Shown here: positions 1-64,000 of the stretch, piece by piece | How positions within the stretch are numbered: position 1 is the stretch's first letter | Layout of the letters: each line of letters opens with the position of its first letter | NCBI RefSeq assembly: GCF_016313185.1 | Contig: NZ_CP066218.1 | Span: forward strand, 1,860,001-1,924,000 | Length of the DNA: 64,000 bases | Direction: 5' to 3' | Source of the DNA: Mycolicibacterium baixiangningiae | GTDB lineage: Bacteria > Actinomycetota > Actinomycetes > Mycobacteriales > Mycobacteriaceae | Notes under the pieces: model-generated | What the model was told of the DNA's origin: nothing | Database searches by the model: none | Seen by the model: the letters and a program-made list of their open reading frames with translations, nothing else | Program-made: the position numbers and the translations under genes

Positions 1-1
1 G

Positions 2-529
2 GTGTCCCGTGTGGGTGGCGCCGCGCAGATCAAGGCGATGAAAGAGGTCGCCGGCTCACTGCGACTGGATCTGTCGCAGTATCGCGAGCTGGAGTCGTTC
101 GCAGCGTTCGCCTCTGACCTGGATGCGACCTCGAAGGCGCAGCTGGACCGCGGCGCCCGACTGGTTGAACTGCTCAAGCAGCCGCAGAACAGCCCGATGC
201 CCGTCGAGGAGCAGGTCGTCGCGATCTTCCTCGGCACGAGAGGTCACCTCGACACGGTGCCGGTCGAGGACGTGCAGCGCTTCGAGCAGGAACTGCTCGA
301 GCACGTGCGTTCGTCGAAGGAGGAGATCTTCACCGAGATCCGCGAGAGCAAGAAGCTCTCCGAGGACCTCGAGAGCAAGTTGACCGACGTGGTGAACGAG
401 TTCAAGAAGGGCTTCGAGACCACCTCCGGTGAATCCGTGGTTGTCGACGAAAACGTCGACGCCATGTCTGAGGATGACCTCGAGAAGGAATCGGTGAAGG
501 TCCGCAAGCCCGCCCCGAAGAAGAAGTAA
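2..529 (+). CDS. atpA: F1Fo ATP synthase subunit alpha, C-terminal part
   Basis: Truncated by the window start; the visible 175 residues are the C-terminal third of the F1 alpha subunit, which forms the nucleotide-binding hexamer with beta and sits on the cytoplasmic side of the membrane. The opening [13 protein letters not shown] and the [22 protein letters not shown] stretch are family hallmarks. The last 30 residues are charged and rich in Glu/Lys, a C-terminal extension that mycobacterial alpha subunits carry and that is thought to damp ATP hydrolysis (family knowledge). It is followed 14 bp later by atpG in the usual alpha-gamma-beta-epsilon order. Confidence 0.97.
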
Positions 530-543
530 GGCGCTCATAACCC

Positions 544-1473
544 ATGGCTGCCACACTGCGCGAACTGCGCGGACGCATCCGCTCCGCCGGGTCGATCAAG
601 AAGATCACCAAGGCCCAGGAGATGATCGCGACGTCGCGCATCGCCAAGGCGCAGGCCCGAGTCGATGCGGCTCGGCCCTACGACCGCGAGATCACCAACA
701 TGCTGACCGAACTCGCCAGCGCCAGCGCCTTGGACCATCCGCTGCTCGTCCAGCGCGAGAATCCGCGGAGGGCCGGGGTGCTGGTCGTGTCCTCCGACCG
801 TGGGTTGGCCGGTGCGTACAACGCCAACGTGTTCCGCCGGTCCGAAGAACTGTTCTCGCTCCTGCGCGAAGAGGGCAAGGAACCGGTCCTGTACACGGTC
901 GGCCGAAAGGCACTGTCCTACTACAGCTTCCGCAATTGGGACGTGACCGAATCGTGGACCGGCTTCTCCGAGCGGCCCGAGTACGAGCACGCACAGGAAA
1001 TCGGCAAGACCCTGGTCGAGGCGTTCATGGCCGGCGCCGACGACGAGGGCGATGACGCAGGCGCGGACGGTGTCCTCGGACTCGACGAACTGCACATCGT
1101 CTTCACCGAGTTCCGGTCGATGCTGTCGCAGTCCGCGATCGCCCGTCGGATCGCGCCCATGGTGGTGGAGTACAGCGAGGAAGACGAGAAGGAACCGCAC
1201 ACGCTGTTCTCGTTCGAACCGGGTGCCGAGACGCTGTTCGACGCCCTGCTGCCGCGGTACGTGGCGACGCGCATCTTCGCCGCGATGCTCGAGGCGGCGG
1301 CGTCGGAGTCGGCCTCCCGCCGACGCGCGATGAAGTCGGCGTCGGACAACGCCGACGACCTGATCAAGGATCTGACGCTGATGGCCAACCGTGAACGGCA
1401 GTCCCAGATCACCCAAGAAATCAGCGAAATCGTCGGTGGCGCGAACGCGCTCGCGGACGCCGCCACGAAGTAA
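544..1473 (+). CDS. atpG: F1Fo ATP synthase subunit gamma
   Basis: A 309-residue gamma subunit, the rotating central stalk. The N-terminal helix ([29 protein letters not shown] split around residues 1-28) and the C-terminal helix ([31 protein letters not shown] region) that form the coiled coil are intact. The segment at about residues 165-185 is Asp/Gly rich ([13 protein letters not shown]) and matches the position of the mycobacterial gamma-loop insertion that restrains ATP hydrolysis (family knowledge). It sits between atpA and atpD with short gaps, so it is part of the atp operon. Confidence 0.97.
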
Positions 1474-1495
1474 CCGGCCTGAAGCCCAGCGATAG

Positions 1496-3061
<1,566 letters not shown>

Positions 3062-3063
3062 CG

Positions 3064-3429
3064 ATGGCCGACCTGGACGTTGACATCGTCGCCGTCGAGC
3101 GGGAGATCTGGTCGGGGAAGGCGACGTTCGTCTTCACCCGGACCACCTCCGGCGAGATCGGCATCCTCCCGCGGCACATCCCGCTGGTGGCTCAGCTCGT
3201 CGACGACGCCATGGTGCGGGTGGAGCGTGAGGGCGAAGAGGATCTGCGGGTGGCGGTCGGCGGCGGCTTCATGTCGGTGACCGAATCCGGTGTGATCATC
3301 CTCGCCGAGTCCGCTGAGCTGGAGTCGGAGATCAACGCCGACGAGGCGCGCAGGGACTCCGAGTCCGACGATCCGGCGACGGCCGCCCGGGGCCGCGCGC
3401 GGCTTCGCGCGCTGGGCCAGATCGACTAA
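3064..3429 (+). CDS. atpC: F1Fo ATP synthase subunit epsilon
   Basis: Epsilon subunit of about 121 residues at the foot of the central stalk. [18 protein letters not shown] and [16 protein letters not shown] are conserved in actinobacterial epsilon subunits. Two in-frame ATGs are possible. The one at 3058 overlaps the atpD stop (ATGA). The one at 3064 is chosen because homologs begin MADL/MAEL and because the AAGGG at 3050-3054 is then about 9 nt away. It is the last gene of the atp operon, followed 9 bp later by a DUF2550 gene. Confidence 0.95.
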
Positions 3430-3438
3430 CGGCACCGG

Positions 3439-3885
3439 ATGAGCGCGTCCATGTGGAGCATGGTCGCGCTCGTCGGTGTGCTTCTGCTGGTCGTCGCCAC
3501 ACTGGGTTACCGCCTGTGGAAATTGCGGCAGGTCGGCGGTACCGCGGCGATCCTGCGTGATGTCCCCGCGGTCGGCGGCCACGGCTGGCGGCACGGGGTC
3601 GTGCGGTATCGCGGTGGCGAAGCCGGTTTCTACCGCTTGTCCAGCCTGCGCTGGTGGCCCGATCGCCGGTTGAGCCGGCGCGGTCTGGAGATCGTGTCGC
3701 GGCGCAGTCCGCGTGGTGACGAATTCGACATCATGACCGACGAGATCGTCGTGCTCGAATTGCGCGACACCAGCCCCGAGCGCCGGCGCGGTTACGAAAT
3801 CGCCCTGGACCGGGGCGCGTTGACCGCGTTCCAGTCTTGGCTCGAGTCCCGTCCGTCGCCGCGCGCCCGTCGCCGCAGCGTCTAG
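3439..3885 (+). CDS. DUF2550 membrane-anchored protein (Rv1312 type)
   Basis: A 148-residue protein with one N-terminal membrane helix (about residues 5-25, VALVGVLLLVVATLGYRLW) and a soluble basic domain ending in an Arg-rich tail. The DUF2550 family always follows atpC in mycobacteria, and this copy lies 9 bp downstream, so it is probably cotranscribed with the ATP synthase genes. Its function is unknown. The position suggests a role linked to the synthase or the cytoplasmic membrane, but that is only inference. Confidence 0.9.
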   Translation: MSASMWSMVALVGVLLLVVATLGYRLWKLRQVGGTAAILRDVPAVGGHGWRHGVVRYRGGEAGFYRLSSLRWWPDRRLSRRGLEIVSRRSPRGDEFDIMTDEIVVLELRDTSPERRRGYEIALDRGALTAFQSWLESRPSPRARRRSV

Positions 3886-3898
3886 TCCGCCCGCTCCC

Positions 3899-3962
3899 GC
3901 GTCCGATGGTCTTCGCGCAAGCGCTCATCCGCGTCCGATGGTCTTCGCGCAAGCGCTCATCC
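3899..3962. repeat. Two tandem 32-bp units, MIRU-like
   Basis: Two perfect head-to-tail 32-bp copies (3899-3930 and 3931-3962). On the minus strand each unit begins GGATGAGCGCTTGCGCGAAG. The TGA in the copy at 3931-3962 is the stop codon of the leftward adenosyltransferase gene, so the repeat starts inside the gene end. A 20-of-22 match lies at 63078-63099, again at the end of a gene with the TGA inside it. Location and ATGA-type overlap recall mycobacterial interspersed repetitive units; that assignment is inference. Confidence 0.85.
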
Positions 3963-4523
3963 GCCGGGTTTCCACAGCACGTCGCCGTCGGGATTGGCGA
4001 CCCGCGACAGGATGAACAGCAGGTCCGACAGCCGGTTGAGGTACTTGGCCGGAAGCACGCTGATGGTGTCGCCGTGGGCGGCCATCGCCTCCCACGCCGA
4101 CCGCTCCGCCCGTCGGGCAACCGTGCGCGCGACGTGCAGTAGCGCCGACAGCGATGTCCCGCCCGGCAGCACGAACGAATTCAGCGCGGGCAACGGCTCG
4201 TTGAACTCGTCGCACCAGGCTTCGAGTCGGTCGATGTAAGCCTGCGCGATCCGTAGCGGGGGATAAGCGGGATTTTCGACGACCGGCGTGGACAGGTCCG
4301 CGCCCGCGTCGAACAGGTCGTTCTGGATTTTGCGCAGCACCGTGAGGATGCGTTCCGGAGGACTGCCGAGCGCGATCGCGACGCCGATTGCGGCGTTGGT
4401 CTCGTCACAGTCGGCGTAGGCGACCAGGCGCGGGTCGTTCTTGCTGACCCGGCTGAAGTCGCTGAGCCCTGTCGTCCCGTCGTCACCGGTTCGGGTGTAG
4501 ATGCGGGTCAGGTGCACGGCCAT
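3957..4523 (-). CDS. Cob(I)alamin adenosyltransferase, PduO type
   Basis: 188 residues, normal for PduO/MMAB-type corrinoid adenosyltransferases, which make adenosylcobalamin from cob(I)alamin and ATP. The N-terminal ATP-binding signature YTRTGDDGTTGLSDFSRVSK is present (about residues 9-28), as is the helical core with VYADCDE-like LVAYADCDETNAAIG and the late FILSR motif. It corresponds to Rv1314c. It stands alone, convergent with the atp operon and divergent from murA. Its product would supply cofactor for B12 mutases such as the one encoded at 60049-62041. Confidence 0.94.
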   Translation of the reverse strand: MAVHLTRIYTRTGDDGTTGLSDFSRVSKNDPRLVAYADCDETNAAIGVAIALGSPPERILTVLRKIQNDLFDAGADLSTPVVENPAYPPLRIAQAYIDRLEAWCDEFNEPLPALNSFVLPGGTSLSALLHVARTVARRAERSAWEAMAAHGDTISVLPAKYLNRLSDLLFILSRVANPDGDVLWKPGG

Positions 4524-4569
4524 GGGTCAAACCGTACTAGGCGCCGGAGCTGCGCAGAGCTCCCGGAAA

Positions 4570-4599
4570 CTGACACTGCCCGGAGCCGCTGTTTACACT
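4570..4599 (+). promoter_or_regulatory. murA promoter, leaderless
   Basis: A -35 CTGACA at 4570-4575 and a -10 TACACT at 4594-4599 are separated by 18 bp. The GTG start of murA is at 4607, so the transcript would begin at or just before the start codon. Confidence 0.7.
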
Positions 4600-4606
4600 G
4601 ACCGGC

Positions 4607-5860
4607 GTGAGCGAGCGATTCGTGGTGACCGGCGGAAACCGGTTATCCGGCGAAGTCGCGGTGGGTGGAGCGAAGAACAGCGTCCTGAAATTGATGGCAG
4701 CCTCCCTGCTGGCCGAGGGCACGAGCACGATCACCAATTGCCCTGACATCCTCGACGTTCCCCTGATGGCGGAGGTGCTCCGCGGCCTCGGTGCGACGGT
4801 GGAGCTCGACGGCGACACCGTCCGCATCACCTCGCCCGATGAACTGAAGTACGACGCCGACTTCGCCGCGGTGCGCCAGTTCCGGGCCTCGGTGTGTGTG
4901 CTCGGTCCGCTGGTCGGACGGTGCAAGCGGGCCCGGGTGGCGTTACCCGGTGGCGACGCGATCGGATCCCGACCGCTGGACATGCACCAAGCGGGGCTGC
5001 GTCTGTTGGGTGCGCGATGCAACATCGAGCACGGATGCGTCGTGGCCGAGGCCGACGAACTCCACGGCGCGGAGATCCAGCTGGAGTTCCCCTCAGTCGG
5101 AGCGACGGAGAACATCCTGATGGCGGCGGTGCTCGCCAAGGGTGTGACGACCATCCACAACGCCGCCAGGGAACCCGACGTCGTCGACCTCTGCGCGATG
5201 CTCAACCAGATGGGGGCGCAGATCTCGGGTGCCGGATCGTCGACCATGACGATCACCGGTGTCGACCGGCTGTATCCCACCGAGCACCGGGTGATCGGGG
5301 ACCGGATCGTCGCCGCGACGTGGGGAATCGCCGCAGCGATGACCCGCGGGGACATCTCGGTGACCGGTGTCGACCCGCAGCACCTCCAGTTGGTCTTGCA
5401 CAAGTTGCACGACGCTGGTGCGACGGTCACCCAACACGACAACGGCTTCCGGGTGGTCCAGTACGAACGACCCAAGGCGGTAAACGTCGCGACGCTCCCG
5501 TTCCCCGGATTCCCGACGGACCTGCAACCGATGGCGATCGGGCTCGCGGCCATCGCCGACGGCACATCGATGATCACCGAGAACGTCTTCGAGGCCCGAT
5601 TCCGGTTCGTCGAGGAGATGATCCGGCTCGGCGCCGACGCGCGCACCGACGGCCACCATGCCGTGGTGCGCGGTATCCCGCAGTTGTCGAGTGCGCCGGT
5701 GTGGTCGTCGGACATCCGCGCCGGCGCCGGCCTGGTGCTCGCCGGACTGGTCGCCGACGGCGAGACGGAGGTGCACGACGTGTTCCACATCGACCGCGGC
5801 TACCCACTTTTCGTGGAGAACCTCAAGAGCCTCGGCGCAGAGATCGAACGCGTCGTGTAG
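4607..5860 (+). CDS. murA: UDP-N-acetylglucosamine 1-carboxyvinyltransferase (fosfomycin-insensitive form)
   Basis: A 417-residue MurA, which adds enolpyruvate from PEP to UDP-GlcNAc in the first committed step of peptidoglycan synthesis in the cytoplasm. Lys23/Asn24 of the GGAKNS motif are present. The catalytic loop reads [13 protein letters not shown], with Asp117 where most bacteria have the fosfomycin-alkylated Cys. This is the known mycobacterial substitution that gives intrinsic fosfomycin resistance. The GTG at 4607 is chosen because it lies 7 nt after the -10 hexamer and gives the family-typical start. It lies upstream of the rRNA operon, as in all mycobacteria with rrnA here. Confidence 0.97.
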
Positions 5861-5931
5861 GTCCGGTCGGTGCCGCCGAAGGAGCCGAAAATCGTTGAAA
5901 CACCGGTTGTTAGGCCTCTGGCCAGGCGATT

Positions 5932-5960
5932 TTGGACTAGACGGAACCTGTGCGTAAGCT
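5932..5960 (+). promoter_or_regulatory. rrnA upstream promoter
   Basis: A -35 TTGGAC at 5932-5937, 17-bp spacer and -10 TAAGCT at 5955-5960, about 250 bp before the 16S gene. This fits the murA-proximal rRNA promoter known in mycobacterial rrnA operons. Confidence 0.7.
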
Positions 5961-6005
5961 AGGGACATACCGAAGGCCCCCGGCCGAAAGGCCCGGCGGA
6001 CCAGG

Positions 6006-6034
6006 TTGACTACCCCGGTAAGATGCAGTACAGT
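6006..6034 (+). promoter_or_regulatory. rrnA proximal promoter (PCL1-like)
   Basis: A -35 TTGACT at 6006-6011, 17-bp spacer and -10 TACAGT at 6029-6034. It lies just upstream of the conserved antitermination block, where the PCL1 promoter lies in other mycobacteria. The rest of the 345-base gap between murA and 16S holds the distal promoter, the antitermination site and a U-rich leader, and no gene. Confidence 0.75.
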
Positions 6035-6065
6035 ACTGGGGTTGCTTGCAGCGCAGGCGTGTTGT

Positions 6066-6092
6066 TTGAGAACTCAATAGTGTGTTTGGTGG
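6066..6092 (+). promoter_or_regulatory. rRNA antitermination site (boxB/boxA)
   Basis: A short hairpin TTGAG-AA-CTCAA at 6066-6077 is followed by TGTGTTTGGTGG at 6081-6092. The block is the conserved mycobacterial rrn leader element with a boxB-like stem and a boxA-like NusB/NusE site. U-rich leader sequence follows to the 16S 5' end. Confidence 0.75.
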
Positions 6093-6206
6093 TTTTTGTT
6101 TGTTGTTTTTGTTTTGCCGCACTTCTTTTTTCCCGTTTAGGGGTGTGGTTGTTTTTTGACCAGTTTTGTTTCTGGTTGTGATCGGATTTTCCTGATTGCC
6201 TTTTTA

Positions 6207-11314
<5,108 letters not shown>

Positions 11315-11447
11315 CACACAAAAAATGTGTGCAAAACATGCCTCGCAACCACACCAACCAAGAATCAACCACTGATTCACACCCCACCACCAAAAAACAC
11401 TTCCCCCAACCCAGTTGGGGGCACTCAGAAACGAGTGAATAATAAAG

Positions 11448-11563
11448 TTACGGCGGTCCATAGCGGCAGGGAAACGCCCGGTCCCATCCCGAACCCGGAA
11501 GCTAAGCCTGCCAGCGCCGATGATACTACCCAACCCGGGTGGAAAAGTAGGACACCGCCGAAC
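11448..11563 (+). rRNA. rrf: 5S ribosomal RNA
   Basis: About 116 nt, from TTACGGCGGTCCATAGCGGC to GGACACCGCCGAAC, with complementary ends (GGCGGT/ACCGCC) and the conserved CCCGGTCCCATCCCGAACCC loop region. A 133-nt spacer separates it from 23S, completing the 16S-23S-5S operon. Confidence 0.97.
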
Positions 11564-11575
11564 ACCCTTTCAAGC

Positions 11576-11620
11576 CCTCGGCCCTCCGACCACAATCGGA
11601 GGGCCGAGGCATTTCCCATT
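11576..11620 (+). terminator. rrnA terminator
   Basis: A perfect 14-bp GC-rich stem (11576-11589 with 11596-11609) and a 6-nt loop, followed by CATTTCCCATTTC. It starts 12 nt after 5S. The stem is symmetric, so it can also stop transcripts from the convergent ogt gene. Confidence 0.9.
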
Positions 11621-11638
11621 TCAGGGCCTTTTAGGGCG

Positions 11639-12139
11639 TCAGTCGAACAATGTGGGAATTGCTGGGTGGAATTGTCTTTCCATTCCGAGCAGCATTCGTT
11701 TTCTCTCGATGCCGCCGCCGTATCCGGTGAGGCTTCCATTGGATCCGATCACGCGATGACATGGCACGATGATCCCAATGGGATTGTGTCCGTTGGCCAA
11801 TCCGACGGCCCTAGACGCCCCCGGTGCATCGACCTGGCGGGCAATGTCGCCGTAGGATTTCGTCTCGCCATAGGGAATGGTCAGCAGCGCCTCCCATACG
11901 CGCCGTTGGAATGCGGTCCCGACCAATTCGAGGTCGAGGTCGAACGCCGTGCGTTCGCCGGAGAAATAGGCGGCGAGTTGGTCGACGGCTTCAGGGAACG
12001 CCGTCGTGTCAGGCTCCCAGCCGTGTCGACTCGGTTCGTAAGTCTGATCGACCATCCGGAGGTGCATGAGCCGGTCGTCTCGGCCGGCGAGGGTCAACAA
12101 CCCCACTGGACTCTCGACTGTGCGGAATCGGATCGTCAC
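11639..12139 (-). CDS. ogt: Methylated-DNA--protein-cysteine methyltransferase
   Basis: A 166-residue suicide enzyme that removes alkyl groups from O6-alkylguanine onto its own cysteine. The active-site motif IVPCHRVIGSNGSLTGYGGG is present, with the helix-turn-helix region SYGDIARQV before it. The GTG at 12139 is chosen because it overlaps the stop of alkA (GTGA), so translation is coupled and the protein begins MTIRFRTVESPVG. It corresponds to Rv1316c. The convergent neighbour is the rRNA operon. Confidence 0.96.
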   Translation of the reverse strand: MTIRFRTVESPVGLLTLAGRDDRLMHLRMVDQTYEPSRHGWEPDTTAFPEAVDQLAAYFSGERTAFDLDLELVGTAFQRRVWEALLTIPYGETKSYGDIARQVDAPGASRAVGLANGHNPIGIIVPCHRVIGSNGSLTGYGGGIERKRMLLGMERQFHPAIPTLFD

Positions 12140-13626
12140 TGCCGGACCTCCTTCGGTGGCCAGTCGTTGACGGGATGGTCGAGCGCCGTCCACAGATGCT
12201 GCGTCGCGTAAGCCCGCCATGGTCGCCATCGCCCGCTGTGTGCGGTCAGGGCTCGCGGATCGTCCGGCAGACCCAGGTGGCGGGCGGCGGTCAGTACGCC
12301 CAGATCCGTGACGGGGAAAGCGTCGGGATCGCCGAGGCCGCGCATCGCGATCACCTCCGCGGTCCAGGGCCCGATACCCGGCAGTGCGCTGAGCCGCTCC
12401 CGTGCCTCGAGCCAATCAGATCCAGGATCGAGCCGCACGTCACCGGATGCCATCGACGCCACAAGCGCCATCGCCGTGCGTTGCCGGCTGGCTGGGACCG
12501 CGAGATGTTCGGGGTCGATGTCGGCGAGTTCCTCGACGGTGGGGAACACGTGCGTCAGGCCACCGTGTGGGTCGGTGATGGGCCGGCCGTAGTGAACCGC
12601 GAGCCGTGCGGCGTGGGTCCGGGCGGCCTTCAGCGACACCTGTTGGCCGAGGACGACGCGCACGGCGAGTTCGGCCTCGTCGACGGTGCGCGGAATGCGT
12701 TGTCCGGGTGCCTTGGTCACCAGCGGGGCGAGTTCCGGGTCGGCGCTGAGCACGTCGACGACGGCCTCTGGGTCGGCGTCGAGGTCCAGCAGCCGCCGGC
12801 ATCGGGCGATCGCGCTGGAGAGGTCCCGCAGATCGTCGAGGTGGAGCAGGCAGGCGACGTGGTCGTCGTGCGGCGTGAGGCTCACGATGCCGTGGCCGCG
12901 CGAGAGCCGGAGTGTCCGGCGGAAGGCGCCGTCGCGGAATTCCTCGACACCCGGAACCGCGCTGGCCGCCAGGTGGCCGAACACGCCATCATGCGCGAAC
13001 GGCTGGCGCAGCGGAAGGCGCAGCGCCAGCGTGCCGGCGCCCGCTTCGGCCGCGCCGAATCGGCGTCGGGCCCGCTCGCGCAGCGCCGTTGGTGCTAGAT
13101 CGAAGGTGGCGCGCACCGTCTCGTTGAACTGCCGGATGCTCGCAAACCCCGCCGCGAATGCGACGTCGGAGAACGGCAGGTCGGTGGTCTCGATGAGCAC
13201 CCGCGCGGTCTGTGCGCGCTGCGCGCGGGCCAGTGCCAGCGGGTTGGCGCCGACCTCGGCCTGCAGGATGCGTTGCACCTGTCGGGTCGTGTACCCCAGG
13301 CGCTCGGCCAGGCCGGTGACACCGTCGCGGTCCACCGTGCCGTCGGCGATGAGACGCATCGCTCGCGCGGCGACATCGCCGCGCACGTTCCATTCGGGGG
13401 AGCCCGGCGAGGCGTCGGGCCGGCACCGTTTGCAGGCGCGGAAGCCGGCCGACTGCGCGGCCGCGGCCGTGGGGTAGAAGCGCACGTTGCGCGCGAACGG
13501 TGGCCGCACGGGGCAGCTGGGGCGGCAATAGATCCCGGTGGTGAGCACGGCGGTGACGAACCAACCGTCGAACCGGGCGTCCTTGGACTGCACGGCCCGG
13601 TAGCAGCGGTCGAAATCGTCGTACAT
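12136..13626 (-). CDS. alkA: Ada-AlkA fusion: adaptive-response regulator and 3-methyladenine DNA glycosylase
   Basis: 496 residues, the same length as M. tuberculosis Rv1317c. Residues 1-80 are the Ada zinc domain (YCRPSCPVR...CKRC, four cysteines, one of them the methyl acceptor). Residues about 85-185 are an AraC-type HTH. The rest is an HhH-GPD glycosylase with LPGIGPWTAEVIA and the catalytic Asp in FPVTDLGV. One protein therefore senses alkyl phosphotriesters, activates transcription and excises alkylated bases. The ATG at 13626 is chosen by alignment; the frame stays open upstream but without homology. Operon with ogt. Confidence 0.96.
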   Translation of the reverse strand: MYDDFDRCYRAVQSKDARFDGWFVTAVLTTGIYCRPSCPVRPPFARNVRFYPTAAAAQSAGFRACKRCRPDASPGSPEWNVRGDVAARAMRLIADGTVDRDGVTGLAERLGYTTRQVQRILQAEVGANPLALARAQRAQTARVLIETTDLPFSDVAFAAGFASIRQFNETVRATFDLAPTALRERARRRFGAAEAGAGTLALRLPLRQPFAHDGVFGHLAASAVPGVEEFRDGAFRRTLRLSRGHGIVSLTPHDDHVACLLHLDDLRDLSSAIARCRRLLDLDADPEAVVDVLSADPELAPLVTKAPGQRIPRTVDEAELAVRVVLGQQVSLKAARTHAARLAVHYGRPITDPHGGLTHVFPTVEELADIDPEHLAVPASRQRTAMALVASMASGDVRLDPGSDWLEARERLSALPGIGPWTAEVIAMRGLGDPDAFPVTDLGVLTAARHLGLPDDPRALTAHSGRWRPWRAYATQHLWTALDHPVNDWPPKEVRQ

Positions 13627-13767
13627 GCCTAGAGACTTACACGGCGACACCGACATCACCGGCGGAAATCGGACATGGTCGTGCATTGGGTAACGATTCG
13701 AAACCTGTTGCATTGCGGGTTGACCCGCCGTCCGGTTCGGCCTGGCAACCGCAACTATGGTCACGTC

Positions 13768-14904
13768 GTGCACCGGCGAGACATCCTCAAGATTCCGCTG
13801 TACTTCGCAGCAGCCGCGGCACTGACCAAGTCGCCCCTCGTCTCTGCGCAGACAGCTCGGTGGTCTGCTGACCGCGCCAACGCCTGGTATTCGCAACAGG
13901 GCTGGCTGCTCGGCGCCAACTACGTCACGTCGAACGCCGTGAACCAGCTCGAGATGTTTCAGGCGGAGACATTTGATCCGCGTCGCATCGACGGTGAGCT
14001 CAGCGTGGCCAAGCGAATCGGGATGAACACGATGCGAGTGTTTCTCCACGATCAATTGTGGGCCGCCGACCGGGCGGGTTTCAGCCGCCGGCTTTCGCAG
14101 TTCGTCGCCATCGCGGCGAGCCACAACATCAAGCCGCTGTTCGTCCTCTTCGACTCCTGCTGGGACCCCTTGCCTCGAGCCGGCCGTCAGCGAGCACCTA
14201 TACCGGGCGTACACAACTCCGGATGGGTGCAGAGCCCGGGAGCCCATCGTCTGCAGGATCCGGCCTACACCCGCGTGCTGCAGAGCTACGTCACTGGGGT
14301 GGTGGGCCTCTTCCGCAACGATCCGCGCGTCCTCGGGTGGGACGTGTGGAACGAGCCGGACAATCCCGCGAAGGACTACCGCAAGGTCGAACACGAGGAC
14401 AAGCAGAAACTGGTCGCCGCGTTCCTGCCGCACGTGTTCCAGTGGGTGCGCGCCGTCGGTCCCATTCAGCCGTTGACCAGTGGCGTGTGGCAGGGGCACT
14501 GGCGGAATCCCGGGAGCCGCAGCACGGTGTGCAGCCTGCAGCTCGAACACTCCGACGTCATCAGCTTTCACAGCTACGGTGATCCCGACGAGTTCGAGGC
14601 CCGCATCGACGAACTCACGCCGCTGGGTCGGCCGATCCTCTGCACCGAGTACCTGGCGCGCAACCTCGGCAGCACCGTGCAGGGCATCCTGCCGGTCGCC
14701 AAGAGGCGCAACGTCGCGGCCTACAACTGGGGCTTCGTCGCCGGGCGGACACAGACGTACCTGCCGTGGGATTCGTGGAAGCAGCCTCACGAAACGCTTC
14801 CCGAGACGTGGTTCAGCGATCTGATCCACCCCGACGGGCGGGCCCACGACGACGATGAGATCAGCTTCATCCGACAGCTCGCAGGAACACCTCGCGGAAC
14901 CTGA
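13768..14904 (+). CDS. Secreted glycoside hydrolase, GH5/GH-A clan type, with Tat-like signal
   Basis: 378 residues from the GTG at 13768, which lies 6 nt after a TATGGT -10 hexamer (13756-13761). The N-terminus MHRRDILKIPLYFAAAA...VSA has twin Arg, a hydrophobic stretch and an Ala-X-Ala-like end, so export by Tat followed by cleavage near residue 27 is likely. The (beta/alpha)8 hallmarks are the acid/base Glu196 in WDVWNEPDNP and the nucleophile Glu294 in LCTEYLARN. The substrate is not evident; cellulase or mannanase-like activity is possible. It has no counterpart at this place in M. tuberculosis. Confidence 0.8.
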   Translation: MHRRDILKIPLYFAAAAALTKSPLVSAQTARWSADRANAWYSQQGWLLGANYVTSNAVNQLEMFQAETFDPRRIDGELSVAKRIGMNTMRVFLHDQLWAADRAGFSRRLSQFVAIAASHNIKPLFVLFDSCWDPLPRAGRQRAPIPGVHNSGWVQSPGAHRLQDPAYTRVLQSYVTGVVGLFRNDPRVLGWDVWNEPDNPAKDYRKVEHEDKQKLVAAFLPHVFQWVRAVGPIQPLTSGVWQGHWRNPGSRSTVCSLQLEHSDVISFHSYGDPDEFEARIDELTPLGRPILCTEYLARNLGSTVQGILPVAKRRNVAAYNWGFVAGRTQTYLPWDSWKQPHETLPETWFSDLIHPDGRAHDDDEISFIRQLAGTPRGT

Positions 14905-14912
14905 ACACTTGA

Positions 14913-14940
14913 CAACCTACAACCAGTTGGTTGTAAGTTG
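14913..14940. promoter_or_regulatory. Operator palindrome overlapping the arsR-like gene promoter
   Basis: A 28-bp imperfect palindrome (24 of 28 symmetric) with the core CAACCAGTTGGTTG. It overlaps a TTGACA -35 (14909-14914) and a TAAGTT -10 (14934-14939), and ends just before the first GTG of the regulator gene. Negative autoregulation is the natural reading. Confidence 0.75.
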
Positions 14941-14942
14941 AG

Positions 14943-15287
14943 GTGGTGACCGTGATCGACGAGGACCGGGCGGACGCCCTGTTCCACGCACTCGCCGACT
15001 CCACCCGGCGCGACATCATGCGCCGGGTGCTCGCCGGGGAGCACTCGGTCTCCGCCCTCGCGCTCAAATACGAGGTGAGCTTCGCCGCGGTGCAGAAGCA
15101 TGTCGCCGTACTCGAGAAAGCCGGGTTACTCACCAAGCGGCGCCGCGGTCGTGAGCAGTTGGCCAGCGGTGACGTGGCGGCGGTGCGGTCGGTGGCGGCC
15201 ATGCTCACTGAGCTGGAACAGATCTGGCGTGGCCGCATCGCCCGCATCGACGAACTTCTCGCAACCGATCCGCCCAAGGAGGACTGA
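14943..15287 (+). CDS. ArsR-family winged-helix transcriptional regulator
   Basis: 114 residues, a complete ArsR/SmtB-fold repressor: DALFHALADSTRRDIMRRVL opening helices, recognition helix in LKYEVSFAAVQKHVAVLEKAGLL, and the wing KRRRGRE. It lacks a CxC metal site, so it is of the type paired with an SRPBCC protein rather than a metal sensor. GTG starts at 14943 or 14946 both fit. The next gene starts 2 nt after its stop. The palindrome in its promoter suggests it represses its own operon. Confidence 0.9.
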   Translation: MVTVIDEDRADALFHALADSTRRDIMRRVLAGEHSVSALALKYEVSFAAVQKHVAVLEKAGLLTKRRRGREQLASGDVAAVRSVAAMLTELEQIWRGRIARIDELLATDPPKED

Positions 15288-15289
15288 CC

Positions 15290-15775
15290 ATGCCCGTGAC
15301 CGACGTCCAACAGGACCTCGACAATCTGACCCTGACCATCACCGCCGACTTCGCCGCGCCGGTCGAGCGGATCTGGCAGATCTACGCCGACCCTCGTCAG
15401 TTGGAGAAGATCTGGGGGCCGCCGACCTATCCGGCCACCGTGGTCGATCACGACCTCACGGTCGGCGGGCGCGTCACCTACTTCATGACCGGCCCGGACG
15501 GTGACAAGCACGCCGGCTACTGGCGCATCACTGCCGTCGACGAGCCGAGGAGTCTCTCGTTCGACGACGGTTTCGCCGACGAGGACTTCGTCCCGAATTC
15601 GAAGTTGCCGGTATTCAAGAACGTCTACACCTTCACCGAGCACAACGGCGGCACCCGTGCGGTCTACGTGAGCACCTTCGAGTCAGCCGAGGCCCTGCAG
15701 CAGGTGCTGGACATGGGCGTGGTCGAAGGTACGACGTCGGCGATCAACCAGATCGACGACCTGCTCGCCTCCTAG
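15290..15775 (+). CDS. SRPBCC (AHSA1-like) domain protein
   Basis: 161 residues of the START-like SRPBCC fold in the activator of Hsp90 ATPase (AHSA1) group. The FAAPVERIWQIYADPRQLEKIWGPPTYPATV opening and the GPDGDKHAGYWRI centre are typical. The ATG has a strong AAGGAGG site 7 nt upstream (15276-15282). ArsR-AHSA1 pairs are common in actinobacteria; the ligand is unknown. It is coexpressed with the upstream regulator. Confidence 0.88.
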   Translation: MPVTDVQQDLDNLTLTITADFAAPVERIWQIYADPRQLEKIWGPPTYPATVVDHDLTVGGRVTYFMTGPDGDKHAGYWRITAVDEPRSLSFDDGFADEDFVPNSKLPVFKNVYTFTEHNGGTRAVYVSTFESAEALQQVLDMGVVEGTTSAINQIDDLLAS

Positions 15776-15806
15776 CCGCATCGGGTGCATCCCTAGACTC
15801 GTCGGC

Positions 15807-17639
15807 ATGAGTGGCGGTCCGGGACAGGTGGTTCAGGAAGGTCTGCTGAAGATCGAGGACTGCCTGGACGCCGAGGGCAACATCGTGCTGCCGCCGGGTG
15901 TCACGCTCATCTCGTTGATCGACCGGAACATCGCCAGTGTCGGTGACGCGGTGGCGTATCGCTACCTCGACCACACCGGCACGGACGATGTGCGCACCGT
16001 CGAACTCACCTGGACCGAACTCGGTGTGCGGCTACGGGCGATCGGTGCGCGGTTGCAGCAGCTCACCTGCCGCGGGGACCGCGTGGCGATCCTCGCACCC
16101 CAGGGCCTCGACTACGTCACCGGCTTCTTCGCGGCGATCAAGGCGGGCACGATCGCGGTGCCGCTGTTCGCTCCCGAACTGCAGGGCCACGCCGAACGCC
16201 TCCACACCGCACTCGGCGACGCCCGCCCCGCCGTCGTGCTCACGACCACCACCGCGGCCGGCGCCGTCGAGAGCTTCCTCGACGACCTGACGGATATGCC
16301 GAGGCCGGAGGTCGTTCTCGTCGACGAGATCCCGGATTCCGCCGGAGAGACGTTCGAGGACAAGCCGATCGACGTCGACGACGTCTCGCATCTGCAGTAC
16401 ACCTCCGGTGCCACCCGGCCCCCGGTCGGCGTGGAGATCACCCACCGTGCGGTCGGCACCAATCTGTTGCAGATGATCCTGTCGATCGACCTGCTGGACC
16501 GAAACACCCACGGCGTCAGCTGGTTACCGCTCTTCCACGATATGGGCCTTTCGATGATCGGCTTCCCGGCCGTCTACGGCGGGCACTCCACGCTGATGTC
16601 GCCGACGGCGTTCCTGCGCCGCCCGCAGCGGTGGATCCGCGCGCTGGCCGACGGATCCCGCCACGGGCGCGTCGTCACCGCCGCCCCCAACTTCGCCTAC
16701 GAGTGGGCCGCGCAGCGCGGACTGCCCGAGCCGGGGGAGGACATCGACCTGAGCAACGTGGTCCTGATCATCGGCTCCGAACCGGTGAGCATCGAGGCCA
16801 TCGACACCTTCGACGCGGCGTTCGCTCCGCACGGTCTGCCGGCGACGGCGTTCAAACCGTCCTACGGCATCGCCGAGGCGACGCTGTTCGTGTCGACCAT
16901 CGCCCCCGCCGCGCGGGCATCGGTCGTCCACCTCGACCGCGAACAGCTGACGTCCGGGCGGGCGGTGCGTGTTCCCGCCGACGCGGAAAGCGCTGTGGCA
17001 CAGGTGTCCTGCGGTCAGGTCGCACGCAGTCAGTGGGCAGTGATCGTCGACCCCGACACCGGTGACGAACTGCCCGACGGGCACGTCGGGGAGATCTGGC
17101 TGCACGGCGAGAACATCGGCCGCGGTTACTGGGGACGGCCCGACGACACGCGCGCGACCTTCTGTGCCGAACTGAGATCCCGGCTCGGCGCCGCAGGCCA
17201 TGCCGACGGGGTGGCAGTCGATGCGCGCTGGCTGAAAACGTGTGACTTGGGGACCTACCTCGACGGCGAGCTGTACGTCACCGGACGCCTTGCGGATCTG
17301 GTGGTGATCGACGGCCGTCAGCACTACCCGCAGGACATCGAGGCGACGACGGCGAAGGCCTCACCGCTGGTCCGCGCCGGCCACGCCACCGCGTTCACCG
17401 TGCCCGCCGACGACGGCGAGCACCTGGTGATCATCGCCGAGCGGGCGTCGGGGTCCCGCCGCACCGACCCGGCCCCCGCGATCGACGCGATCCGCGCCGC
17501 GGTCCGGCAGCGCCACGGGCTGGAGGTCGCCGAGATGCGCTTCGTCCCCGCCGGCGCGATCCCGCGGACCACGAGCGGCAAGCTGGCCCGCGGGGCATGC
17601 CGCGGCGAGTATCTGGACGGAACGCTGCGCGGCGTCTGA
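15807..17639 (+). CDS. Fatty-acyl-AMP ligase (FAAL-type FadD)
   Basis: 610 residues of the adenylate-forming superfamily. LQYTSGATRPPVGVEITHRA is the ATP-binding loop and GVSWLPLFHDMGL is the FAAL signature. The C-terminal TSGKLARGACR keeps the catalytic Lys. FAALs make acyl-adenylates that are normally passed to a polyketide synthase or carrier protein, not to CoA, but no PKS or carrier gene is near. A leaderless start is indicated by TAGACT at 15794-15799, 7 nt before the ATG. M. tuberculosis has no fadD at this position. A role in lipid assembly is inferred. Confidence 0.87.
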   Translation: MSGGPGQVVQEGLLKIEDCLDAEGNIVLPPGVTLISLIDRNIASVGDAVAYRYLDHTGTDDVRTVELTWTELGVRLRAIGARLQQLTCRGDRVAILAPQGLDYVTGFFAAIKAGTIAVPLFAPELQGHAERLHTALGDARPAVVLTTTTAAGAVESFLDDLTDMPRPEVVLVDEIPDSAGETFEDKPIDVDDVSHLQYTSGATRPPVGVEITHRAVGTNLLQMILSIDLLDRNTHGVSWLPLFHDMGLSMIGFPAVYGGHSTLMSPTAFLRRPQRWIRALADGSRHGRVVTAAPNFAYEWAAQRGLPEPGEDIDLSNVVLIIGSEPVSIEAIDTFDAAFAPHGLPATAFKPSYGIAEATLFVSTIAPAARASVVHLDREQLTSGRAVRVPADAESAVAQVSCGQVARSQWAVIVDPDTGDELPDGHVGEIWLHGENIGRGYWGRPDDTRATFCAELRSRLGAAGHADGVAVDARWLKTCDLGTYLDGELYVTGRLADLVVIDGRQHYPQDIEATTAKASPLVRAGHATAFTVPADDGEHLVIIAERASGSRRTDPAPAIDAIRAAVRQRHGLEVAEMRFVPAGAIPRTTSGKLARGACRGEYLDGTLRGV

Positions 17640-17642
17640 GTG

Positions 17643-19259
17643 TCAGGCCGGCAGGGCCAACCGGGTGGGCTCGTCGTGGCCGCGCAGGGTCACCGAGTCG
17701 CCCACCCTCCAGTGGGGCCGCTCGGCGTCGGTGGCGTTGTCGACGGTGTCAGACGACGCGACCAGCCGGTCCGGCGTGGTCTTCGCCAGCTCACAGAGCC
17801 TGGCGGCTGCGTGGACGGGCTCGCCGATGACCGTGTACTCGAAGCGTTCCTTGGCGCCGACGTTGCCCGCGACCACCGTGCCGGCGGCGACACCGATGCC
17901 TGCCTGGCATTCGGGTACCTCATCGGCCAGTCTCGTGGCGATGGCCCGCGCCGCGGACAGCGCCTCGTCCTCGGCGTTCTCGAGAGCGACCGGAGCGCCG
18001 AATACCGCCAGCACGGCGTCACCTTCGAACTTGTTCACCAGGCCGTGATGGCGATCCACCTCGTCGACGATCACCGCGAAGAAGCGATTGAGCAGTTCGA
18101 CGATCTCCGCGGCCGGCCGACTTGTGACCATCCGCGTCGATCCGATGATGTCGACGAAAACCACTGCGGCATGGCGTTCCTCGCCGCCCAGCTCGATCTG
18201 CTCCTTCTCGGCCGCCAGGGCGACCTCCCGGCCGACATGGCGGCCGAACAGGTCGCGCACCCTTTCGCGTTCGCGCAGGCCCTCGACCATCTTGTTGAAA
18301 CCTCGTTGCAGCTCGCCGAGCTCGGTGCCGTCGAAAACGACCAGCTGACAGTCGAAGTCGCCCCGTTCGACGTTCTTGAGCGCGGCGCGCACCACTCGCA
18401 CCGGCGTCGCGATGAGCCAGGACAACAGCCACATGAGGATCAGCCCGAACAGCAGCGCCACCAGCGCGATGATCGCCACGGCGACACCGAACTGAGTGGT
18501 GCTCAGATTCTGCATCGAGAGCGAGAACACGGCGAGCAGAAGGATGCCGAGCACGGGCACACCGGAGCTGAGCAGCCACACGGTCATGGTGCGGCCCATG
18601 ACCCCGTGCGCGAACCGGCGTGGGGGGCGGCCGGCTTCGAGCGCCTGGGCGGCAAACGGGCGCAGCGAGAATTCGGTGATGAGGTAGCAGGCAGTGGCCA
18701 CCACGATGCCGGGGAAACCCACGGCGAACAGGAACCGCGGGATGAACGCCGAATTCTGCAGGCCGTACAGCACCGTCAGAAGCGCGGTACCGACGCCCCA
18801 GAAGAGAAGCAGCATCTTCGCGACCCGCCACGGCGCTCGGAACACGTTGCGCTGGTCGGTCCGGGTGGGAGGGCGCTCTTCGATGGCCCACCGCAACGAG
18901 CGGACCGTATGTGAGGTGATCCACGCCGTGCCGAATGCCAGCGCAACCACCATGTACGCGGGGACCACGCCCCAGGTCAACCACGCCGGCGCGTCGGAGA
19001 AGACGCTCGGCACAGGGATGGCAACGGCGTTGAGCAGCAGAGAGACTCCGATGCCCAGGATGTTGGTGAACAGGATGAAGAACGTGAGGATGACCTGGAT
19101 GCGAATGCGTCGGCGATACTGGCTTTCTTCGGGCTTTCCCAACAGCCAGGAGCCGTAATCGGGCGTGTCCGGCAGCCGCCCGCTCTGCCTGGTCACCTTC
19201 TCCAGGAGCAGGCCCAGACGCTGTGGAACGCTTTTCCTGGCGGTTGTCGTCGCGTTCAT
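17643..19259 (-). CDS. Membrane class III adenylate cyclase with HAMP domain
   Basis: 538 residues. Six membrane helices lie between about residues 55 and 285, then HAMP (about 283-335), then a class III cyclase domain. Metal-binding Asp370 (VFVDIIGS) and Asp414 ([12 protein letters not shown]) and the purine-selecting Lys410 are present. The usual Asn of the transition-state VNxxxR motif is His (VHAAAR), as in the Rv1318c-Rv1320c group, to which this belongs. M. tuberculosis has three tandem copies here; this genome shows one. It is divergent from nucS. Makes cAMP from ATP at the inner membrane. Confidence 0.93.
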
Positions 19260-19309
19260 TGTGCCGCCAGCCTAATTTGCGCGCGTGCACAGACCCTAAT
19301 GTTGTGCGG

Positions 19310-19981
19310 GTGCGTCTCGTCATCGCCCAGTGCACGGTCGATTACATCGGTCGACTGACCGCCCATCTGCCCTCTGCCCGCCGACTGCTGTTGTTCAAGG
19401 CCGACGGTTCGGTCTCGGTGCACGCTGACGACCGGGCCTACAAACCACTGAACTGGATGAGCCCGCCGTGCCGCCTCATCGAGGAGGCGGGCGACGCCCA
19501 CCCGGTGTGGGTCGTGGAGAACAAGGCCGGCGAACAGCTCCGGATCACCGTCGAGGAGATCGAGCACGACTCCAGCCACGAACTCGGGGTGGACCCCGGG
19601 CTGGTCAAGGACGGCGTCGAGGCGCACCTGCAGAAGCTGCTGGCCGAGCACGTCGAGTTGCTCGGCGCCGGCTACACGCTGGTGCGCCGCGAGTACATGA
19701 CCGCGATCGGACCGGTGGACCTGCTGTGCCGCGACGAAGCCGGACGCTCGGTGGCCGTGGAGATCAAACGGCGCGGGGAGATCGACGGGGTCGAACAACT
19801 CACCCGCTATCTGGAGCTGCTCAACCGCGACTCCCTGCTGGCGCCGGTCGCCGGTGTGTTCGCCGCCCAGCAGATCAAACCGCAGGCGCGCACGTTGGCG
19901 ACCGACCGTGGGATTCGTTGCCTGATACTCGATTACGACCGGATGCGCGGTATGGACAGCGACGAGTTCCGGCTGTTCTGA
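19310..19981 (+). CDS. nucS: Mismatch-specific endonuclease NucS/EndoMS
   Basis: 223 residues. In mycobacteria NucS carries out non-canonical mismatch repair in place of MutS/MutL, cutting both strands at a mismatch. The C-terminal RecB-like nuclease core is seen as [23 protein letters not shown], with the Asp, Glu and Lys of the active site. The C-terminal end DEFRLF fits the short beta-clamp-binding tail of the family. The GTG at 19310 is 7 nt after TAATGT (19297-19302), suggesting a leaderless mRNA; it gives the family-typical [12 protein letters not shown] start. Confidence 0.95.
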
Positions 19982-19996
19982 CCCTAGACTGCCTTC

Positions 19997-20293
19997 ATGC
20001 CCAGGCGTCGGCCCCCGCCGAGGCGGCCGCGTCCGCTGCCTCCCGTGTTCGACGACAGGCGTGTCGAGACGGGTCCCGACGGATTGTCCTACGAGGTCCG
20101 GCCGGTGGCGGGCTCCCGGGCGACGAAGACCTACCGGTGCCCGGGGTGCGACCACGAAATCCGGCCGGGCACAGCACATGTCGTGGTCTGGCCAGCGGAA
20201 GCGGGGGAGGCGTCGGTCGACGACCGCCGGCACTGGCACACGCCGTGCTGGGCGCACCGGGCGACGCGGGGCCCGACGCGCAGATGGTCCTAG
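19997..20293 (+). CDS. Conserved small protein with Cys/His metal site (Rv1322 type)
   Basis: 98 residues, basic and proline rich at the start (MPRRRPPPRRPRPLPP), then CPGCDHEI and HWHTPCWAH, which look like a single zinc-binding site. Homologs follow nucS in mycobacteria and are often labelled ATP/GTP-binding protein without evidence. A leaderless start is indicated by TAGACT at 19985-19990, 6 nt before the ATG. Its stop TAG overlaps the stop TAG of the convergent epimerase gene (CTAG). Function unknown; a nucleic-acid role alongside NucS is speculation. Confidence 0.82.
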   Translation: MPRRRPPPRRPRPLPPVFDDRRVETGPDGLSYEVRPVAGSRATKTYRCPGCDHEIRPGTAHVVVWPAEAGEASVDDRRHWHTPCWAHRATRGPTRRWS

Positions 20294-20763
20294 TGCTGCT
20301 CGGCCGCGGGCTCGACGAGCTCGATCAACACGCCGCCGCCATCCTTGGGATGGATGAAGTTGATGCGCGAGTCCGAGGTACCGCGGCGGGGCTCGTCGTA
20401 GATCAGCCGGACGCCCTGCTCGCGCAGCCGCTCACAGAGCGCGTCGAGGTCGCTGACGCGGTAGGCGAACTGCTGCAGGCCGGGACCGCGCTTGTCGAGG
20501 AACTTGGCGATCGTGGAGGAGTCGTCGATCGGTGACATCAACTGGATCTGGGTGCTGCCCAAGGGGGCGCCCCGCACCGACAGCATGGCTTCGCGGATAC
20601 CCTGCTCCTCGTTGACCTCTTCGTGCAGCACGATCATGCCGAGGTGGTCGTGGTACCACCTGATCGCTTCGTCCAGATCCGGCACCGCGATACCGACGTG
20701 ATCGATCGCGGTCACCAGGGCGGTGGCCAGCACTGGACGGGCGTCAGTTTGCTCGGCAGTCAT
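20290..20763 (-). CDS. mce: Methylmalonyl-CoA epimerase
   Basis: 157 residues of the VOC (glyoxalase) fold, interconverting the two methylmalonyl-CoA epimers. The metal ligands are in IDHVGIAVPD (His), LQQFAYRV (Gln/His region) and the final GVLIELVEP (Glu). The ATG at 20763 is preferred; TACCTT lies 6 nt upstream on the minus strand, so the mRNA is probably leaderless. It corresponds to Rv1322A and links propionyl-CoA metabolism to the B12-dependent methylmalonyl-CoA mutase. It is divergent from fadA4. Confidence 0.93.
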   Translation of the reverse strand: MTAEQTDARPVLATALVTAIDHVGIAVPDLDEAIRWYHDHLGMIVLHEEVNEEQGIREAMLSVRGAPLGSTQIQLMSPIDDSSTIAKFLDKRGPGLQQFAYRVSDLDALCERLREQGVRLIYDEPRRGTSDSRINFIHPKDGGGVLIELVEPAAEQH

Positions 20764-20856
20764 ATCGCAAAGGTAACCTAACGGCATCGGTTCCGAACAC
20801 TTCTCGCCCGCTGTATAGCCCCGTCGGAGCCGCCCGAAACTCGCTTGGAGGTAGTC

Positions 20857-22038
20857 ATGACGACGTCTGTGATCGTTGCTGGAGCCCGTACGCCGGTCGG
20901 CAAGCTGATGGGTTCGCTGAAGGACTTCTCGGGCAGCGATCTCGGCGCCATCGCCATCAAGGCCGCGCTGGAGAAGGCGGGCGTGGCCGCATCAGCGGTC
21001 GAGTACGTGATCATGGGCCAGGTGCTCACCGCAGGCGCCGGGCAGATGCCTGCCCGCCAGTCCGCGGTGGGCGCGGGCATCCCGTGGGACGTGCCCGCGC
21101 TGACCATCAACAAGATGTGCCTCTCCGGTATCGACGCGATCGCGCTGGCCGACCAATTGATCCGCGCCGGTGAGTTCGACGTGGTGGTGGCCGGCGGCCA
21201 GGAGTCGATGAGCCAGGCGCCGCACCTGCTGATGAACAGCCGCTCGGGATACAAGTACGGCGACGTCACCGCGGTCGACCACCTGGCCTACGACGGCCTG
21301 CACGACGTCTTCACCGATCAGCCGATGGGTGCGCTCACCGAACAGCGCAACGACGTCGACCAGTTCACCCGCACGCAGCAGGACGAGTACGCGGCGCAGT
21401 CCCATCAGCGGGCCGCCGCGGCGTGGAAGGACGGGGTGTTCGCCGACGAGGTGGTGCCGGTGTCGATCCCGCAGCGCAAGGGCGATCCGCTCGAGTTCGG
21501 CGAGGACGAGGGGATCCGGGCCAACACCACGGCCGATTCGCTGGGCGGGCTGAAGCCGGCGTTCCGCAAGGACGGCACCATCACCGCCGGTTCGGCGTCG
21601 CAGATCTCCGACGGTGCCGCCGCGGTGGTCGTGATGAACAAGGCCAAGGCCGAGGAGCTGGGACTGGACTGGCTGTGCGAGATCGGGGCGCACGGTGTGG
21701 TCGCCGGGCCCGATTCGACCCTGCAGTCCCAGCCGTCGAACGCCGTCAAGAAGGCGATCGCCAAGGAGGGCATCGGCGTCGACCAGCTCGACGTCATCGA
21801 GTTGAACGAGGCCTTCGCCGCCGTCGCTCTGGCCTCCACCCAGGAGCTCGGTGTGGATCCGGACAAGGTCAATGTCAACGGCGGCGCCATCGCGATCGGG
21901 CACCCGATCGGCATGTCGGGCGCCCGCATCACGCTGCACGCGGCGCTCGAGCTGGCGCGCAAGGGTTCGGGCTACGCCGTGGCGGCGCTGTGCGGAGCGG
22001 GCGGTCAGGGCGACGCGCTGATCCTGCGGCGCCCCTGA
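20857..22038 (+). CDS. fadA4: Acetyl-CoA C-acetyltransferase (thiolase)
   Basis: 393 residues of the thiolase II family. The acyl-accepting Cys is in [11 protein letters not shown] (about residue 91). The C-terminal [16 protein letters not shown]is loop and the CGAGGQGDA Cys complete the active site. The ATG at 20857 follows GGAGGT at 20847-20852. It corresponds to Rv1323 and catalyses acetoacetyl-CoA formation or cleavage. Confidence 0.95.
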
Positions 22039-22087
22039 GCCCCACCTCTACGACGCCTTGTAGTAATCGCAGCGCCGTTAGGGCACA

Positions 22088-22471
22088 ATGGCGGCCATGT
22101 CTGGCGCTTTCGATCTGCGAACCCCCGTCGGCTGGCTCCGGCTCGTCGGCCTCCTCGAGGCGGTCAGCTGGGTCGGGCTGTTGCTGGGGATGTACTTCAA
22201 GTACCTCGGCAGCCCGCGCACCGAGGTGGGTGTGAAGGTCTTCGGTCCGGTCCACGGCGGCGTGTTCGTCGCGTTCCTCGTGGCGGCCGTCGTCGCGGGC
22301 CTCGCCCTCAGGTGGGGGATCGGCACATGGTTGCTGGCGCTGCTGGCCAGCATCGTGCCGCTGGGTACTGTGATCTTCCTCATATGGGCCGAGCGCTCCG
22401 ACCGGATGAGTGGCGTCGTCACCGTCTCGGCCACGGGTCGGCCGGGCCGCCCCGCAACCGAAACGACGTGA
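22088..22471 (+). CDS. DUF3817 membrane protein (first copy)
   Basis: 127 residues with three predicted membrane helices (about 18-36, 55-75, 80-100) and a polar tail. VGWLRLVGLLEAVSWVGLLLG and FGPVHGGVFVAFL are DUF3817 hallmarks. A second ATG at 22097 gives MSGAFDLR and may be the true start. Function unknown. A paralog lies at 47839-48198 on the other strand. Confidence 0.85.
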   Translation: MAAMSGAFDLRTPVGWLRLVGLLEAVSWVGLLLGMYFKYLGSPRTEVGVKVFGPVHGGVFVAFLVAAVVAGLALRWGIGTWLLALLASIVPLGTVIFLIWAERSDRMSGVVTVSATGRPGRPATETT

Positions 22472-22484
22472 CAGACTTGTCCGT

Positions 22485-23381
22485 GTGACACGTCCACGAC
22501 CTCCCATCGGGCCGGCATTGGCCGGTGCGGTTGATCTGTCCGCGCTCAAGCAACGCCCCGCCCCCGATGCGGCCGCATCCGGCGCGGGCGGTCCCGGCGG
22601 GGTGGAGATCACCGAGGCCAATCTCGAAGCCGAGGTGCTCGTCCGCTCCAGCCAGATGCCCGTCGTGGTGCTGCTGTGGTCCCCCCGCAGCGACTCCAGC
22701 GTGGCGCTCGGCCAGACGCTTGCCGAGTTGGCGAATACCGACGCCGGCACGTGGTCGCTCGCGACGGTCAACGTCGACACCACCCCGCGGGTGGCGCAGA
22801 TGTTCGGCGTGCAGGCGGTGCCGACGGTCGTCGCCCTCGCAGGCGGACAGCCGGTCTCGAGTTTCCAGGGCCCCCAGCCGGCCGATCAGCTGCGGCGCTG
22901 GATCGACTCACTGCTCGACGCGACCGTGGGCAAGCTCGCCGGCTCCGGCGATCCCGATCAGCCCGAACAGGTGGACCCCGAGGTCGCGCAGGCGCGCGCC
23001 TACCTCGACGAAGGTGACTTCGACGCCGCGTTGAACGCCTATCAGGCGATCCTCGACGCCCAGCCCGACCACACCGAGGCCAAGGGTGCGGTGCGGCAGA
23101 TCGTGTTCCTGCAGCGTGCGACGACGCAGCGACCGGACGCCGTGGACCTGGCCGACGCCGCACCGGACGACGTCGACGCCGCCTTCGCCGCGGCGGACGT
23201 CGAAATCCTGCAGCAGCACGTCGAACCCGCCTTCGATCGGCTCATCGCGCTGGTCAAGCGGACCGCCGGCGACGACCGCACGCGGGTGCGCACCCGGCTC
23301 ATCGAACTGTTCGACCTCTTCGACCCGGCCGACCCCGAGGTGATCGCGGGCCGTCGCAAGCTCGCCAACGCCCTGTACTGA
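22485..23381 (+). CDS. Thioredoxin-fold/TPR protein, CnoX (YbbN)-like, without redox cysteines
   Basis: 298 residues from the GTG at 22485, matching Rv1324. A thioredoxin fold (about residues 40-150) is followed by a TPR-type helical region containing ARAYLDEGDFDAALNAYQAIL. The place of the WCGPC redox motif reads LLWSPRSDSSVA with no cysteine, so it cannot act as a disulfide reductase. This architecture is that of CnoX/YbbN co-chaperones that hold unfolded clients for DnaK or GroEL. Its last codons (TACTGA) form the start of the 96-bp repeat described below. Confidence 0.87.
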   Translation: MTRPRPPIGPALAGAVDLSALKQRPAPDAAASGAGGPGGVEITEANLEAEVLVRSSQMPVVVLLWSPRSDSSVALGQTLAELANTDAGTWSLATVNVDTTPRVAQMFGVQAVPTVVALAGGQPVSSFQGPQPADQLRRWIDSLLDATVGKLAGSGDPDQPEQVDPEVAQARAYLDEGDFDAALNAYQAILDAQPDHTEAKGAVRQIVFLQRATTQRPDAVDLADAAPDDVDAAFAAADVEILQQHVEPAFDRLIALVKRTAGDDRTRVRTRLIELFDLFDPADPEVIAGRRKLANALY

Positions 23382-23470
23382 CGCCGAGACTGCGGGGAGA
23401 TCGCCGTCCGAGCGTTATCGGCGATTCCCCCGCAGTCTCGCAGCGCGTTTACGACAGCGGCGGGTCGGTC
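23375..23470. repeat. Left copy of 95-bp direct repeat with large palindrome
   Basis: Matches 25529-25623 with four substitutions and one extra base; the first 51 bases are identical. It contains an inverted repeat with 22-base arms (23385-23406 and 23419-23440, one mismatch) around the loop TCCGAGCGTTAT, then a duplicated fragment of the glgB 3' end (minus-strand TDPPLS-stop) at 23449-23470. Probably the convergent terminator originally shared by the Rv1324-like gene and glgB. Confidence 0.9.
23449..23470 (-). pseudogene. Remnant of the glgB 3' end
   Basis: 22 bases read on the minus strand as the last codons TDPPLS plus stop of glgB, identical to the true end at 25602-25623 apart from one inserted T just before the stop. 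It is a by-product of the 95-bp duplication and not a gene. Confidence 0.7.
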
Positions 23471-23706
23471 TTCCGCACCGCCACCACCGGGGCCGCGCGA
23501 TGCGGTTGCCGCCAGCGTGGATATCGCTGGACAGTTGGTGACGGAGAACGTGCGTTCGAGCGGTGAGGCCGACATGCTCGCAAGCGGCAGGCGATCAACG
23601 GGTAGACGGCGAATTCGGCATGCGGTTGCGAAATCAACGAATTTGCCGCAAGGTCACTCGCCAGCGGTGTAGCTTCCCGCAGGTAAATAACGAGGGGGTC
23701 AAAATC
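23471..23706. other. Upstream region of the metalloprotease gene
   Basis: 236 bases between the left repeat and the protease start. Apart from the GAGGGGG ribosome site at 23692-23698 I see no gene, no convincing promoter with standard spacing and no repeat. An open reading frame continues upstream of 23707 but has no start with a ribosome site. Confidence 0.6.
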
Positions 23707-25470
23707 ATGGGGGTTCGTCGGGGTGGGCGCCGTTCGGAGGGCTTCGCGGTCCGGCGCTGGTTGCAGCTGGGGGCGGCGTCGGCCGGCGTCGGTGCGGGGT
23801 TGCTGTGCTTCTCGCTGCTGGGTCCGCAGGTGGGTACAGCCGCCGCAGACACCGCGGGGGAGTCCTCGACGACGTCGAGCGCGTCCGGGTCGGATGGCGA
23901 CACCCCATCTGCGTCGACGGATGCGGCCGACGGCACCGAACAGGACGCGAAGGACACCGACCAAGACGCTGACGACCAGGACGCTGACGACCAGGACGCT
24001 GACGACCAGGACGCTGACGACCAAGACGCTGACGACGAGGGCATCGACACAGACATCGATGGCGAAGACACCGAGGGCGAGGTGGCGGCCGACGAGCAGG
24101 TCGACGACTCCGACAATCCCGGACCCGACGACGCTTCCGCAGCTGACGACGCCGCATCGGCCGTGTCCAATTCCTCGGAAGCCGTTGCGCCGGAGGCGAA
24201 GTCACAACCACAGGCACGGTCGGTGGCGCCTAGGGCGTCGGTGGGCAGCTGGAGTGAGGTCACCGGGCGGGCGATCGACAACTGGACTTCCTCGTCTCAG
24301 GGCTGGATCAACTCCCTGCCGGTCGACAACCAGGCCAAGTACCACGTCGAGGGGGCTCTCTGGACGGCCCGACGCACCTTCCTGAACCAGGCTCCGAGTG
24401 TTGCGCCGGTCCAAATCAGCGGCAAGGTCGACGGACCGGTCGTCGGCAACGTCGGTGCGATCGACCCGGACGGCGACCGGCTGATCTACGTCGTCACCAG
24501 GGGACCGCGATCAGGATCGGTGCACCTCAACGCCGACGGCACCTACACCTACACGCCGGGAGCGGACTTCAACGGGGTCGACACCTTCCGCGTCCTCGCC
24601 GTCGACGTCGGACCGCACATCAATCTCGTCGACCCTTTCCGCGCGGTCGGCGCTCACGCCACGAACCTGGTCAACCAGCGCGCCATCAGGTTCGAGTTCT
24701 CATTCGTCAGGGGACAGGAGCACTGGACCCCCGAACGCGTACAGGCGTTGCAAACCTCGGCGGACGATCTGGTCGAGTACTTCCTCGTGACTTCCCCGGT
24801 CGTCCTCGCCTACGACGTCACAGGTATGGAGGACGAGAAATCCTCTGTCTTGGCATCGGCCTACAGCGATTTGATCAGCGAGGAGCCCGGCTTCTGGCCG
24901 ACGGTTGTCCAGCACAAAATGCTCACCGGCGCTGACGCGAACGGTGCGGCCGCCGACGGCGAGATCGAGTGGAATTTCGGGAGCGCATGGGCGCTGGGTG
25001 ACACCGTTGGCCCCGGTGAATTCGACTTCATCTCAACGGCCATGCACGAGGTGGTGCACTCGTTCGGATTCAGCTCGAGAATCCGCCAGCCCGGTCACAA
25101 CGTCGGCGACAACTGGTCGGTTTTCGCCGGCTTCGTCGTGACGCGCGATCGTGCCAGGCCGTTCGACAGTGACTTCAGATGGAACACCGACTTCGATCCG
25201 GCTCTCACAGGCGGCGACGGCGGCTTGTTCTTCGGCGGAGTCAACGCTGTCTCTGCGTACGGCGGATTCGTGCCGCTCTTCACGCCGGACCCGTGGGAGT
25301 CTGGCAGCTCGATGGGGCACCTCGATGACCGCACCTTCACGGGCACGGGTCAGAAGTTGATGAATGCCGTGGCGGAACCGGGGCTCGGTATCAGGGTGCT
25401 GAGCCCTTTCGAGATCGGCATCCTGCGTGATCTCGGATACCGGGTGAGCGCGCCACTCGTTCGGCTCTGA
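23707..25470 (+). CDS. Secreted zinc metalloprotease with acidic repeats and a cadherin/VCBS-like domain
   Basis: 587 residues from the ATG at 23707, 8 nt after GAGGGGG. Residues 1-48: Arg-rich start, hydrophobic core and ATAAAD-like cleavage region, a Sec or Tat signal. Residues 49-165: Ser/Asp-rich linker including five DQDAD units (85-109). Residues about 229-302: Ig-like domain with the VCBS/tandem-95 pattern DPDGDRLIYVV...GTYTYTPGADFNGVDTF. Residues about 325-587: zincin, HEVVH at 447-451 followed by SFGF, possible third ligand His538 (SSMGHLDD), and LMNAV then LSPFEIGILRDLGY. The HExxHxxGF form with a distant His resembles leishmanolysin-type enzymes. The target is unknown. Confidence 0.82.
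   Translation: MGVRRGGRRSEGFAVRRWLQLGAASAGVGAGLLCFSLLGPQVGTAAADTAGESSTTSSASGSDGDTPSASTDAADGTEQDAKDTDQDADDQDADDQDADDQDADDQDADDEGIDTDIDGEDTEGEVAADEQVDDSDNPGPDDASAADDAASAVSNSSEAVAPEAKSQPQARSVAPRASVGSWSEVTGRAIDNWTSSSQGWINSLPVDNQAKYHVEGALWTARRTFLNQAPSVAPVQISGKVDGPVVGNVGAIDPDGDRLIYVVTRGPRSGSVHLNADGTYTYTPGADFNGVDTFRVLAVDVGPHINLVDPFRAVGAHATNLVNQRAIRFEFSFVRGQEHWTPERVQALQTSADDLVEYFLVTSPVVLAYDVTGMEDEKSSVLASAYSDLISEEPGFWPTVVQHKMLTGADANGAAADGEIEWNFGSAWALGDTVGPGEFDFISTAMHEVVHSFGFSSRIRQPGHNVGDNWSVFAGFVVTRDRARPFDSDFRWNTDFDPALTGGDGGLFFGGVNAVSAYGGFVPLFTPDPWESGSSMGHLDDRTFTGTGQKLMNAVAEPGLGIRVLSPFEIGILRDLGYRVSAPLVRL
23959..24033 (+). repeat. Five tandem 15-bp units coding DQDAD
   Basis: Five copies of GACCA(A/G)GACGCTGAC in frame within the metalloprotease linker (unit starts 23959, 23974, 23989, 24004, 24019); units differ only at the A/G position. 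A minisatellite of this kind is likely to vary in copy number between strains. Confidence 0.95.
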
Positions 25471-25528
25471 CCGGACTGGCGAGTCCTGGTACCGGTGAGG
25501 ACAAGCAGCGACCGTCGGACCTGATCAG

Positions 25529-25623
25529 GTACTGACGCCGAGACTGCGGGGAGATCGCCGTCCGAGCGTTATCGGCGATCTCCCCGCAGTCTCGAGGCGC
25601 GTTACGACAGCGGCGGGTCGGTC
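25529..25623. repeat. Right copy of 95-bp direct repeat
   Basis: Near-identical to 23375-23470. It begins GTACTGACGCCGAGACTGCG, which copies the last codons of the Rv1324-like gene although no such gene ends here, and runs into the real glgB 3' end. Together the two copies bracket 2058 bp that hold the metalloprotease gene. Confidence 0.9.
25539..25594. terminator. Bidirectional terminator-like palindrome
   Basis: Perfect 22-base arms (25539-25560 and 25573-25594) with a 12-nt loop, between the convergent metalloprotease and glgB genes. There is no U-run on either side, so it may act as an intrinsic stop of the mycobacterial U-less kind or as an RNA-end stabiliser. Confidence 0.7.
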
Positions 25624-27881
25624 GCAGGCTCCTGCTCCACGGGGGCCTCGGCGGGCACCGGTTCGAACCACAGCGCGGACAGCGGCGGCAGCACCATCAC
25701 CGCCGAGGCGGACCTGCCGTGCCACGGCTCGTCAGTCGCCTGGACCGCGCCGTAGTTGCCGATCCCCGCACCGTTGTAGTCGGCGGCGTCGGTGTTGAGC
25801 ACCTCACGCCACGTCCCGGCGTGCGGAAGTCCCAGCCGGTATTGGCTGTGCTCGGCGCCGGAGAAGTTGAACACACACGCCAGCACCGACCCGTCGTCGC
25901 CGTAGCGCAGGAAGCTCAGCACGTTGTTGGTCGAATCGTTGGCGTCGATCCACGAGTAACCCTCGGGGCTGGAGTCGTACGACCACAGCGCCCGGCGCCC
26001 GGTGTAGACCCGGTTCATGTCCGAGATCATCCGCAGGATGCCGCCGGAGTAGCTGTTCTCGTCGAGCTGGTACCAGTCGACGCCGCGCTCCTCGGACCAC
26101 TCCGCGCGCTGGCCGAACTCCTGACCCTGGAACAGCAACTGCTTACCGGGATGCGCCCACTGGTAGGCGAGCAGCTGGCGGACGCCCGCGGCCTTGCGGT
26201 GATCGTCACCGGGCATCCGTGCCCACAGCGTGCCCTTGCCGTGCACCACCTCGTCGTGGCTGATCGGCAGCACGTAGTTCTCGCTGAATGCGTAGAGCAT
26301 CGAGAACGTCATCTCGTGGTGGTGGAAGCTGCGGTGGATCGGGTCGCGGCTGATGAACGCCAGCGTGTCGTTCATCCAGCCCATGTTCCACTTCATCGAG
26401 AAGCCCAGCCCGCCCAGATTGGTCGGACGGGTCACGCCGGGCCACGACGTCGACTCCTCGGCGATCGTCACGATGCCCGGGCTGGCCTTGTGCACGGTGG
26501 CGTTCATCTCCTGCAGGAACTGCACGGCCTCGAGGTTCTCCCGGCCGCCGTAGATGTTCGGCGTCCAGCCGCCCTCGGGCCGCGAGTAGTCCAGGTAGAG
26601 CATCGAGGCGACGGCGTCGACCCGCAGTCCGTCGACGTGGAACTCCTGCAGCCAGTACAGCGCGTTGGCGACCAGGAAGTTCCGCACCTCGGACCGGCCG
26701 AAGTCGAAAACGTATGTGCCCCAGTCGAGTTGTTCACCGCGGCGGGGGTCGGCGTGTTCGTAGAGTGCGGTGCCGTCAAACCGGCCCAGCGCCCAGGCGT
26801 CCTTGGGGAAGTGCGCGGGAACCCAGTCGACGATGACCCCGATGCCGGCCTGGTGCAGCCGGTCGACCAGGTATCGGAACTCGTCCGGCGTGCCCAGCCG
26901 TGACGTCGGCGCGTAGTACGACGTGACCTGGTAACCCCACGATCCGCCGAACGGGTGCTCGGCCACGGGCAGCATCTCGACGTGGGTGAACCCGTGTTCG
27001 ACGACGTACTCGGTCAGCTGGTCGGCGAGCTCCACGTAGGACAGGCCGGGCCGCCACGACATGAGGTGGACCTCGAGGGTGCTCATCGGCTCGAACACCG
27101 GGTTCTGGGCGGCGCGCTGCGTCATCCACGCGTCGTCGTTCCACGTGTAGGTGCTCGTGGTGACCCGCGACGCCCGCTGCGGGGGCACCTCGGTGGCGAA
27201 GGCCATCGGGTCGGCACGCTCGCTCACCACGCCGTCGGCGCCGTGGATGCGGAACTTGTAGAGGCCGTCGATCGGGAAGTCCGGCCAGAAGAGCTCCCAC
27301 ACCCCCGTCGAGCCGAGGACGCGCAGTTGCGCCTCGTTGCCCTCCCAGTGGTTGAAGTCGCCGATGAGCTGAACGCCCTTGGCGTTGGGTGCCCACACCG
27401 CGAAGGACACGCCGTCGACGACGCCGTCGGGGGTGTCGAAGCTGCGGGGGTGGGCGCCGAGCACCTCCCACAGCCGTTCGTGGCGACCCTCGGAGAACAG
27501 GTGCAGGTCCATCTCGCCCAGCGTGGGCAGGAACCGGTACGCGTCGGCGGTGTGGTGCACGTGCGGCTGGTCCCCGCCGTGGTCGTAGCTCACCTCGAGG
27601 CGGTAGTCGATCAGCCCGTTGAACGGCAGCGTCACCGCGAACAGGCCCGCCTCCAGATGGGTGAAGACGTGGCGCTCACCGCCGACGACGGCGGCGACCT
27701 CCGTCGCGTGCGGACGGTAGGCGCGGATCACGGTGTGGTCGTCGTACTCGTGCGCCCCGAGGATCGAATGCGGGTCGTGGTGTTCACCGGCCAGCAGCCG
27801 GTTCAGATCGGCGGTGTGCGGCCGCAGATGCGGGCTCACCGTGTTCTTGGTGTCCTCGGTCACTCGCTTTGTCTTGGCCAT
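25602..27881 (-). CDS. glgB: 1,4-alpha-glucan branching enzyme
   Basis: 759 residues of the GH13 branching enzyme family, which adds alpha-1,6 branches to linear maltosyl polymers. An N-terminal branching-enzyme module ([16 protein letters not shown]) and a CBM48 domain ([19 protein letters not shown]) precede the catalytic barrel with [15 protein letters not shown] (nucleophile Asp), [12 protein letters not shown] (acid/base Glu) and [13 protein letters not shown]. It starts 7 bp after the end of glgE on the same strand, so the two form an operon in the GlgE alpha-glucan pathway. Corresponds to Rv1326c. Confidence 0.97.
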
Positions 27882-27888
27882 GCGTGTG

Positions 27889-29976
27889 TCACTCCCTACG
27901 CAGCAGGTTGAGTCGTTGATCGGCGGGCACCTGGGGCATGTTGAGCACGTGCGCCACCGCCCGGGCGGGATCGATGCGCACGTAGTTCGACTGTCCCCAC
28001 TGGTATTCCTCTCCGGTGATCTCGTCGCGCACCCAGAACCTGTCGTAAGGCTCCATTCCCAATGCGGCCATGTCCAACCACACCGTGGCCTCCTCGGGCC
28101 CGAATGGGTTGAGTGTCACCACGACGAGAACCTGGTCACCGGTGGCCGGGTCGAACTTGCTGTAGGCCAGGACCGCGTCGTTGTCCGGAAAGTGGAACTT
28201 GATGGTGCGCAGTTCGTGCAGTGCGGGGTGCACCCGGCGAATCTCGTTGAGGCGCGCGATGAATGGTTCGAGCGACTCACCGTCGGCCAGCGCGGCGTCG
28301 AAATCACGTGGGCGCAGCTCGTACTTCTCGGAGTTCAGATACTCCTCGCTGCCCTCCCGCACGGCCCGGTGTTCGAACAGTTCGTAACCGGAGTACACAC
28401 CCCACACCGAACTCATCGTCGACGCCAGCACCGCGCGGATCGCGAACATGCCCGGACCGCCGTGCTGCAGGCTCTCGTGCAGGATGTCGGGGGTGTTGAC
28501 GAACAAGTTGGGCCGCGCGTAGTCGGCGTGTTCGGCGATCTGCTCGCCGAACTCGGTCAACTCGGCCTTCGACGTGCGCCACGTGAAGTACGTATACGAC
28601 TGCGTGTAGCCGAGTTTCGCCAACCCGTACAGCCGGGCCGGCCGGGTGAACGCCTCCGCCAGGAACAGCACGTCGGGGTCTTCGTTCTTGATCTCCCCGA
28701 TCAGCCACGCCCAGAAGTTGGGCGGTTTGGTGTGGGGGTTGTCGACACGAAATACCTTGACCCCGTGCGAGATCCAGAAACGGACCACCCGCAGCACTTC
28801 CATGTAGAGCCCGGCGGGGTCGTTGTCGAAGTTGAGCGGATAGATGTCCTGGTACTTCTTGGGTGGATTCTCCGCGTAGGCGATGGTCCCGTCGGGCAGC
28901 ACGGTGAACCACTCCGGATGGTCGCGTGCCCAGGGGTGGTCCGGTGCGCACTGCAGCGCCAGGTCCAGTGCCACCTCGAGGCCTTCGGCCTGCGCTGCGG
29001 CGACGAACTCGTCGAAATCGTCGATGGTGCCCAGCTCAGGGTGGACGGCGTCGTGCCCGCCCTCGTCGCTGCCGATCGCCCATGGCGAGCCGACGTCGTG
29101 GGGCCCGGCGGTGACGCTGTTGTTGGGGCCCTTGCGGTGCACCTTGCCGATCGGGTGGATCGGGGGAAGGTAGACGACATCGAAACCCATGCGGGCGACG
29201 CGGGGCAGCGCCTTGGTCGCGGTGGCGAAGGTGCCGTGCACCGGGTTGCCCTGGCTGTCCCACCCGCCGGTGGACCGGGGGAAGAACTCGTACCACGAGC
29301 CGAAACGGGCCAGCGGACGATCTACCCACACCCCGTATTGCTCTCCGCGCGTGACCAATTCGCGCAGCGGATACTGATCGAGCAACGCCGTGACGTCGGG
29401 CGCCAGCGCGGCGCCCGCCCGGGTGAACGGGTCACCGGGTGTGCGCAACTGCTCCACGGCCTCGGCCAGGGGGTAGCGGTCCTGGCGCGGCACGCCGGTG
29501 GCGGCGCGCTCCAGCAGGCGGGCGCCCACCAGCAGGTCGTTGTCCAACTCCGACTCGCTCTGCCCGGCGTCGAGTTTGACGGTCACGTTGTGCCGCCACG
29601 TCGCGATCGGATCGCCCCAGCCGTCGACGCGGTAGGTCCACAGCCCGACGGTGTCCGGGACGAACTGCCCGTGGAACACATCCGGCATACGACCCTCGCT
29701 CATCGGCAGCGCCTGCGGTTTGATGCGCGGCGACGGCAGAACGACGTCCTCGATCGGGACGGCCTCTGCGGTACCCAGCCGGCCCACGGGGGCGTCGGCG
29801 AGGTCGGGATAGGTCGTGCCGTGATAGCGCACCACCAGCGTCGCGGACACGGCGTCATGACCCTCACGCCAGACCGTGGCGCTCACCGGCACTACTTCTC
29901 CCACCACCGCTTTGGCCGGATACCTCCCGCCGGATACCACGGGCGCGACGTCATCGATTCCGATACGGCCGGCCAC
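27889..29976 (-). CDS. glgE: Maltose-1-phosphate maltosyltransferase
   Basis: 695 residues of GH13 subfamily 3. It polymerises maltose-1-phosphate into alpha-1,4-glucan in the cytoplasm. An N-terminal Ig-like domain starts [36 protein letters not shown] carries the catalytic Asp and [18 protein letters not shown] the Glu. The GTG at 29976 is chosen over the longer frame because homologs start there and AGGAG lies just upstream. glgE is essential in M. tuberculosis because maltose-1-phosphate is toxic. First gene of glgE-glgB; corresponds to Rv1327c. Confidence 0.97.
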
Positions 29977-30151
29977 ATCACTCCTCTGAAATCGGCGCGG
30001 CCACCAGCATCGTCGGTGTGGCCACACTTGTCGGTTAGGTGTCGACAGGTCCCTGTTGACCTTTCCCGCGCCCTATACCCACCGTAGTGCGCGGCCCAAC
30101 CCGAAGCAGGTCAACGAATCGGTGAGACGCTGCGGGTCGCGGATAAGCCAG

Positions 30152-30157
30152 TAAGGT
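30152..30157 (+). promoter_or_regulatory. glgP -10 element
   Basis: TAAGGT lies 8 nt before the GTG of glgP, so the transcript probably starts at or just before the start codon. No clear -35 is seen. The 189-base gap between the divergent glgE and glgP genes otherwise holds no recognisable feature. Confidence 0.5.
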
Positions 30158-30165
30158 AAAGCCAC

Positions 30166-32748
30166 GTGAAAGCGCTGCGCAGGTTCACCGTCCGAGCCCA
30201 CCTTCCCGACCGTCTCACCGCGCTCGAGCGGTTGTCGATCAACCTGCGCTGGTCGTGGGACAAACCCACCCAGGATCTGTTCGCCGACATCGACCCGAAG
30301 CTGTGGCAGCAGATCGGCTGCGATCCGGTGGCGTTGCTCGGCGGCGTGAAACCGAGCCGGCTCGACGAACTCGCCCGCGACGACGCGTTCGTCCGCCGTC
30401 TCGACGAATTGGCCGCCGATCTCGACGACTACCTGAGCCGCCCGCTGTGGTACCAGCAGCAGGTCGAGCACGGCGAGGCGCTGCCCAACGGCATCGCGTA
30501 CTTCTCGATGGAGTTCGGCGTTGCCGAGGTGCTGCCGAACTACTCGGGCGGCCTCGGCATCCTCGCCGGTGACCACCTCAAGTCGGCATCCGATCTCGGT
30601 CTGCCGCTGATCGCGGTCGGCCTGTATTACCGCTCCGGATATTTCCGTCAGTCGCTGACCGCCGACGGTTGGCAGCACGAGAACTATCCGTCGCTGGATC
30701 CGCAGGGGCTGCCCTTGCGGCTGTTGACCGACGCCGACGACAACCAGGTGCTCGTCGAACTGGCCATGCCCGACGACGCCTCGCTGCGCGCGCGGGTCTG
30801 GGTGGCCCAGGTCGGGCGGATCCCGTTGCTGCTGCTCGACTCCGACATCCCCGAGAACGACCACGATCTGCGCGGGGTCACCGACCGCCTGTACGGCGGC
30901 GACCAGGAACACCGGATCAAACAGGAGATCCTCGCCGGTATCGGCGGTGTCCGGGCGATCCGGGCGTTCACCAAGGTGGAGGGTTTGCCGTCACCGGAGG
31001 TCTTCCACATGAACGAGGGCCACGCCGGCTTCCTCGGCGTGGAGCGCATCCGCGAATTGATCGACGCGGGACTCGATTTCGACACCTCGCTCACGGTGGT
31101 TCGGTCCTCGACGGTGTTCACCACGCACACCCCGGTGCCCGCCGGAATCGACCGGTTCCCGGTCGAGATGATCAAGCGGTATTTCGGCGCCGACCAGCTC
31201 CTGCCCGGGGTGCCGCTGGACCGGATCATCGGGTTCGGCGCCGAGGAAGACCTGTCGAAGTTCAACATGGCCCACATGGGGCTGCGGCTGGCGCAGCGGG
31301 CCAACGGTGTCTCGCTACTGCACGGCCGGGTCAGCCGGGAGATGTTCAACGAGCTGTGGCCGGGCTTCGATCCGAACGAGGTGCCCATCGGCTCGATCAC
31401 CAATGGGGTGCACGCCCCCACGTGGGCGGCGCCGCAGTGGCTGGAACTCGGCCGTGAACTGCTCGGCAGCCAGGACCTGGGTCCCCTGCGGGAGACCGAC
31501 ACGTGGGAGCGCCTCAAGGAGGTCGATCCGGGTCACCTGTGGTGGATCCGCTCGCAACTGCGCCGCTCGCTGGTCGAGGACGTCCGGGCGCGGTTGCGCC
31601 GGTCCTGGCTGGAACGGGGTGCGGCCGAAGCTGAGCTGGGTTGGATCGCAACGGCTTTCGATCCCGATGTGCTGACCATCGGCTTCGCCCGCCGGGTGCC
31701 CACCTACAAGCGGCTGACGCTGATGCTGCGCGATCCGGCCCGGCTGGAGAAGCTGCTGCTGGACAAGGAGCGGCCGGTGCAGCTGATCGTGGCAGGCAAA
31801 TCGCACCCCGCCGACGACGGCGGCAAAGCGCTGATCCAGCAGGTGGTGCGGTTCGCCGACCGCCACGAGGTGCGCCACCGCATCGCGTTCCTGCCGGACT
31901 ACGACATGTCGATGGCGCGGCAGCTGTACTACGGCTGCGACGTCTGGCTGAACAACCCGCTGCGGCCGCTGGAGGCGTGCGGTACCTCCGGCATGAAGAG
32001 CGCGCTCAACGGCGGGCTGAACCTGTCGATCCGCGACGGTTGGTGGGACGAGTGGTTCGACGGCGAGAACGGCTGGGAGATCCCGACCGCCGACGGCCTG
32101 GCCGACGAGACGCGTCGCGACGACCTCGAGGCCGCCGCCCTCTACGACCTCGTCGAACAGTCGGTGGCCCCGAGGTTCTACGAGCGCGACGAACAGGGCA
32201 TACCGCTGCGTTGGGTCGAGATGGTGCGCCACACCCTGCGGGTGCTGGGCCCGAAGGTGCTGGCGTCGCGGATGGTGCGTGACTACACCCAGAAGTACTA
32301 CGCGCCTGCCGCACAGTCGCTGCGGCAGACCGTGGAGGCCGCCGACGGGGTGACATTCGGTGCCGCAAGCGCACTGGCCGACTACCGGCGCCGGGTGCAG
32401 CTGGCGTGGCCGAAGGTCACGATCAGCGACGTCGACAGCTCCGGACTTCCCGACACCCCGCTGATCAACTCGGAGCTGACGCTGACCGCGACGGTGGCGC
32501 TGGCGGGTCTGCAACCCGACGAGGTGTCCGTGCAGGCGGTGATCGGCCGGGTCGATGCGAGCGATACGTTGCTCGATCCCGTGGCGGTGCCGATGGAGCA
32601 CACCGGCACCGCCGACGGCGGCCGCGAGATCTTCGAGACCACGACGCCGCTGCCGGTGGCCGGGCCGGTGGGCTACACCGTCCGCGTGCTCCCGCATCAC
32701 CGCCTGCTGGCCGCCGACAACGAACTCGGCCTGGTCGCACTGGCGTGA
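30166..32748 (+). CDS. glgP: Alpha-glucan (glycogen) phosphorylase
   Basis: 860 residues of the GT35 family in its shorter DUF3417-containing form, which releases glucose-1-phosphate from alpha-glucan ends. The N-terminal DUF3417 helices contain LERLSINLRWSWDKPTQDLF. The pyridoxal phosphate region is ACGTSGMKSALNGGLNLSI (about residues 604-622), and HMNEGHAGF is the conserved active-site loop. Corresponds to Rv1328 (863 residues). It is divergent from glgE-glgB, so synthesis and breakdown genes face away from one shared control region. Confidence 0.96.
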   Translation: MKALRRFTVRAHLPDRLTALERLSINLRWSWDKPTQDLFADIDPKLWQQIGCDPVALLGGVKPSRLDELARDDAFVRRLDELAADLDDYLSRPLWYQQQVEHGEALPNGIAYFSMEFGVAEVLPNYSGGLGILAGDHLKSASDLGLPLIAVGLYYRSGYFRQSLTADGWQHENYPSLDPQGLPLRLLTDADDNQVLVELAMPDDASLRARVWVAQVGRIPLLLLDSDIPENDHDLRGVTDRLYGGDQEHRIKQEILAGIGGVRAIRAFTKVEGLPSPEVFHMNEGHAGFLGVERIRELIDAGLDFDTSLTVVRSSTVFTTHTPVPAGIDRFPVEMIKRYFGADQLLPGVPLDRIIGFGAEEDLSKFNMAHMGLRLAQRANGVSLLHGRVSREMFNELWPGFDPNEVPIGSITNGVHAPTWAAPQWLELGRELLGSQDLGPLRETDTWERLKEVDPGHLWWIRSQLRRSLVEDVRARLRRSWLERGAAEAELGWIATAFDPDVLTIGFARRVPTYKRLTLMLRDPARLEKLLLDKERPVQLIVAGKSHPADDGGKALIQQVVRFADRHEVRHRIAFLPDYDMSMARQLYYGCDVWLNNPLRPLEACGTSGMKSALNGGLNLSIRDGWWDEWFDGENGWEIPTADGLADETRRDDLEAAALYDLVEQSVAPRFYERDEQGIPLRWVEMVRHTLRVLGPKVLASRMVRDYTQKYYAPAAQSLRQTVEAADGVTFGAASALADYRRRVQLAWPKVTISDVDSSGLPDTPLINSELTLTATVALAGLQPDEVSVQAVIGRVDASDTLLDPVAVPMEHTGTADGGREIFETTTPLPVAGPVGYTVRVLPHHRLLAADNELGLVALA

Positions 32749-33587
32749 GCGCGGTCCGCGAGCTCGGGGGAGGCCCCTACGCGCTGGCGGCCGGAGCGGA
32801 CGGGGCGATGTGGGTGACGCTCGTGCACGATGGGGCGATCGCGCGGGTCGGGCCCGACGGTGCCGTCGACCGCTTCCCCGTGGGTGCCGGCGCGCGCCCG
32901 TCGCTCATCACGTCCGGACCAGACGGGGCGCTGTGGTTCACCCGCAACGGCGACGACCGGATCGGTCGCATCACCACCGCCGGTGAGCTCACCGAGTTCG
33001 CGCTCGCCGTAGGCAGCGCGCCGTTCGGCATCTGCGTCGGTGCCGACGGCGCCCTGTGGTTCACCGAGATGGGTTCGGGCGGTATCGGCCGCATCACCGT
33101 CGACGGCGAGGTCAGCGGGTGTGCAACGGTTCGCGGCACCCCGTCGATGATCACCCGCGGGCCCGACGATGCGCTGTGGTTCACGCTCAACCAGGGCAAC
33201 GCCATCGGTCGGCTGGACCCGGCCGGCGGGGTGACGCTGCGCGCGCTGCCGACACCGGGGTCGGGGCCGGTGGGCATCACCGCCACCCACGACGACTCGA
33301 TCTGGTTCACCGAGATCCTCGGCGACCGGCTGGGCCGGATCCCGCTCGACGGGGCGCTGCAGGAGATCGAGCTGCCCGGTAAACCGCACGCGGTCGTCGC
33401 CGACCCCGCCGACGGGGTGTGGGTGAGCCTGTGGGGCGCCGACCAGTTGGCCCGGGTCAGCGGCGACGGTGACGTGGTGACCATGGATCTGCCCGAGGGA
33501 AGCGAACCGCACGGTCTGGCGATCGGTCCCGACGGCGTGCTGTGGGTGGCGCTGGAAGCCGGGTTCGTCGTGCGCATGCCCGGCTGA
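32745..33587 (+). CDS. Vgb-like beta-propeller lyase (virginiamycin B lyase family)
   Basis: 280 residues from a GTG that overlaps the glgP stop (GTGA). It is a seven-bladed propeller with about seven repeats of the type DGALWFT...N.IGRIT. Compared from memory with staphylococcal Vgb, the catalytic set is kept: His in GKPHAVV, Glu and His in GSEPHGL, and Glu in LWVALEAG. Vgb linearises streptogramin B by lactone elimination. Whether this protein does so, or acts on another depsipeptide or lactone, is not known. Its coupling to glgP is unexplained. Confidence 0.8.
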   Translation: MSAVRELGGGPYALAAGADGAMWVTLVHDGAIARVGPDGAVDRFPVGAGARPSLITSGPDGALWFTRNGDDRIGRITTAGELTEFALAVGSAPFGICVGADGALWFTEMGSGGIGRITVDGEVSGCATVRGTPSMITRGPDDALWFTLNQGNAIGRLDPAGGVTLRALPTPGSGPVGITATHDDSIWFTEILGDRLGRIPLDGALQEIELPGKPHAVVADPADGVWVSLWGADQLARVSGDGDVVTMDLPEGSEPHGLAIGPDGVLWVALEAGFVVRMPG

Positions 33588-33591
33588 GGTG

Positions 33592-35037
33592 TCAGGGAAA
33601 GCGGGCCAGGCACCGCTGTTCGTCACCGAGGACACCGACGCGGAACGCGTCGATACGGGCGAAACCGGACGGCACCGACTCGCCGTTGACGTCGCTCGCG
33701 GCGAGCCCGTTGGTGAGGATTCCCGACACCGCCTCGTCGAGATCGCCCGCGGTCAGGGCGATGGTGTTGCCGTCGGGGGTGGTGACGTTGCGGGTCAGCT
33801 CGGTGGTGGCGGCCCCCGTGAGGCACGCCGTCCGCAGCGCCGCCTCCGCGGTGTCGAGCACCAGACCGCGCTCGTGCTGGACCGCCTGCAGGTAGCGCGA
33901 CATCAACACCGAGTAGGCGGTGTTGTCGCCCGTCGCCAGGCCGCTGGTCCCGACGTCTTCCTGCTGGGCGCCCATCACCTCCAGTCCCGGCAGGTCGACG
34001 ACGAGGGTGTTGGTGGCCGGGCAGTAGGACACCGGCGGGCTGGGGCGCGCATCCGGGCAGGTGTCGGCGGCCTCGGCGGTGAAGTCGAGCTTCGGGGGCC
34101 GGGCCGGCTGGAAGGCGATGTTCATCGCGTCGACGATCGAGCGCACGGAGTCCGCGGTCACCGGCAGTTCGCCGGTCTGGTCCTCCGGCAGCAGCACCGG
34201 CAGATCGCCGCGGCGCTGGCCGATCTCGCGCAGGTCGATCGCCGCGCACGAGCCGGGACCGTCGGTGAAGCCGAACTGGAATGCCGACACGCGTTCGAAC
34301 GCCGAGCCGTGCTCGTCGATGCCGGCGAGCTCGTCGCTCTCGCTGAACAACGGGTCGCGGAACGCGATGACGGCTGACAGCACTTCGTTCAGACCGTCAC
34401 TCGTGCTCAAGGTGAAGCGCGGAGACGACCCTTCGGCCACCCAGCGCATGTAGGCCCCGGCGAAGCAGTCGGCCTGCTGTTCGGACACCAGGATCGGGGT
34501 GTCGCGCCGGTTCAGCCGGGCCTGGTGCTCGACGGCGTGGCCGTACTCGTGGGCGAGCACCATCGCCACCCCCATATCGCCGTTCGCGGCCCGCAGCGCG
34601 GGGAGTAGTTCGCCGCGGTCCCAGCCGATCGTGTTGTCCACCAGGCAGAACCCGGCGTTGACCAGACCGATGGTGTCGGCGCCGCAGAACATGCCGTCGT
34701 AATCAGCCGAATCCCAGGACACCAGCGCGTCGACGGGGGTGAACTCGGCACCGTCGAACGTCTCCGGATAGGCCTGCGCCCAGAACTCCTCGATATCGCT
34801 GATCGCCGCGGCGGCCAGCGCATCGGTATCCCCGCCGTCGGAGTCGGTGACCTCGCGGCGGGGCTCCTCGGCGTCGGGACGCAGACCCGTCGGGCCGTCG
34901 GTGGCCACCATCCCGGCCACGCGGAACGGGTCGTCGAACACCGACACGGGACGGCCCTGCAGCGTCGTCGAGCAGCCTGCGGCCACCATCGCCGCCACCG
35001 CGAGGACCCCGGCGCCGAACATCTGCCGTCGGCTCAT
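33592..35037 (-). CDS. Lipoprotein zinc metallopeptidase (neutral zinc metallopeptidase type)
   Basis: 481 residues from the ATG at 35037, which has GGGAGG 7 nt upstream. The lipoprotein signal MSRRQMFGAGVLAVAAMVAAGC ends in a VAAGC lipobox, so the mature protein is anchored by Cys22 outside the membrane. The zinc motif is LAHEYGHAVEHQ with a second ligand block SEQQADCFAGAY. Six or more further cysteines may form disulfides. Substrate unknown. It is convergent with the Vgb-like gene and lies downstream of dinG on the same strand, 39 bp away. Confidence 0.86.
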   Translation of the reverse strand: MSRRQMFGAGVLAVAAMVAAGCSTTLQGRPVSVFDDPFRVAGMVATDGPTGLRPDAEEPRREVTDSDGGDTDALAAAAISDIEEFWAQAYPETFDGAEFTPVDALVSWDSADYDGMFCGADTIGLVNAGFCLVDNTIGWDRGELLPALRAANGDMGVAMVLAHEYGHAVEHQARLNRRDTPILVSEQQADCFAGAYMRWVAEGSSPRFTLSTSDGLNEVLSAVIAFRDPLFSESDELAGIDEHGSAFERVSAFQFGFTDGPGSCAAIDLREIGQRRGDLPVLLPEDQTGELPVTADSVRSIVDAMNIAFQPARPPKLDFTAEAADTCPDARPSPPVSYCPATNTLVVDLPGLEVMGAQQEDVGTSGLATGDNTAYSVLMSRYLQAVQHERGLVLDTAEAALRTACLTGAATTELTRNVTTPDGNTIALTAGDLDEAVSGILTNGLAASDVNGESVPSGFARIDAFRVGVLGDEQRCLARFP

Positions 35038-35076
35038 GTGGGCGCCTCCCGGGTCGAGTCCCCTGAACAATAGATG

Positions 35077-37074
35077 TCAGGCGCCGGCACGGAGCCGTTC
35101 GAGGGCGGCGCGCACCCGGGTCGGGTCGGTGGTGGCCCAGAACGGAGGCAGGGACGCGCGCAGGTATCCGCTGTATCGGGCGGTGGCCATCCGCGAGTCC
35201 AGTACGGCGACGACACCGCGGTCGTCGGTGCGGCGCAGCAACCGGCCCGCGCCCTGGGCGAGCAACAGCGCGGCGTGCGAGGCCGCCACCGCCATGAACC
35301 CGTTGCCGCCGTGGGCGGTGACCGCCCGCTGCCGGGCGGTCAGCAACGGATCGTCGGGCCGCGGGAACGGAATCCGGTCGATGAGCACCAGCGACAGGGA
35401 CGGACCCGGCACGTCGACGCCCTGCCACAGCGACAGCGTGCCGAACAGGGACGTCTGCGGATCGGCGGCGAACCGCTCCACCAGCGCCGACGTGGTGTCC
35501 TCGCCCTGACACAACACCGGGGTGTCGAGGCGCTCCCGCATCACCTCCGCGGCGGCCTTCGCCGCGCGCATCGAGGAGAACAGCCCGAGCGTGCGCCCGC
35601 CCGCGGCGGTGATCAGCGCTTCGATCTCCTTGAGCTGCTCGGCCGAACCCGTGCCGTCGCGGCCGGGCGGCGGCAGGTGCGCGGCGACGTAGAGGATGCC
35701 GGCCTTGGCGTGATCGAACGGCGAGCCGACGTCGACTCCGTGCCACTTCGTCTCGGCCAGGCCCCATCCCCGGGCCATGGCGTCGAAGTTGCCGCCCACG
35801 GTGAGGGTCGCCGAGGTCAGCACTGTCGTCGCATGGTCGAACAGGCGGGTGCGCAGCAGGCCGGCCACCGACAGCGGGGCCACCCGCAGGATCGCGCTGA
35901 CCGATCCGGAGCCACCGCCCTCGTGGTCGAGCCACACCACGTCGAGCCGGTCGGGAATGGCGGGGACGAAGGAGTCCAGGATCCGGGAGGCGGTGTCGCG
36001 GACATCGGTCAGTGCGGTCACCGCCTCGCTGCGCGCCGCGGCGGCCTTCGGATCACTGGGTGCGGTGTCGATGGCCGTCCGCGCCCGGTCGGCCGCATCG
36101 CGCAGCGCCGTCAGATAGGTGGCGAGCTCTTCGTCGAGCCGGTCGATGCGCCCGGGCGTCCCGTCGTGGATGGCCGACGACACGGTGGCGACCGCCGCCT
36201 CCAGCCGATCCGCCAGCTCGCCGTCCACCAACCGCGCCACCCTGCGGTGCGCGATGCCCATCGAGGTCGCCGACAGTTCACCGGTCGCCACCGACGTCAC
36301 CCGGTCGGCCAGCTCGTGGGCCTCGTCGACCACCACCGCGCTGTGTTCGGGCAGCACCGCGGCGTCCGACATCGCGTCGATCGCCAGCAGCGCGTGGTTG
36401 GTCACCACCACGTCGACGTCGGCGGCTTTTCCGCGGGCCTTCTCGGCGAAGCAGTCGGTGCCGTAGGGGCAGCGGGTGACGCCGATGCACTCGCGGGCCG
36501 ACACGCTGACCTGACGCCACGACCGGTCGGGGACGCCGGGTCGCAGTTCGTCGCGGTCACCGGTTTCGGTGTCCGACGCCCACTTGGTCAGCCGCTGCAC
36601 GTCCCGGCCCAGCGCGGTCGCCGCGACCGCATCGAAGAGCTCCTCCTGCGGGCGGTCGTCCGGGGCGTCCGTGGTCCCCGTGGTCCCGTTGTGGATCTTG
36701 TTCAGGCACAGGTAATTTCCGCGCCCCTTCAGCAGGGCGAACGCCGGCCGTCGGGGCAGCGCACCGGTCAGCGCGTCCGCGAGCCGGGGCAGATCGCGGT
36801 CGACGAGTTGGCGCTGCAGGGCGATCGTGGCGGTCGACACCACCACGGGCTGCCTCGCCGACACCGCGTGGGCGATCGCGGGCACCAGGTAGGCCAGTGA
36901 CTTGCCGGTGCCGGTGCCGGCCTGCACGGCCAGGTGTTGACCGGTGTCGAAGGCGCGCGCCACGAGCCGGGCCATCTCGACCTGGCCGGAGCGTTCGGCG
37001 CCCCCGACCGCAGCCACGGCCGCGGCGAGCAGTTCGGTGACGCGGGTACTGGGGTCGTCGTTGCCCGTGGCCAC
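35077..37074 (-). CDS. dinG: ATP-dependent DNA helicase DinG
   Basis: 665 residues, an XPD-like superfamily 2 helicase. Walker [13 protein letters not shown] (about residues 41-52), DEAH box VVVDEAHEL, and four cysteines ([23 protein letters not shown]) for a 4Fe-4S cluster. It unwinds structures such as G-quadruplexes and R-loops. The GTG at 37074 lies 2 nt after the pncB stop, so the genes are translationally coupled. Corresponds to Rv1329c (664 residues). Confidence 0.95.
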
Positions 37075-37076
37075 TC

Positions 37077-38399
37077 CTAGGGTCGTCCGCCGCGGCGGGC
37101 GGGCGCGATCATCCGGGTGGAGATCGCCGGCTCGCCGCGGGAGAGCTTCAGTCCGTCCCACGGCAGGCTGTGCAGTCCGGCGGCGACCCGTTCGCGGGCC
37201 GCGCCGAGGCCCAGTTCGCCGACCGGTTCACCGGCGCGGACCAGCGGCACCGTCAACGGACGGAACTCGTAGTCCCCGGATTCGGGCGGCGGCGCGCCGA
37301 ACGGGTGCACCACCTCCTCGACGATGGTGCCGGACGGTTTGACCAGCCGGCCCGCCTGTTTGCGTCCGCCGTGGGATTCCTTGTGGCTGCTGCGTTTCTC
37401 GACCGGCAGGCCGTCGACCTCGACGAGCTTGAAGACCATGCCCGCCGTCGGCTCGCCGGATCCGGTGACCACCGACGTGCCGACGCCGTAGATGTCGACC
37501 GGTTCGGCGCGCAGCGCGGCGATCGCGAACTCGTCGAGATCGCCGGACACGACGATGCGGGTGCCGGTCGCGCCGAGGCCGTCGAGTTGGGCGCGCACCT
37601 GCCGGGCCAGCACCCCGAGGTCGCCGGAGTCGATACGGACCGCACCCAGCTGCGGACCGGCCACCTCGACGGCGTTGGCGACGCCCGCGGTGATGTCGTA
37701 GGTGTCGACGAGCAGGGTGGTGTCCGCGCCGAGCGCGTCGACCTGGGCGCGGAACGCGGCGACCTCGTCCGGGCCGTCGTCTGTGGTGTGCAGCAGTGTG
37801 AAGGCGTGTGCGCTGGTCCCCATCGCGGGGACTCCGTAGCGGCGTTGCGCCTCCAGGTTGGAGCTTCCGGTGAATCCGGCCAGATAGGCGGCCCGGGCGG
37901 CGGCGACGGCCGCCTGTTCGTGGGTGCGCCGCGACCCCATCTCGATCAGCGGACGGCCCGCGGCCGCCCAGGCCATGCGGGCGGCGGCCGCGGCGATCGC
38001 GCTGTCGTGGTTGAAGATCGACAGGGCCAGCGTTTCGAGCACCACGCAGTCGGCGAATGTGCCGTGTATCGACAGCACCGGGGAGCCGGGAAAGTACAGC
38101 TCCCCCTCGGGATAGCCGTCGATGTCGCCGCGGAAGCGGTAGCCGGAGAGGTGCCGCAGGGTGTCGTCGTCGAGGAAGTCGGCGACCACGGCCAGCGCCG
38201 CATCATCGAAGGTGAACTCGCGCAACGCCTCGACGAAGCGTGCCGTCCCCGCGACCACGCCGTAGCGGCGGCCGTCGGGCAACCGGCGAGCGAAGATCTC
38301 GAACGTCGCGCGCCGGTGGGCGGTCCCGTCACGCAGCGCGGCCGCCAGCATCGTCAACTCGTATTTGTCGGTCAGCAGCGCGGCTGTCACAGCTGCCAC
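37077..38399 (-). CDS. pncB: Nicotinate phosphoribosyltransferase
   Basis: About 440 residues. It converts nicotinate and PRPP to nicotinate mononucleotide in NAD salvage. [18 protein letters not shown] is the family start and [22 protein letters not shown] the phosphoribosyl-binding region; the catalytic His is in that segment. GTG starts at 38399 (MAAVTAALL) or 38390 are both possible. It corresponds to Rv1330c (pncB1) and is divergent from clpS with 39 bp between starts. Confidence 0.95.
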
Positions 38400-38426
38400 C
38401 GTAACGGGTGGTGGGGGTGGCCCCGG

Positions 38427-38432
38427 TATCCT
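38427..38432 (+). promoter_or_regulatory. clpS -10 element
   Basis: TATCCT lies 6 nt before the clpS ATG, the spacing expected for a leaderless transcript. Confidence 0.5.
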
Positions 38433-38438
38433 GACGCC

Positions 38439-38750
38439 ATGGTTACACCGGCGAAAGCCCCGGGGACCCGGGAGCAACGCGATGTGGCCACGGTGCCGCA
38501 TCAGGACGAGGCCACTGACACCCCATGGGTGACCATTGTCTGGGACGATCCGGTGAACCTCATGACGTACGTGACCTATGTCCTGCAGAAGCTGTTCGGG
38601 TACAGCGAACCGCATGCCACCAAGCTGATGCTGCAGGTCCACAACGAGGGCAAGGCGGTCGTATCGGCGGGCAGCCGGGAGTCCATGGAGGTCGACGTGT
38701 CGAAACTGCACGCAGCCGGGCTGTGGGCAACCATGCAGCAGGATCGCTGA
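38439..38750 (+). CDS. clpS: ATP-dependent Clp protease adaptor ClpS
   Basis: 103 residues. [27 protein letters not shown] and [22 protein letters not shown] sequence (here PHATKLM) form the ClpS core, with the N-degron pocket residues Asp and Met in the DDPVNLM loop and His in VHNEGK. It delivers N-end-rule substrates to ClpC1-ClpP1P2. Corresponds to Rv1331. First gene of a rightward run with the DUF2017 and P1 peptidase genes. Confidence 0.95.
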
Positions 38751-38764
38751 CCGGGGACGCTGGA

Positions 38765-39352
38765 GTGCGCAAATGGAAGCGGGTGCAGACCGCTGACGGT
38801 GCCAGGTTCCGTTCTGCCCTGGAGTCGCATGAGGCCGCGCTGCTGCAGAGTCTGGTCACGTCGGTGAAGGGCATGCTCGACGAACGCGAAACATCTGCTC
38901 CCGCAGACGAACTCGAAGAGATCACCGGGATGAGGACGGGGCATTCCGCGCCACCGCCAGACGCCACGATGAAGCGTCTGCTGCCGGACTTCTTCCGTTC
39001 GGCCACCGATCACCCGGCCGGTTCGGGTACGGCGGAGAGTCTCAACAGTGCGCTGCGCAGCCTGCATGAACCGGAGATCCTGGCCGCCAAACGCGATGCG
39101 GCACAACGACTGCTGGACACCGTGCCTGCCGGCGGCGGCCGCTTCGAGCTCACCGAGGACGATGCGCACGCCTGGGCCGCCGCGGTGAACGACGTCCGGC
39201 TGGCGCTGGGCGCCATGCTCGACATCGGATCCGCCGGGCCCGACGGGCTGCCGCCGGATCATCCGATGGCCGGACACGTCGACGTCTACCAGTGGCTGAC
39301 CGTGTTGCAGGAGTATCTGGTGCTCAGCCTGGTCGGGAAGCCGATCCGATGA
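38765..39352 (+). CDS. DUF2017 protein (Rv1332 type)
   Basis: 195 residues from the GTG at 38765, 14 bp after clpS. It begins MRKWKRVQTADGARFRSALESHEAALLQSLV and is largely helical. The family is found almost only in actinobacteria beside clpS, so a role in regulating ClpS or Clp proteolysis is a reasonable guess, not shown. The older label putative transcriptional regulator has no support in the sequence, since I see no HTH. Its stop overlaps the next start (ATGA). Confidence 0.85.
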   Translation: MRKWKRVQTADGARFRSALESHEAALLQSLVTSVKGMLDERETSAPADELEEITGMRTGHSAPPPDATMKRLLPDFFRSATDHPAGSGTAESLNSALRSLHEPEILAAKRDAAQRLLDTVPAGGGRFELTEDDAHAWAAAVNDVRLALGAMLDIGSAGPDGLPPDHPMAGHVDVYQWLTVLQEYLVLSLVGKPIR

Positions 39353-40389
39353 CCGCCGGATCCATCACCGACGTGGGCGGGATCCGCGTCGGCCACCACG
39401 CCCGCCTGGACGGCGACGCCGGACTCGGCAGCGGGTGGGCCACCGGCACCACCGTCGTGCTCACCCCGCCCGGCACCGTCGGGGCGGTCGACGGCCGCGG
39501 CGGCGCCCCCGGCACCCGCGAGACCGATCTGCTCGATCCGAGCAATTCGGTGCGTCACGTCGACGCCGTCGTGCTCACCGGCGGCAGCGCCTACGGGCTG
39601 GCCGCCGCCGACGGGGTGATGACGTGGCTCGAACAGCAGGGCCGCGGCGTCGCCATGGACGGCGGTGTGGTGCCGATCGTGCCCGCCGCCGTGATCTTCG
39701 ACCTGCCGGTCGGCGGCTGGGCGTGCCGGCCGGACGCGGAGTTCGGCCGCGCCGCCGCCGCGAGCGCCGGTGTCGACGTCGCTGTCGGGACGGTCGGTGC
39801 CGGGGTCGGCGCGCGGGCCGGTGTCCTCAAGGGCGGGGTCGGGACGGCCTCGATCACGCTGGACTCCGGGGTGACGGTCGGTGCGCTCGTCGTCGTCAAC
39901 TCCGCGGGCGAGGCGTTCGACGCCACGACCGGCCTGCCGTGGATGTCCGAGTACGAGCGTGAGTTCGGTCTCACCGCGCCGCCTGCCGACCAGATCGCCG
40001 CCTACGCGGGCCGCCACCAGGAGCTCAGCCCGCTGAACACCACGATCGCCGTGGTCGCGACCGATGCGGCGATCAGCCCGGCCGGTTGCCGCCGGGTGGC
40101 CGTCGCCGCGCACGACGGACTGGCCCGCACCCTGCGGCCGTGCCACACCCCTCTCGATGGCGATACGGTGTTCACGCTGGCCACCGGTGCCGTCGAGGTG
40201 CCGCCGGACCCCACCACACCGGCGTCGATGTCGCCCGAGGTGCCGCTGCTGACCGCGATCGGAGCGGCCGCGGCGGACTGTCTGGCCCGCGCCGTGATGG
40301 TCGGGGTGCTGGCCGCGCAACCGGCCGCCGGAATACCGACGTATCGGGACCTGTTGCCCGGAGCGTTCGGACGAGAGGAAGCGCTGTGA
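39349..40389 (+). CDS. P1 (DmpA/NylC) family N-terminal-nucleophile hydrolase
   Basis: 346 residues. The fold matures by self-cleavage before a Thr/Ser nucleophile; the site here is LSPLNTTIAVVATDAAI, with cleavage expected between Asn and Thr near residue 229. The N-terminal ITDVGGIRVGHHA and VVLTGGSAYGLAAADGV are family marks. Corresponds to Rv1333. Relatives are beta-peptidyl aminopeptidases and nylon-oligomer hydrolases. It starts inside the DUF2017 stop, so it is coupled to the clpS operon, and it precedes mec by 10 bp. Confidence 0.9.
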   Translation: MTAGSITDVGGIRVGHHARLDGDAGLGSGWATGTTVVLTPPGTVGAVDGRGGAPGTRETDLLDPSNSVRHVDAVVLTGGSAYGLAAADGVMTWLEQQGRGVAMDGGVVPIVPAAVIFDLPVGGWACRPDAEFGRAAAASAGVDVAVGTVGAGVGARAGVLKGGVGTASITLDSGVTVGALVVVNSAGEAFDATTGLPWMSEYEREFGLTAPPADQIAAYAGRHQELSPLNTTIAVVATDAAISPAGCRRVAVAAHDGLARTLRPCHTPLDGDTVFTLATGAVEVPPDPTTPASMSPEVPLLTAIGAAAADCLARAVMVGVLAAQPAAGIPTYRDLLPGAFGREEAL

Positions 40390-40399
40390 GGAGGGTCGT

Positions 40400-40813
40400 G
40401 TGTTGACGATTCGCGCCGACCTGGTCGACGCCATGGTCGCCCATGCCCGCGCCGACCACCCGGACGAGGCATGCGGCATCATCGCCGGCCCGGAGGGGGC
40501 GGACCGGCCCGAGCGGCACATCGCGATGCTCAACGCCGAACGGTCTCCGACCTTCTACCGGTTCGACTCGATGGAGCAGCTGCGGGTCCACCGGGCGATG
40601 TCGAAAGCCGGCGAAGTGCCCGTCGTCATCTACCACTCGCACACCGCCACCGAGGCGTATCCGAGCCGCACCGACGTCTCGATCGCACAAGAGCCCGACG
40701 CGCACTATGTCCTTGTCTCCACTCGAGATCCGGACCAACACGAACTGCGCAGCTACCGCATCGTCGACGGTGTGGTCACCGAAGAGCCCGTCACGATCGT
40801 CGAACAGTACTGA
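40400..40813 (+). CDS. mec: CysO-cysteine peptidase Mec (JAMM metalloprotease)
   Basis: 137 residues. The JAMM zinc motif is complete: Glu in PDEACGIIAG, His-X-His in IYHSHTATEAYPSRTD and the Asp at its end. Mec cleaves newly made cysteine from the C-terminus of the sulfur carrier CysO. GTG start. First of three genes (mec, cysO, cysM) that form the O-phosphoserine-dependent cysteine pathway, as in Rv1334-Rv1336. Confidence 0.95.
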   Translation: MLTIRADLVDAMVAHARADHPDEACGIIAGPEGADRPERHIAMLNAERSPTFYRFDSMEQLRVHRAMSKAGEVPVVIYHSHTATEAYPSRTDVSIAQEPDAHYVLVSTRDPDQHELRSYRIVDGVVTEEPVTIVEQY

Positions 40814-42755
<1,942 letters not shown>

Positions 42756-42759
<4 letters not shown>

Positions 42760-43598
42760 CCGACGCGGTGAGCGCCCGGCTGGGGCCGGTCGGGATCTTC
42801 GATTCCGGTGTCGGCGGCCTCACCGTCGCGCGGGCCATCATCGACCAGCTGCCCGACGAGGACATCCTCTACGTCGGCGACACCGGCAACGGGCCGTACG
42901 GTCCGCTCACCATCCCGCAGGTCCGCGCCCACGCACTCGCGATCGGTGACGATCTGGTCGGCCGTGGGGTCAAGGCGTTGGTGATCGCCTGCAACACCGC
43001 GTCCGCGGCGTGTCTGCGCGACGCCCGGGAACGCTATGCCCCGGTGCCCGTGGTGGAGGTCATCCTGCCCGCGGTGCGCCGTGCCGCCGCGACCACTCGC
43101 AACGGCCGTATCGGGGTCATCGGGACCGCGGCGACCATCGCCTCGGGCGCGTACCAGGATGCGTTCGCCGCCGCCCGCGACACCGAGATCGTCGGCGTCG
43201 CCTGCCCACGGTTCGTCGACTTCGTCGAACGCGGCGTCACCAGCGGCCGCCAGGTCCTCGGACTCGCCGAGGGGTACCTCGAACCACTGCAGCGCGCCGA
43301 CGTCGACACCCTGGTGCTCGGGTGCACGCACTACCCGATGTTGTCGGGTCTGATCCAGCTCGCGATGGGCGACCACGTCACCCTGGTGTCCAGTGCGGAG
43401 GAGACCGCCAAGGACCTGCTGCGCGTGCTCACCGAACTGGATCTACTGGCGCCGCACCCCGCCGATCCGGGTGCGACACCGGCCACCCGGGTCTTCGAAT
43501 CCACCGGCGACCCAGCGGCTTTCACCGCCCTGGCGGCGCGCTTCCTCGGACCCAGTCTGGACGGGGTCCGCCCCGTCGCGCGCCGCGTCGACGCCTAG
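42756..43598 (+). CDS. murI: Glutamate racemase
   Basis: 280 residues. It makes D-glutamate for peptidoglycan and, in mycobacteria, also inhibits gyrase. The two catalytic cysteines are in [11 protein letters not shown] and LGCTHYPML, and the N-terminal [12 protein letters not shown] is typical. GTG 42756 overlaps the rhomboid stop; a later GTG at 42768 (MSARLGPVG) is also possible. Corresponds to Rv1338. Confidence 0.96.
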
Positions 43599-43679
43599 CG
43601 GGCGCGTCACCGGAGACGGCCCGCGGCAAACCGGCCATGTGTTCGTCAGCGGGGGAGCGGGCATGGCAAGCTAGTGGGC

Positions 43680-44447
43680 GTGCGAATCACCGTACTCGGT
43701 TGCTCCGGCAGTGTCGTCGGGCCTGATTCGCCGGCGTCCGGGTATCTCGTGACCGCACCCGACACCCCGCCGCTGGTGCTCGATTTCGGCGGTGGCGTGC
43801 TGGGTGCGCTGCAGCGCCACGCCGACCCGAACTCGGTGCACGTGCTGCTGAGCCACCTGCACGCCGACCATTGTCTGGACCTGCCCGGGCTGTTCGTGTG
43901 GCGGCGCTACCACCCGTCGCCCGCCACGGACCGCGGCGTGCTCTACGGGCCGGCCAACACCTGGGCCCGGCTGGGCGCCGCGTCGTCACCCGAGGGCGGG
44001 GAGATCGACGACATCTCCGACATCTTCGAGGTCCGGCACTGGTCGGACAACCAGGAAGTGCAGATCGGCGCGCTGTCGGTGCTGCCCCGGCTGGTGTGTC
44101 ACCCGACCGAGTCCTACGGGATGCGCGTGACGGATCCGTCCGGCGCCACGTTCGTCTACAGCGGCGACACCGGTTTCTGTGATTCGCTCATCGACCTCGC
44201 CCGTGGTGCCGATGTGTTCCTTTGCGAGGCGTCGTGGACGCATTCGCCGGACCGTCCGCCCAAACTGCATCTGTCGGGGACCGAGGCAGGCCAGGCGGCG
44301 GCGCTCGCCGGCGTCGGGGAACTGTTACTCACCCACATCCCGCCGTGGACCTCGCGGGAGGACGTGATCAGCGAGGCGAAGGCGGAGTTCGACGGTCCGG
44401 TGCACGCGGTGGTGTGCAACGAGTCGTTCGACGTTACCCGGCGCTGA
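43680..44447 (+). CDS. Metallo-beta-lactamase-fold cyclic nucleotide phosphodiesterase (Rv1339 type)
   Basis: 255 residues. Zinc motif LSHLHADHCLDLPG with later His (CHPTESYG), Asp (YSGDTGFC) and His (LLTHIPPWT) ligands. The M. tuberculosis homolog Rv1339 has been described as an atypical cAMP phosphodiesterase. GTG at 43680 gives MRITVLGCSGSV; an in-frame GTG lies two codons earlier. It would oppose the adenylate cyclase encoded at 17643-19259. Confidence 0.9.
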   Translation: MRITVLGCSGSVVGPDSPASGYLVTAPDTPPLVLDFGGGVLGALQRHADPNSVHVLLSHLHADHCLDLPGLFVWRRYHPSPATDRGVLYGPANTWARLGAASSPEGGEIDDISDIFEVRHWSDNQEVQIGALSVLPRLVCHPTESYGMRVTDPSGATFVYSGDTGFCDSLIDLARGADVFLCEASWTHSPDRPPKLHLSGTEAGQAAALAGVGELLLTHIPPWTSREDVISEAKAEFDGPVHAVVCNESFDVTRR

Positions 44448-44470
44448 GACATCCCGTCGGGGCCAGCGGT

Positions 44471-44476
44471 TAGGGT
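44471..44476 (+). promoter_or_regulatory. rph -10 element
   Basis: TAGGGT lies 6 nt before the GTG of rph, fitting a leaderless transcript. Confidence 0.45.
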
Positions 44477-44482
44477 TGGCTC

Positions 44483-45265
44483 GTGTCCAGACGAGAAGAC
44501 GGTCGGCTTGACGACGAGTTGCGTCCGGTGCGCATCACCCGCGGATTCACCTCGCACCCGGCCGGTTCGGTACTGGTCGAGTTCGGGCAGACCCGGGTGA
44601 TGTGCACGGCCAGCGTCACCGAAGGGGTGCCGCGCTGGCGTAAGGGGACGGGTCAGGGTTGGCTCACCGCCGAGTACGCCATGCTGCCCGCCGCGACGCA
44701 CGACCGCTCCGACCGCGAATCGGTCAAGGGTCGCGTCGGCGGCCGCACCCAGGAGATCAGCCGGCTGATCGGCCGGTCGCTGCGCGCGTGTATCGACCTG
44801 AATGCGTTGGGGGAGAACACGATCGCCATCGACTGCGATGTGCTGCAGGCCGACGGCGGCACCCGCACCGCGGCCATCACCGGCGCATACGTCGCGCTGG
44901 CCGATGCGGTCACCTACCTCGCCGCGGGCGCCAAGCTGTCCGATCCGCGGCCGCTGTCCTGTGCGATCGCCGCGGTCAGCGTGGGTGTGGTCGACGGTCG
45001 CGTGCGAGTGGACCTGCCATATACCGAGGACTCGCGCGCCGAGGTCGACATGAACGTCGTCGCCACCGACACCGGCACGCTGGTCGAGATCCAGGGCACC
45101 GGCGAGGGCGCGACGTTCCCGCGCTCGACGCTCGACAAGCTGCTCGACCTGGCGATGGCGTCGTGCGAGCAGTTGTTCGTCGTCCAGCGCGAAGCCCTCG
45201 ACGCGCCGTACCCCGGCGTGCTGCCGGAGCCTTCGTCGCCACCGAAGAAGGCGTTCGGAAGCTGA
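44483..45265 (+). CDS. rph: Ribonuclease PH
   Basis: 260 residues. It trims tRNA 3' ends by phosphorolysis. [22 protein letters not shown] opening, [16 protein letters not shown] and the [19 protein letters not shown] active site (here [20 protein letters not shown]) are intact. Corresponds to Rv1340. It ends 5 nt before rdgB, and the pair is conserved across actinobacteria. Confidence 0.96.
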
Positions 45266-45270
45266 CGGCC

Positions 45271-45885
45271 TTGGTTGACGTCCTGGTTGCCAGCCGCAAC
45301 CGCAAGAAGTTGGCCGAACTGCACCGGGTGCTCGACACCGCGGGGGTGTCGGGGTTGACCCTGCGTTCGCTCGACGACGTCGCGCCGTTCGACGAGGCGC
45401 CGGAGACCGGGGCCACCTTCGAGGAGAACGCGTTGGCCAAGGCCCGCGACGCCTTCCGTGCGACCGGCGTCGCAGCCGTGGCGGACGACTCAGGACTCGA
45501 GGTCGACGCGCTCAACGGGATGCCCGGGGTGCTCTCGGCCCGCTGGGGCGGGACCCATGGCGACGATGCCGCGAACACCGCACTGCTGCTCGCTCAACTG
45601 CGCGACGTGCCCGACGAGCGGCGGGGCGCGGCGTTCGTGTCCGCGTGCGCGCTCGTGTTCGGCACCGTGGACGCACCTCAAGAAGTCGTGGTGCGCGGCG
45701 TGTGGCGGGGCGCCATCACCCGGGCGCCGCGCGGCGGGGGCGGGTTCGGCTACGATCCGGTGTTCCTCCCCGAAGACTCCGACCGCACGGCCGCCGAGTT
45801 GACGCCGGCCGAGAAGGACGCCGCCTCGCACCGCGGACGGGCACTCGCACAGCTGGTTCCGGCGCTGCGCGCGCTCGCCGGCTGA
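45271..45885 (+). CDS. rdgB: Non-canonical purine NTP pyrophosphatase (RdgB/HAM1)
   Basis: About 204 residues. It hydrolyses dITP and XTP to protect DNA. LVASRNRKKLAEL start, ETGATFEENALAKARDAF, VADDSGLEVDAL and GGGFGYDPVF are the ITPase motifs. The start is probably the TTG at 45271; no ATG or GTG exists near the homologous position. Corresponds to Rv1341. Confidence 0.93.
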   Translation: MVDVLVASRNRKKLAELHRVLDTAGVSGLTLRSLDDVAPFDEAPETGATFEENALAKARDAFRATGVAAVADDSGLEVDALNGMPGVLSARWGGTHGDDAANTALLLAQLRDVPDERRGAAFVSACALVFGTVDAPQEVVVRGVWRGAITRAPRGGGGFGYDPVFLPEDSDRTAAELTPAEKDAASHRGRALAQLVPALRALAG

Positions 45886-45899
45886 CGTCACATCCCGGC

Positions 45900-45919
45900 A
45901 AGTTTTAGATAGAAAACCT
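45900..45919. promoter_or_regulatory. Operator-like inverted repeat before the MFS-MarR gene
   Basis: AAGTTTT AGATAG AAAACCT (7-bp arms, one mismatch, A/T rich in a GC-rich genome) ends 1 nt before the ATG. Its size and place suit a MarR-type operator and suggest autoregulation by the C-terminal domain of the encoded protein. Confidence 0.55.
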
Positions 45920-45920
45920 A

Positions 45921-47861
45921 ATGGGTAGCATCCCCGTCGTGGTGCGGCACGGTGTGGAGACGACGGAGGCGGCGGTAGCTGTGCGGGTTCGCCCGAACGT
46001 GCTCATCGCCGTGCTCGCCGCGGCCGGTATCAGCGTGTCGCTGATGCAGACGTTGATCATCCCGTTGATCCCCGAACTACCGACGCTGCTGCGGACCGGT
46101 CCGTCCAACGCGTCCTGGGCCATCACCGCGACGCTGCTCACCGCGGCCGTCGCGACGCCGCTGTTCGGTCGCCTCGGTGACATCTACGGCCCCAAACCGA
46201 TTCTGATCACGTGCGCCGCGCTGCTGACCGCGGGATCGGTGATCGCGGCGGTCACCACCTCGCTGATCCCGGTGATCGTCGGCCGCGGCCTGCAGGGGTT
46301 CGGGATGCCGATCATCCCGCTGGGCATCAGCGTGCTGCGCGCGGCGGTGCCCGCCGACCGCGTCGGTTCGGCGATGGGCATCATGAGCGCCTCGCTCGGG
46401 GTGGGCGGTGCGCTCGGCCTTCCGCTGTCGGCGGTGATCGCGGAGAACTTCAACTGGCACGTGCTGTTCTGGTTCGCCGCCGGACTCGGGGCGGCGGCCC
46501 TGATCTGCTTCGCCGTCTTGGTCCCTCCCGTCGGCTCGCGATCCTCGGAACGGGTAGATCTGCTGGGCGCGGTGGGATTGGCGGGTGGGCTGACCACGCT
46601 GCTGCTGGCGATCTCGAAAGGCCAGACGTGGGGTTGGACCAGCGCGACGACGTTGAGCCTGTTCGCCGCCTCGCCGGTGATCTTCGCGGTGTTCGCCTGG
46701 TGGCAGCTGCGGGCATCCTCGCCGATTGTCGACCTGCGCACCACGATCCGGCGGCCGGTGCTGACTACGAACCTGGCGTCGGTCGGCGTCGGCTTCGGTC
46801 TATTCGCACTCTCGCTCGTCGCGCCGCAGGTACTCGAACTGCCGGCGCAGACCGGCTACGGGCTCGGCCAGTCCATGCTGCACGCGGGTCTGTGGATGGC
46901 GCCCGGCGGGCTCGCGATGATGGTGTCCGCTCCGATCGCCGCCCGGATCGCCGCCGCCACCGGACCGCGGTTCACCCTCGTCATCGGCTGCGCGATCATC
47001 TCGGTGTCGTACCTGATCGGCCTGCGGCTGTTGGACAGCCCCGTCGAGGTTCTGGTGCTCAACGTCCTGGTCAGCGTCGGCGTCGGGTTCGCCTTCGCCT
47101 CGCTGCCCGCGTTGATCAACGCGGCGGTGCCGGTGTCGGAGACCGCGGCCGCCAACGGCATCAACGCGTTGGCCCGGTCCCTGGGGACCTCGGTGTCCAG
47201 CGCCGTGATGGGCGCGGTGCTGGCCGGTATGACCACCTCGTTCGCCGGCCGGGCCATCCCGTCGCCGGAGGGCTTCCACACCGCGCTGATCATCGCCGCC
47301 TGCGCCGCTGGGGCGGCCGCGTTGATCGCACTGGCCATCCCGAAACCGACTGCGGCGGTGGCAGGTGCGCCCGCCGCGCCGGGGGATCCGGTGGACGACC
47401 TCGAGGCGGTGCTCACGCGACTGGGCCGGCACTCCGCGCTGGGCACCTACGCCGACGGTATGCCGACGCAGTTCCTCTCCCGGCGGACGTATGTGTTGCT
47501 GGCCCACCTTGACGTTGCCGGGTCCGCGTCGATCGAGGAGATCGCCGGGGCGCTGGGTGTCGACGCGGCGACCGTCAGCAGTGAGGCGTTCGTCATGTTG
47601 CGCGACGGCCTCGTCGAACCGGTGACCGAAGACAGCGCGCCCGCGTGGTCCGGGCGCACGCCGCGGTTCGCGCTCACCGGCAGCGGCCGGGAACGGCTGT
47701 GGCGGCAGCGGTCACACAAGGTCGACGGGCTGCGCCGCGCGGTCGACGGTTGGGACACCGCCGACGTCAAGGCACTGGTCGGTTACATGACGCGGCTGAC
47801 CGACGACATCGACGATGTGCGCGCGGGCGCGCCGACGGTCACAGGCCGAAGCGGGCCTTGA
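45921..47861 (+). CDS. MFS drug-efflux-type transporter fused to a MarR-like winged-helix domain
   Basis: 646 residues. Residues about 20-475 form a 14-helix DHA2-type major facilitator (GRLGDIYGPKP motif A, GRGLQGFG motif). After an Ala/Pro linker, residues about 500-635 look like a MarR winged helix: SRRTYVLLAHLDVAGSASIEEIAGALGVDAATVSSEAFVMLRDGLVEPV, then a wing and a dimer helix. Transporter and regulator are usually separate genes, so one polypeptide is unusual. The frame is continuous with no sign of an assembly join. The 3' end overlaps the convergent DUF3817 gene by 23 bp. Confidence 0.85.
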   Translation: MGSIPVVVRHGVETTEAAVAVRVRPNVLIAVLAAAGISVSLMQTLIIPLIPELPTLLRTGPSNASWAITATLLTAAVATPLFGRLGDIYGPKPILITCAALLTAGSVIAAVTTSLIPVIVGRGLQGFGMPIIPLGISVLRAAVPADRVGSAMGIMSASLGVGGALGLPLSAVIAENFNWHVLFWFAAGLGAAALICFAVLVPPVGSRSSERVDLLGAVGLAGGLTTLLLAISKGQTWGWTSATTLSLFAASPVIFAVFAWWQLRASSPIVDLRTTIRRPVLTTNLASVGVGFGLFALSLVAPQVLELPAQTGYGLGQSMLHAGLWMAPGGLAMMVSAPIAARIAAATGPRFTLVIGCAIISVSYLIGLRLLDSPVEVLVLNVLVSVGVGFAFASLPALINAAVPVSETAAANGINALARSLGTSVSSAVMGAVLAGMTTSFAGRAIPSPEGFHTALIIAACAAGAAALIALAIPKPTAAVAGAPAAPGDPVDDLEAVLTRLGRHSALGTYADGMPTQFLSRRTYVLLAHLDVAGSASIEEIAGALGVDAATVSSEAFVMLRDGLVEPVTEDSAPAWSGRTPRFALTGSGRERLWRQRSHKVDGLRRAVDGWDTADVKALVGYMTRLTDDIDDVRAGAPTVTGRSGP

Positions 47862-48198
47862 GGTTCTTCGACTGGTAGTGCTCGACGATGATGCCGAGCA
47901 GCGGGATCGTGCCGGCGAGCAGCACCCCGATGGTCTTGCCGATCGGCCAGCGCACCTTGACGGCGAGGTTGGCGGTGAACAGAAGGTACGCGAAGTACAC
48001 CCAGCCGTGGATGGGTGCGACCACCCACAGGAAAGGCCAGTCCACCTTCACGATGTACTTGAGCACCATCTCCGCACACAGCACGATGAGCCAGATGCCG
48101 GTGGCCCACGCCAGGATTCGGTAGTTGCGGACCGCCTTGGCAATGGTCTCGGTCGACACTCCGGCGGGCGCGGTGTCGGGCGTCTCCGGTGCGGTCAT
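47839..48198 (-). CDS. DUF3817 membrane protein (second copy, Rv1342c type)
   Basis: 119 residues, three membrane helices after a polar N-terminus. WVVAPIHGWVYFAYLLFTANLAVK aligns with the FGPVHGGVFVAFL motif of the copy at 22088-22471. The ATG overlaps the stop of the LprD-like gene (ATGA), so the two are coexpressed. Function unknown. Confidence 0.88.
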   Translation of the reverse strand: MTAPETPDTAPAGVSTETIAKAVRNYRILAWATGIWLIVLCAEMVLKYIVKVDWPFLWVVAPIHGWVYFAYLLFTANLAVKVRWPIGKTIGVLLAGTIPLLGIIVEHYQSKNLKARFGL

Positions 48199-48587
48199 GG
48201 TGTGGTCCTGCCTTCGTTGTCGGCTTCGGCGGGGTCGGCTTTGGCGAGGTCAGCGAGATAGGCGTTGTACTCACGCAGCGCGGGATCGTCGTCGTCGTGG
48301 GTCTGCGCGTGGTACGTGCGTTCGGGCAGCAGGTGGGTGGGGATCTCGGTGACGGCGTCGCGCGGGTGCGGCGACGGCGGGGCCTCTTCGTAGCGGACGA
48401 ACTTGTAGTACGCGTAGAAGCAGAAGCCCGCGAACATCGGCCACTGCAGGGCGTATCCGAGATTCTGGAACGAGCCCGACGTCGACTCCCAGCGGGTCCA
48501 CTGCCACCACGCCAGCGCGAGGCAGCCGGCGGCGGCCGCGACGACCAGCAGGATCAGCGCCGGTCTCCTACGCCGTGTAGTGGACAC
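48195..48587 (-). CDS. LprD-like membrane protein (Rv1343c type)
   Basis: 130 residues from a GTG start. Residues 9-27 are hydrophobic and contain VAAAAGC, which could be a lipobox, so it may be a lipoprotein as annotated for LprD. A second hydrophobic segment (QWPMFAGFCFYAYYKFV) suggests instead a two-helix membrane protein. The C-terminal third is acidic with a DDDD run. Function unknown. Confidence 0.82.
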   Translation of the reverse strand: MSTTRRRRPALILLVVAAAAGCLALAWWQWTRWESTSGSFQNLGYALQWPMFAGFCFYAYYKFVRYEEAPPSPHPRDAVTEIPTHLLPERTYHAQTHDDDDPALREYNAYLADLAKADPAEADNEGRTTP

Positions 48588-48660
48588 GGCTCCACGGTAC
48601 CGCCTGGTGTTTGAGGCGACGAACCGCTCACGGAGGCTCGAACGGTACGATGGCCACGCT

Positions 48661-48743
48661 GCGGGCGTGGCGAAATGGTATACGCGCCGGCTTTAGGTGC
48701 CGGTGCTCGAAAGAGCGTGTGGGTTCGAGTCCCTCCGCCCGCA
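48661..48743 (+). tRNA. tRNA-Leu (anticodon UAG)
   Basis: 83 nt. Acceptor arms GCGGGCG (48661-48667) and CGCCCGC (48736-48742), discriminator A48743, no encoded CCA. Anticodon stem CCGGC/GCCGG (48687-48691, 48699-48703) with loop TTTAGGT, anticodon TAG at 48694-48696. A variable arm of the long class II type (GTGCTCGAAAGAGCGTG region) supports Leu. A TACGAT -10 lies 9 nt upstream (48646-48651). Synteny with M. tuberculosis is lost to its right. Confidence 0.97.
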
Positions 48744-48775
48744 CTCCGTGTCACCGGGCCAGGCACCATGGCCTG

Positions 48776-49204
48776 GTGACACTCCTGCGCCTGATCGCCC
48801 GTGTGCTCCTCGGGGCAGCGCTCGTCTACGCGGGGATCGGCCACCTGACGTTCGCCCGCACCGACTTCTACGCGCAGGTGCCGCCGTGGCTTCCGATTGA
48901 CGTCGACTTCGTCGTCATCGCGTCGGGTGTCGTGGAGATCGCCCTCGGCGCGGCCCTGCTCGTGCTGCACCGCTGGCGAGTGCCGCTCGGCTGGATCGCC
49001 GCAGCGTTCTTCGTCCTCGTGTTCCCCGGCAACATCTCCCAATTCCTCACCCACACAGACGCATTCGGTCTCGATTCGGACCGCGACCGCGCCGTCCGGC
49101 TGTTGTTCCAGCCCGTCCTCATGGTCTGGGCGCTGTGGTCGACCGGCGCATGGGCGGCATGGCGCCGTCGCCGTACGGAAGGCGAGTCGCATGGACGAGC
49201 GTGA
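48776..49204 (+). CDS. DoxX-like membrane protein
   Basis: 142 residues from a GTG at 48776, 33 bp after the tRNA. Four hydrophobic segments; LLRLIARVLLGAALVYAGIGHLTFAR is the typical DoxX/DoxD-like opening. It is probably part of an integral membrane redox or quinone-related family, but function is unknown. Its end overlaps the next gene by 14 bp. Confidence 0.85.
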   Translation: MTLLRLIARVLLGAALVYAGIGHLTFARTDFYAQVPPWLPIDVDFVVIASGVVEIALGAALLVLHRWRVPLGWIAAAFFVLVFPGNISQFLTHTDAFGLDSDRDRAVRLLFQPVLMVWALWSTGAWAAWRRRRTEGESHGRA

Positions 49205-49661
49205 CCGCGACGAGGCGGGCCGGCCCCGCAACAGCCGCCCGCGTGATGCCCTCGGCCGGCCACTTCCGCCGGGCAGCGAGGGCGTCGCCCGGATCCCCGA
49301 CGATCTGCACCTGCCGCCCGACGAATCGCTGGCCTACGCCCAGCAACTCCTCGACGCCGGCCGCGCGTTCCACGCGCACGAAGTGCTCGAGGCGGCCTGG
49401 AAAGACGGCCCGGACGACGAGCGCCCACTGTGGCAGGGCCTCGCCCAGCTCATGGTCGGCGTCACCCACGTCCAGCGCGGCAACGTCGGCGGCGCCCGGG
49501 CGCTCCTGCGCCGCGCGAGGGCAGGGCTGACGGTCGCGCCGGTGCGGTACGGCGTCGACGTGCCCGGCCTGATCGATTACGCCGACGCGTTGGAGGGGGA
49601 ACTGGACACCGGTCGCGAGATCCCCGCCGACCGGTTGCGGCCGACACTCGTCGTGCCCTGA
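49191..49661 (+). CDS. DUF309 domain protein
   Basis: 156 residues. The DUF309 signature is GRAFHAHEVLEAAWKDGPDDERPLWQGLAQLMVGVTHVQRGN (about residues 60-101), a helical domain with conserved His, Glu and Trp. Family function unknown. The N-terminal 30 residues are basic and disordered. It is coupled to the DoxX-like gene by overlap. Confidence 0.87.
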   Translation: MDERDRDEAGRPRNSRPRDALGRPLPPGSEGVARIPDDLHLPPDESLAYAQQLLDAGRAFHAHEVLEAAWKDGPDDERPLWQGLAQLMVGVTHVQRGNVGGARALLRRARAGLTVAPVRYGVDVPGLIDYADALEGELDTGREIPADRLRPTLVVP

Positions 49662-49671
49662 AACCACCCAT

Positions 49672-49689
49672 CGCTTACGCGGATAAGCG
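49672..49689. promoter_or_regulatory. LacI-type operator 1
   Basis: The 18-bp palindrome CGCTTACGCGGATAAGCG has a central CG and 6-bp arms. A TAGTCT -10 follows at 49691-49696, and the permease ATG is at 49707. It matches 15 of 18 bases at 52064-52081. Central CpG is characteristic of LacI-family operators. Confidence 0.75.
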
Positions 49690-49706
49690 GTAGTCTCCCT
49701 CTCGCC

Positions 49707-51032
49707 ATGGAAAGTCAGGTTTCCGCGCACGCCGCAGCGCCGACGGCGGCGATCCGCAAGGCGATCGCCGGCGCATCGATCGGCAACGCGGTCGAGTGGT
49801 TCGACTTCGCCATTTACGGATTCCTCGCCACGTTCATCGCCGCCAAGTTCTTCCCGGCGGGCGACGACACCGCCGCGCTGCTGAACACCTTCGCGATTTT
49901 CGCCGCGGCGTTCTTCATGCGGCCCCTCGGTGGTTTCGTCTTCGGTCCGCTCGGCGACCGCATCGGTCGCCAACGGGTCCTGGCCGTGGTGATTCTGCTG
50001 ATGTCGGCGGCCACGCTCGGCATCGGCCTGCTGCCCACCTACGCGAGCATCGGCGTCGCCGCGCCTCTGCTGCTGCTGTTCCTGCGATGCCTGCAGGGGT
50101 TCTCCGCCGGCGGCGAATACGGCGGCGGCGCTGTGTATCTCGCCGAGTACGCGCGCGATCGCCACCGCGGGCTGACGGTCACGTTCATCGCGTGGTCCGG
50201 CGTCGTCGGCTTCCTGCTCGGTTCGGTGACCGTCACTGTCCTACAGGCGCTGCTGCCGGCGGCGGCGATGGACAGCTATGGCTGGCGCATCCCGTTCCTG
50301 ATCGCCGCACCGCTGGGCCTCGTCGGCCTCTACATCCGGTTGCGCCTGGACGACACACCGCAGTTCGCCGCGCTCACCGAGACCGACCGGGTGGCGGCGT
50401 CGCCGCTGCGCGAGGCGGCCACCACCGCGTGGCGGCCGATCCTGCAGGTGATCGGTCTGTTCATCGTGTTCAACGTCGGCTACTACGTGGTGTTCACTTT
50501 CCTGCCGACCTACTTCATCAAGACCCTCGAATTCAGCAAGACGGCGTCGTTCGTCTCCATGTCGCTGGCCAGCCTGGTCGCGCTCGTCCTGATCCTGCCG
50601 CTGGCCGCGCTGTCCGACCACATCGGCAGACGGCCGCTGCTCATCGGTGGTGCGGTGGCCTTCGTGGTGCTGGCCTATCCGCTGTTCCTGCTGCTGAATT
50701 CGGGCTCGCTCGCCGCCGCGATCACCGCGCACTGCGTACTGGCGGCCATCGAGTCGGTGTACGTGTCCACTGCTGTCACCGCAGGCGTCGAGTTGTTCGC
50801 CACCCGCGTGCGCTACAGCGGGTTCTCGATCGGCTACAACGTGTCGGTGGCCGCGTTCGGGGGGACCACGCCGTACGTGGTCACCTGGCTGACCGCGACG
50901 ACGGAGAACAACCTCGCGCCGGCGCTGTACCTCATCGTCGCCGCCGTCGTATCGCTCGTCACGCTGTTGACGTTGCGGGAGTCGGCCGGTCGGCCACTGG
51001 CCGGGATCGCGGCCGCTGACGTGCGACGATGA
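49707..51032 (+). CDS. MHS-family major facilitator (organic acid/osmolyte:proton symporter type)
   Basis: 441 residues, 12 membrane helices. [20 protein letters not shown] at the first helix, [14 protein letters not shown] loop 2-3 motif and [19 protein letters not shown] are hallmarks of the metabolite:H+ symporter (ProP, KgtP, ShiA) family. The substrate cannot be read from sequence. Preceded by the LacI-type operator and followed 4 bp later by the lacI-like gene, so the regulator probably controls it. A close paralog is at 55738-57048. Confidence 0.92.
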
Positions 51033-51036
51033 CCAG

Positions 51037-52026
51037 GTGAGCGGTAGGGGAGCAGCAAGGCCGACCAAGGCCGACGTGGCCCGGTTGGCCAATGTGTCCA
51101 CGGCTACCGTCAGCTACGTCCTCAACAACGTCGAGAGCCAACGCATCTCGCCCCGCACCCGTGACGCGGTGCGCAAGGCCGCCGAAACCCTTGGCTACCG
51201 GCCGAATCTGGCGGCGCGCAACCTCGCCGTCGGTGGCAGCGGGGTCGTGCTCTACATCGTGCCCCGCATGGCGCTGGGCGAACTGCCGATGGAAGTCGGC
51301 AGCAGGCTCACGACCGCGCTCGCGCGCCACGGCATCGTGTTGTCGCTGCAGTTCGAGACCGACGACGACCGCAACGTCGTCGACGCGATCAACGATCTGA
51401 ACCCGGTCGCCGTCACCAGTGTGTTCCCGCTGACCGGTGCGGCGCTGGCGGCCGCCGACGCGGCGGGTATCCCGCAGATCCACGTCGGCAGCGCGCAGTT
51501 GCACGCGCTCGGTGAACTGCATCTGTCGATCGGTGACCTGCGGATCACTCATCTGGTGGACCGGGGCCACCGCCGGCTCGCGTTCGCCTACTCCGACGCC
51601 GACAAGCTGCGGCCGCTGGGGGACTACTGGCTCGACGGGTTGCGGGTGGCCGCCCGTGGGCACGCGCTGCCGGAGCTCGTGGTCGGCACCGTCGCGACCG
51701 ACGGCAGCGACGCCGCGGCGGTCGTGACCGGGTGGGTGCAGCTGGGGGTGACCGCGGTGTGCGCACAGAGCGACGAGACGGCGTTCGTGGTGCTGCATGG
51801 TATCCGGGAAGCAGGTCTGCGGTGCCCGGCCGACCTGGCCGTCATGGGCGTCGACGCACGTCCGCTGGGTGCGGTGAGCGGACCGCCGCTGACCTCGGTG
51901 GGGTTCGATGCGAAGGAGATCGTCGACGTCGCGGTGGCGGCGATGATGACGGAACTGGGCTATCCGGTCGAGCCCGAGCCGAATGCCCGCAAGGTCGCGC
52001 GGCTGGTGCAGCGCGCGTCGACCTGA
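51037..52026 (+). CDS. LacI-family transcriptional regulator
   Basis: 329 residues. The HTH and hinge are KADVARLANVSTATVSYVLNN...RTRDAVRKAAETLGYRPNLAARNL (residues about 9-63); the rest is a periplasmic-binding-protein-like effector domain. GTG start 4 bp after the permease stop. Two matching palindromes flank the permease-regulator pair (49672 and 52064), suggesting it represses both the permease and the P450 operon until an effector binds. Effector unknown. Confidence 0.93.
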   Translation: MSGRGAARPTKADVARLANVSTATVSYVLNNVESQRISPRTRDAVRKAAETLGYRPNLAARNLAVGGSGVVLYIVPRMALGELPMEVGSRLTTALARHGIVLSLQFETDDDRNVVDAINDLNPVAVTSVFPLTGAALAAADAAGIPQIHVGSAQLHALGELHLSIGDLRITHLVDRGHRRLAFAYSDADKLRPLGDYWLDGLRVAARGHALPELVVGTVATDGSDAAAVVTGWVQLGVTAVCAQSDETAFVVLHGIREAGLRCPADLAVMGVDARPLGAVSGPPLTSVGFDAKEIVDVAVAAMMTELGYPVEPEPNARKVARLVQRAST

Positions 52027-52063
52027 GCGTTACATCCAAACGAGAATTTGTTGCTTGCACCCT

Positions 52064-52081
52064 CGCTTACGCGTGTAAGCT
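52064..52081. promoter_or_regulatory. LacI-type operator 2
   Basis: CGCTTACGCGTGTAAGCT, a near match to operator 1, with a perfect inner palindrome GCTTAC-GCGT-GTAAGC. Its right arm is the TAAGCT -10 (52076-52081) of the P450 gene, so bound repressor would block the polymerase. Confidence 0.75.
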
Positions 52082-52109
52082 CCTACCGCGTACAGAGAGG
52101 CGGATTTCC

Positions 52110-53312
52110 GTGACCGTGAGTGCCAGCCCCGACGTCTACTTCGATCCCTACGACGTCGGAATCAATGCCGATCCCTACCCGGTGTTCAGACGCCTCCGCG
52201 ACGAGGCGCCGCTCTACTACAACGAGCAGTACGACTTCTACGCGGTGAGCCGCTACGAGGACGTGTGCAAGACGCTCGTCGACCACGAGACCTTCAGCTC
52301 CGCGCGCGGCGCGATCGTCGAACTCATCAAGGCCAACATCGACATCCCGCCGGGCACGGTGATCTTCGAGGACCCGCCGATCCACGACGTGCACCGCAAA
52401 CTGCTCGCCCGCATGTTCACACCGCGCAAGATCAATGCGCTCGAGCCCAAGATCCGCGAGTTCTGCGCTCAGAGCCTGGACCCGCTGGTGGACGCCGGCC
52501 GTTTCGATTTCATCACCGATTTCGGCGCCCAGATGCCGATGAAGGTGATCAGTTCGCTGCTCGGCATCCCCGAGGACGATCAGGAGATGATCCGCGACTA
52601 CGGCAACGCCCAGTTGCGCACCGAGGCCGGTAAACCGATGTCCGCCGCCGAGCAGGGCATGGTCACCGGCGAGGTGTTCGAGGCCTACATCGACTGGCGT
52701 CAGGACAACCCGTCCGACGACATCATGACCGAACTGCTCAATGTCGAGTTCACCGACGAGACCGGCACCGTGCGGCGATTGCGGCGCGAGGAGCTGCTGG
52801 TCTACCTCAACGTGGTGGCCGGTGCGGGTAACGAGACCACGACACGGCTGATCGGCTGGGCGGCCAAAGTGCTCGCCGAGCACCCCGATCAGCGGCGGGA
52901 GCTGGTCGAGAACCCGGCCCTGATCCCGTTGGCCGTCGAGGAGTTGCTGCGCTTCGAACCGCCCGCCCCCCATGTCGCCAGGTATGTGACCCGCGACATC
53001 GAGATCCACGGCCAGACGGTCCCCGAGGGTGCCGTGATGATGATGCTCATCGGTGCCGCCGTGCGTGACCATCGCCAATTCCCGCCCGACGGCGACGTTT
53101 TCGACATCCATCGGGAACCGCGTCAGCACCTGGCCTTCAGCGTCGGAACGCATTACTGTCTCGGCTCGGCGTTGGCGCGACTGGAGGGACGAGTAGCGCT
53201 GGAGGAGATCCTCAAGCGCTTCCCGGAGTGGGACGTCGATATGGCCAACGCCGCGCTCTCACCGACATCGACTGTGCGGGGCTGGGATTCGATGCCGGCG
53301 ATCGTGCGATGA
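52110..53312 (+). CDS. Cytochrome P450
   Basis: 400 residues. Oxygen-activation helix VVAGAGNETTTRL, ExxR in EELLRFEPP and the heme Cys loop AFSVGTHYCLGSALARLE (Cys about residue 350; the first Gly of the usual FGxG is Ser). Soluble, needs ferredoxin partners, none of which are adjacent. GTG start with GAGAGG 9 nt upstream (52095-52100). Its stop overlaps the next start (ATGA). CYP family not assigned. Confidence 0.93.
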   Translation: MTVSASPDVYFDPYDVGINADPYPVFRRLRDEAPLYYNEQYDFYAVSRYEDVCKTLVDHETFSSARGAIVELIKANIDIPPGTVIFEDPPIHDVHRKLLARMFTPRKINALEPKIREFCAQSLDPLVDAGRFDFITDFGAQMPMKVISSLLGIPEDDQEMIRDYGNAQLRTEAGKPMSAAEQGMVTGEVFEAYIDWRQDNPSDDIMTELLNVEFTDETGTVRRLRREELLVYLNVVAGAGNETTTRLIGWAAKVLAEHPDQRRELVENPALIPLAVEELLRFEPPAPHVARYVTRDIEIHGQTVPEGAVMMMLIGAAVRDHRQFPPDGDVFDIHREPRQHLAFSVGTHYCLGSALARLEGRVALEEILKRFPEWDVDMANAALSPTSTVRGWDSMPAIVR

Positions 53313-54394
53313 CATCCCCGACGACCGGGACGGCGCTGGGGGTCCCGAAAGATTGGGACGACATCACACCCGAATGGATGACTTCCGCGCTCTCGGGCCG
53401 GCATCCGGATGCGGTCGTCGAATCGGTCAGCGTCGACCTGCGTGACGACGGCACCAATCGACGCGCGCGCCTGCGCCTGGCCTATTCCTCCGGATCAGGC
53501 CCGGAGACGGTGTTCGTCAAGGCGGTGGACCCCGCCCACCGCGACCTGGTCCGGCTCACCAGCGGCCTGTTCCACGAACCGCGGCTGTTCAACTCCGGTG
53601 TCGACCTGCCACTGGAGCACCCCACCGTGTTCGCCGCGCTGATCGACGAAGTGGGTGAGGACTTCATCCTGGTGATGGAGGATCTCACCGCGCGCGACGC
53701 CGACCCGCGGGATGCGACCCGTCCGCTGAGCATCGAGCAGGCGACGACGGGTGTGCGCGGCCTGGCACGAATGCACGGCCGATACTGGGGCGCAAGGGTT
53801 CTCGAGGAGTCCGCGCTCGACTGGCTGGAGCCGTTCGTACCCTGGGAGGGGATGGGCGCCGCACCGCTGTCCGAGGCCCAGGAACGGCTCGGCGACGGCG
53901 CGCCGGATGTCGTGATGGCGTTGACCATCGGCGAGCTCATCGAGGACATCTGGAAGCCGTACATCCGCAGCCTCACCAAGGCGCCGCAGACATTGCTGCA
54001 CGGTGACCCGCACATCGGCAACACCTACCTGCTGCCCACCGGTGAGGTCGGATTCCTGGACTGGCAGGTCGCCCGCCGTGGCAACTGGTCGCTGGACCTG
54101 GGCTATTTCCTGCAGGGAGCGTTGACGATCGAGGACCGGCGTCGCGGCGAGCGCCACCTCCTCGAGGAGTACCGCGGCGCGCTCGGCCTGCCCGCCGACG
54201 AATTGCCGTCCCTCGGGGAGATCTGGTTGCGCTACCGCGCCTCGGTGGCGCACGGGCTCACGCTGTGGCTGTGCACGGCAAGCGCGGGGGAGCTCTGGCA
54301 ACGCCCCGATATCGCGATCGCACTGGCGCAACGGTATTCGGCGGCCTATGCCGACCTGCAGACCGCCGAGGCGCTCGGGGACATCGACACCTGA
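53309..54394 (+). CDS. Aminoglycoside phosphotransferase-fold (APH-like) kinase
   Basis: 361 residues. The kinase-like catalytic loop LLHGDPHIGNTYLL and the metal-binding LDWQ are present; VFVKAVDP holds the probable ATP Lys. It belongs to the ecdysteroid-kinase-like/APH group often found with lipid catabolism genes, so the substrate is more likely an alcohol or sterol-like molecule than an antibiotic (inference). Translationally coupled to the P450, suggesting hydroxylation then phosphorylation. Ends 1 nt from the convergent permease gene. Confidence 0.83.
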   Translation: MTSPTTGTALGVPKDWDDITPEWMTSALSGRHPDAVVESVSVDLRDDGTNRRARLRLAYSSGSGPETVFVKAVDPAHRDLVRLTSGLFHEPRLFNSGVDLPLEHPTVFAALIDEVGEDFILVMEDLTARDADPRDATRPLSIEQATTGVRGLARMHGRYWGARVLEESALDWLEPFVPWEGMGAAPLSEAQERLGDGAPDVVMALTIGELIEDIWKPYIRSLTKAPQTLLHGDPHIGNTYLLPTGEVGFLDWQVARRGNWSLDLGYFLQGALTIEDRRRGERHLLEEYRGALGLPADELPSLGEIWLRYRASVAHGLTLWLCTASAGELWQRPDIAIALAQRYSAAYADLQTAEALGDIDT

Positions 54395-54395
54395 G

Positions 54396-55685
54396 TCAGC
54401 GTCGCCGCCACGGGCCGGGCAGCAGGCTCACCGACACGGCGGAGATCACCGATACCGCGATGAGGTAGGCGGCGATCGCGTCGCTGGACTTCGTCGCTGC
54501 GTAGAGGGCGGTGGCGATGGTCGGCGCGAACGCCGATCCGACCACCGCCGACAGGGTGTAGCCCAGGGACACACCGCTGTAGCGCACGTCGGCGTCGAAC
54601 GCCAGGCTGAACAGCGAACCTGTCACCCCGGCGGCCGGTGCCATCGCCAACCCGAACACCAGCACCAGGGCGACCAGGAAGAGCCGGGGGTCGCCGGTGT
54701 TGATCAAGGCGAAGACCGGTAGGACCGACGCGCCCATCGCGACGACCCCGGCGAGGAAGACCGGCTTGCGGCCGACGGCGTCGGACACCCTGCCGAACAC
54801 CGGGTACATCACGACCGCCACCACGGCTGCCACGCAGACACCGAGAAGTGCCTGCGCGCGGTCGATTCCGGCCACCGTGGTCGCGTAGGACACCAGGTAT
54901 GCCACACAGATGTAGGCGAACACCCCCTGGGACAGATAGGCCCCGGCGACGAGCAGGATCTGGCGCCAGTGCCTGTTCACGGCCACGGCGACCGGCAGCC
55001 GCACGAGCGCGGCCCGGGCCCGCACGGCGGCGAAGTCGGGGCTCTCGGCCAGAGAGAGCCGGATGACCAACCCGATGACGATCAGCACGGCGCTGGCGAG
55101 GAACGGGATCCGCCAGCCCCACGACAGGAACTGTTCGTCGGGCAAGAGGGATACCGCGTAGAACGCCAGCGTGGCGATCGCGGTGCCGGCCGGGGCGCCC
55201 ATCTGCGGGAAAGCCCCGTACAGGCCTTTACGGTCCGGTGCGGCGTGTTCGACCGCCATCAGGGTGGCGCCGCCCCATTCCCCGCCGACGGCGAAACCCT
55301 GCGCCAACCGCAACAGCGTCAACAGGATCGGCGCCGCCACACCGATCTGCCCGTAGGTGGGCAGCGCTCCCATCAGCACGGTGGCGACACCCATGATCAG
55401 CAGCGAGTAGACCAGCATCCGCTTGCGGCCGATCCGATCGCCGAAGTGGCCGAACATGATTCCGCCCACCGGGCGCGCGACGAATCCGACGCCGAATGTC
55501 GCGAACGACAACAGCAATCCGGTGGCCGCCGACGCTGAAGGGAAGAACAGCTGTGGGAACACCAGCGCCGCCGCGGTGCCGTAGATCAGGAAGTCGTAGT
55601 ACTCGACGGTCGTCCCGATGAAGCTCGCCGACGCGACCCGCAGAGGCGACGTGCCGACACCTGCGGTGGCACTGGTCGCTGCCAT
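54396..55685 (-). CDS. MHS-family major facilitator (distant paralog)
   Basis: 429 residues, 12 membrane helices. IGTTVEYYDFLIYGTAAALVFPQLFFP, FGHFGDRIGRKRML and GFAVGGEWGGATLMAVEHA place it in the metabolite:H+ symporter family, in a different subgroup from the two relatives nearby (VEYYDF rather than VEWFDF). Last gene of the leftward run that starts with the SDR gene; 52 bp from the preceding permease. Substrate unknown. Confidence 0.9.
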   Translation of the reverse strand: MAATSATAGVGTSPLRVASASFIGTTVEYYDFLIYGTAAALVFPQLFFPSASAATGLLLSFATFGVGFVARPVGGIMFGHFGDRIGRKRMLVYSLLIMGVATVLMGALPTYGQIGVAAPILLTLLRLAQGFAVGGEWGGATLMAVEHAAPDRKGLYGAFPQMGAPAGTAIATLAFYAVSLLPDEQFLSWGWRIPFLASAVLIVIGLVIRLSLAESPDFAAVRARAALVRLPVAVAVNRHWRQILLVAGAYLSQGVFAYICVAYLVSYATTVAGIDRAQALLGVCVAAVVAVVMYPVFGRVSDAVGRKPVFLAGVVAMGASVLPVFALINTGDPRLFLVALVLVFGLAMAPAAGVTGSLFSLAFDADVRYSGVSLGYTLSAVVGSAFAPTIATALYAATKSSDAIAAYLIAVSVISAVSVSLLPGPWRRR

Positions 55686-55737
55686 GGATGGACACTATCG
55701 GCCGATCGACGGCCCGGCAAGGGTTTTCGCGCCGGTC

Positions 55738-57048
55738 TCAGACCCGCATGCGCAGCGGCTGATTGGCGGTCTCGCGCATGGTCATGATGGTGGCCAGCGA
55801 GATGACGGCCGCGATGATCACGTAGTAGGCGGGGGCGAGCGGGTTCCCGGTGCGGTCGGCGAGCCAGGTCGCGACATACGGTGCGGTACCGCCGAACAGC
55901 GCCACCGACGTGTTGTATCCGATCGAGTAGCCGCTGGAACGCACCTTGGTGGCGAAGAGCTCCGCGCCCGCGGCCAGCGACCCCGCGACGAACACCGCTT
56001 CGAGCGCGGACAACCCCGCGTGCCCGGCGATCGCGCCCAGCAGTGATCCGGTGTTGAACAGTGCGAACAGCGGATAGGCCAGCACGGCGAAACCCACGGC
56101 GCCGGCGATCAACAACGGTTTGCGGCCGACGCGGTCCGAGAGCGCACCGAGGGGCAGGATGAGCACCAGTCCGACGGCGCTGGCCACGGTGATCGAGACG
56201 AACGCATCGGTTTTGGTGAACTCGAGCGTCTCGGTCATATAGCTCGGCAGGTAGGTGAACACGATGTAGAAGCCAACGTTGTGGATGATGACGAGGCCGG
56301 CGATCTGCAGGATCGGCCGCCAGGAGGTCGTGACCGCATCCTTGAGCGGCGACGTGGACACCTCACCGGATTCCTTGAGCTCTTCGAAATCCGGTGTGTC
56401 GCCGAGCTTCAGCCGGATGTAGAGGCCGACGCCGCCCAGCACACCGGCGATGAGGAACGGGATCCGCCACCCGTATGCGTTCATCGCTGATTCGCTGAGC
56501 AGCGCCTCGAGCACCGTTACCGTCACCGACCCGAGCAGGAACCCGACGACCACCGACCAGACCAGGAAACTGACCACGAATCCGCGGTGGCGGTCGGGGG
56601 CGAACTCGGCGAGATAGCAGGCACCGCTGCCGTATTCACCTCCGGCGGAAAAGCCCTGCACACAGCGCAGGACGAGCAGAAGCAGTGGCGCGGCGACGCC
56701 GATGGCGTCGTAACTCGGCAGCAGGCCGATCGCGAAGGTGGACGCCGACATCAGCAGGATGACCAGCGCCAGCACACGCTGGCGGCCGATCCGGTCGCCC
56801 AACGGCCCGAAGAAGAACCCGCCCAGGGGGCGCATGAAGAACGCGGCCGCGAAGATGGCGAAGGTGTTCAGCAGCGCGGCGGTGTCGTCGGCGGTCGGGA
56901 AGAACGTCTTGGCGATGTAGGTGGCCAGAAAGCCGTAGATCGCGAAGTCGAACCATTCGACGGTGTTGCCGATGGCGGCGCCCCGCACCGCCCGCCGCAC
57001 CGCGTGTGGTTCGGCCTCGCGCGGGCGGTGTCCGTCGATGGTGGCCAT
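55738..57048 (-). CDS. MHS-family major facilitator (close paralog of the 49707 permease)
   Basis: 436 residues from the ATG at 57048, which has GAGGAG 6 nt upstream. It repeats most of the 49707-51032 protein ([32 protein letters not shown] compared with [32 protein letters not shown] around helix 1), so the two are recent duplicates. It lies 88 bp downstream of a small hypothetical gene in the SDR-FadD run, so it may import that pathway's substrate. Confidence 0.92.
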
Positions 57049-57136
57049 GGTTGCTCCTCGATCGCGCACGCCGACCCCGGCACTGTTGGGTTCGAGCATT
57101 CCCGATCTTGTGCGGAGCTAATCCCGCGGCGGCGGG

Positions 57137-57439
57137 TCAGTCGCTGGCGGGAAGCGGCTTGGCTTCTTTGAGGTTGAGCGGGGTGGCGCCGATGGACAGG
57201 GTGCCCGCACCGGCCTTGGTGACGAGCACCTCGGCCCCGCTGTCGTCGACGTAGCGTTTGCCCATCACGTTGCCGCCCGACAACGACGGGTCCAGGGTCG
57301 CGTCGGACGCCTTCGCGGCATCCAGTGGCACCATCGGCGTACCGCCGGCGCGCAGGTCGTCGAGGCTCTCGGCGCTGCGCACCACGATCACCTGGGTGTC
57401 GCACACCTGGCTCTGCAGGCGGGTGCCGTTCTTGATCAT
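57137..57439 (-). CDS. Small hypothetical protein linked to FadD
   Basis: 100 residues, no membrane segment or signal. It contains LQSQVCDTQVIVVRS near the start and GAEVLVTKAGAGTLSIG near the end, and is predicted mainly beta. Its ATG overlaps the stop of the acyl-CoA synthetase gene (ATGA), so it is made with that enzyme. I recall similar short proteins beside CoA-pathway genes in actinobacteria, sometimes with a second Cys (CGG) where this one has AGG. Function not known. Confidence 0.75.
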   Translation of the reverse strand: MIKNGTRLQSQVCDTQVIVVRSAESLDDLRAGGTPMVPLDAAKASDATLDPSLSGGNVMGKRYVDDSGAEVLVTKAGAGTLSIGATPLNLKEAKPLPASD

Positions 57440-58950
57440 GCGGGCTCCTTCTCGGGCTCGTCGGCTGCGGCATGGAGTTCTTCGATCAGCTCGCGGCGCA
57501 GCACCTTACCGGTGGCGTTGGTGGGTAGCTCGGCGCGGAACACCACCCGGTCCGGGGTCCGCGAGCCGCGCAGATGCCGGCGCACGTGGGCGCGCAGGTC
57601 GTCGGGATCGGGGTCGGCACCGGTGGCAGGCACCACGACGGCGACGATGATCTGTCCCCACTGCGGGTCCTCGGGACCGACGACGGCGACGTCGCGGACG
57701 TCGGGATGTTCGACGAGCACATCCTCGATCTCGGCGGGTGCGATGTTCTCACCGCCGCGGATGATCGTGTCATCGGAGCGGCCGCCGATGAACAGGTATC
57801 CGTCCTCGTCAAGGGAGGCAACATCTTTGGTCGGGAACCAGCCGTCCGCGTCGAGTACGGAGCCGATGTCGGTGTAGCGGCCGGAGACCTGATCGCCCCG
57901 GACGAACAGCTCGCCGGTCTCCCCGGGGCCGAGCACGCTGCCGTCGTCGGCGCGGATCTGCACCTCGATACCCGGCACGATCTGGCCCACCGAGCCGAGT
58001 CGGCGTATCACCGCGTCGTCTTCGGAGGCGCGTGCGGCGCGGTGGTCGTCGGGCCCGAGCACCGCGATGGTGGAACTGGTCTCGGTGAGGCCGTAGGCGT
58101 TGACGAAGCCGACGTCGGGCAGCAGTTCGAGCGCCCGCCGGACCAGCGGCAGCGCCACCTTCGAACCACCGTAGGCGAGGTTGCGCAAAGTGGGCAGGGC
58201 CACCGGCTCCTCGGACAGCGCGGACACGATGCGGTCCAGCATGGTGGGGACGACGGTGGCGGTGGTGACGCCTTCGGTGCGGACCAGCCGGATCCACTCG
58301 CGGGCGTCGAAGTGGCGCAGGTACACCATCTTCCGGCCGGCATACAGATTCGACATGGCGGCCCCGACACCGGCGATGTGGTAGGGCGGAACGCAGATCA
58401 GCGCAGCGTCCTCGGGCGAGGCAGAGGCGAACTCCACGGTGCCGGTCACGTAACTGGTCAGGTTGTTGTGGGTCAGCTCAACGGCTTTGGGCCGCGACGT
58501 GGTGCCCGAGGTGAACAGCACGACCGCCACCGCGTCGGGGTCGGCGAACTCGGCGGCGGGTTCGGCCGTTCGGGCGGCGGCGAGGAACTCCTGTGCGTCC
58601 AGCACCCGCTTACCCGTCCCGGCGACGACGTCGCGGTACTCCGCGTCGACGATCACCAGCGCGTCGGGGAGTCGCCCGATCAGTTCATGTAGCCCGTCGC
58701 GGCTGAGCCGGTAGTTGAGCGGGGTGAACGGAATGGCCGCCCTGGCGGAGGCGAACAGCAGCAGTGGCAGCAGCGCGCCACCAGTGCCGACGTAGGCGAC
58801 GTGTGCCGCACCCGAATTCGCGATGAGGCCGGCGCCACCGTCGGCGAGCGCGGAGAGTTCGTCGACGGACAGCCGCAGGCCCTCCGAGACGACAGCGGTC
58901 CGGTCGGGGTCGGCCGAGACAGACATCTCCAGCAGCAGGGAGATGCTCAT
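57436..58950 (-). CDS. Acyl-CoA synthetase (FadD-like)
   Basis: 504 residues of the ANL superfamily. AVVLFTSGTTSRPKAVELTH is the P-loop, NAYGLTETSSTI the A5 motif, GWFPTKDVASLDEDGYLFIGGRSDDTIIRGGENI the hinge and A8 region, and NATGKVLRREL carries the catalytic Lys. It activates a carboxylic acid to its CoA ester in the cytoplasm. Start ATG overlaps the SDR stop; the stop overlaps the small protein start. Substrate unknown; small or branched acids are plausible from the linked mutase. Confidence 0.9.
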   Translation of the reverse strand: MSISLLLEMSVSADPDRTAVVSEGLRLSVDELSALADGGAGLIANSGAAHVAYVGTGGALLPLLLFASARAAIPFTPLNYRLSRDGLHELIGRLPDALVIVDAEYRDVVAGTGKRVLDAQEFLAAARTAEPAAEFADPDAVAVVLFTSGTTSRPKAVELTHNNLTSYVTGTVEFASASPEDAALICVPPYHIAGVGAAMSNLYAGRKMVYLRHFDAREWIRLVRTEGVTTATVVPTMLDRIVSALSEEPVALPTLRNLAYGGSKVALPLVRRALELLPDVGFVNAYGLTETSSTIAVLGPDDHRAARASEDDAVIRRLGSVGQIVPGIEVQIRADDGSVLGPGETGELFVRGDQVSGRYTDIGSVLDADGWFPTKDVASLDEDGYLFIGGRSDDTIIRGGENIAPAEIEDVLVEHPDVRDVAVVGPEDPQWGQIIVAVVVPATGADPDPDDLRAHVRRHLRGSRTPDRVVFRAELPTNATGKVLRRELIEELHAAADEPEKEPA

Positions 58951-59834
58951 GTCTTGTCCACTGTCTCGTCCACTGCCTTGTCGACGAAGATGTCGAGGGT
59001 GGGGTGCTCGCCGCCACCGTAGCGGGACAGGTCGTCCACACCGGCCGACGTCAGCACCTCGGAATCGATGAAGCACTGACCTGTGGTCTCGCGGGCCGGC
59101 CGGGTCAGCACTTCGACCGCCGCATCGGCCATGATCTGTGGATCGCGCGACGCCTGGAGCGCCTTGTCGCCGTCCGCCATGTTGGCCACCGCGGAGGTGG
59201 CGATATAGGTCTCGGGCCACAGGCAGTTGAACGCGATGCCGGGGCCGCCCTGCTCTGCGCGGAACTCTTCAGCCCAGCCGAGCGAGAGCAGCGTCATCCC
59301 GTACTTCGACAGCGTGTAGGCGGGGTGGGCGCCCAGCCAGTAGGGGTTCATGTTCAGCGGCGGCGCCAGCGTGAGCACGTGCGGGTTGGGCGACTCCCGC
59401 AGATGCGGCAGGCAGGCCTTGGTCAGCAGGAAGGTGCCCCTGATGTTGATGTCCATCATCAGGTCGAACTTCTTGGCCGACAGCTGCTCGGTCGGGTCGG
59501 TGGCGATGGCGCTGGCGTTGTTGATGCAGATGTCGACACCGCCGAACTGTTCGACGGCGGTGCTGACGGCGCGCGCCACGTCGTCCTCCTTGCGCACGTC
59601 GCCGACGACCGCGACGGCTTTGCCTCCGGCGGCCTCGACCTCGGCGACGGCGGTGTGCACGGTGCCCGGCAGCTTGGGATGCGGCTCGCCGGTCTTGGCG
59701 AGCAATACGACGTTGGCGCCGTGGCGGGCCGCGCCGATGGCGATGGCCAGACCGATTCCACGGCTTCCGCCTGACACCACCAGGGTTCGATCGGTCAGCG
59801 CTCGCTGGCTGGGCACCCCTTGTTCGCTGGGCAT
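58947..59834 (-). CDS. Short-chain dehydrogenase/reductase (HSDL2-like)
   Basis: 295 residues. NAD(P)-binding VVSGGSRGIGLAIAIGA, NNASAIA motif and a YxxxK active site in HPAYTLSKYGM. The substrate-loop and WPETYIATSAV segment resemble the hydroxysteroid dehydrogenase-like 2 group. GAGGAGG lies 4 nt before the ATG. The last residues, DKAVDETVDKT, come from short imperfect DNA repeats at about 58951-58985. First gene of the leftward operon; divergent from the mutase. Confidence 0.9.
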   Translation of the reverse strand: MPSEQGVPSQRALTDRTLVVSGGSRGIGLAIAIGAARHGANVVLLAKTGEPHPKLPGTVHTAVAEVEAAGGKAVAVVGDVRKEDDVARAVSTAVEQFGGVDICINNASAIATDPTEQLSAKKFDLMMDINIRGTFLLTKACLPHLRESPNPHVLTLAPPLNMNPYWLGAHPAYTLSKYGMTLLSLGWAEEFRAEQGGPGIAFNCLWPETYIATSAVANMADGDKALQASRDPQIMADAAVEVLTRPARETTGQCFIDSEVLTSAGVDDLSRYGGGEHPTLDIFVDKAVDETVDKT

Positions 59835-59857
59835 GGGCCTCCTCGACTCAACTCGAT

Positions 59858-59894
59858 GGTATTGCCATTCTCATTTTCTGCAAGTGTCGTATCC
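59858..59894 (-). promoter_or_regulatory. 37-bp regulatory element, copy A, SDR promoter
   Basis: About 30 of 37 bases match copy B at 60008-60044. The shared core is GGTATTG-CATTCTCATT-TGCAAGT. Read on the minus strand it offers TTGCAG (-35), a 16-bp spacer and TACCAT (-10) pointing at the SDR gene. Confidence 0.6.
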
Positions 59895-60007
59895 GGCGAT
59901 TGTGTCGCAGGTACCCGTGCAGGTCGCCGCGGGGGTCCGCAGGCCGGCGCCGGCCCGTGGTGGCACGGGTCGAGGACGCGGGTGAACACGTTCACCTTCC
60001 CGAAGGC

Positions 60008-60044
60008 GGTATTGGCATTCTCATTCTTTGCAAGTACGTTATCC
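60008..60044 (+). promoter_or_regulatory. 37-bp regulatory element, copy B, mutase promoter
   Basis: Contains TTGGCA (-35, 60012-60017), 17-bp spacer and TACGTT (-10, 60035-60040), 8 nt before the mutase ATG, so the transcript is probably leaderless. The CATTCTCATT core between the hexamers is also in copy A and is a likely shared repressor site. Confidence 0.65.
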
Positions 60045-60048
60045 ACTG

Positions 60049-61626
<1,578 letters not shown>

Positions 61627-61642
61627 AAGGGGAGTGTTCTAG

Positions 61643-62041
61643 ATGCCCACTCGTGTCCTTGTCGCCAAACCGGGCCTCGACGGCCATGACCGCGGCGCCA
61701 AGATCGTCGCGCGCACGCTGCGCGACGCCGGTTTCGAGGTCATCTACACCGGGATCCGCCAGCGGATCGAGGACATCGTGTCGATCGCGCTGCAGGAAGA
61801 CGTGGCGGTGGTGGGGCTGTCGATCCTGTCGGGGGCGCATCTGGCGTTGACCCGGCGCACCGTGGAAGCGTTGCGGGCGGCCGACGCCGGTGACATCGCC
61901 GTCGTGGTCGGCGGCACCATTCCGCAGGCCGATGTGCCGAAGCTGCTGGAAGCCGGTGCGGCGGCGGTGTTCCCCACGGGTACGCCGCTGGAGACGCTGG
62001 TCACCGAGGTGCGGAAGCTGACCAGCGAGGCCGCTCAGTGA
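61643..62041 (+). CDS. B12-binding subunit of acyl-CoA mutase
   Basis: 132 residues, a stand-alone cobalamin-binding domain. The base-off/His-on motif DxHxxG is Asp13-Gly-His15-Asp-Arg-Gly18, followed by GLSILSGAH and VVVGGTIPQAD. It pairs with the large subunit 16 bp upstream to form a heterodimeric mutase of the Icm/Hcm arrangement. Adenosylcobalamin would come from the PduO-type enzyme encoded at 3957-4523. A palindromic repeat starts 9 bp after its stop. Confidence 0.93.
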   Translation: MPTRVLVAKPGLDGHDRGAKIVARTLRDAGFEVIYTGIRQRIEDIVSIALQEDVAVVGLSILSGAHLALTRRTVEALRAADAGDIAVVVGGTIPQADVPKLLEAGAAAVFPTGTPLETLVTEVRKLTSEAAQ

Positions 62042-62050
62042 CGGTGTGTC

Positions 62051-62112
62051 CGCCGAACGTGCGCGTACTGCGACTTTTCGGCCGATTTCTCGCACTGACC
62101 GCACGTTCGGCG
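62051..62112. repeat. Palindromic intergenic repeat (REP-like)
   Basis: Perfect 13-bp outer arms (62051-62063 and 62100-62112, CGCCGAACGTGCG), inner TGCGA/TCGCA pairing, and a central TTTTCGGCCGATTT. It fills the gap between two genes and runs straight into the next gene's AAGGAGG. I recall similar elements scattered through mycobacterial genomes. Confidence 0.8.
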
Positions 62113-62125
62113 AAGGAGGGCTGAC

Positions 62126-63082
62126 ATGAGGCTGGGCGTGATGATCGGTGCCGAACGCGGAGACATGGAGCGCAAGGTCACCAAGCTGGTGTCCGACATC
62201 GAGTGGGCCGAGTCGGCGGGTATGGACACCGCGTGGATGCCCCAGGTGCCCAACGACTTCGACTGTCTGACGATGGTGGCGCTGATGGCCGCCCACACCT
62301 CGCGCATCGAACTGGGCACCGCGGTGGTTCCGTTGCAGGCGCAGCATCCGATCGCGCTTGCGCGCCAGGCGCTTTCCGTGCACGCCGTGGCGGGCGGCCG
62401 GCTCGCACTCGGCGTGGGCCCCTCACACCACTGGATCGTGCGGGACATGCTCGGCCTGCCGTATGAGAAGCCCGCTGCCTATACGCGGGACTACCTCGAG
62501 GTGCTCAACGCCGCACTGGCCGGCCCTGGCGACGTCGACGTGGAGAACAATTCCTTCACCGTGCATAGTCCGACCGTGCTGGCGCCCACCACCCCGATGC
62601 CGGTGCTGGTGGCCGCGCTCGGTCCGGTGATGTTGCAGCTCGCCGGTGAACTCGCCGACGGTACCGTGCTGTGGATGGCCGACGAGCGCGCGATCGGTGA
62701 CCACATCGCGCCCAAGATCACCAAGGCGGCGGCGGACACTGGCCGCCCGGCCCCGCGCATCGTCGCGGGAATCCCGGTGTGTCTGTGCGCGAACTCCGAG
62801 ATCGACGCGGCCAAGGAACGGGCCAATCGCATCCTGGCCGAGGCGGAGACCTCGCCCAACTATCAGAAGCTGCTCGACCGCGGCGACGCCCGCAACGTGG
62901 GTGATCTATGTGCGGCGGGCGACATGGAAACGATCCTGCGTCGATTCCGAGACTTCGCCGATGCCGGTGTCACCGATCTCTCGGTGCGGCTGTTGCCGAT
63001 CGGCGACAACCGCGACGAGTTGATCGCGTCGAAGTACCGCACCCGTGAGGTGATCGCCGAGCTGGCCAAGCAGGTGCGATGA
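62126..63082 (+). CDS. LLM-class F420-dependent oxidoreductase (MSMEG_4879 type)
   Basis: 318 residues with the luciferase-like barrel: MRLGVMIGAERG start, RIELGTAVVPLQAQHPIALARQALSVHAVAGGRLALGVG core. It resembles the F420-dependent LLM family named after MSMEG_4879 (assignment from memory). AAGGAGG lies 7 nt upstream. In this operon it may oxidise or reduce a CoA-ester or alcohol intermediate; the substrate is unknown. Its TGA stop lies inside a MIRU-like repeat. Confidence 0.88.
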   Translation: MRLGVMIGAERGDMERKVTKLVSDIEWAESAGMDTAWMPQVPNDFDCLTMVALMAAHTSRIELGTAVVPLQAQHPIALARQALSVHAVAGGRLALGVGPSHHWIVRDMLGLPYEKPAAYTRDYLEVLNAALAGPGDVDVENNSFTVHSPTVLAPTTPMPVLVAALGPVMLQLAGELADGTVLWMADERAIGDHIAPKITKAAADTGRPAPRIVAGIPVCLCANSEIDAAKERANRILAEAETSPNYQKLLDRGDARNVGDLCAAGDMETILRRFRDFADAGVTDLSVRLLPIGDNRDELIASKYRTREVIAELAKQVR

Positions 63083-63100
63083 GCGCCTGCGCGAAGAGCC
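63078..63100 (+). repeat. Single MIRU-like unit at gene end
   Basis: GATGAGCGCCTGCGCGAAGA plus GCC, 20 of 22 bases identical to the minus-strand units at 3899-3962. As there, the TGA within GATGAGC is the stop of the upstream gene, and a GTGA-type start of the next gene follows at 63111. Confidence 0.65.
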
Positions 63101-63110
63101 GAGGGCCGCG

Positions 63111-64000
63111 GTGACCGGCCCGCTGGCCGGGATCCGGATCCTGGAGGTCGGCGTGATGCTGGCCGGCCCGTACGCGACGATGATGCTCGCCGACCTGGGC
63201 GCGGAGGTGACCAAGGTCGAGCCGCCCGGCGGGGAGATCTCCCGGCAGGTCAGCGAGAGCTACTTCGCCAGCCTCAATCGCAACAAGCGCAGCGTCTGTC
63301 TGGATCTGCAGTCCGAACATGGCCAGCGGAGGCTGGGTGAACTGGTCGCGGAATCCCATGCGCTGCTGGTGAACATGAAGCCGTCGGTCATCCGCCGGCT
63401 CGGCCTCACCTACGAGGCGCTGCGGCGCCACAACGAGAAGATCGTCTGCGTGGCGATGACGGGTTTCGGGTTGGACGGCGGAGACGACCCAGCGTTCGAC
63501 TATGTGATCCAGGCGGCCACCGGCGTCGCGGCGATGACCGGCGATCCCGACGGTCCACCGACGCTCCCCGGATACTCGTCGGCCGACAACTCGACGGGGC
63601 TGACCGCCGCACTCGGTCTGCTGGCGATGATCGTCGCGGGCCGGGGCGGGCAGGTCGACGTCTCGCTGCGCGATGTGATGCTCTCTCAGCTGAACTACCG
63701 GGCGGCGGCGTACCTGAACGACGGGGTGGCGCCGCGTCGCTATCCCAACGGCGCGCACTCGTTCTACGTTCCCGCGCAACTGTTTCCGACTGCCGACGGC
63801 TACCTGGCGCTGTTCGTCACCCATGACGGTTTCTGGCGGCTGTTCGCCGATGAGGCAGGCATCGAGGGCTTTTCGACGATGGCCGAGCGGGCCGCACGGC
63901 GCGAGGAGGTCCTCGCGGTCGTCACCGCGGCGCTCGCCCGGGACTCCGCGAAGGGGTGGGAGGCGCGGCTGCGGACGCTCGGCATCCCGGCAGCCGCGGT
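63111..64000 (+). CDS. CaiB/BaiF family III CoA-transferase, partial
   Basis: 296 residues are visible before the window ends; full family members are about 370-400. GTG start, MTGPLAGIRILEVGVMLAGPYATMMLADLGAEVTKVEPP is the typical N-terminus, and the catalytic Asp that carries CoA is in YSSADNSTGLTAALG (about residue 160). It moves CoA from one acyl-CoA to another acid. It is 28 bp from the LLM gene and in the same direction as the mutase, so it probably belongs to that pathway, perhaps activating the substrate or releasing the product. Confidence 0.93.
   Translation, partial: MTGPLAGIRILEVGVMLAGPYATMMLADLGAEVTKVEPPGGEISRQVSESYFASLNRNKRSVCLDLQSEHGQRRLGELVAESHALLVNMKPSVIRRLGLTYEALRRHNEKIVCVAMTGFGLDGGDDPAFDYVIQAATGVAAMTGDPDGPPTLPGYSSADNSTGLTAALGLLAMIVAGRGGQVDVSLRDVMLSQLNYRAAAYLNDGVAPRRYPNGAHSFYVPAQLFPTADGYLALFVTHDGFWRLFADEAGIEGFSTMAERAARREEVLAVVTAALARDSAKGWEARLRTLGIPAAA

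Follow-up and report, generated by a model that had tools for sequence, protein, structure and literature searches.

What is a two-subunit B12-dependent mutase doing among catabolic genes in an environmental mycobacterium whose genome also has canonical MutA/MutB (at 2.594-2.598 Mb), and which acyl-CoA does it rearrange? The locus lies at the end of the 64,000-nucleotide stretch of Mycolicibacterium baixiangningiae DNA analyzed here (the window), and a first-pass annotation had proposed that its divergent operons encode one pathway of uptake, CoA loading, skeleton rearrangement and oxidation. Gene calls, Pfam and NCBIfam bear out the presence of every gene then named (Table 1), though the locus is larger than was appreciated: directly downstream, past the window end, are genes for a ferredoxin, a second ligase, two acyl-CoA dehydrogenases, a crotonase-family protein, two SDRs, a thiolase and MeaB, and a further crotonase gene ~140 kb away had also been missed. 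The ATGA overlaps reported earlier are real for SDR1/ACS1 (58947-58950) and for ACS1 and the 100-aa protein (57436-57439), the latter protein matching no family in Pfam or NCBIfam; the mutase-side genes, examined for the same coupling, have none, with MutL and MutS 16 bases apart and the ATGA that ends the LLM gene out of frame with CaiB.

Table 1. Features of the mutase locus (positions are those of the window)
Feature	Coordinates	Strand	Remarks
MHS permeases, two	54396-55685 and 55738-57099	-	Real genes, outside the interval of the first-pass annotation
100-aa conserved protein, function unassigned	57137-57439	-	ATGA-coupled to ACS1; 53/80 loci
ACS1, AMP-forming acyl-CoA ligase	57436-58950	-	Pfam AMP-binding; ATGA-coupled to SDR1; 53/80 loci
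SDR1, short-chain dehydrogenase	58947-59834	-	NCBIfam NF006133 above cut-off; 59/80 loci
Promoter motif copy 1, GGTATTGNCATTCTC	59858-59872	+	
Promoter motif copy 2, GGTATTGNCATTCTC	60008-60022	+	Just upstream of MutL
MutL, AdoCbl-dependent acyl-CoA mutase large subunit, remodelled pocket	60049-61626	+	Pfam PF01642, TIGR00641
MutS, B12-binding small subunit	61643-62041	+	Pfam PF02310 (B12-binding), TIGR00640 above cut-off; contains DGHDRG
LLM-class F420-dependent oxidoreductase, TIGR03564 type	62126-63082	+	358.9 bits vs cut-off 234.25
CaiB/BaiF family III CoA-transferase	63111-64151	+	Window end (64000) cuts gene

Judged by its sequence, MutL/MutS is a B12-dependent acyl-CoA mutase other than ordinary methylmalonyl-CoA mutase (MCM), as the first reading had suspected. 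MutL covers the MM_CoA_mutase family of Pfam over its full length and scores above the TIGR00641 cut-off, and the DGHDRG of MutS is an instance of DxHxxG, the cobalamin ligand motif of the small subunit. Three of the seven MCM pocket residues are kept (Tyr89, Arg207 and His244), the first two being those that bind carboxylate, and four are changed (Tyr243 to Ala, His328 to Gly, Gln330 to Val, Asn366 to Ala or Cys). Positions 243, 328, 330 and 366 are identical in all MCM rows compared and changed in every orthologue row, and the combination Ala243/Gly328/Val330 is found in 113/113 orthologue rows and 0/32 others. Retention of the carboxylate-binding residues together with change at these four positions therefore implies a bulkier carboxylated substrate, so that what MutL accepts would be a carboxylated acyl-CoA larger than methylmalonyl-CoA. 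The residues would narrow the class of a substrate that the first-pass annotation held could not be named; PDB searches with the LLM enzyme and thiolase, and NCBIfam with the ligases and SDRs, gave no clue to it.

In a tree with rows of MCM, 2-hydroxyisobutyryl- and isobutyryl-CoA mutase type, among which no ethylmalonyl-CoA mutase was identified, the MutL orthologues, from Actinobacteria and proteobacterial plasmids, form a separate clade (support 100/100) on a long stem. MCM proper was rejected as an identity on the four changed pocket residues and the tree. A second, ordinary MCM clearing propionyl-CoA from the neighboring catabolic region would accord with Tyr89 and Arg207, with the TIGR00641 score and with the MeaB gene in the cluster, but the canonical enzyme already encoded elsewhere, the four positions altered throughout the orthologues and the long-stemmed clade make it unlikely. 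The branched acids entertained earlier imply instead a hydroxyacyl- or simple acyl-CoA mutase, of 2-hydroxyisobutyryl- or isobutyryl-CoA type, acting on a branched monocarboxylic acid. For this there are the two subunits and a nearby acyl-CoA ligase, as in the 2-hydroxyisobutyryl-CoA mutase (HCM) operon of Methylibium; it is nevertheless highly improbable, as HCM is marked by Ile89/Asp116/Gln207, the residues of HcmA, where MutL has Tyr/Ala/Arg, and two mycobacterial genomes (L152, L155) have separate rows with the HCM residues, which group with HcmA and apart from MutL. Isobutyryl-CoA mutase is marked by equivalents of Phe89 and Gln207; MutL has Tyr and Arg there, and the six rows of the phylum with Phe/Gln fall in another clade. 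Pocket residues and tree led to the rejection of both types. The best-scoring solved structure for MutL is 4r3u, the large subunit of 2-hydroxyisobutyryl-CoA mutase.

Gene order around the mutase is conserved well beyond chance. Of 80 loci in other genomes, 76 have a four-gene core of MutL, MutS, LLM and CaiB intact, and the remaining four are loci that end early; the divergent SDR/ligase pair is beside that core in 49/80. The divergent operons thus co-occur across genomes, as a single pathway had seemed to entail, and the proposed CoA loading is supported. Membership of the MHS permeases in the pathway is not supported: they are outside the core, MHS2 being retained in just 15 of the 80 loci and MHS1 in 22, a count that includes some matches to a different permease.

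Shared promoter elements had been claimed also, and two GGTATTGNCATTCTC copies do lie as direct repeats between SDR1 and MutL. Because the repeated element ends right before TTG 60028, the MutL start of the ORF list, the start at 60049 is the likelier. A related motif precedes MutL in 73/73 other loci (the exact 15-mer in 71) and was found upstream of the crotonase too, in 6/6; in our own genome the further crotonase and MutL both carry it. Among 10 further loci it is absent upstream of MutL in three (L136, L137 and L139), in the first two of which it is absent upstream of the crotonase as well, and it is absent from the proteobacterial loci. Palindromic operator-like sites, GAGAATNNNATTCTC, are also spread through the region; at three mismatches they show no enrichment, with 39 found and 29 expected. 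A TetR-type protein encoded at genome position 1964672 is a candidate to bind the GAGAATNNNATTCTC sites.

How does a distant crotonase come to be relevant? On proteobacterial plasmids the order crotonase-MutL-MutS-CaiB-MeaB forms an operon in all four records examined, where transporters of dicarboxylate type adjoin it or lie nearby, and the further crotonase of our genome, about 139 kb from MutL and 136 kb past the window end, is related to the crotonase of that operon. It is present in 65/65 mutase-positive congeners as against 1/23 of those without the mutase, in the former never less than 30 kb from the mutase; in three other actinobacterial loci the separation is 1.3 to 7 kb. Shared ancestry confounds this co-occurrence, as does the fact that the region is retained or lost in one piece. 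In 13/13 of these crotonases the first catalytic Glu is kept and the second is Gln, so that the partner does not have the two catalytic Glu of an enoyl-CoA hydratase. The missing second Glu is the one feature in which it resembles decarboxylating rather than hydrating members of the family. That the proteobacterial operon has the same kinds of enzyme as E. coli scpA-argK-scpB-scpC was counted in favor of a decarboxylation pathway.

KstD-like and MhpA genes, chosen as negative controls, co-occurred with the mutase, which led to recognition of a larger unit: the mutase cluster stands at the start of a ~145-kb region that also contains mce genes, genes for two KstD-like enzymes, and MhpA/B/C-like genes. 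The MhpA- and MhpB-like proteins score above equivalog cut-offs, and the MhpC-like gene was named by eye. MhpA is in 65/65 mutase-positive congeners, and ACAD2, KstD-like and MhpA track the mutase almost as closely as the crotonase does; a control from outside the region matched 1/148 genomes, our own, and, being strain-specific, is uninformative on co-occurrence. The region, which probably dismantles a ring-containing compound, is kept in many environmental mycobacteria and has no substrate assigned in the literature searched.

The proposal, evenly poised between being right and wrong, is that the locus encodes the closing steps of a catabolic pathway, leading from a substituted succinate to a substituted malonyl-CoA, its decarboxylation and beta-oxidation. 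The sequences directly show which genes are present and how far they are conserved, the clade, the residues of the pocket, the co-occurrence and the shared motif; from these we infer what reaction takes place, in which direction it runs, what the crotonase does and where the substrate comes from. The substituted succinate would most likely be a product of the region's MhpA/MhpB/MhpC-like enzymes, formed when they cleave a ring: MhpC releases succinate, and cleavage of this type acting on a substituted ring-propionate would free a substituted one. The CaiB-type CoA-transferase would activate the free acid, and MutL/MutS, maintained by MeaB, would isomerize the substituted succinyl-CoA to the corresponding substituted malonyl-CoA. 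Decarboxylation would fall to the crotonase-fold enzyme with Gln at the second Glu, encoded elsewhere under the same motif, and the resulting acyl-CoA may then be beta-oxidized by enzymes encoded nearby, namely the two-gene acyl-CoA dehydrogenase, the SDRs and the thiolase. The scheme gives no role to the LLM enzyme, though a core gene encodes it, or to SDR1, ACS1 and the 100-aa protein.

Flux could run in reverse, from substituted malonyl-CoA to substituted succinyl-CoA, with CaiB then handing CoA to the incoming acid. CaiB adjoins the mutase in both phyla, and MCM-type equilibria favor the succinyl side, yet the conserved, co-regulated crotonase would then have no role, and we think this direction quite unlikely. 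Taken in the direction of decarboxylation, the pathway may, with the balance tipped slightly against so full a statement, be an uncharacterized aerobic actinobacterial route, sharing a mini-operon with Proteobacteria, for substituted succinates that remain once the rings of a large hydrophobic molecule have been cleaved. A new, opened-pocket clade of B12 mutase would process them together with a crotonase decarboxylase of Gln type, both under a single promoter motif. Narrow word combinations in open-licence papers found no description of the cluster.

If true, there would be an aerobic counterpart of the succinate-to-malonate rearrangement in indoleacetate breakdown. Such a rearrangement is also used in anaerobic alkane breakdown. 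Few B12 mutases have known specificity, and each one sets what its host can metabolize. In this clade the rebuilt pocket is conserved, a decarboxylase partner is predicted and a promoter motif is shared, which makes for a directly testable enzyme pair and gives a handle on the purpose of the ~145-kb region.

Among known systems, MCM (MutB, 1req; human MMUT) shares with MutL the fold family and Tyr89/Arg207/His244, and MutL departs from it in Ala243, Gly328, Val330 and Ala366, in its two subunits and in its separate clade. HcmA/HcmB is alike in having two subunits with MeaB and ligase genes nearby, HcmA differing in pocket and clade. The E. coli Scp operon has the same kinds of protein (mutase, MeaB-type GTPase, crotonase-family decarboxylase and CoA-transferase), but ScpA, unlike MutL/MutS, is an MCM made of a single chain and has the pocket of that enzyme, and ScpB has Pro rather than Gln at the second Glu, with 23% identity over 192 aa to our crotonase. 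The closest precedent, going by its published description, is the indoleacetate pathway of Aromatoleum aromaticum, where the CoA-transferase IaaL acts on a substituted succinate and the B12 mutase IaaGH converts phenylsuccinyl-CoA to benzylmalonyl-CoA prior to decarboxylation by IaaF (PMC8360864). The order of steps there is that proposed here, with the difference that the decarboxylation described is by an acyl-CoA dehydrogenase-family enzyme (PMC8360864), where for the mycobacterial pathway a crotonase is proposed.

Three new points stand out as strongest: the pocket signature of the mutase, a crotonase partner in trans and a promoter motif shared by the two. What the first-pass annotation had seen of the genes was correct, down to the two ATGA overlaps that couple SDR1, ACS1 and the gene for a 100-aa protein. 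The single B12-dependent acid catabolism pathway that it drew from the divergent operons proved right in part: the mutase and CaiB stay in the route proposed here, which also takes in a crotonase encoded outside both operons. Conservation was scored in the best 80 of 415 relatives of MutL, the large subunit of the predicted AdoCbl-dependent acyl-CoA mutase (MutS being the small one), in the genome collection.

Features of the locus, its flank and compared loci, with genes in order along each strand. Positions are those of the genome unless marked. A gene was counted as present at at least 55% identity across at least 40% of the protein; far genes are undercounted because loci extend at most 10 kb beyond the match.
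Feature	Position	Strand	Loci of 80	Remark
Window	1860001-1924000			in one 6.18-Mb contig; nearest named relatives of the genome belong to Mycobacterium
Third MHS permease, LacI-type regulator, P450	window 49707-53312			partly retained beside the locus in close relatives
SDR1		minus	59
ACS1 (ligase)		minus	53
100-aa protein		minus	53
MHS1 permease		minus	22
MHS2 permease		minus	15
MutL		plus	80
MutS		plus	79
LLM oxidoreductase		plus	78
CaiB CoA-transferase		plus	76	interrupted by window end
2Fe-2S ferredoxin		minus	67	downstream of CaiB
ACS2 (ligase)			65
ACAD1 (acyl-CoA dehydrogenase)			62
ACAD2 (acyl-CoA dehydrogenase)			62
ECH (crotonase family)			61
SDR2		minus	41
SDR3		minus	50
Thiolase			15
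MeaB			38
Glycosyltransferase-like				by-eye name
KstD-like dehydrogenase			3
IclR regulator
MhpC-like			0	by-eye name
MhpA-like			0
MhpB-like			0
TetR-type gene	1964672	minus
Crotonase partner	2060164-2060880
Operator-like palindrome sites, over about 140 kb	1924491-2065355			first is 491 bases beyond window end
mce operon with yrbE genes	L162:1-2398, L169
Divergent mutase, Diaphorobacter plasmid	L103:1187-2869
HCM-like mutase, G042	L152:7099	minus
HCM-like mutase, G083	L155:8014	plus
Odd mutase, G042	L152:14974	minus
Mutase orthologue with in-frame stop	G077:C1:1049589-1051193

The MutL-MutS-LLM-CaiB core is whole in 76 of the 80 loci, the other four being loci with early ends. Mutase genes occur also in Nocardia (L040) and Rhodococcus (L066, L092), and in Mycolicibacter (e.g. 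L051) the core is found without the rest of the cluster, adjoining yrbE, thiolase-like and ChsH2-like genes, with two yrbE genes immediately upstream of it; an ACAD2 orthologue of 77-84% identity lies elsewhere in the genome in 11 of 11 tested, six of these being Mycolicibacter. A MutL orthologue is present in 65 of 88 same-genus genomes, the present one counted, and by the same search in none of 60 same-order genomes from other families, where the best E-values are 5.6e-164 or worse (0 for MutL orthologues, 8.4e-245 for a partial one). Draws from the family and the order gave orthologues in 61/301 genomes (9/31 genera) and 39/298 genomes (one, G577, beyond the family); in the phylum draw 111 of 396 genomes fell within the E-value cut, 12 with an orthologue at at least 83% identity, including a 9.2-Mb genome from another order (G646, 83%); none of the remainder exceeded 55%. 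The orthologue of G077 is listed with a single in-frame TAA.

In 1req numbering MutL retains Tyr89, Thr195, Gln197, Arg207 and His244 and carries Ala243, Gly328, Val330, Ala334 and Ala366. We take Arg207 to be the counterpart of Arg-228 of human methylmalonyl-CoA mutase (MMUT), and residues 243, 328, 330 and 366 presumably line the active site. In the human enzyme Arg-228 forms a salt bridge to malonyl-CoA, a substrate analogue (PMC10356863). On our reading of these residues, MutL would have kept the carboxylate grip and opened space for a larger acyl group. Ala243/Gly328/Val330 stand together in 113 of 145 distinct aligned rows (two rows each coming from certain genomes and from the four proteobacterial proteins), every one an orthologue, and in none of the 32 remaining rows, among them the genome's own non-catalytic MutA. 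A tree was built on 40 rows, 16 with the signature picked for spread and 24 others, with near-copies, duplicates and MutA left aside; in it the signature rows form a single group (support 100/100, stem 0.77 changes per column).

Other mutases met in the survey have different pockets. The Diaphorobacter plasmid carries a second, very divergent large subunit with Leu89, Asn207 and no carboxylate grip, adjoining its own small subunit and genes for MeaB, an AMP-binding protein and a branched-chain-type ABC transporter. Two mycobacterial mutases (G042, G083) have the Ile89 and Gln207 of 2-hydroxyisobutyryl-CoA mutase (HCM) and group with HcmA; about 8 kb from that of G042 is an unusual mutase that has Val89 and Gln207 and in which Asn replaces His244.

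Proteobacterial members of the group, 56.5-59.1% identical to MutL, are found in a mini-operon, crotonase-MutL-MutS-CaiB-MeaB, on plasmid records of Paraburkholderia, Sulfitobacter, Marinobacter and Diaphorobacter, the four looked at of seven records in their collection that have such a mutase by the cut applied. An IclR-family gene lies upstream in three of the four, and TRAP or tripartite-tricarboxylate transporter genes adjoin the mini-operon or, in Marinobacter, lie several kb off. Identity to the mycobacterial counterparts over the aligned parts is 48-55% for CaiB and 43-47% for the MeaB-like protein, which in Sulfitobacter is a Pfam MeaB match. The enzyme kinds encoded match those of E. 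coli scpA-argK-scpB-scpC, which by analogy suggests a succinate-type acid in and a decarboxylated acyl-CoA out.

With the Sulfitobacter crotonase as query there are 43 matches in the genome, the best (45% identity over 168 residues) about 139 kb from MutL. Among the 88 congeners 65 have both this crotonase and the mutase, none the mutase alone, one (G026) the crotonase alone and 22 neither. In none of the 65 are the two within 30 kb: they are 67-185 kb apart in 31, more than 250 kb in five (one of which, G065, may wrap round the circular chromosome) and on separate contigs in 29. Closer placements are seen in three other actinobacterial loci, L142 (1.3 kb, 72.7% identical), L136 (5.3 kb, 79.4% over 175 aa) and L137 (6.8 kb, 71.3%). 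Of the two catalytic Glu residues typical of hydratases, all 13 crotonases compared, nine actinobacterial and four proteobacterial, retain the first, while the second is Gln in each of them and Pro in E. coli ScpB; from these residues the 13 are putative decarboxylases.

The two partners also share GGTATTGNCATTCTC, present three times in 225 kb of the genome: two copies lie in the SDR1/MutL gap and the third upstream of the crotonase. With seven of the 80 loci omitted as short or differently placed, a related same-strand site lies upstream of MutL in 73/73 others (the exact 15-mer in 71); among 704 random 280-bp pieces from the same loci, 20 contain its core CATTCTC. The motif precedes the crotonase in 6/6 mycobacterial loci checked, the present one counted. 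Seven of ten further MutL loci have it, although L142 and L144 appear to duplicate L092 and L040; it was not found upstream of MutL in L136, L137 and L139. Upstream of the crotonase it is present in L142 and L171 and was not found in L136 or L137, and neither the proteobacterial loci nor the genome's own methylmalonyl-CoA mutase locus yielded it. A related, operator-like palindrome, GAGAATNNNATTCTC, has four perfect and four one-mismatch sites in the 225 kb (means of 0 and 0.25 in 12 random shuffles), all between 1.924 and 2.063 Mb; with two mismatches there are 8 against 2.4 shuffled, and with three, 39 against 29. The TetR-type gene adjoining a perfect site, with a 79% relative at most 7 kb from MutL in G022, is the candidate regulator.

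Between the mutase and about 2.066 Mb lie the mce operon, numerous P450-, acyl-CoA dehydrogenase-, ligase-, amidohydrolase- and Rieske-like genes (by-eye names) and two genes for KstD-like dehydrogenases; MhpA and MhpB, also encoded there, exceed NCBIfam equivalog cut-offs. G022 matches much of this region, gene order included; it retains the mutase core, but relocated more than 3 Mb away. Across the 88 congeners ACAD2 and the mutase are both present in 65, the mutase alone in none, ACAD2 alone in four and neither in 19; the KstD-like gene is in 64 of the 65 mutase-positive genomes (also G023, G030, G064) and MhpA in all 65 (also G008, G023, G030, G064), counts that are not independent because of common ancestry and a common region. 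In the 3-(3-hydroxyphenyl)propionate pathway succinate is set free by MhpC. Were the propionate chain substituted, cleavage of this type would give a substituted succinate, the kind of substrate predicted for CaiB and the mutase.

Indoleacetate breakdown in Aromatoleum employs a phenylsuccinyl-CoA transferase (IaaL), a mutase (IaaGH) and a decarboxylating benzylmalonyl-CoA dehydrogenase (IaaF) (PMC8360864). The route proposed for the MutL cluster would work in a similar way. The mycobacterial ACAD pair could also perform an IaaF-like step. The mutase of isobutylene breakdown in Mycolicibacterium ELW1 is a different one, of the 2-hydroxyisobutyryl-CoA type (PMC13188929).
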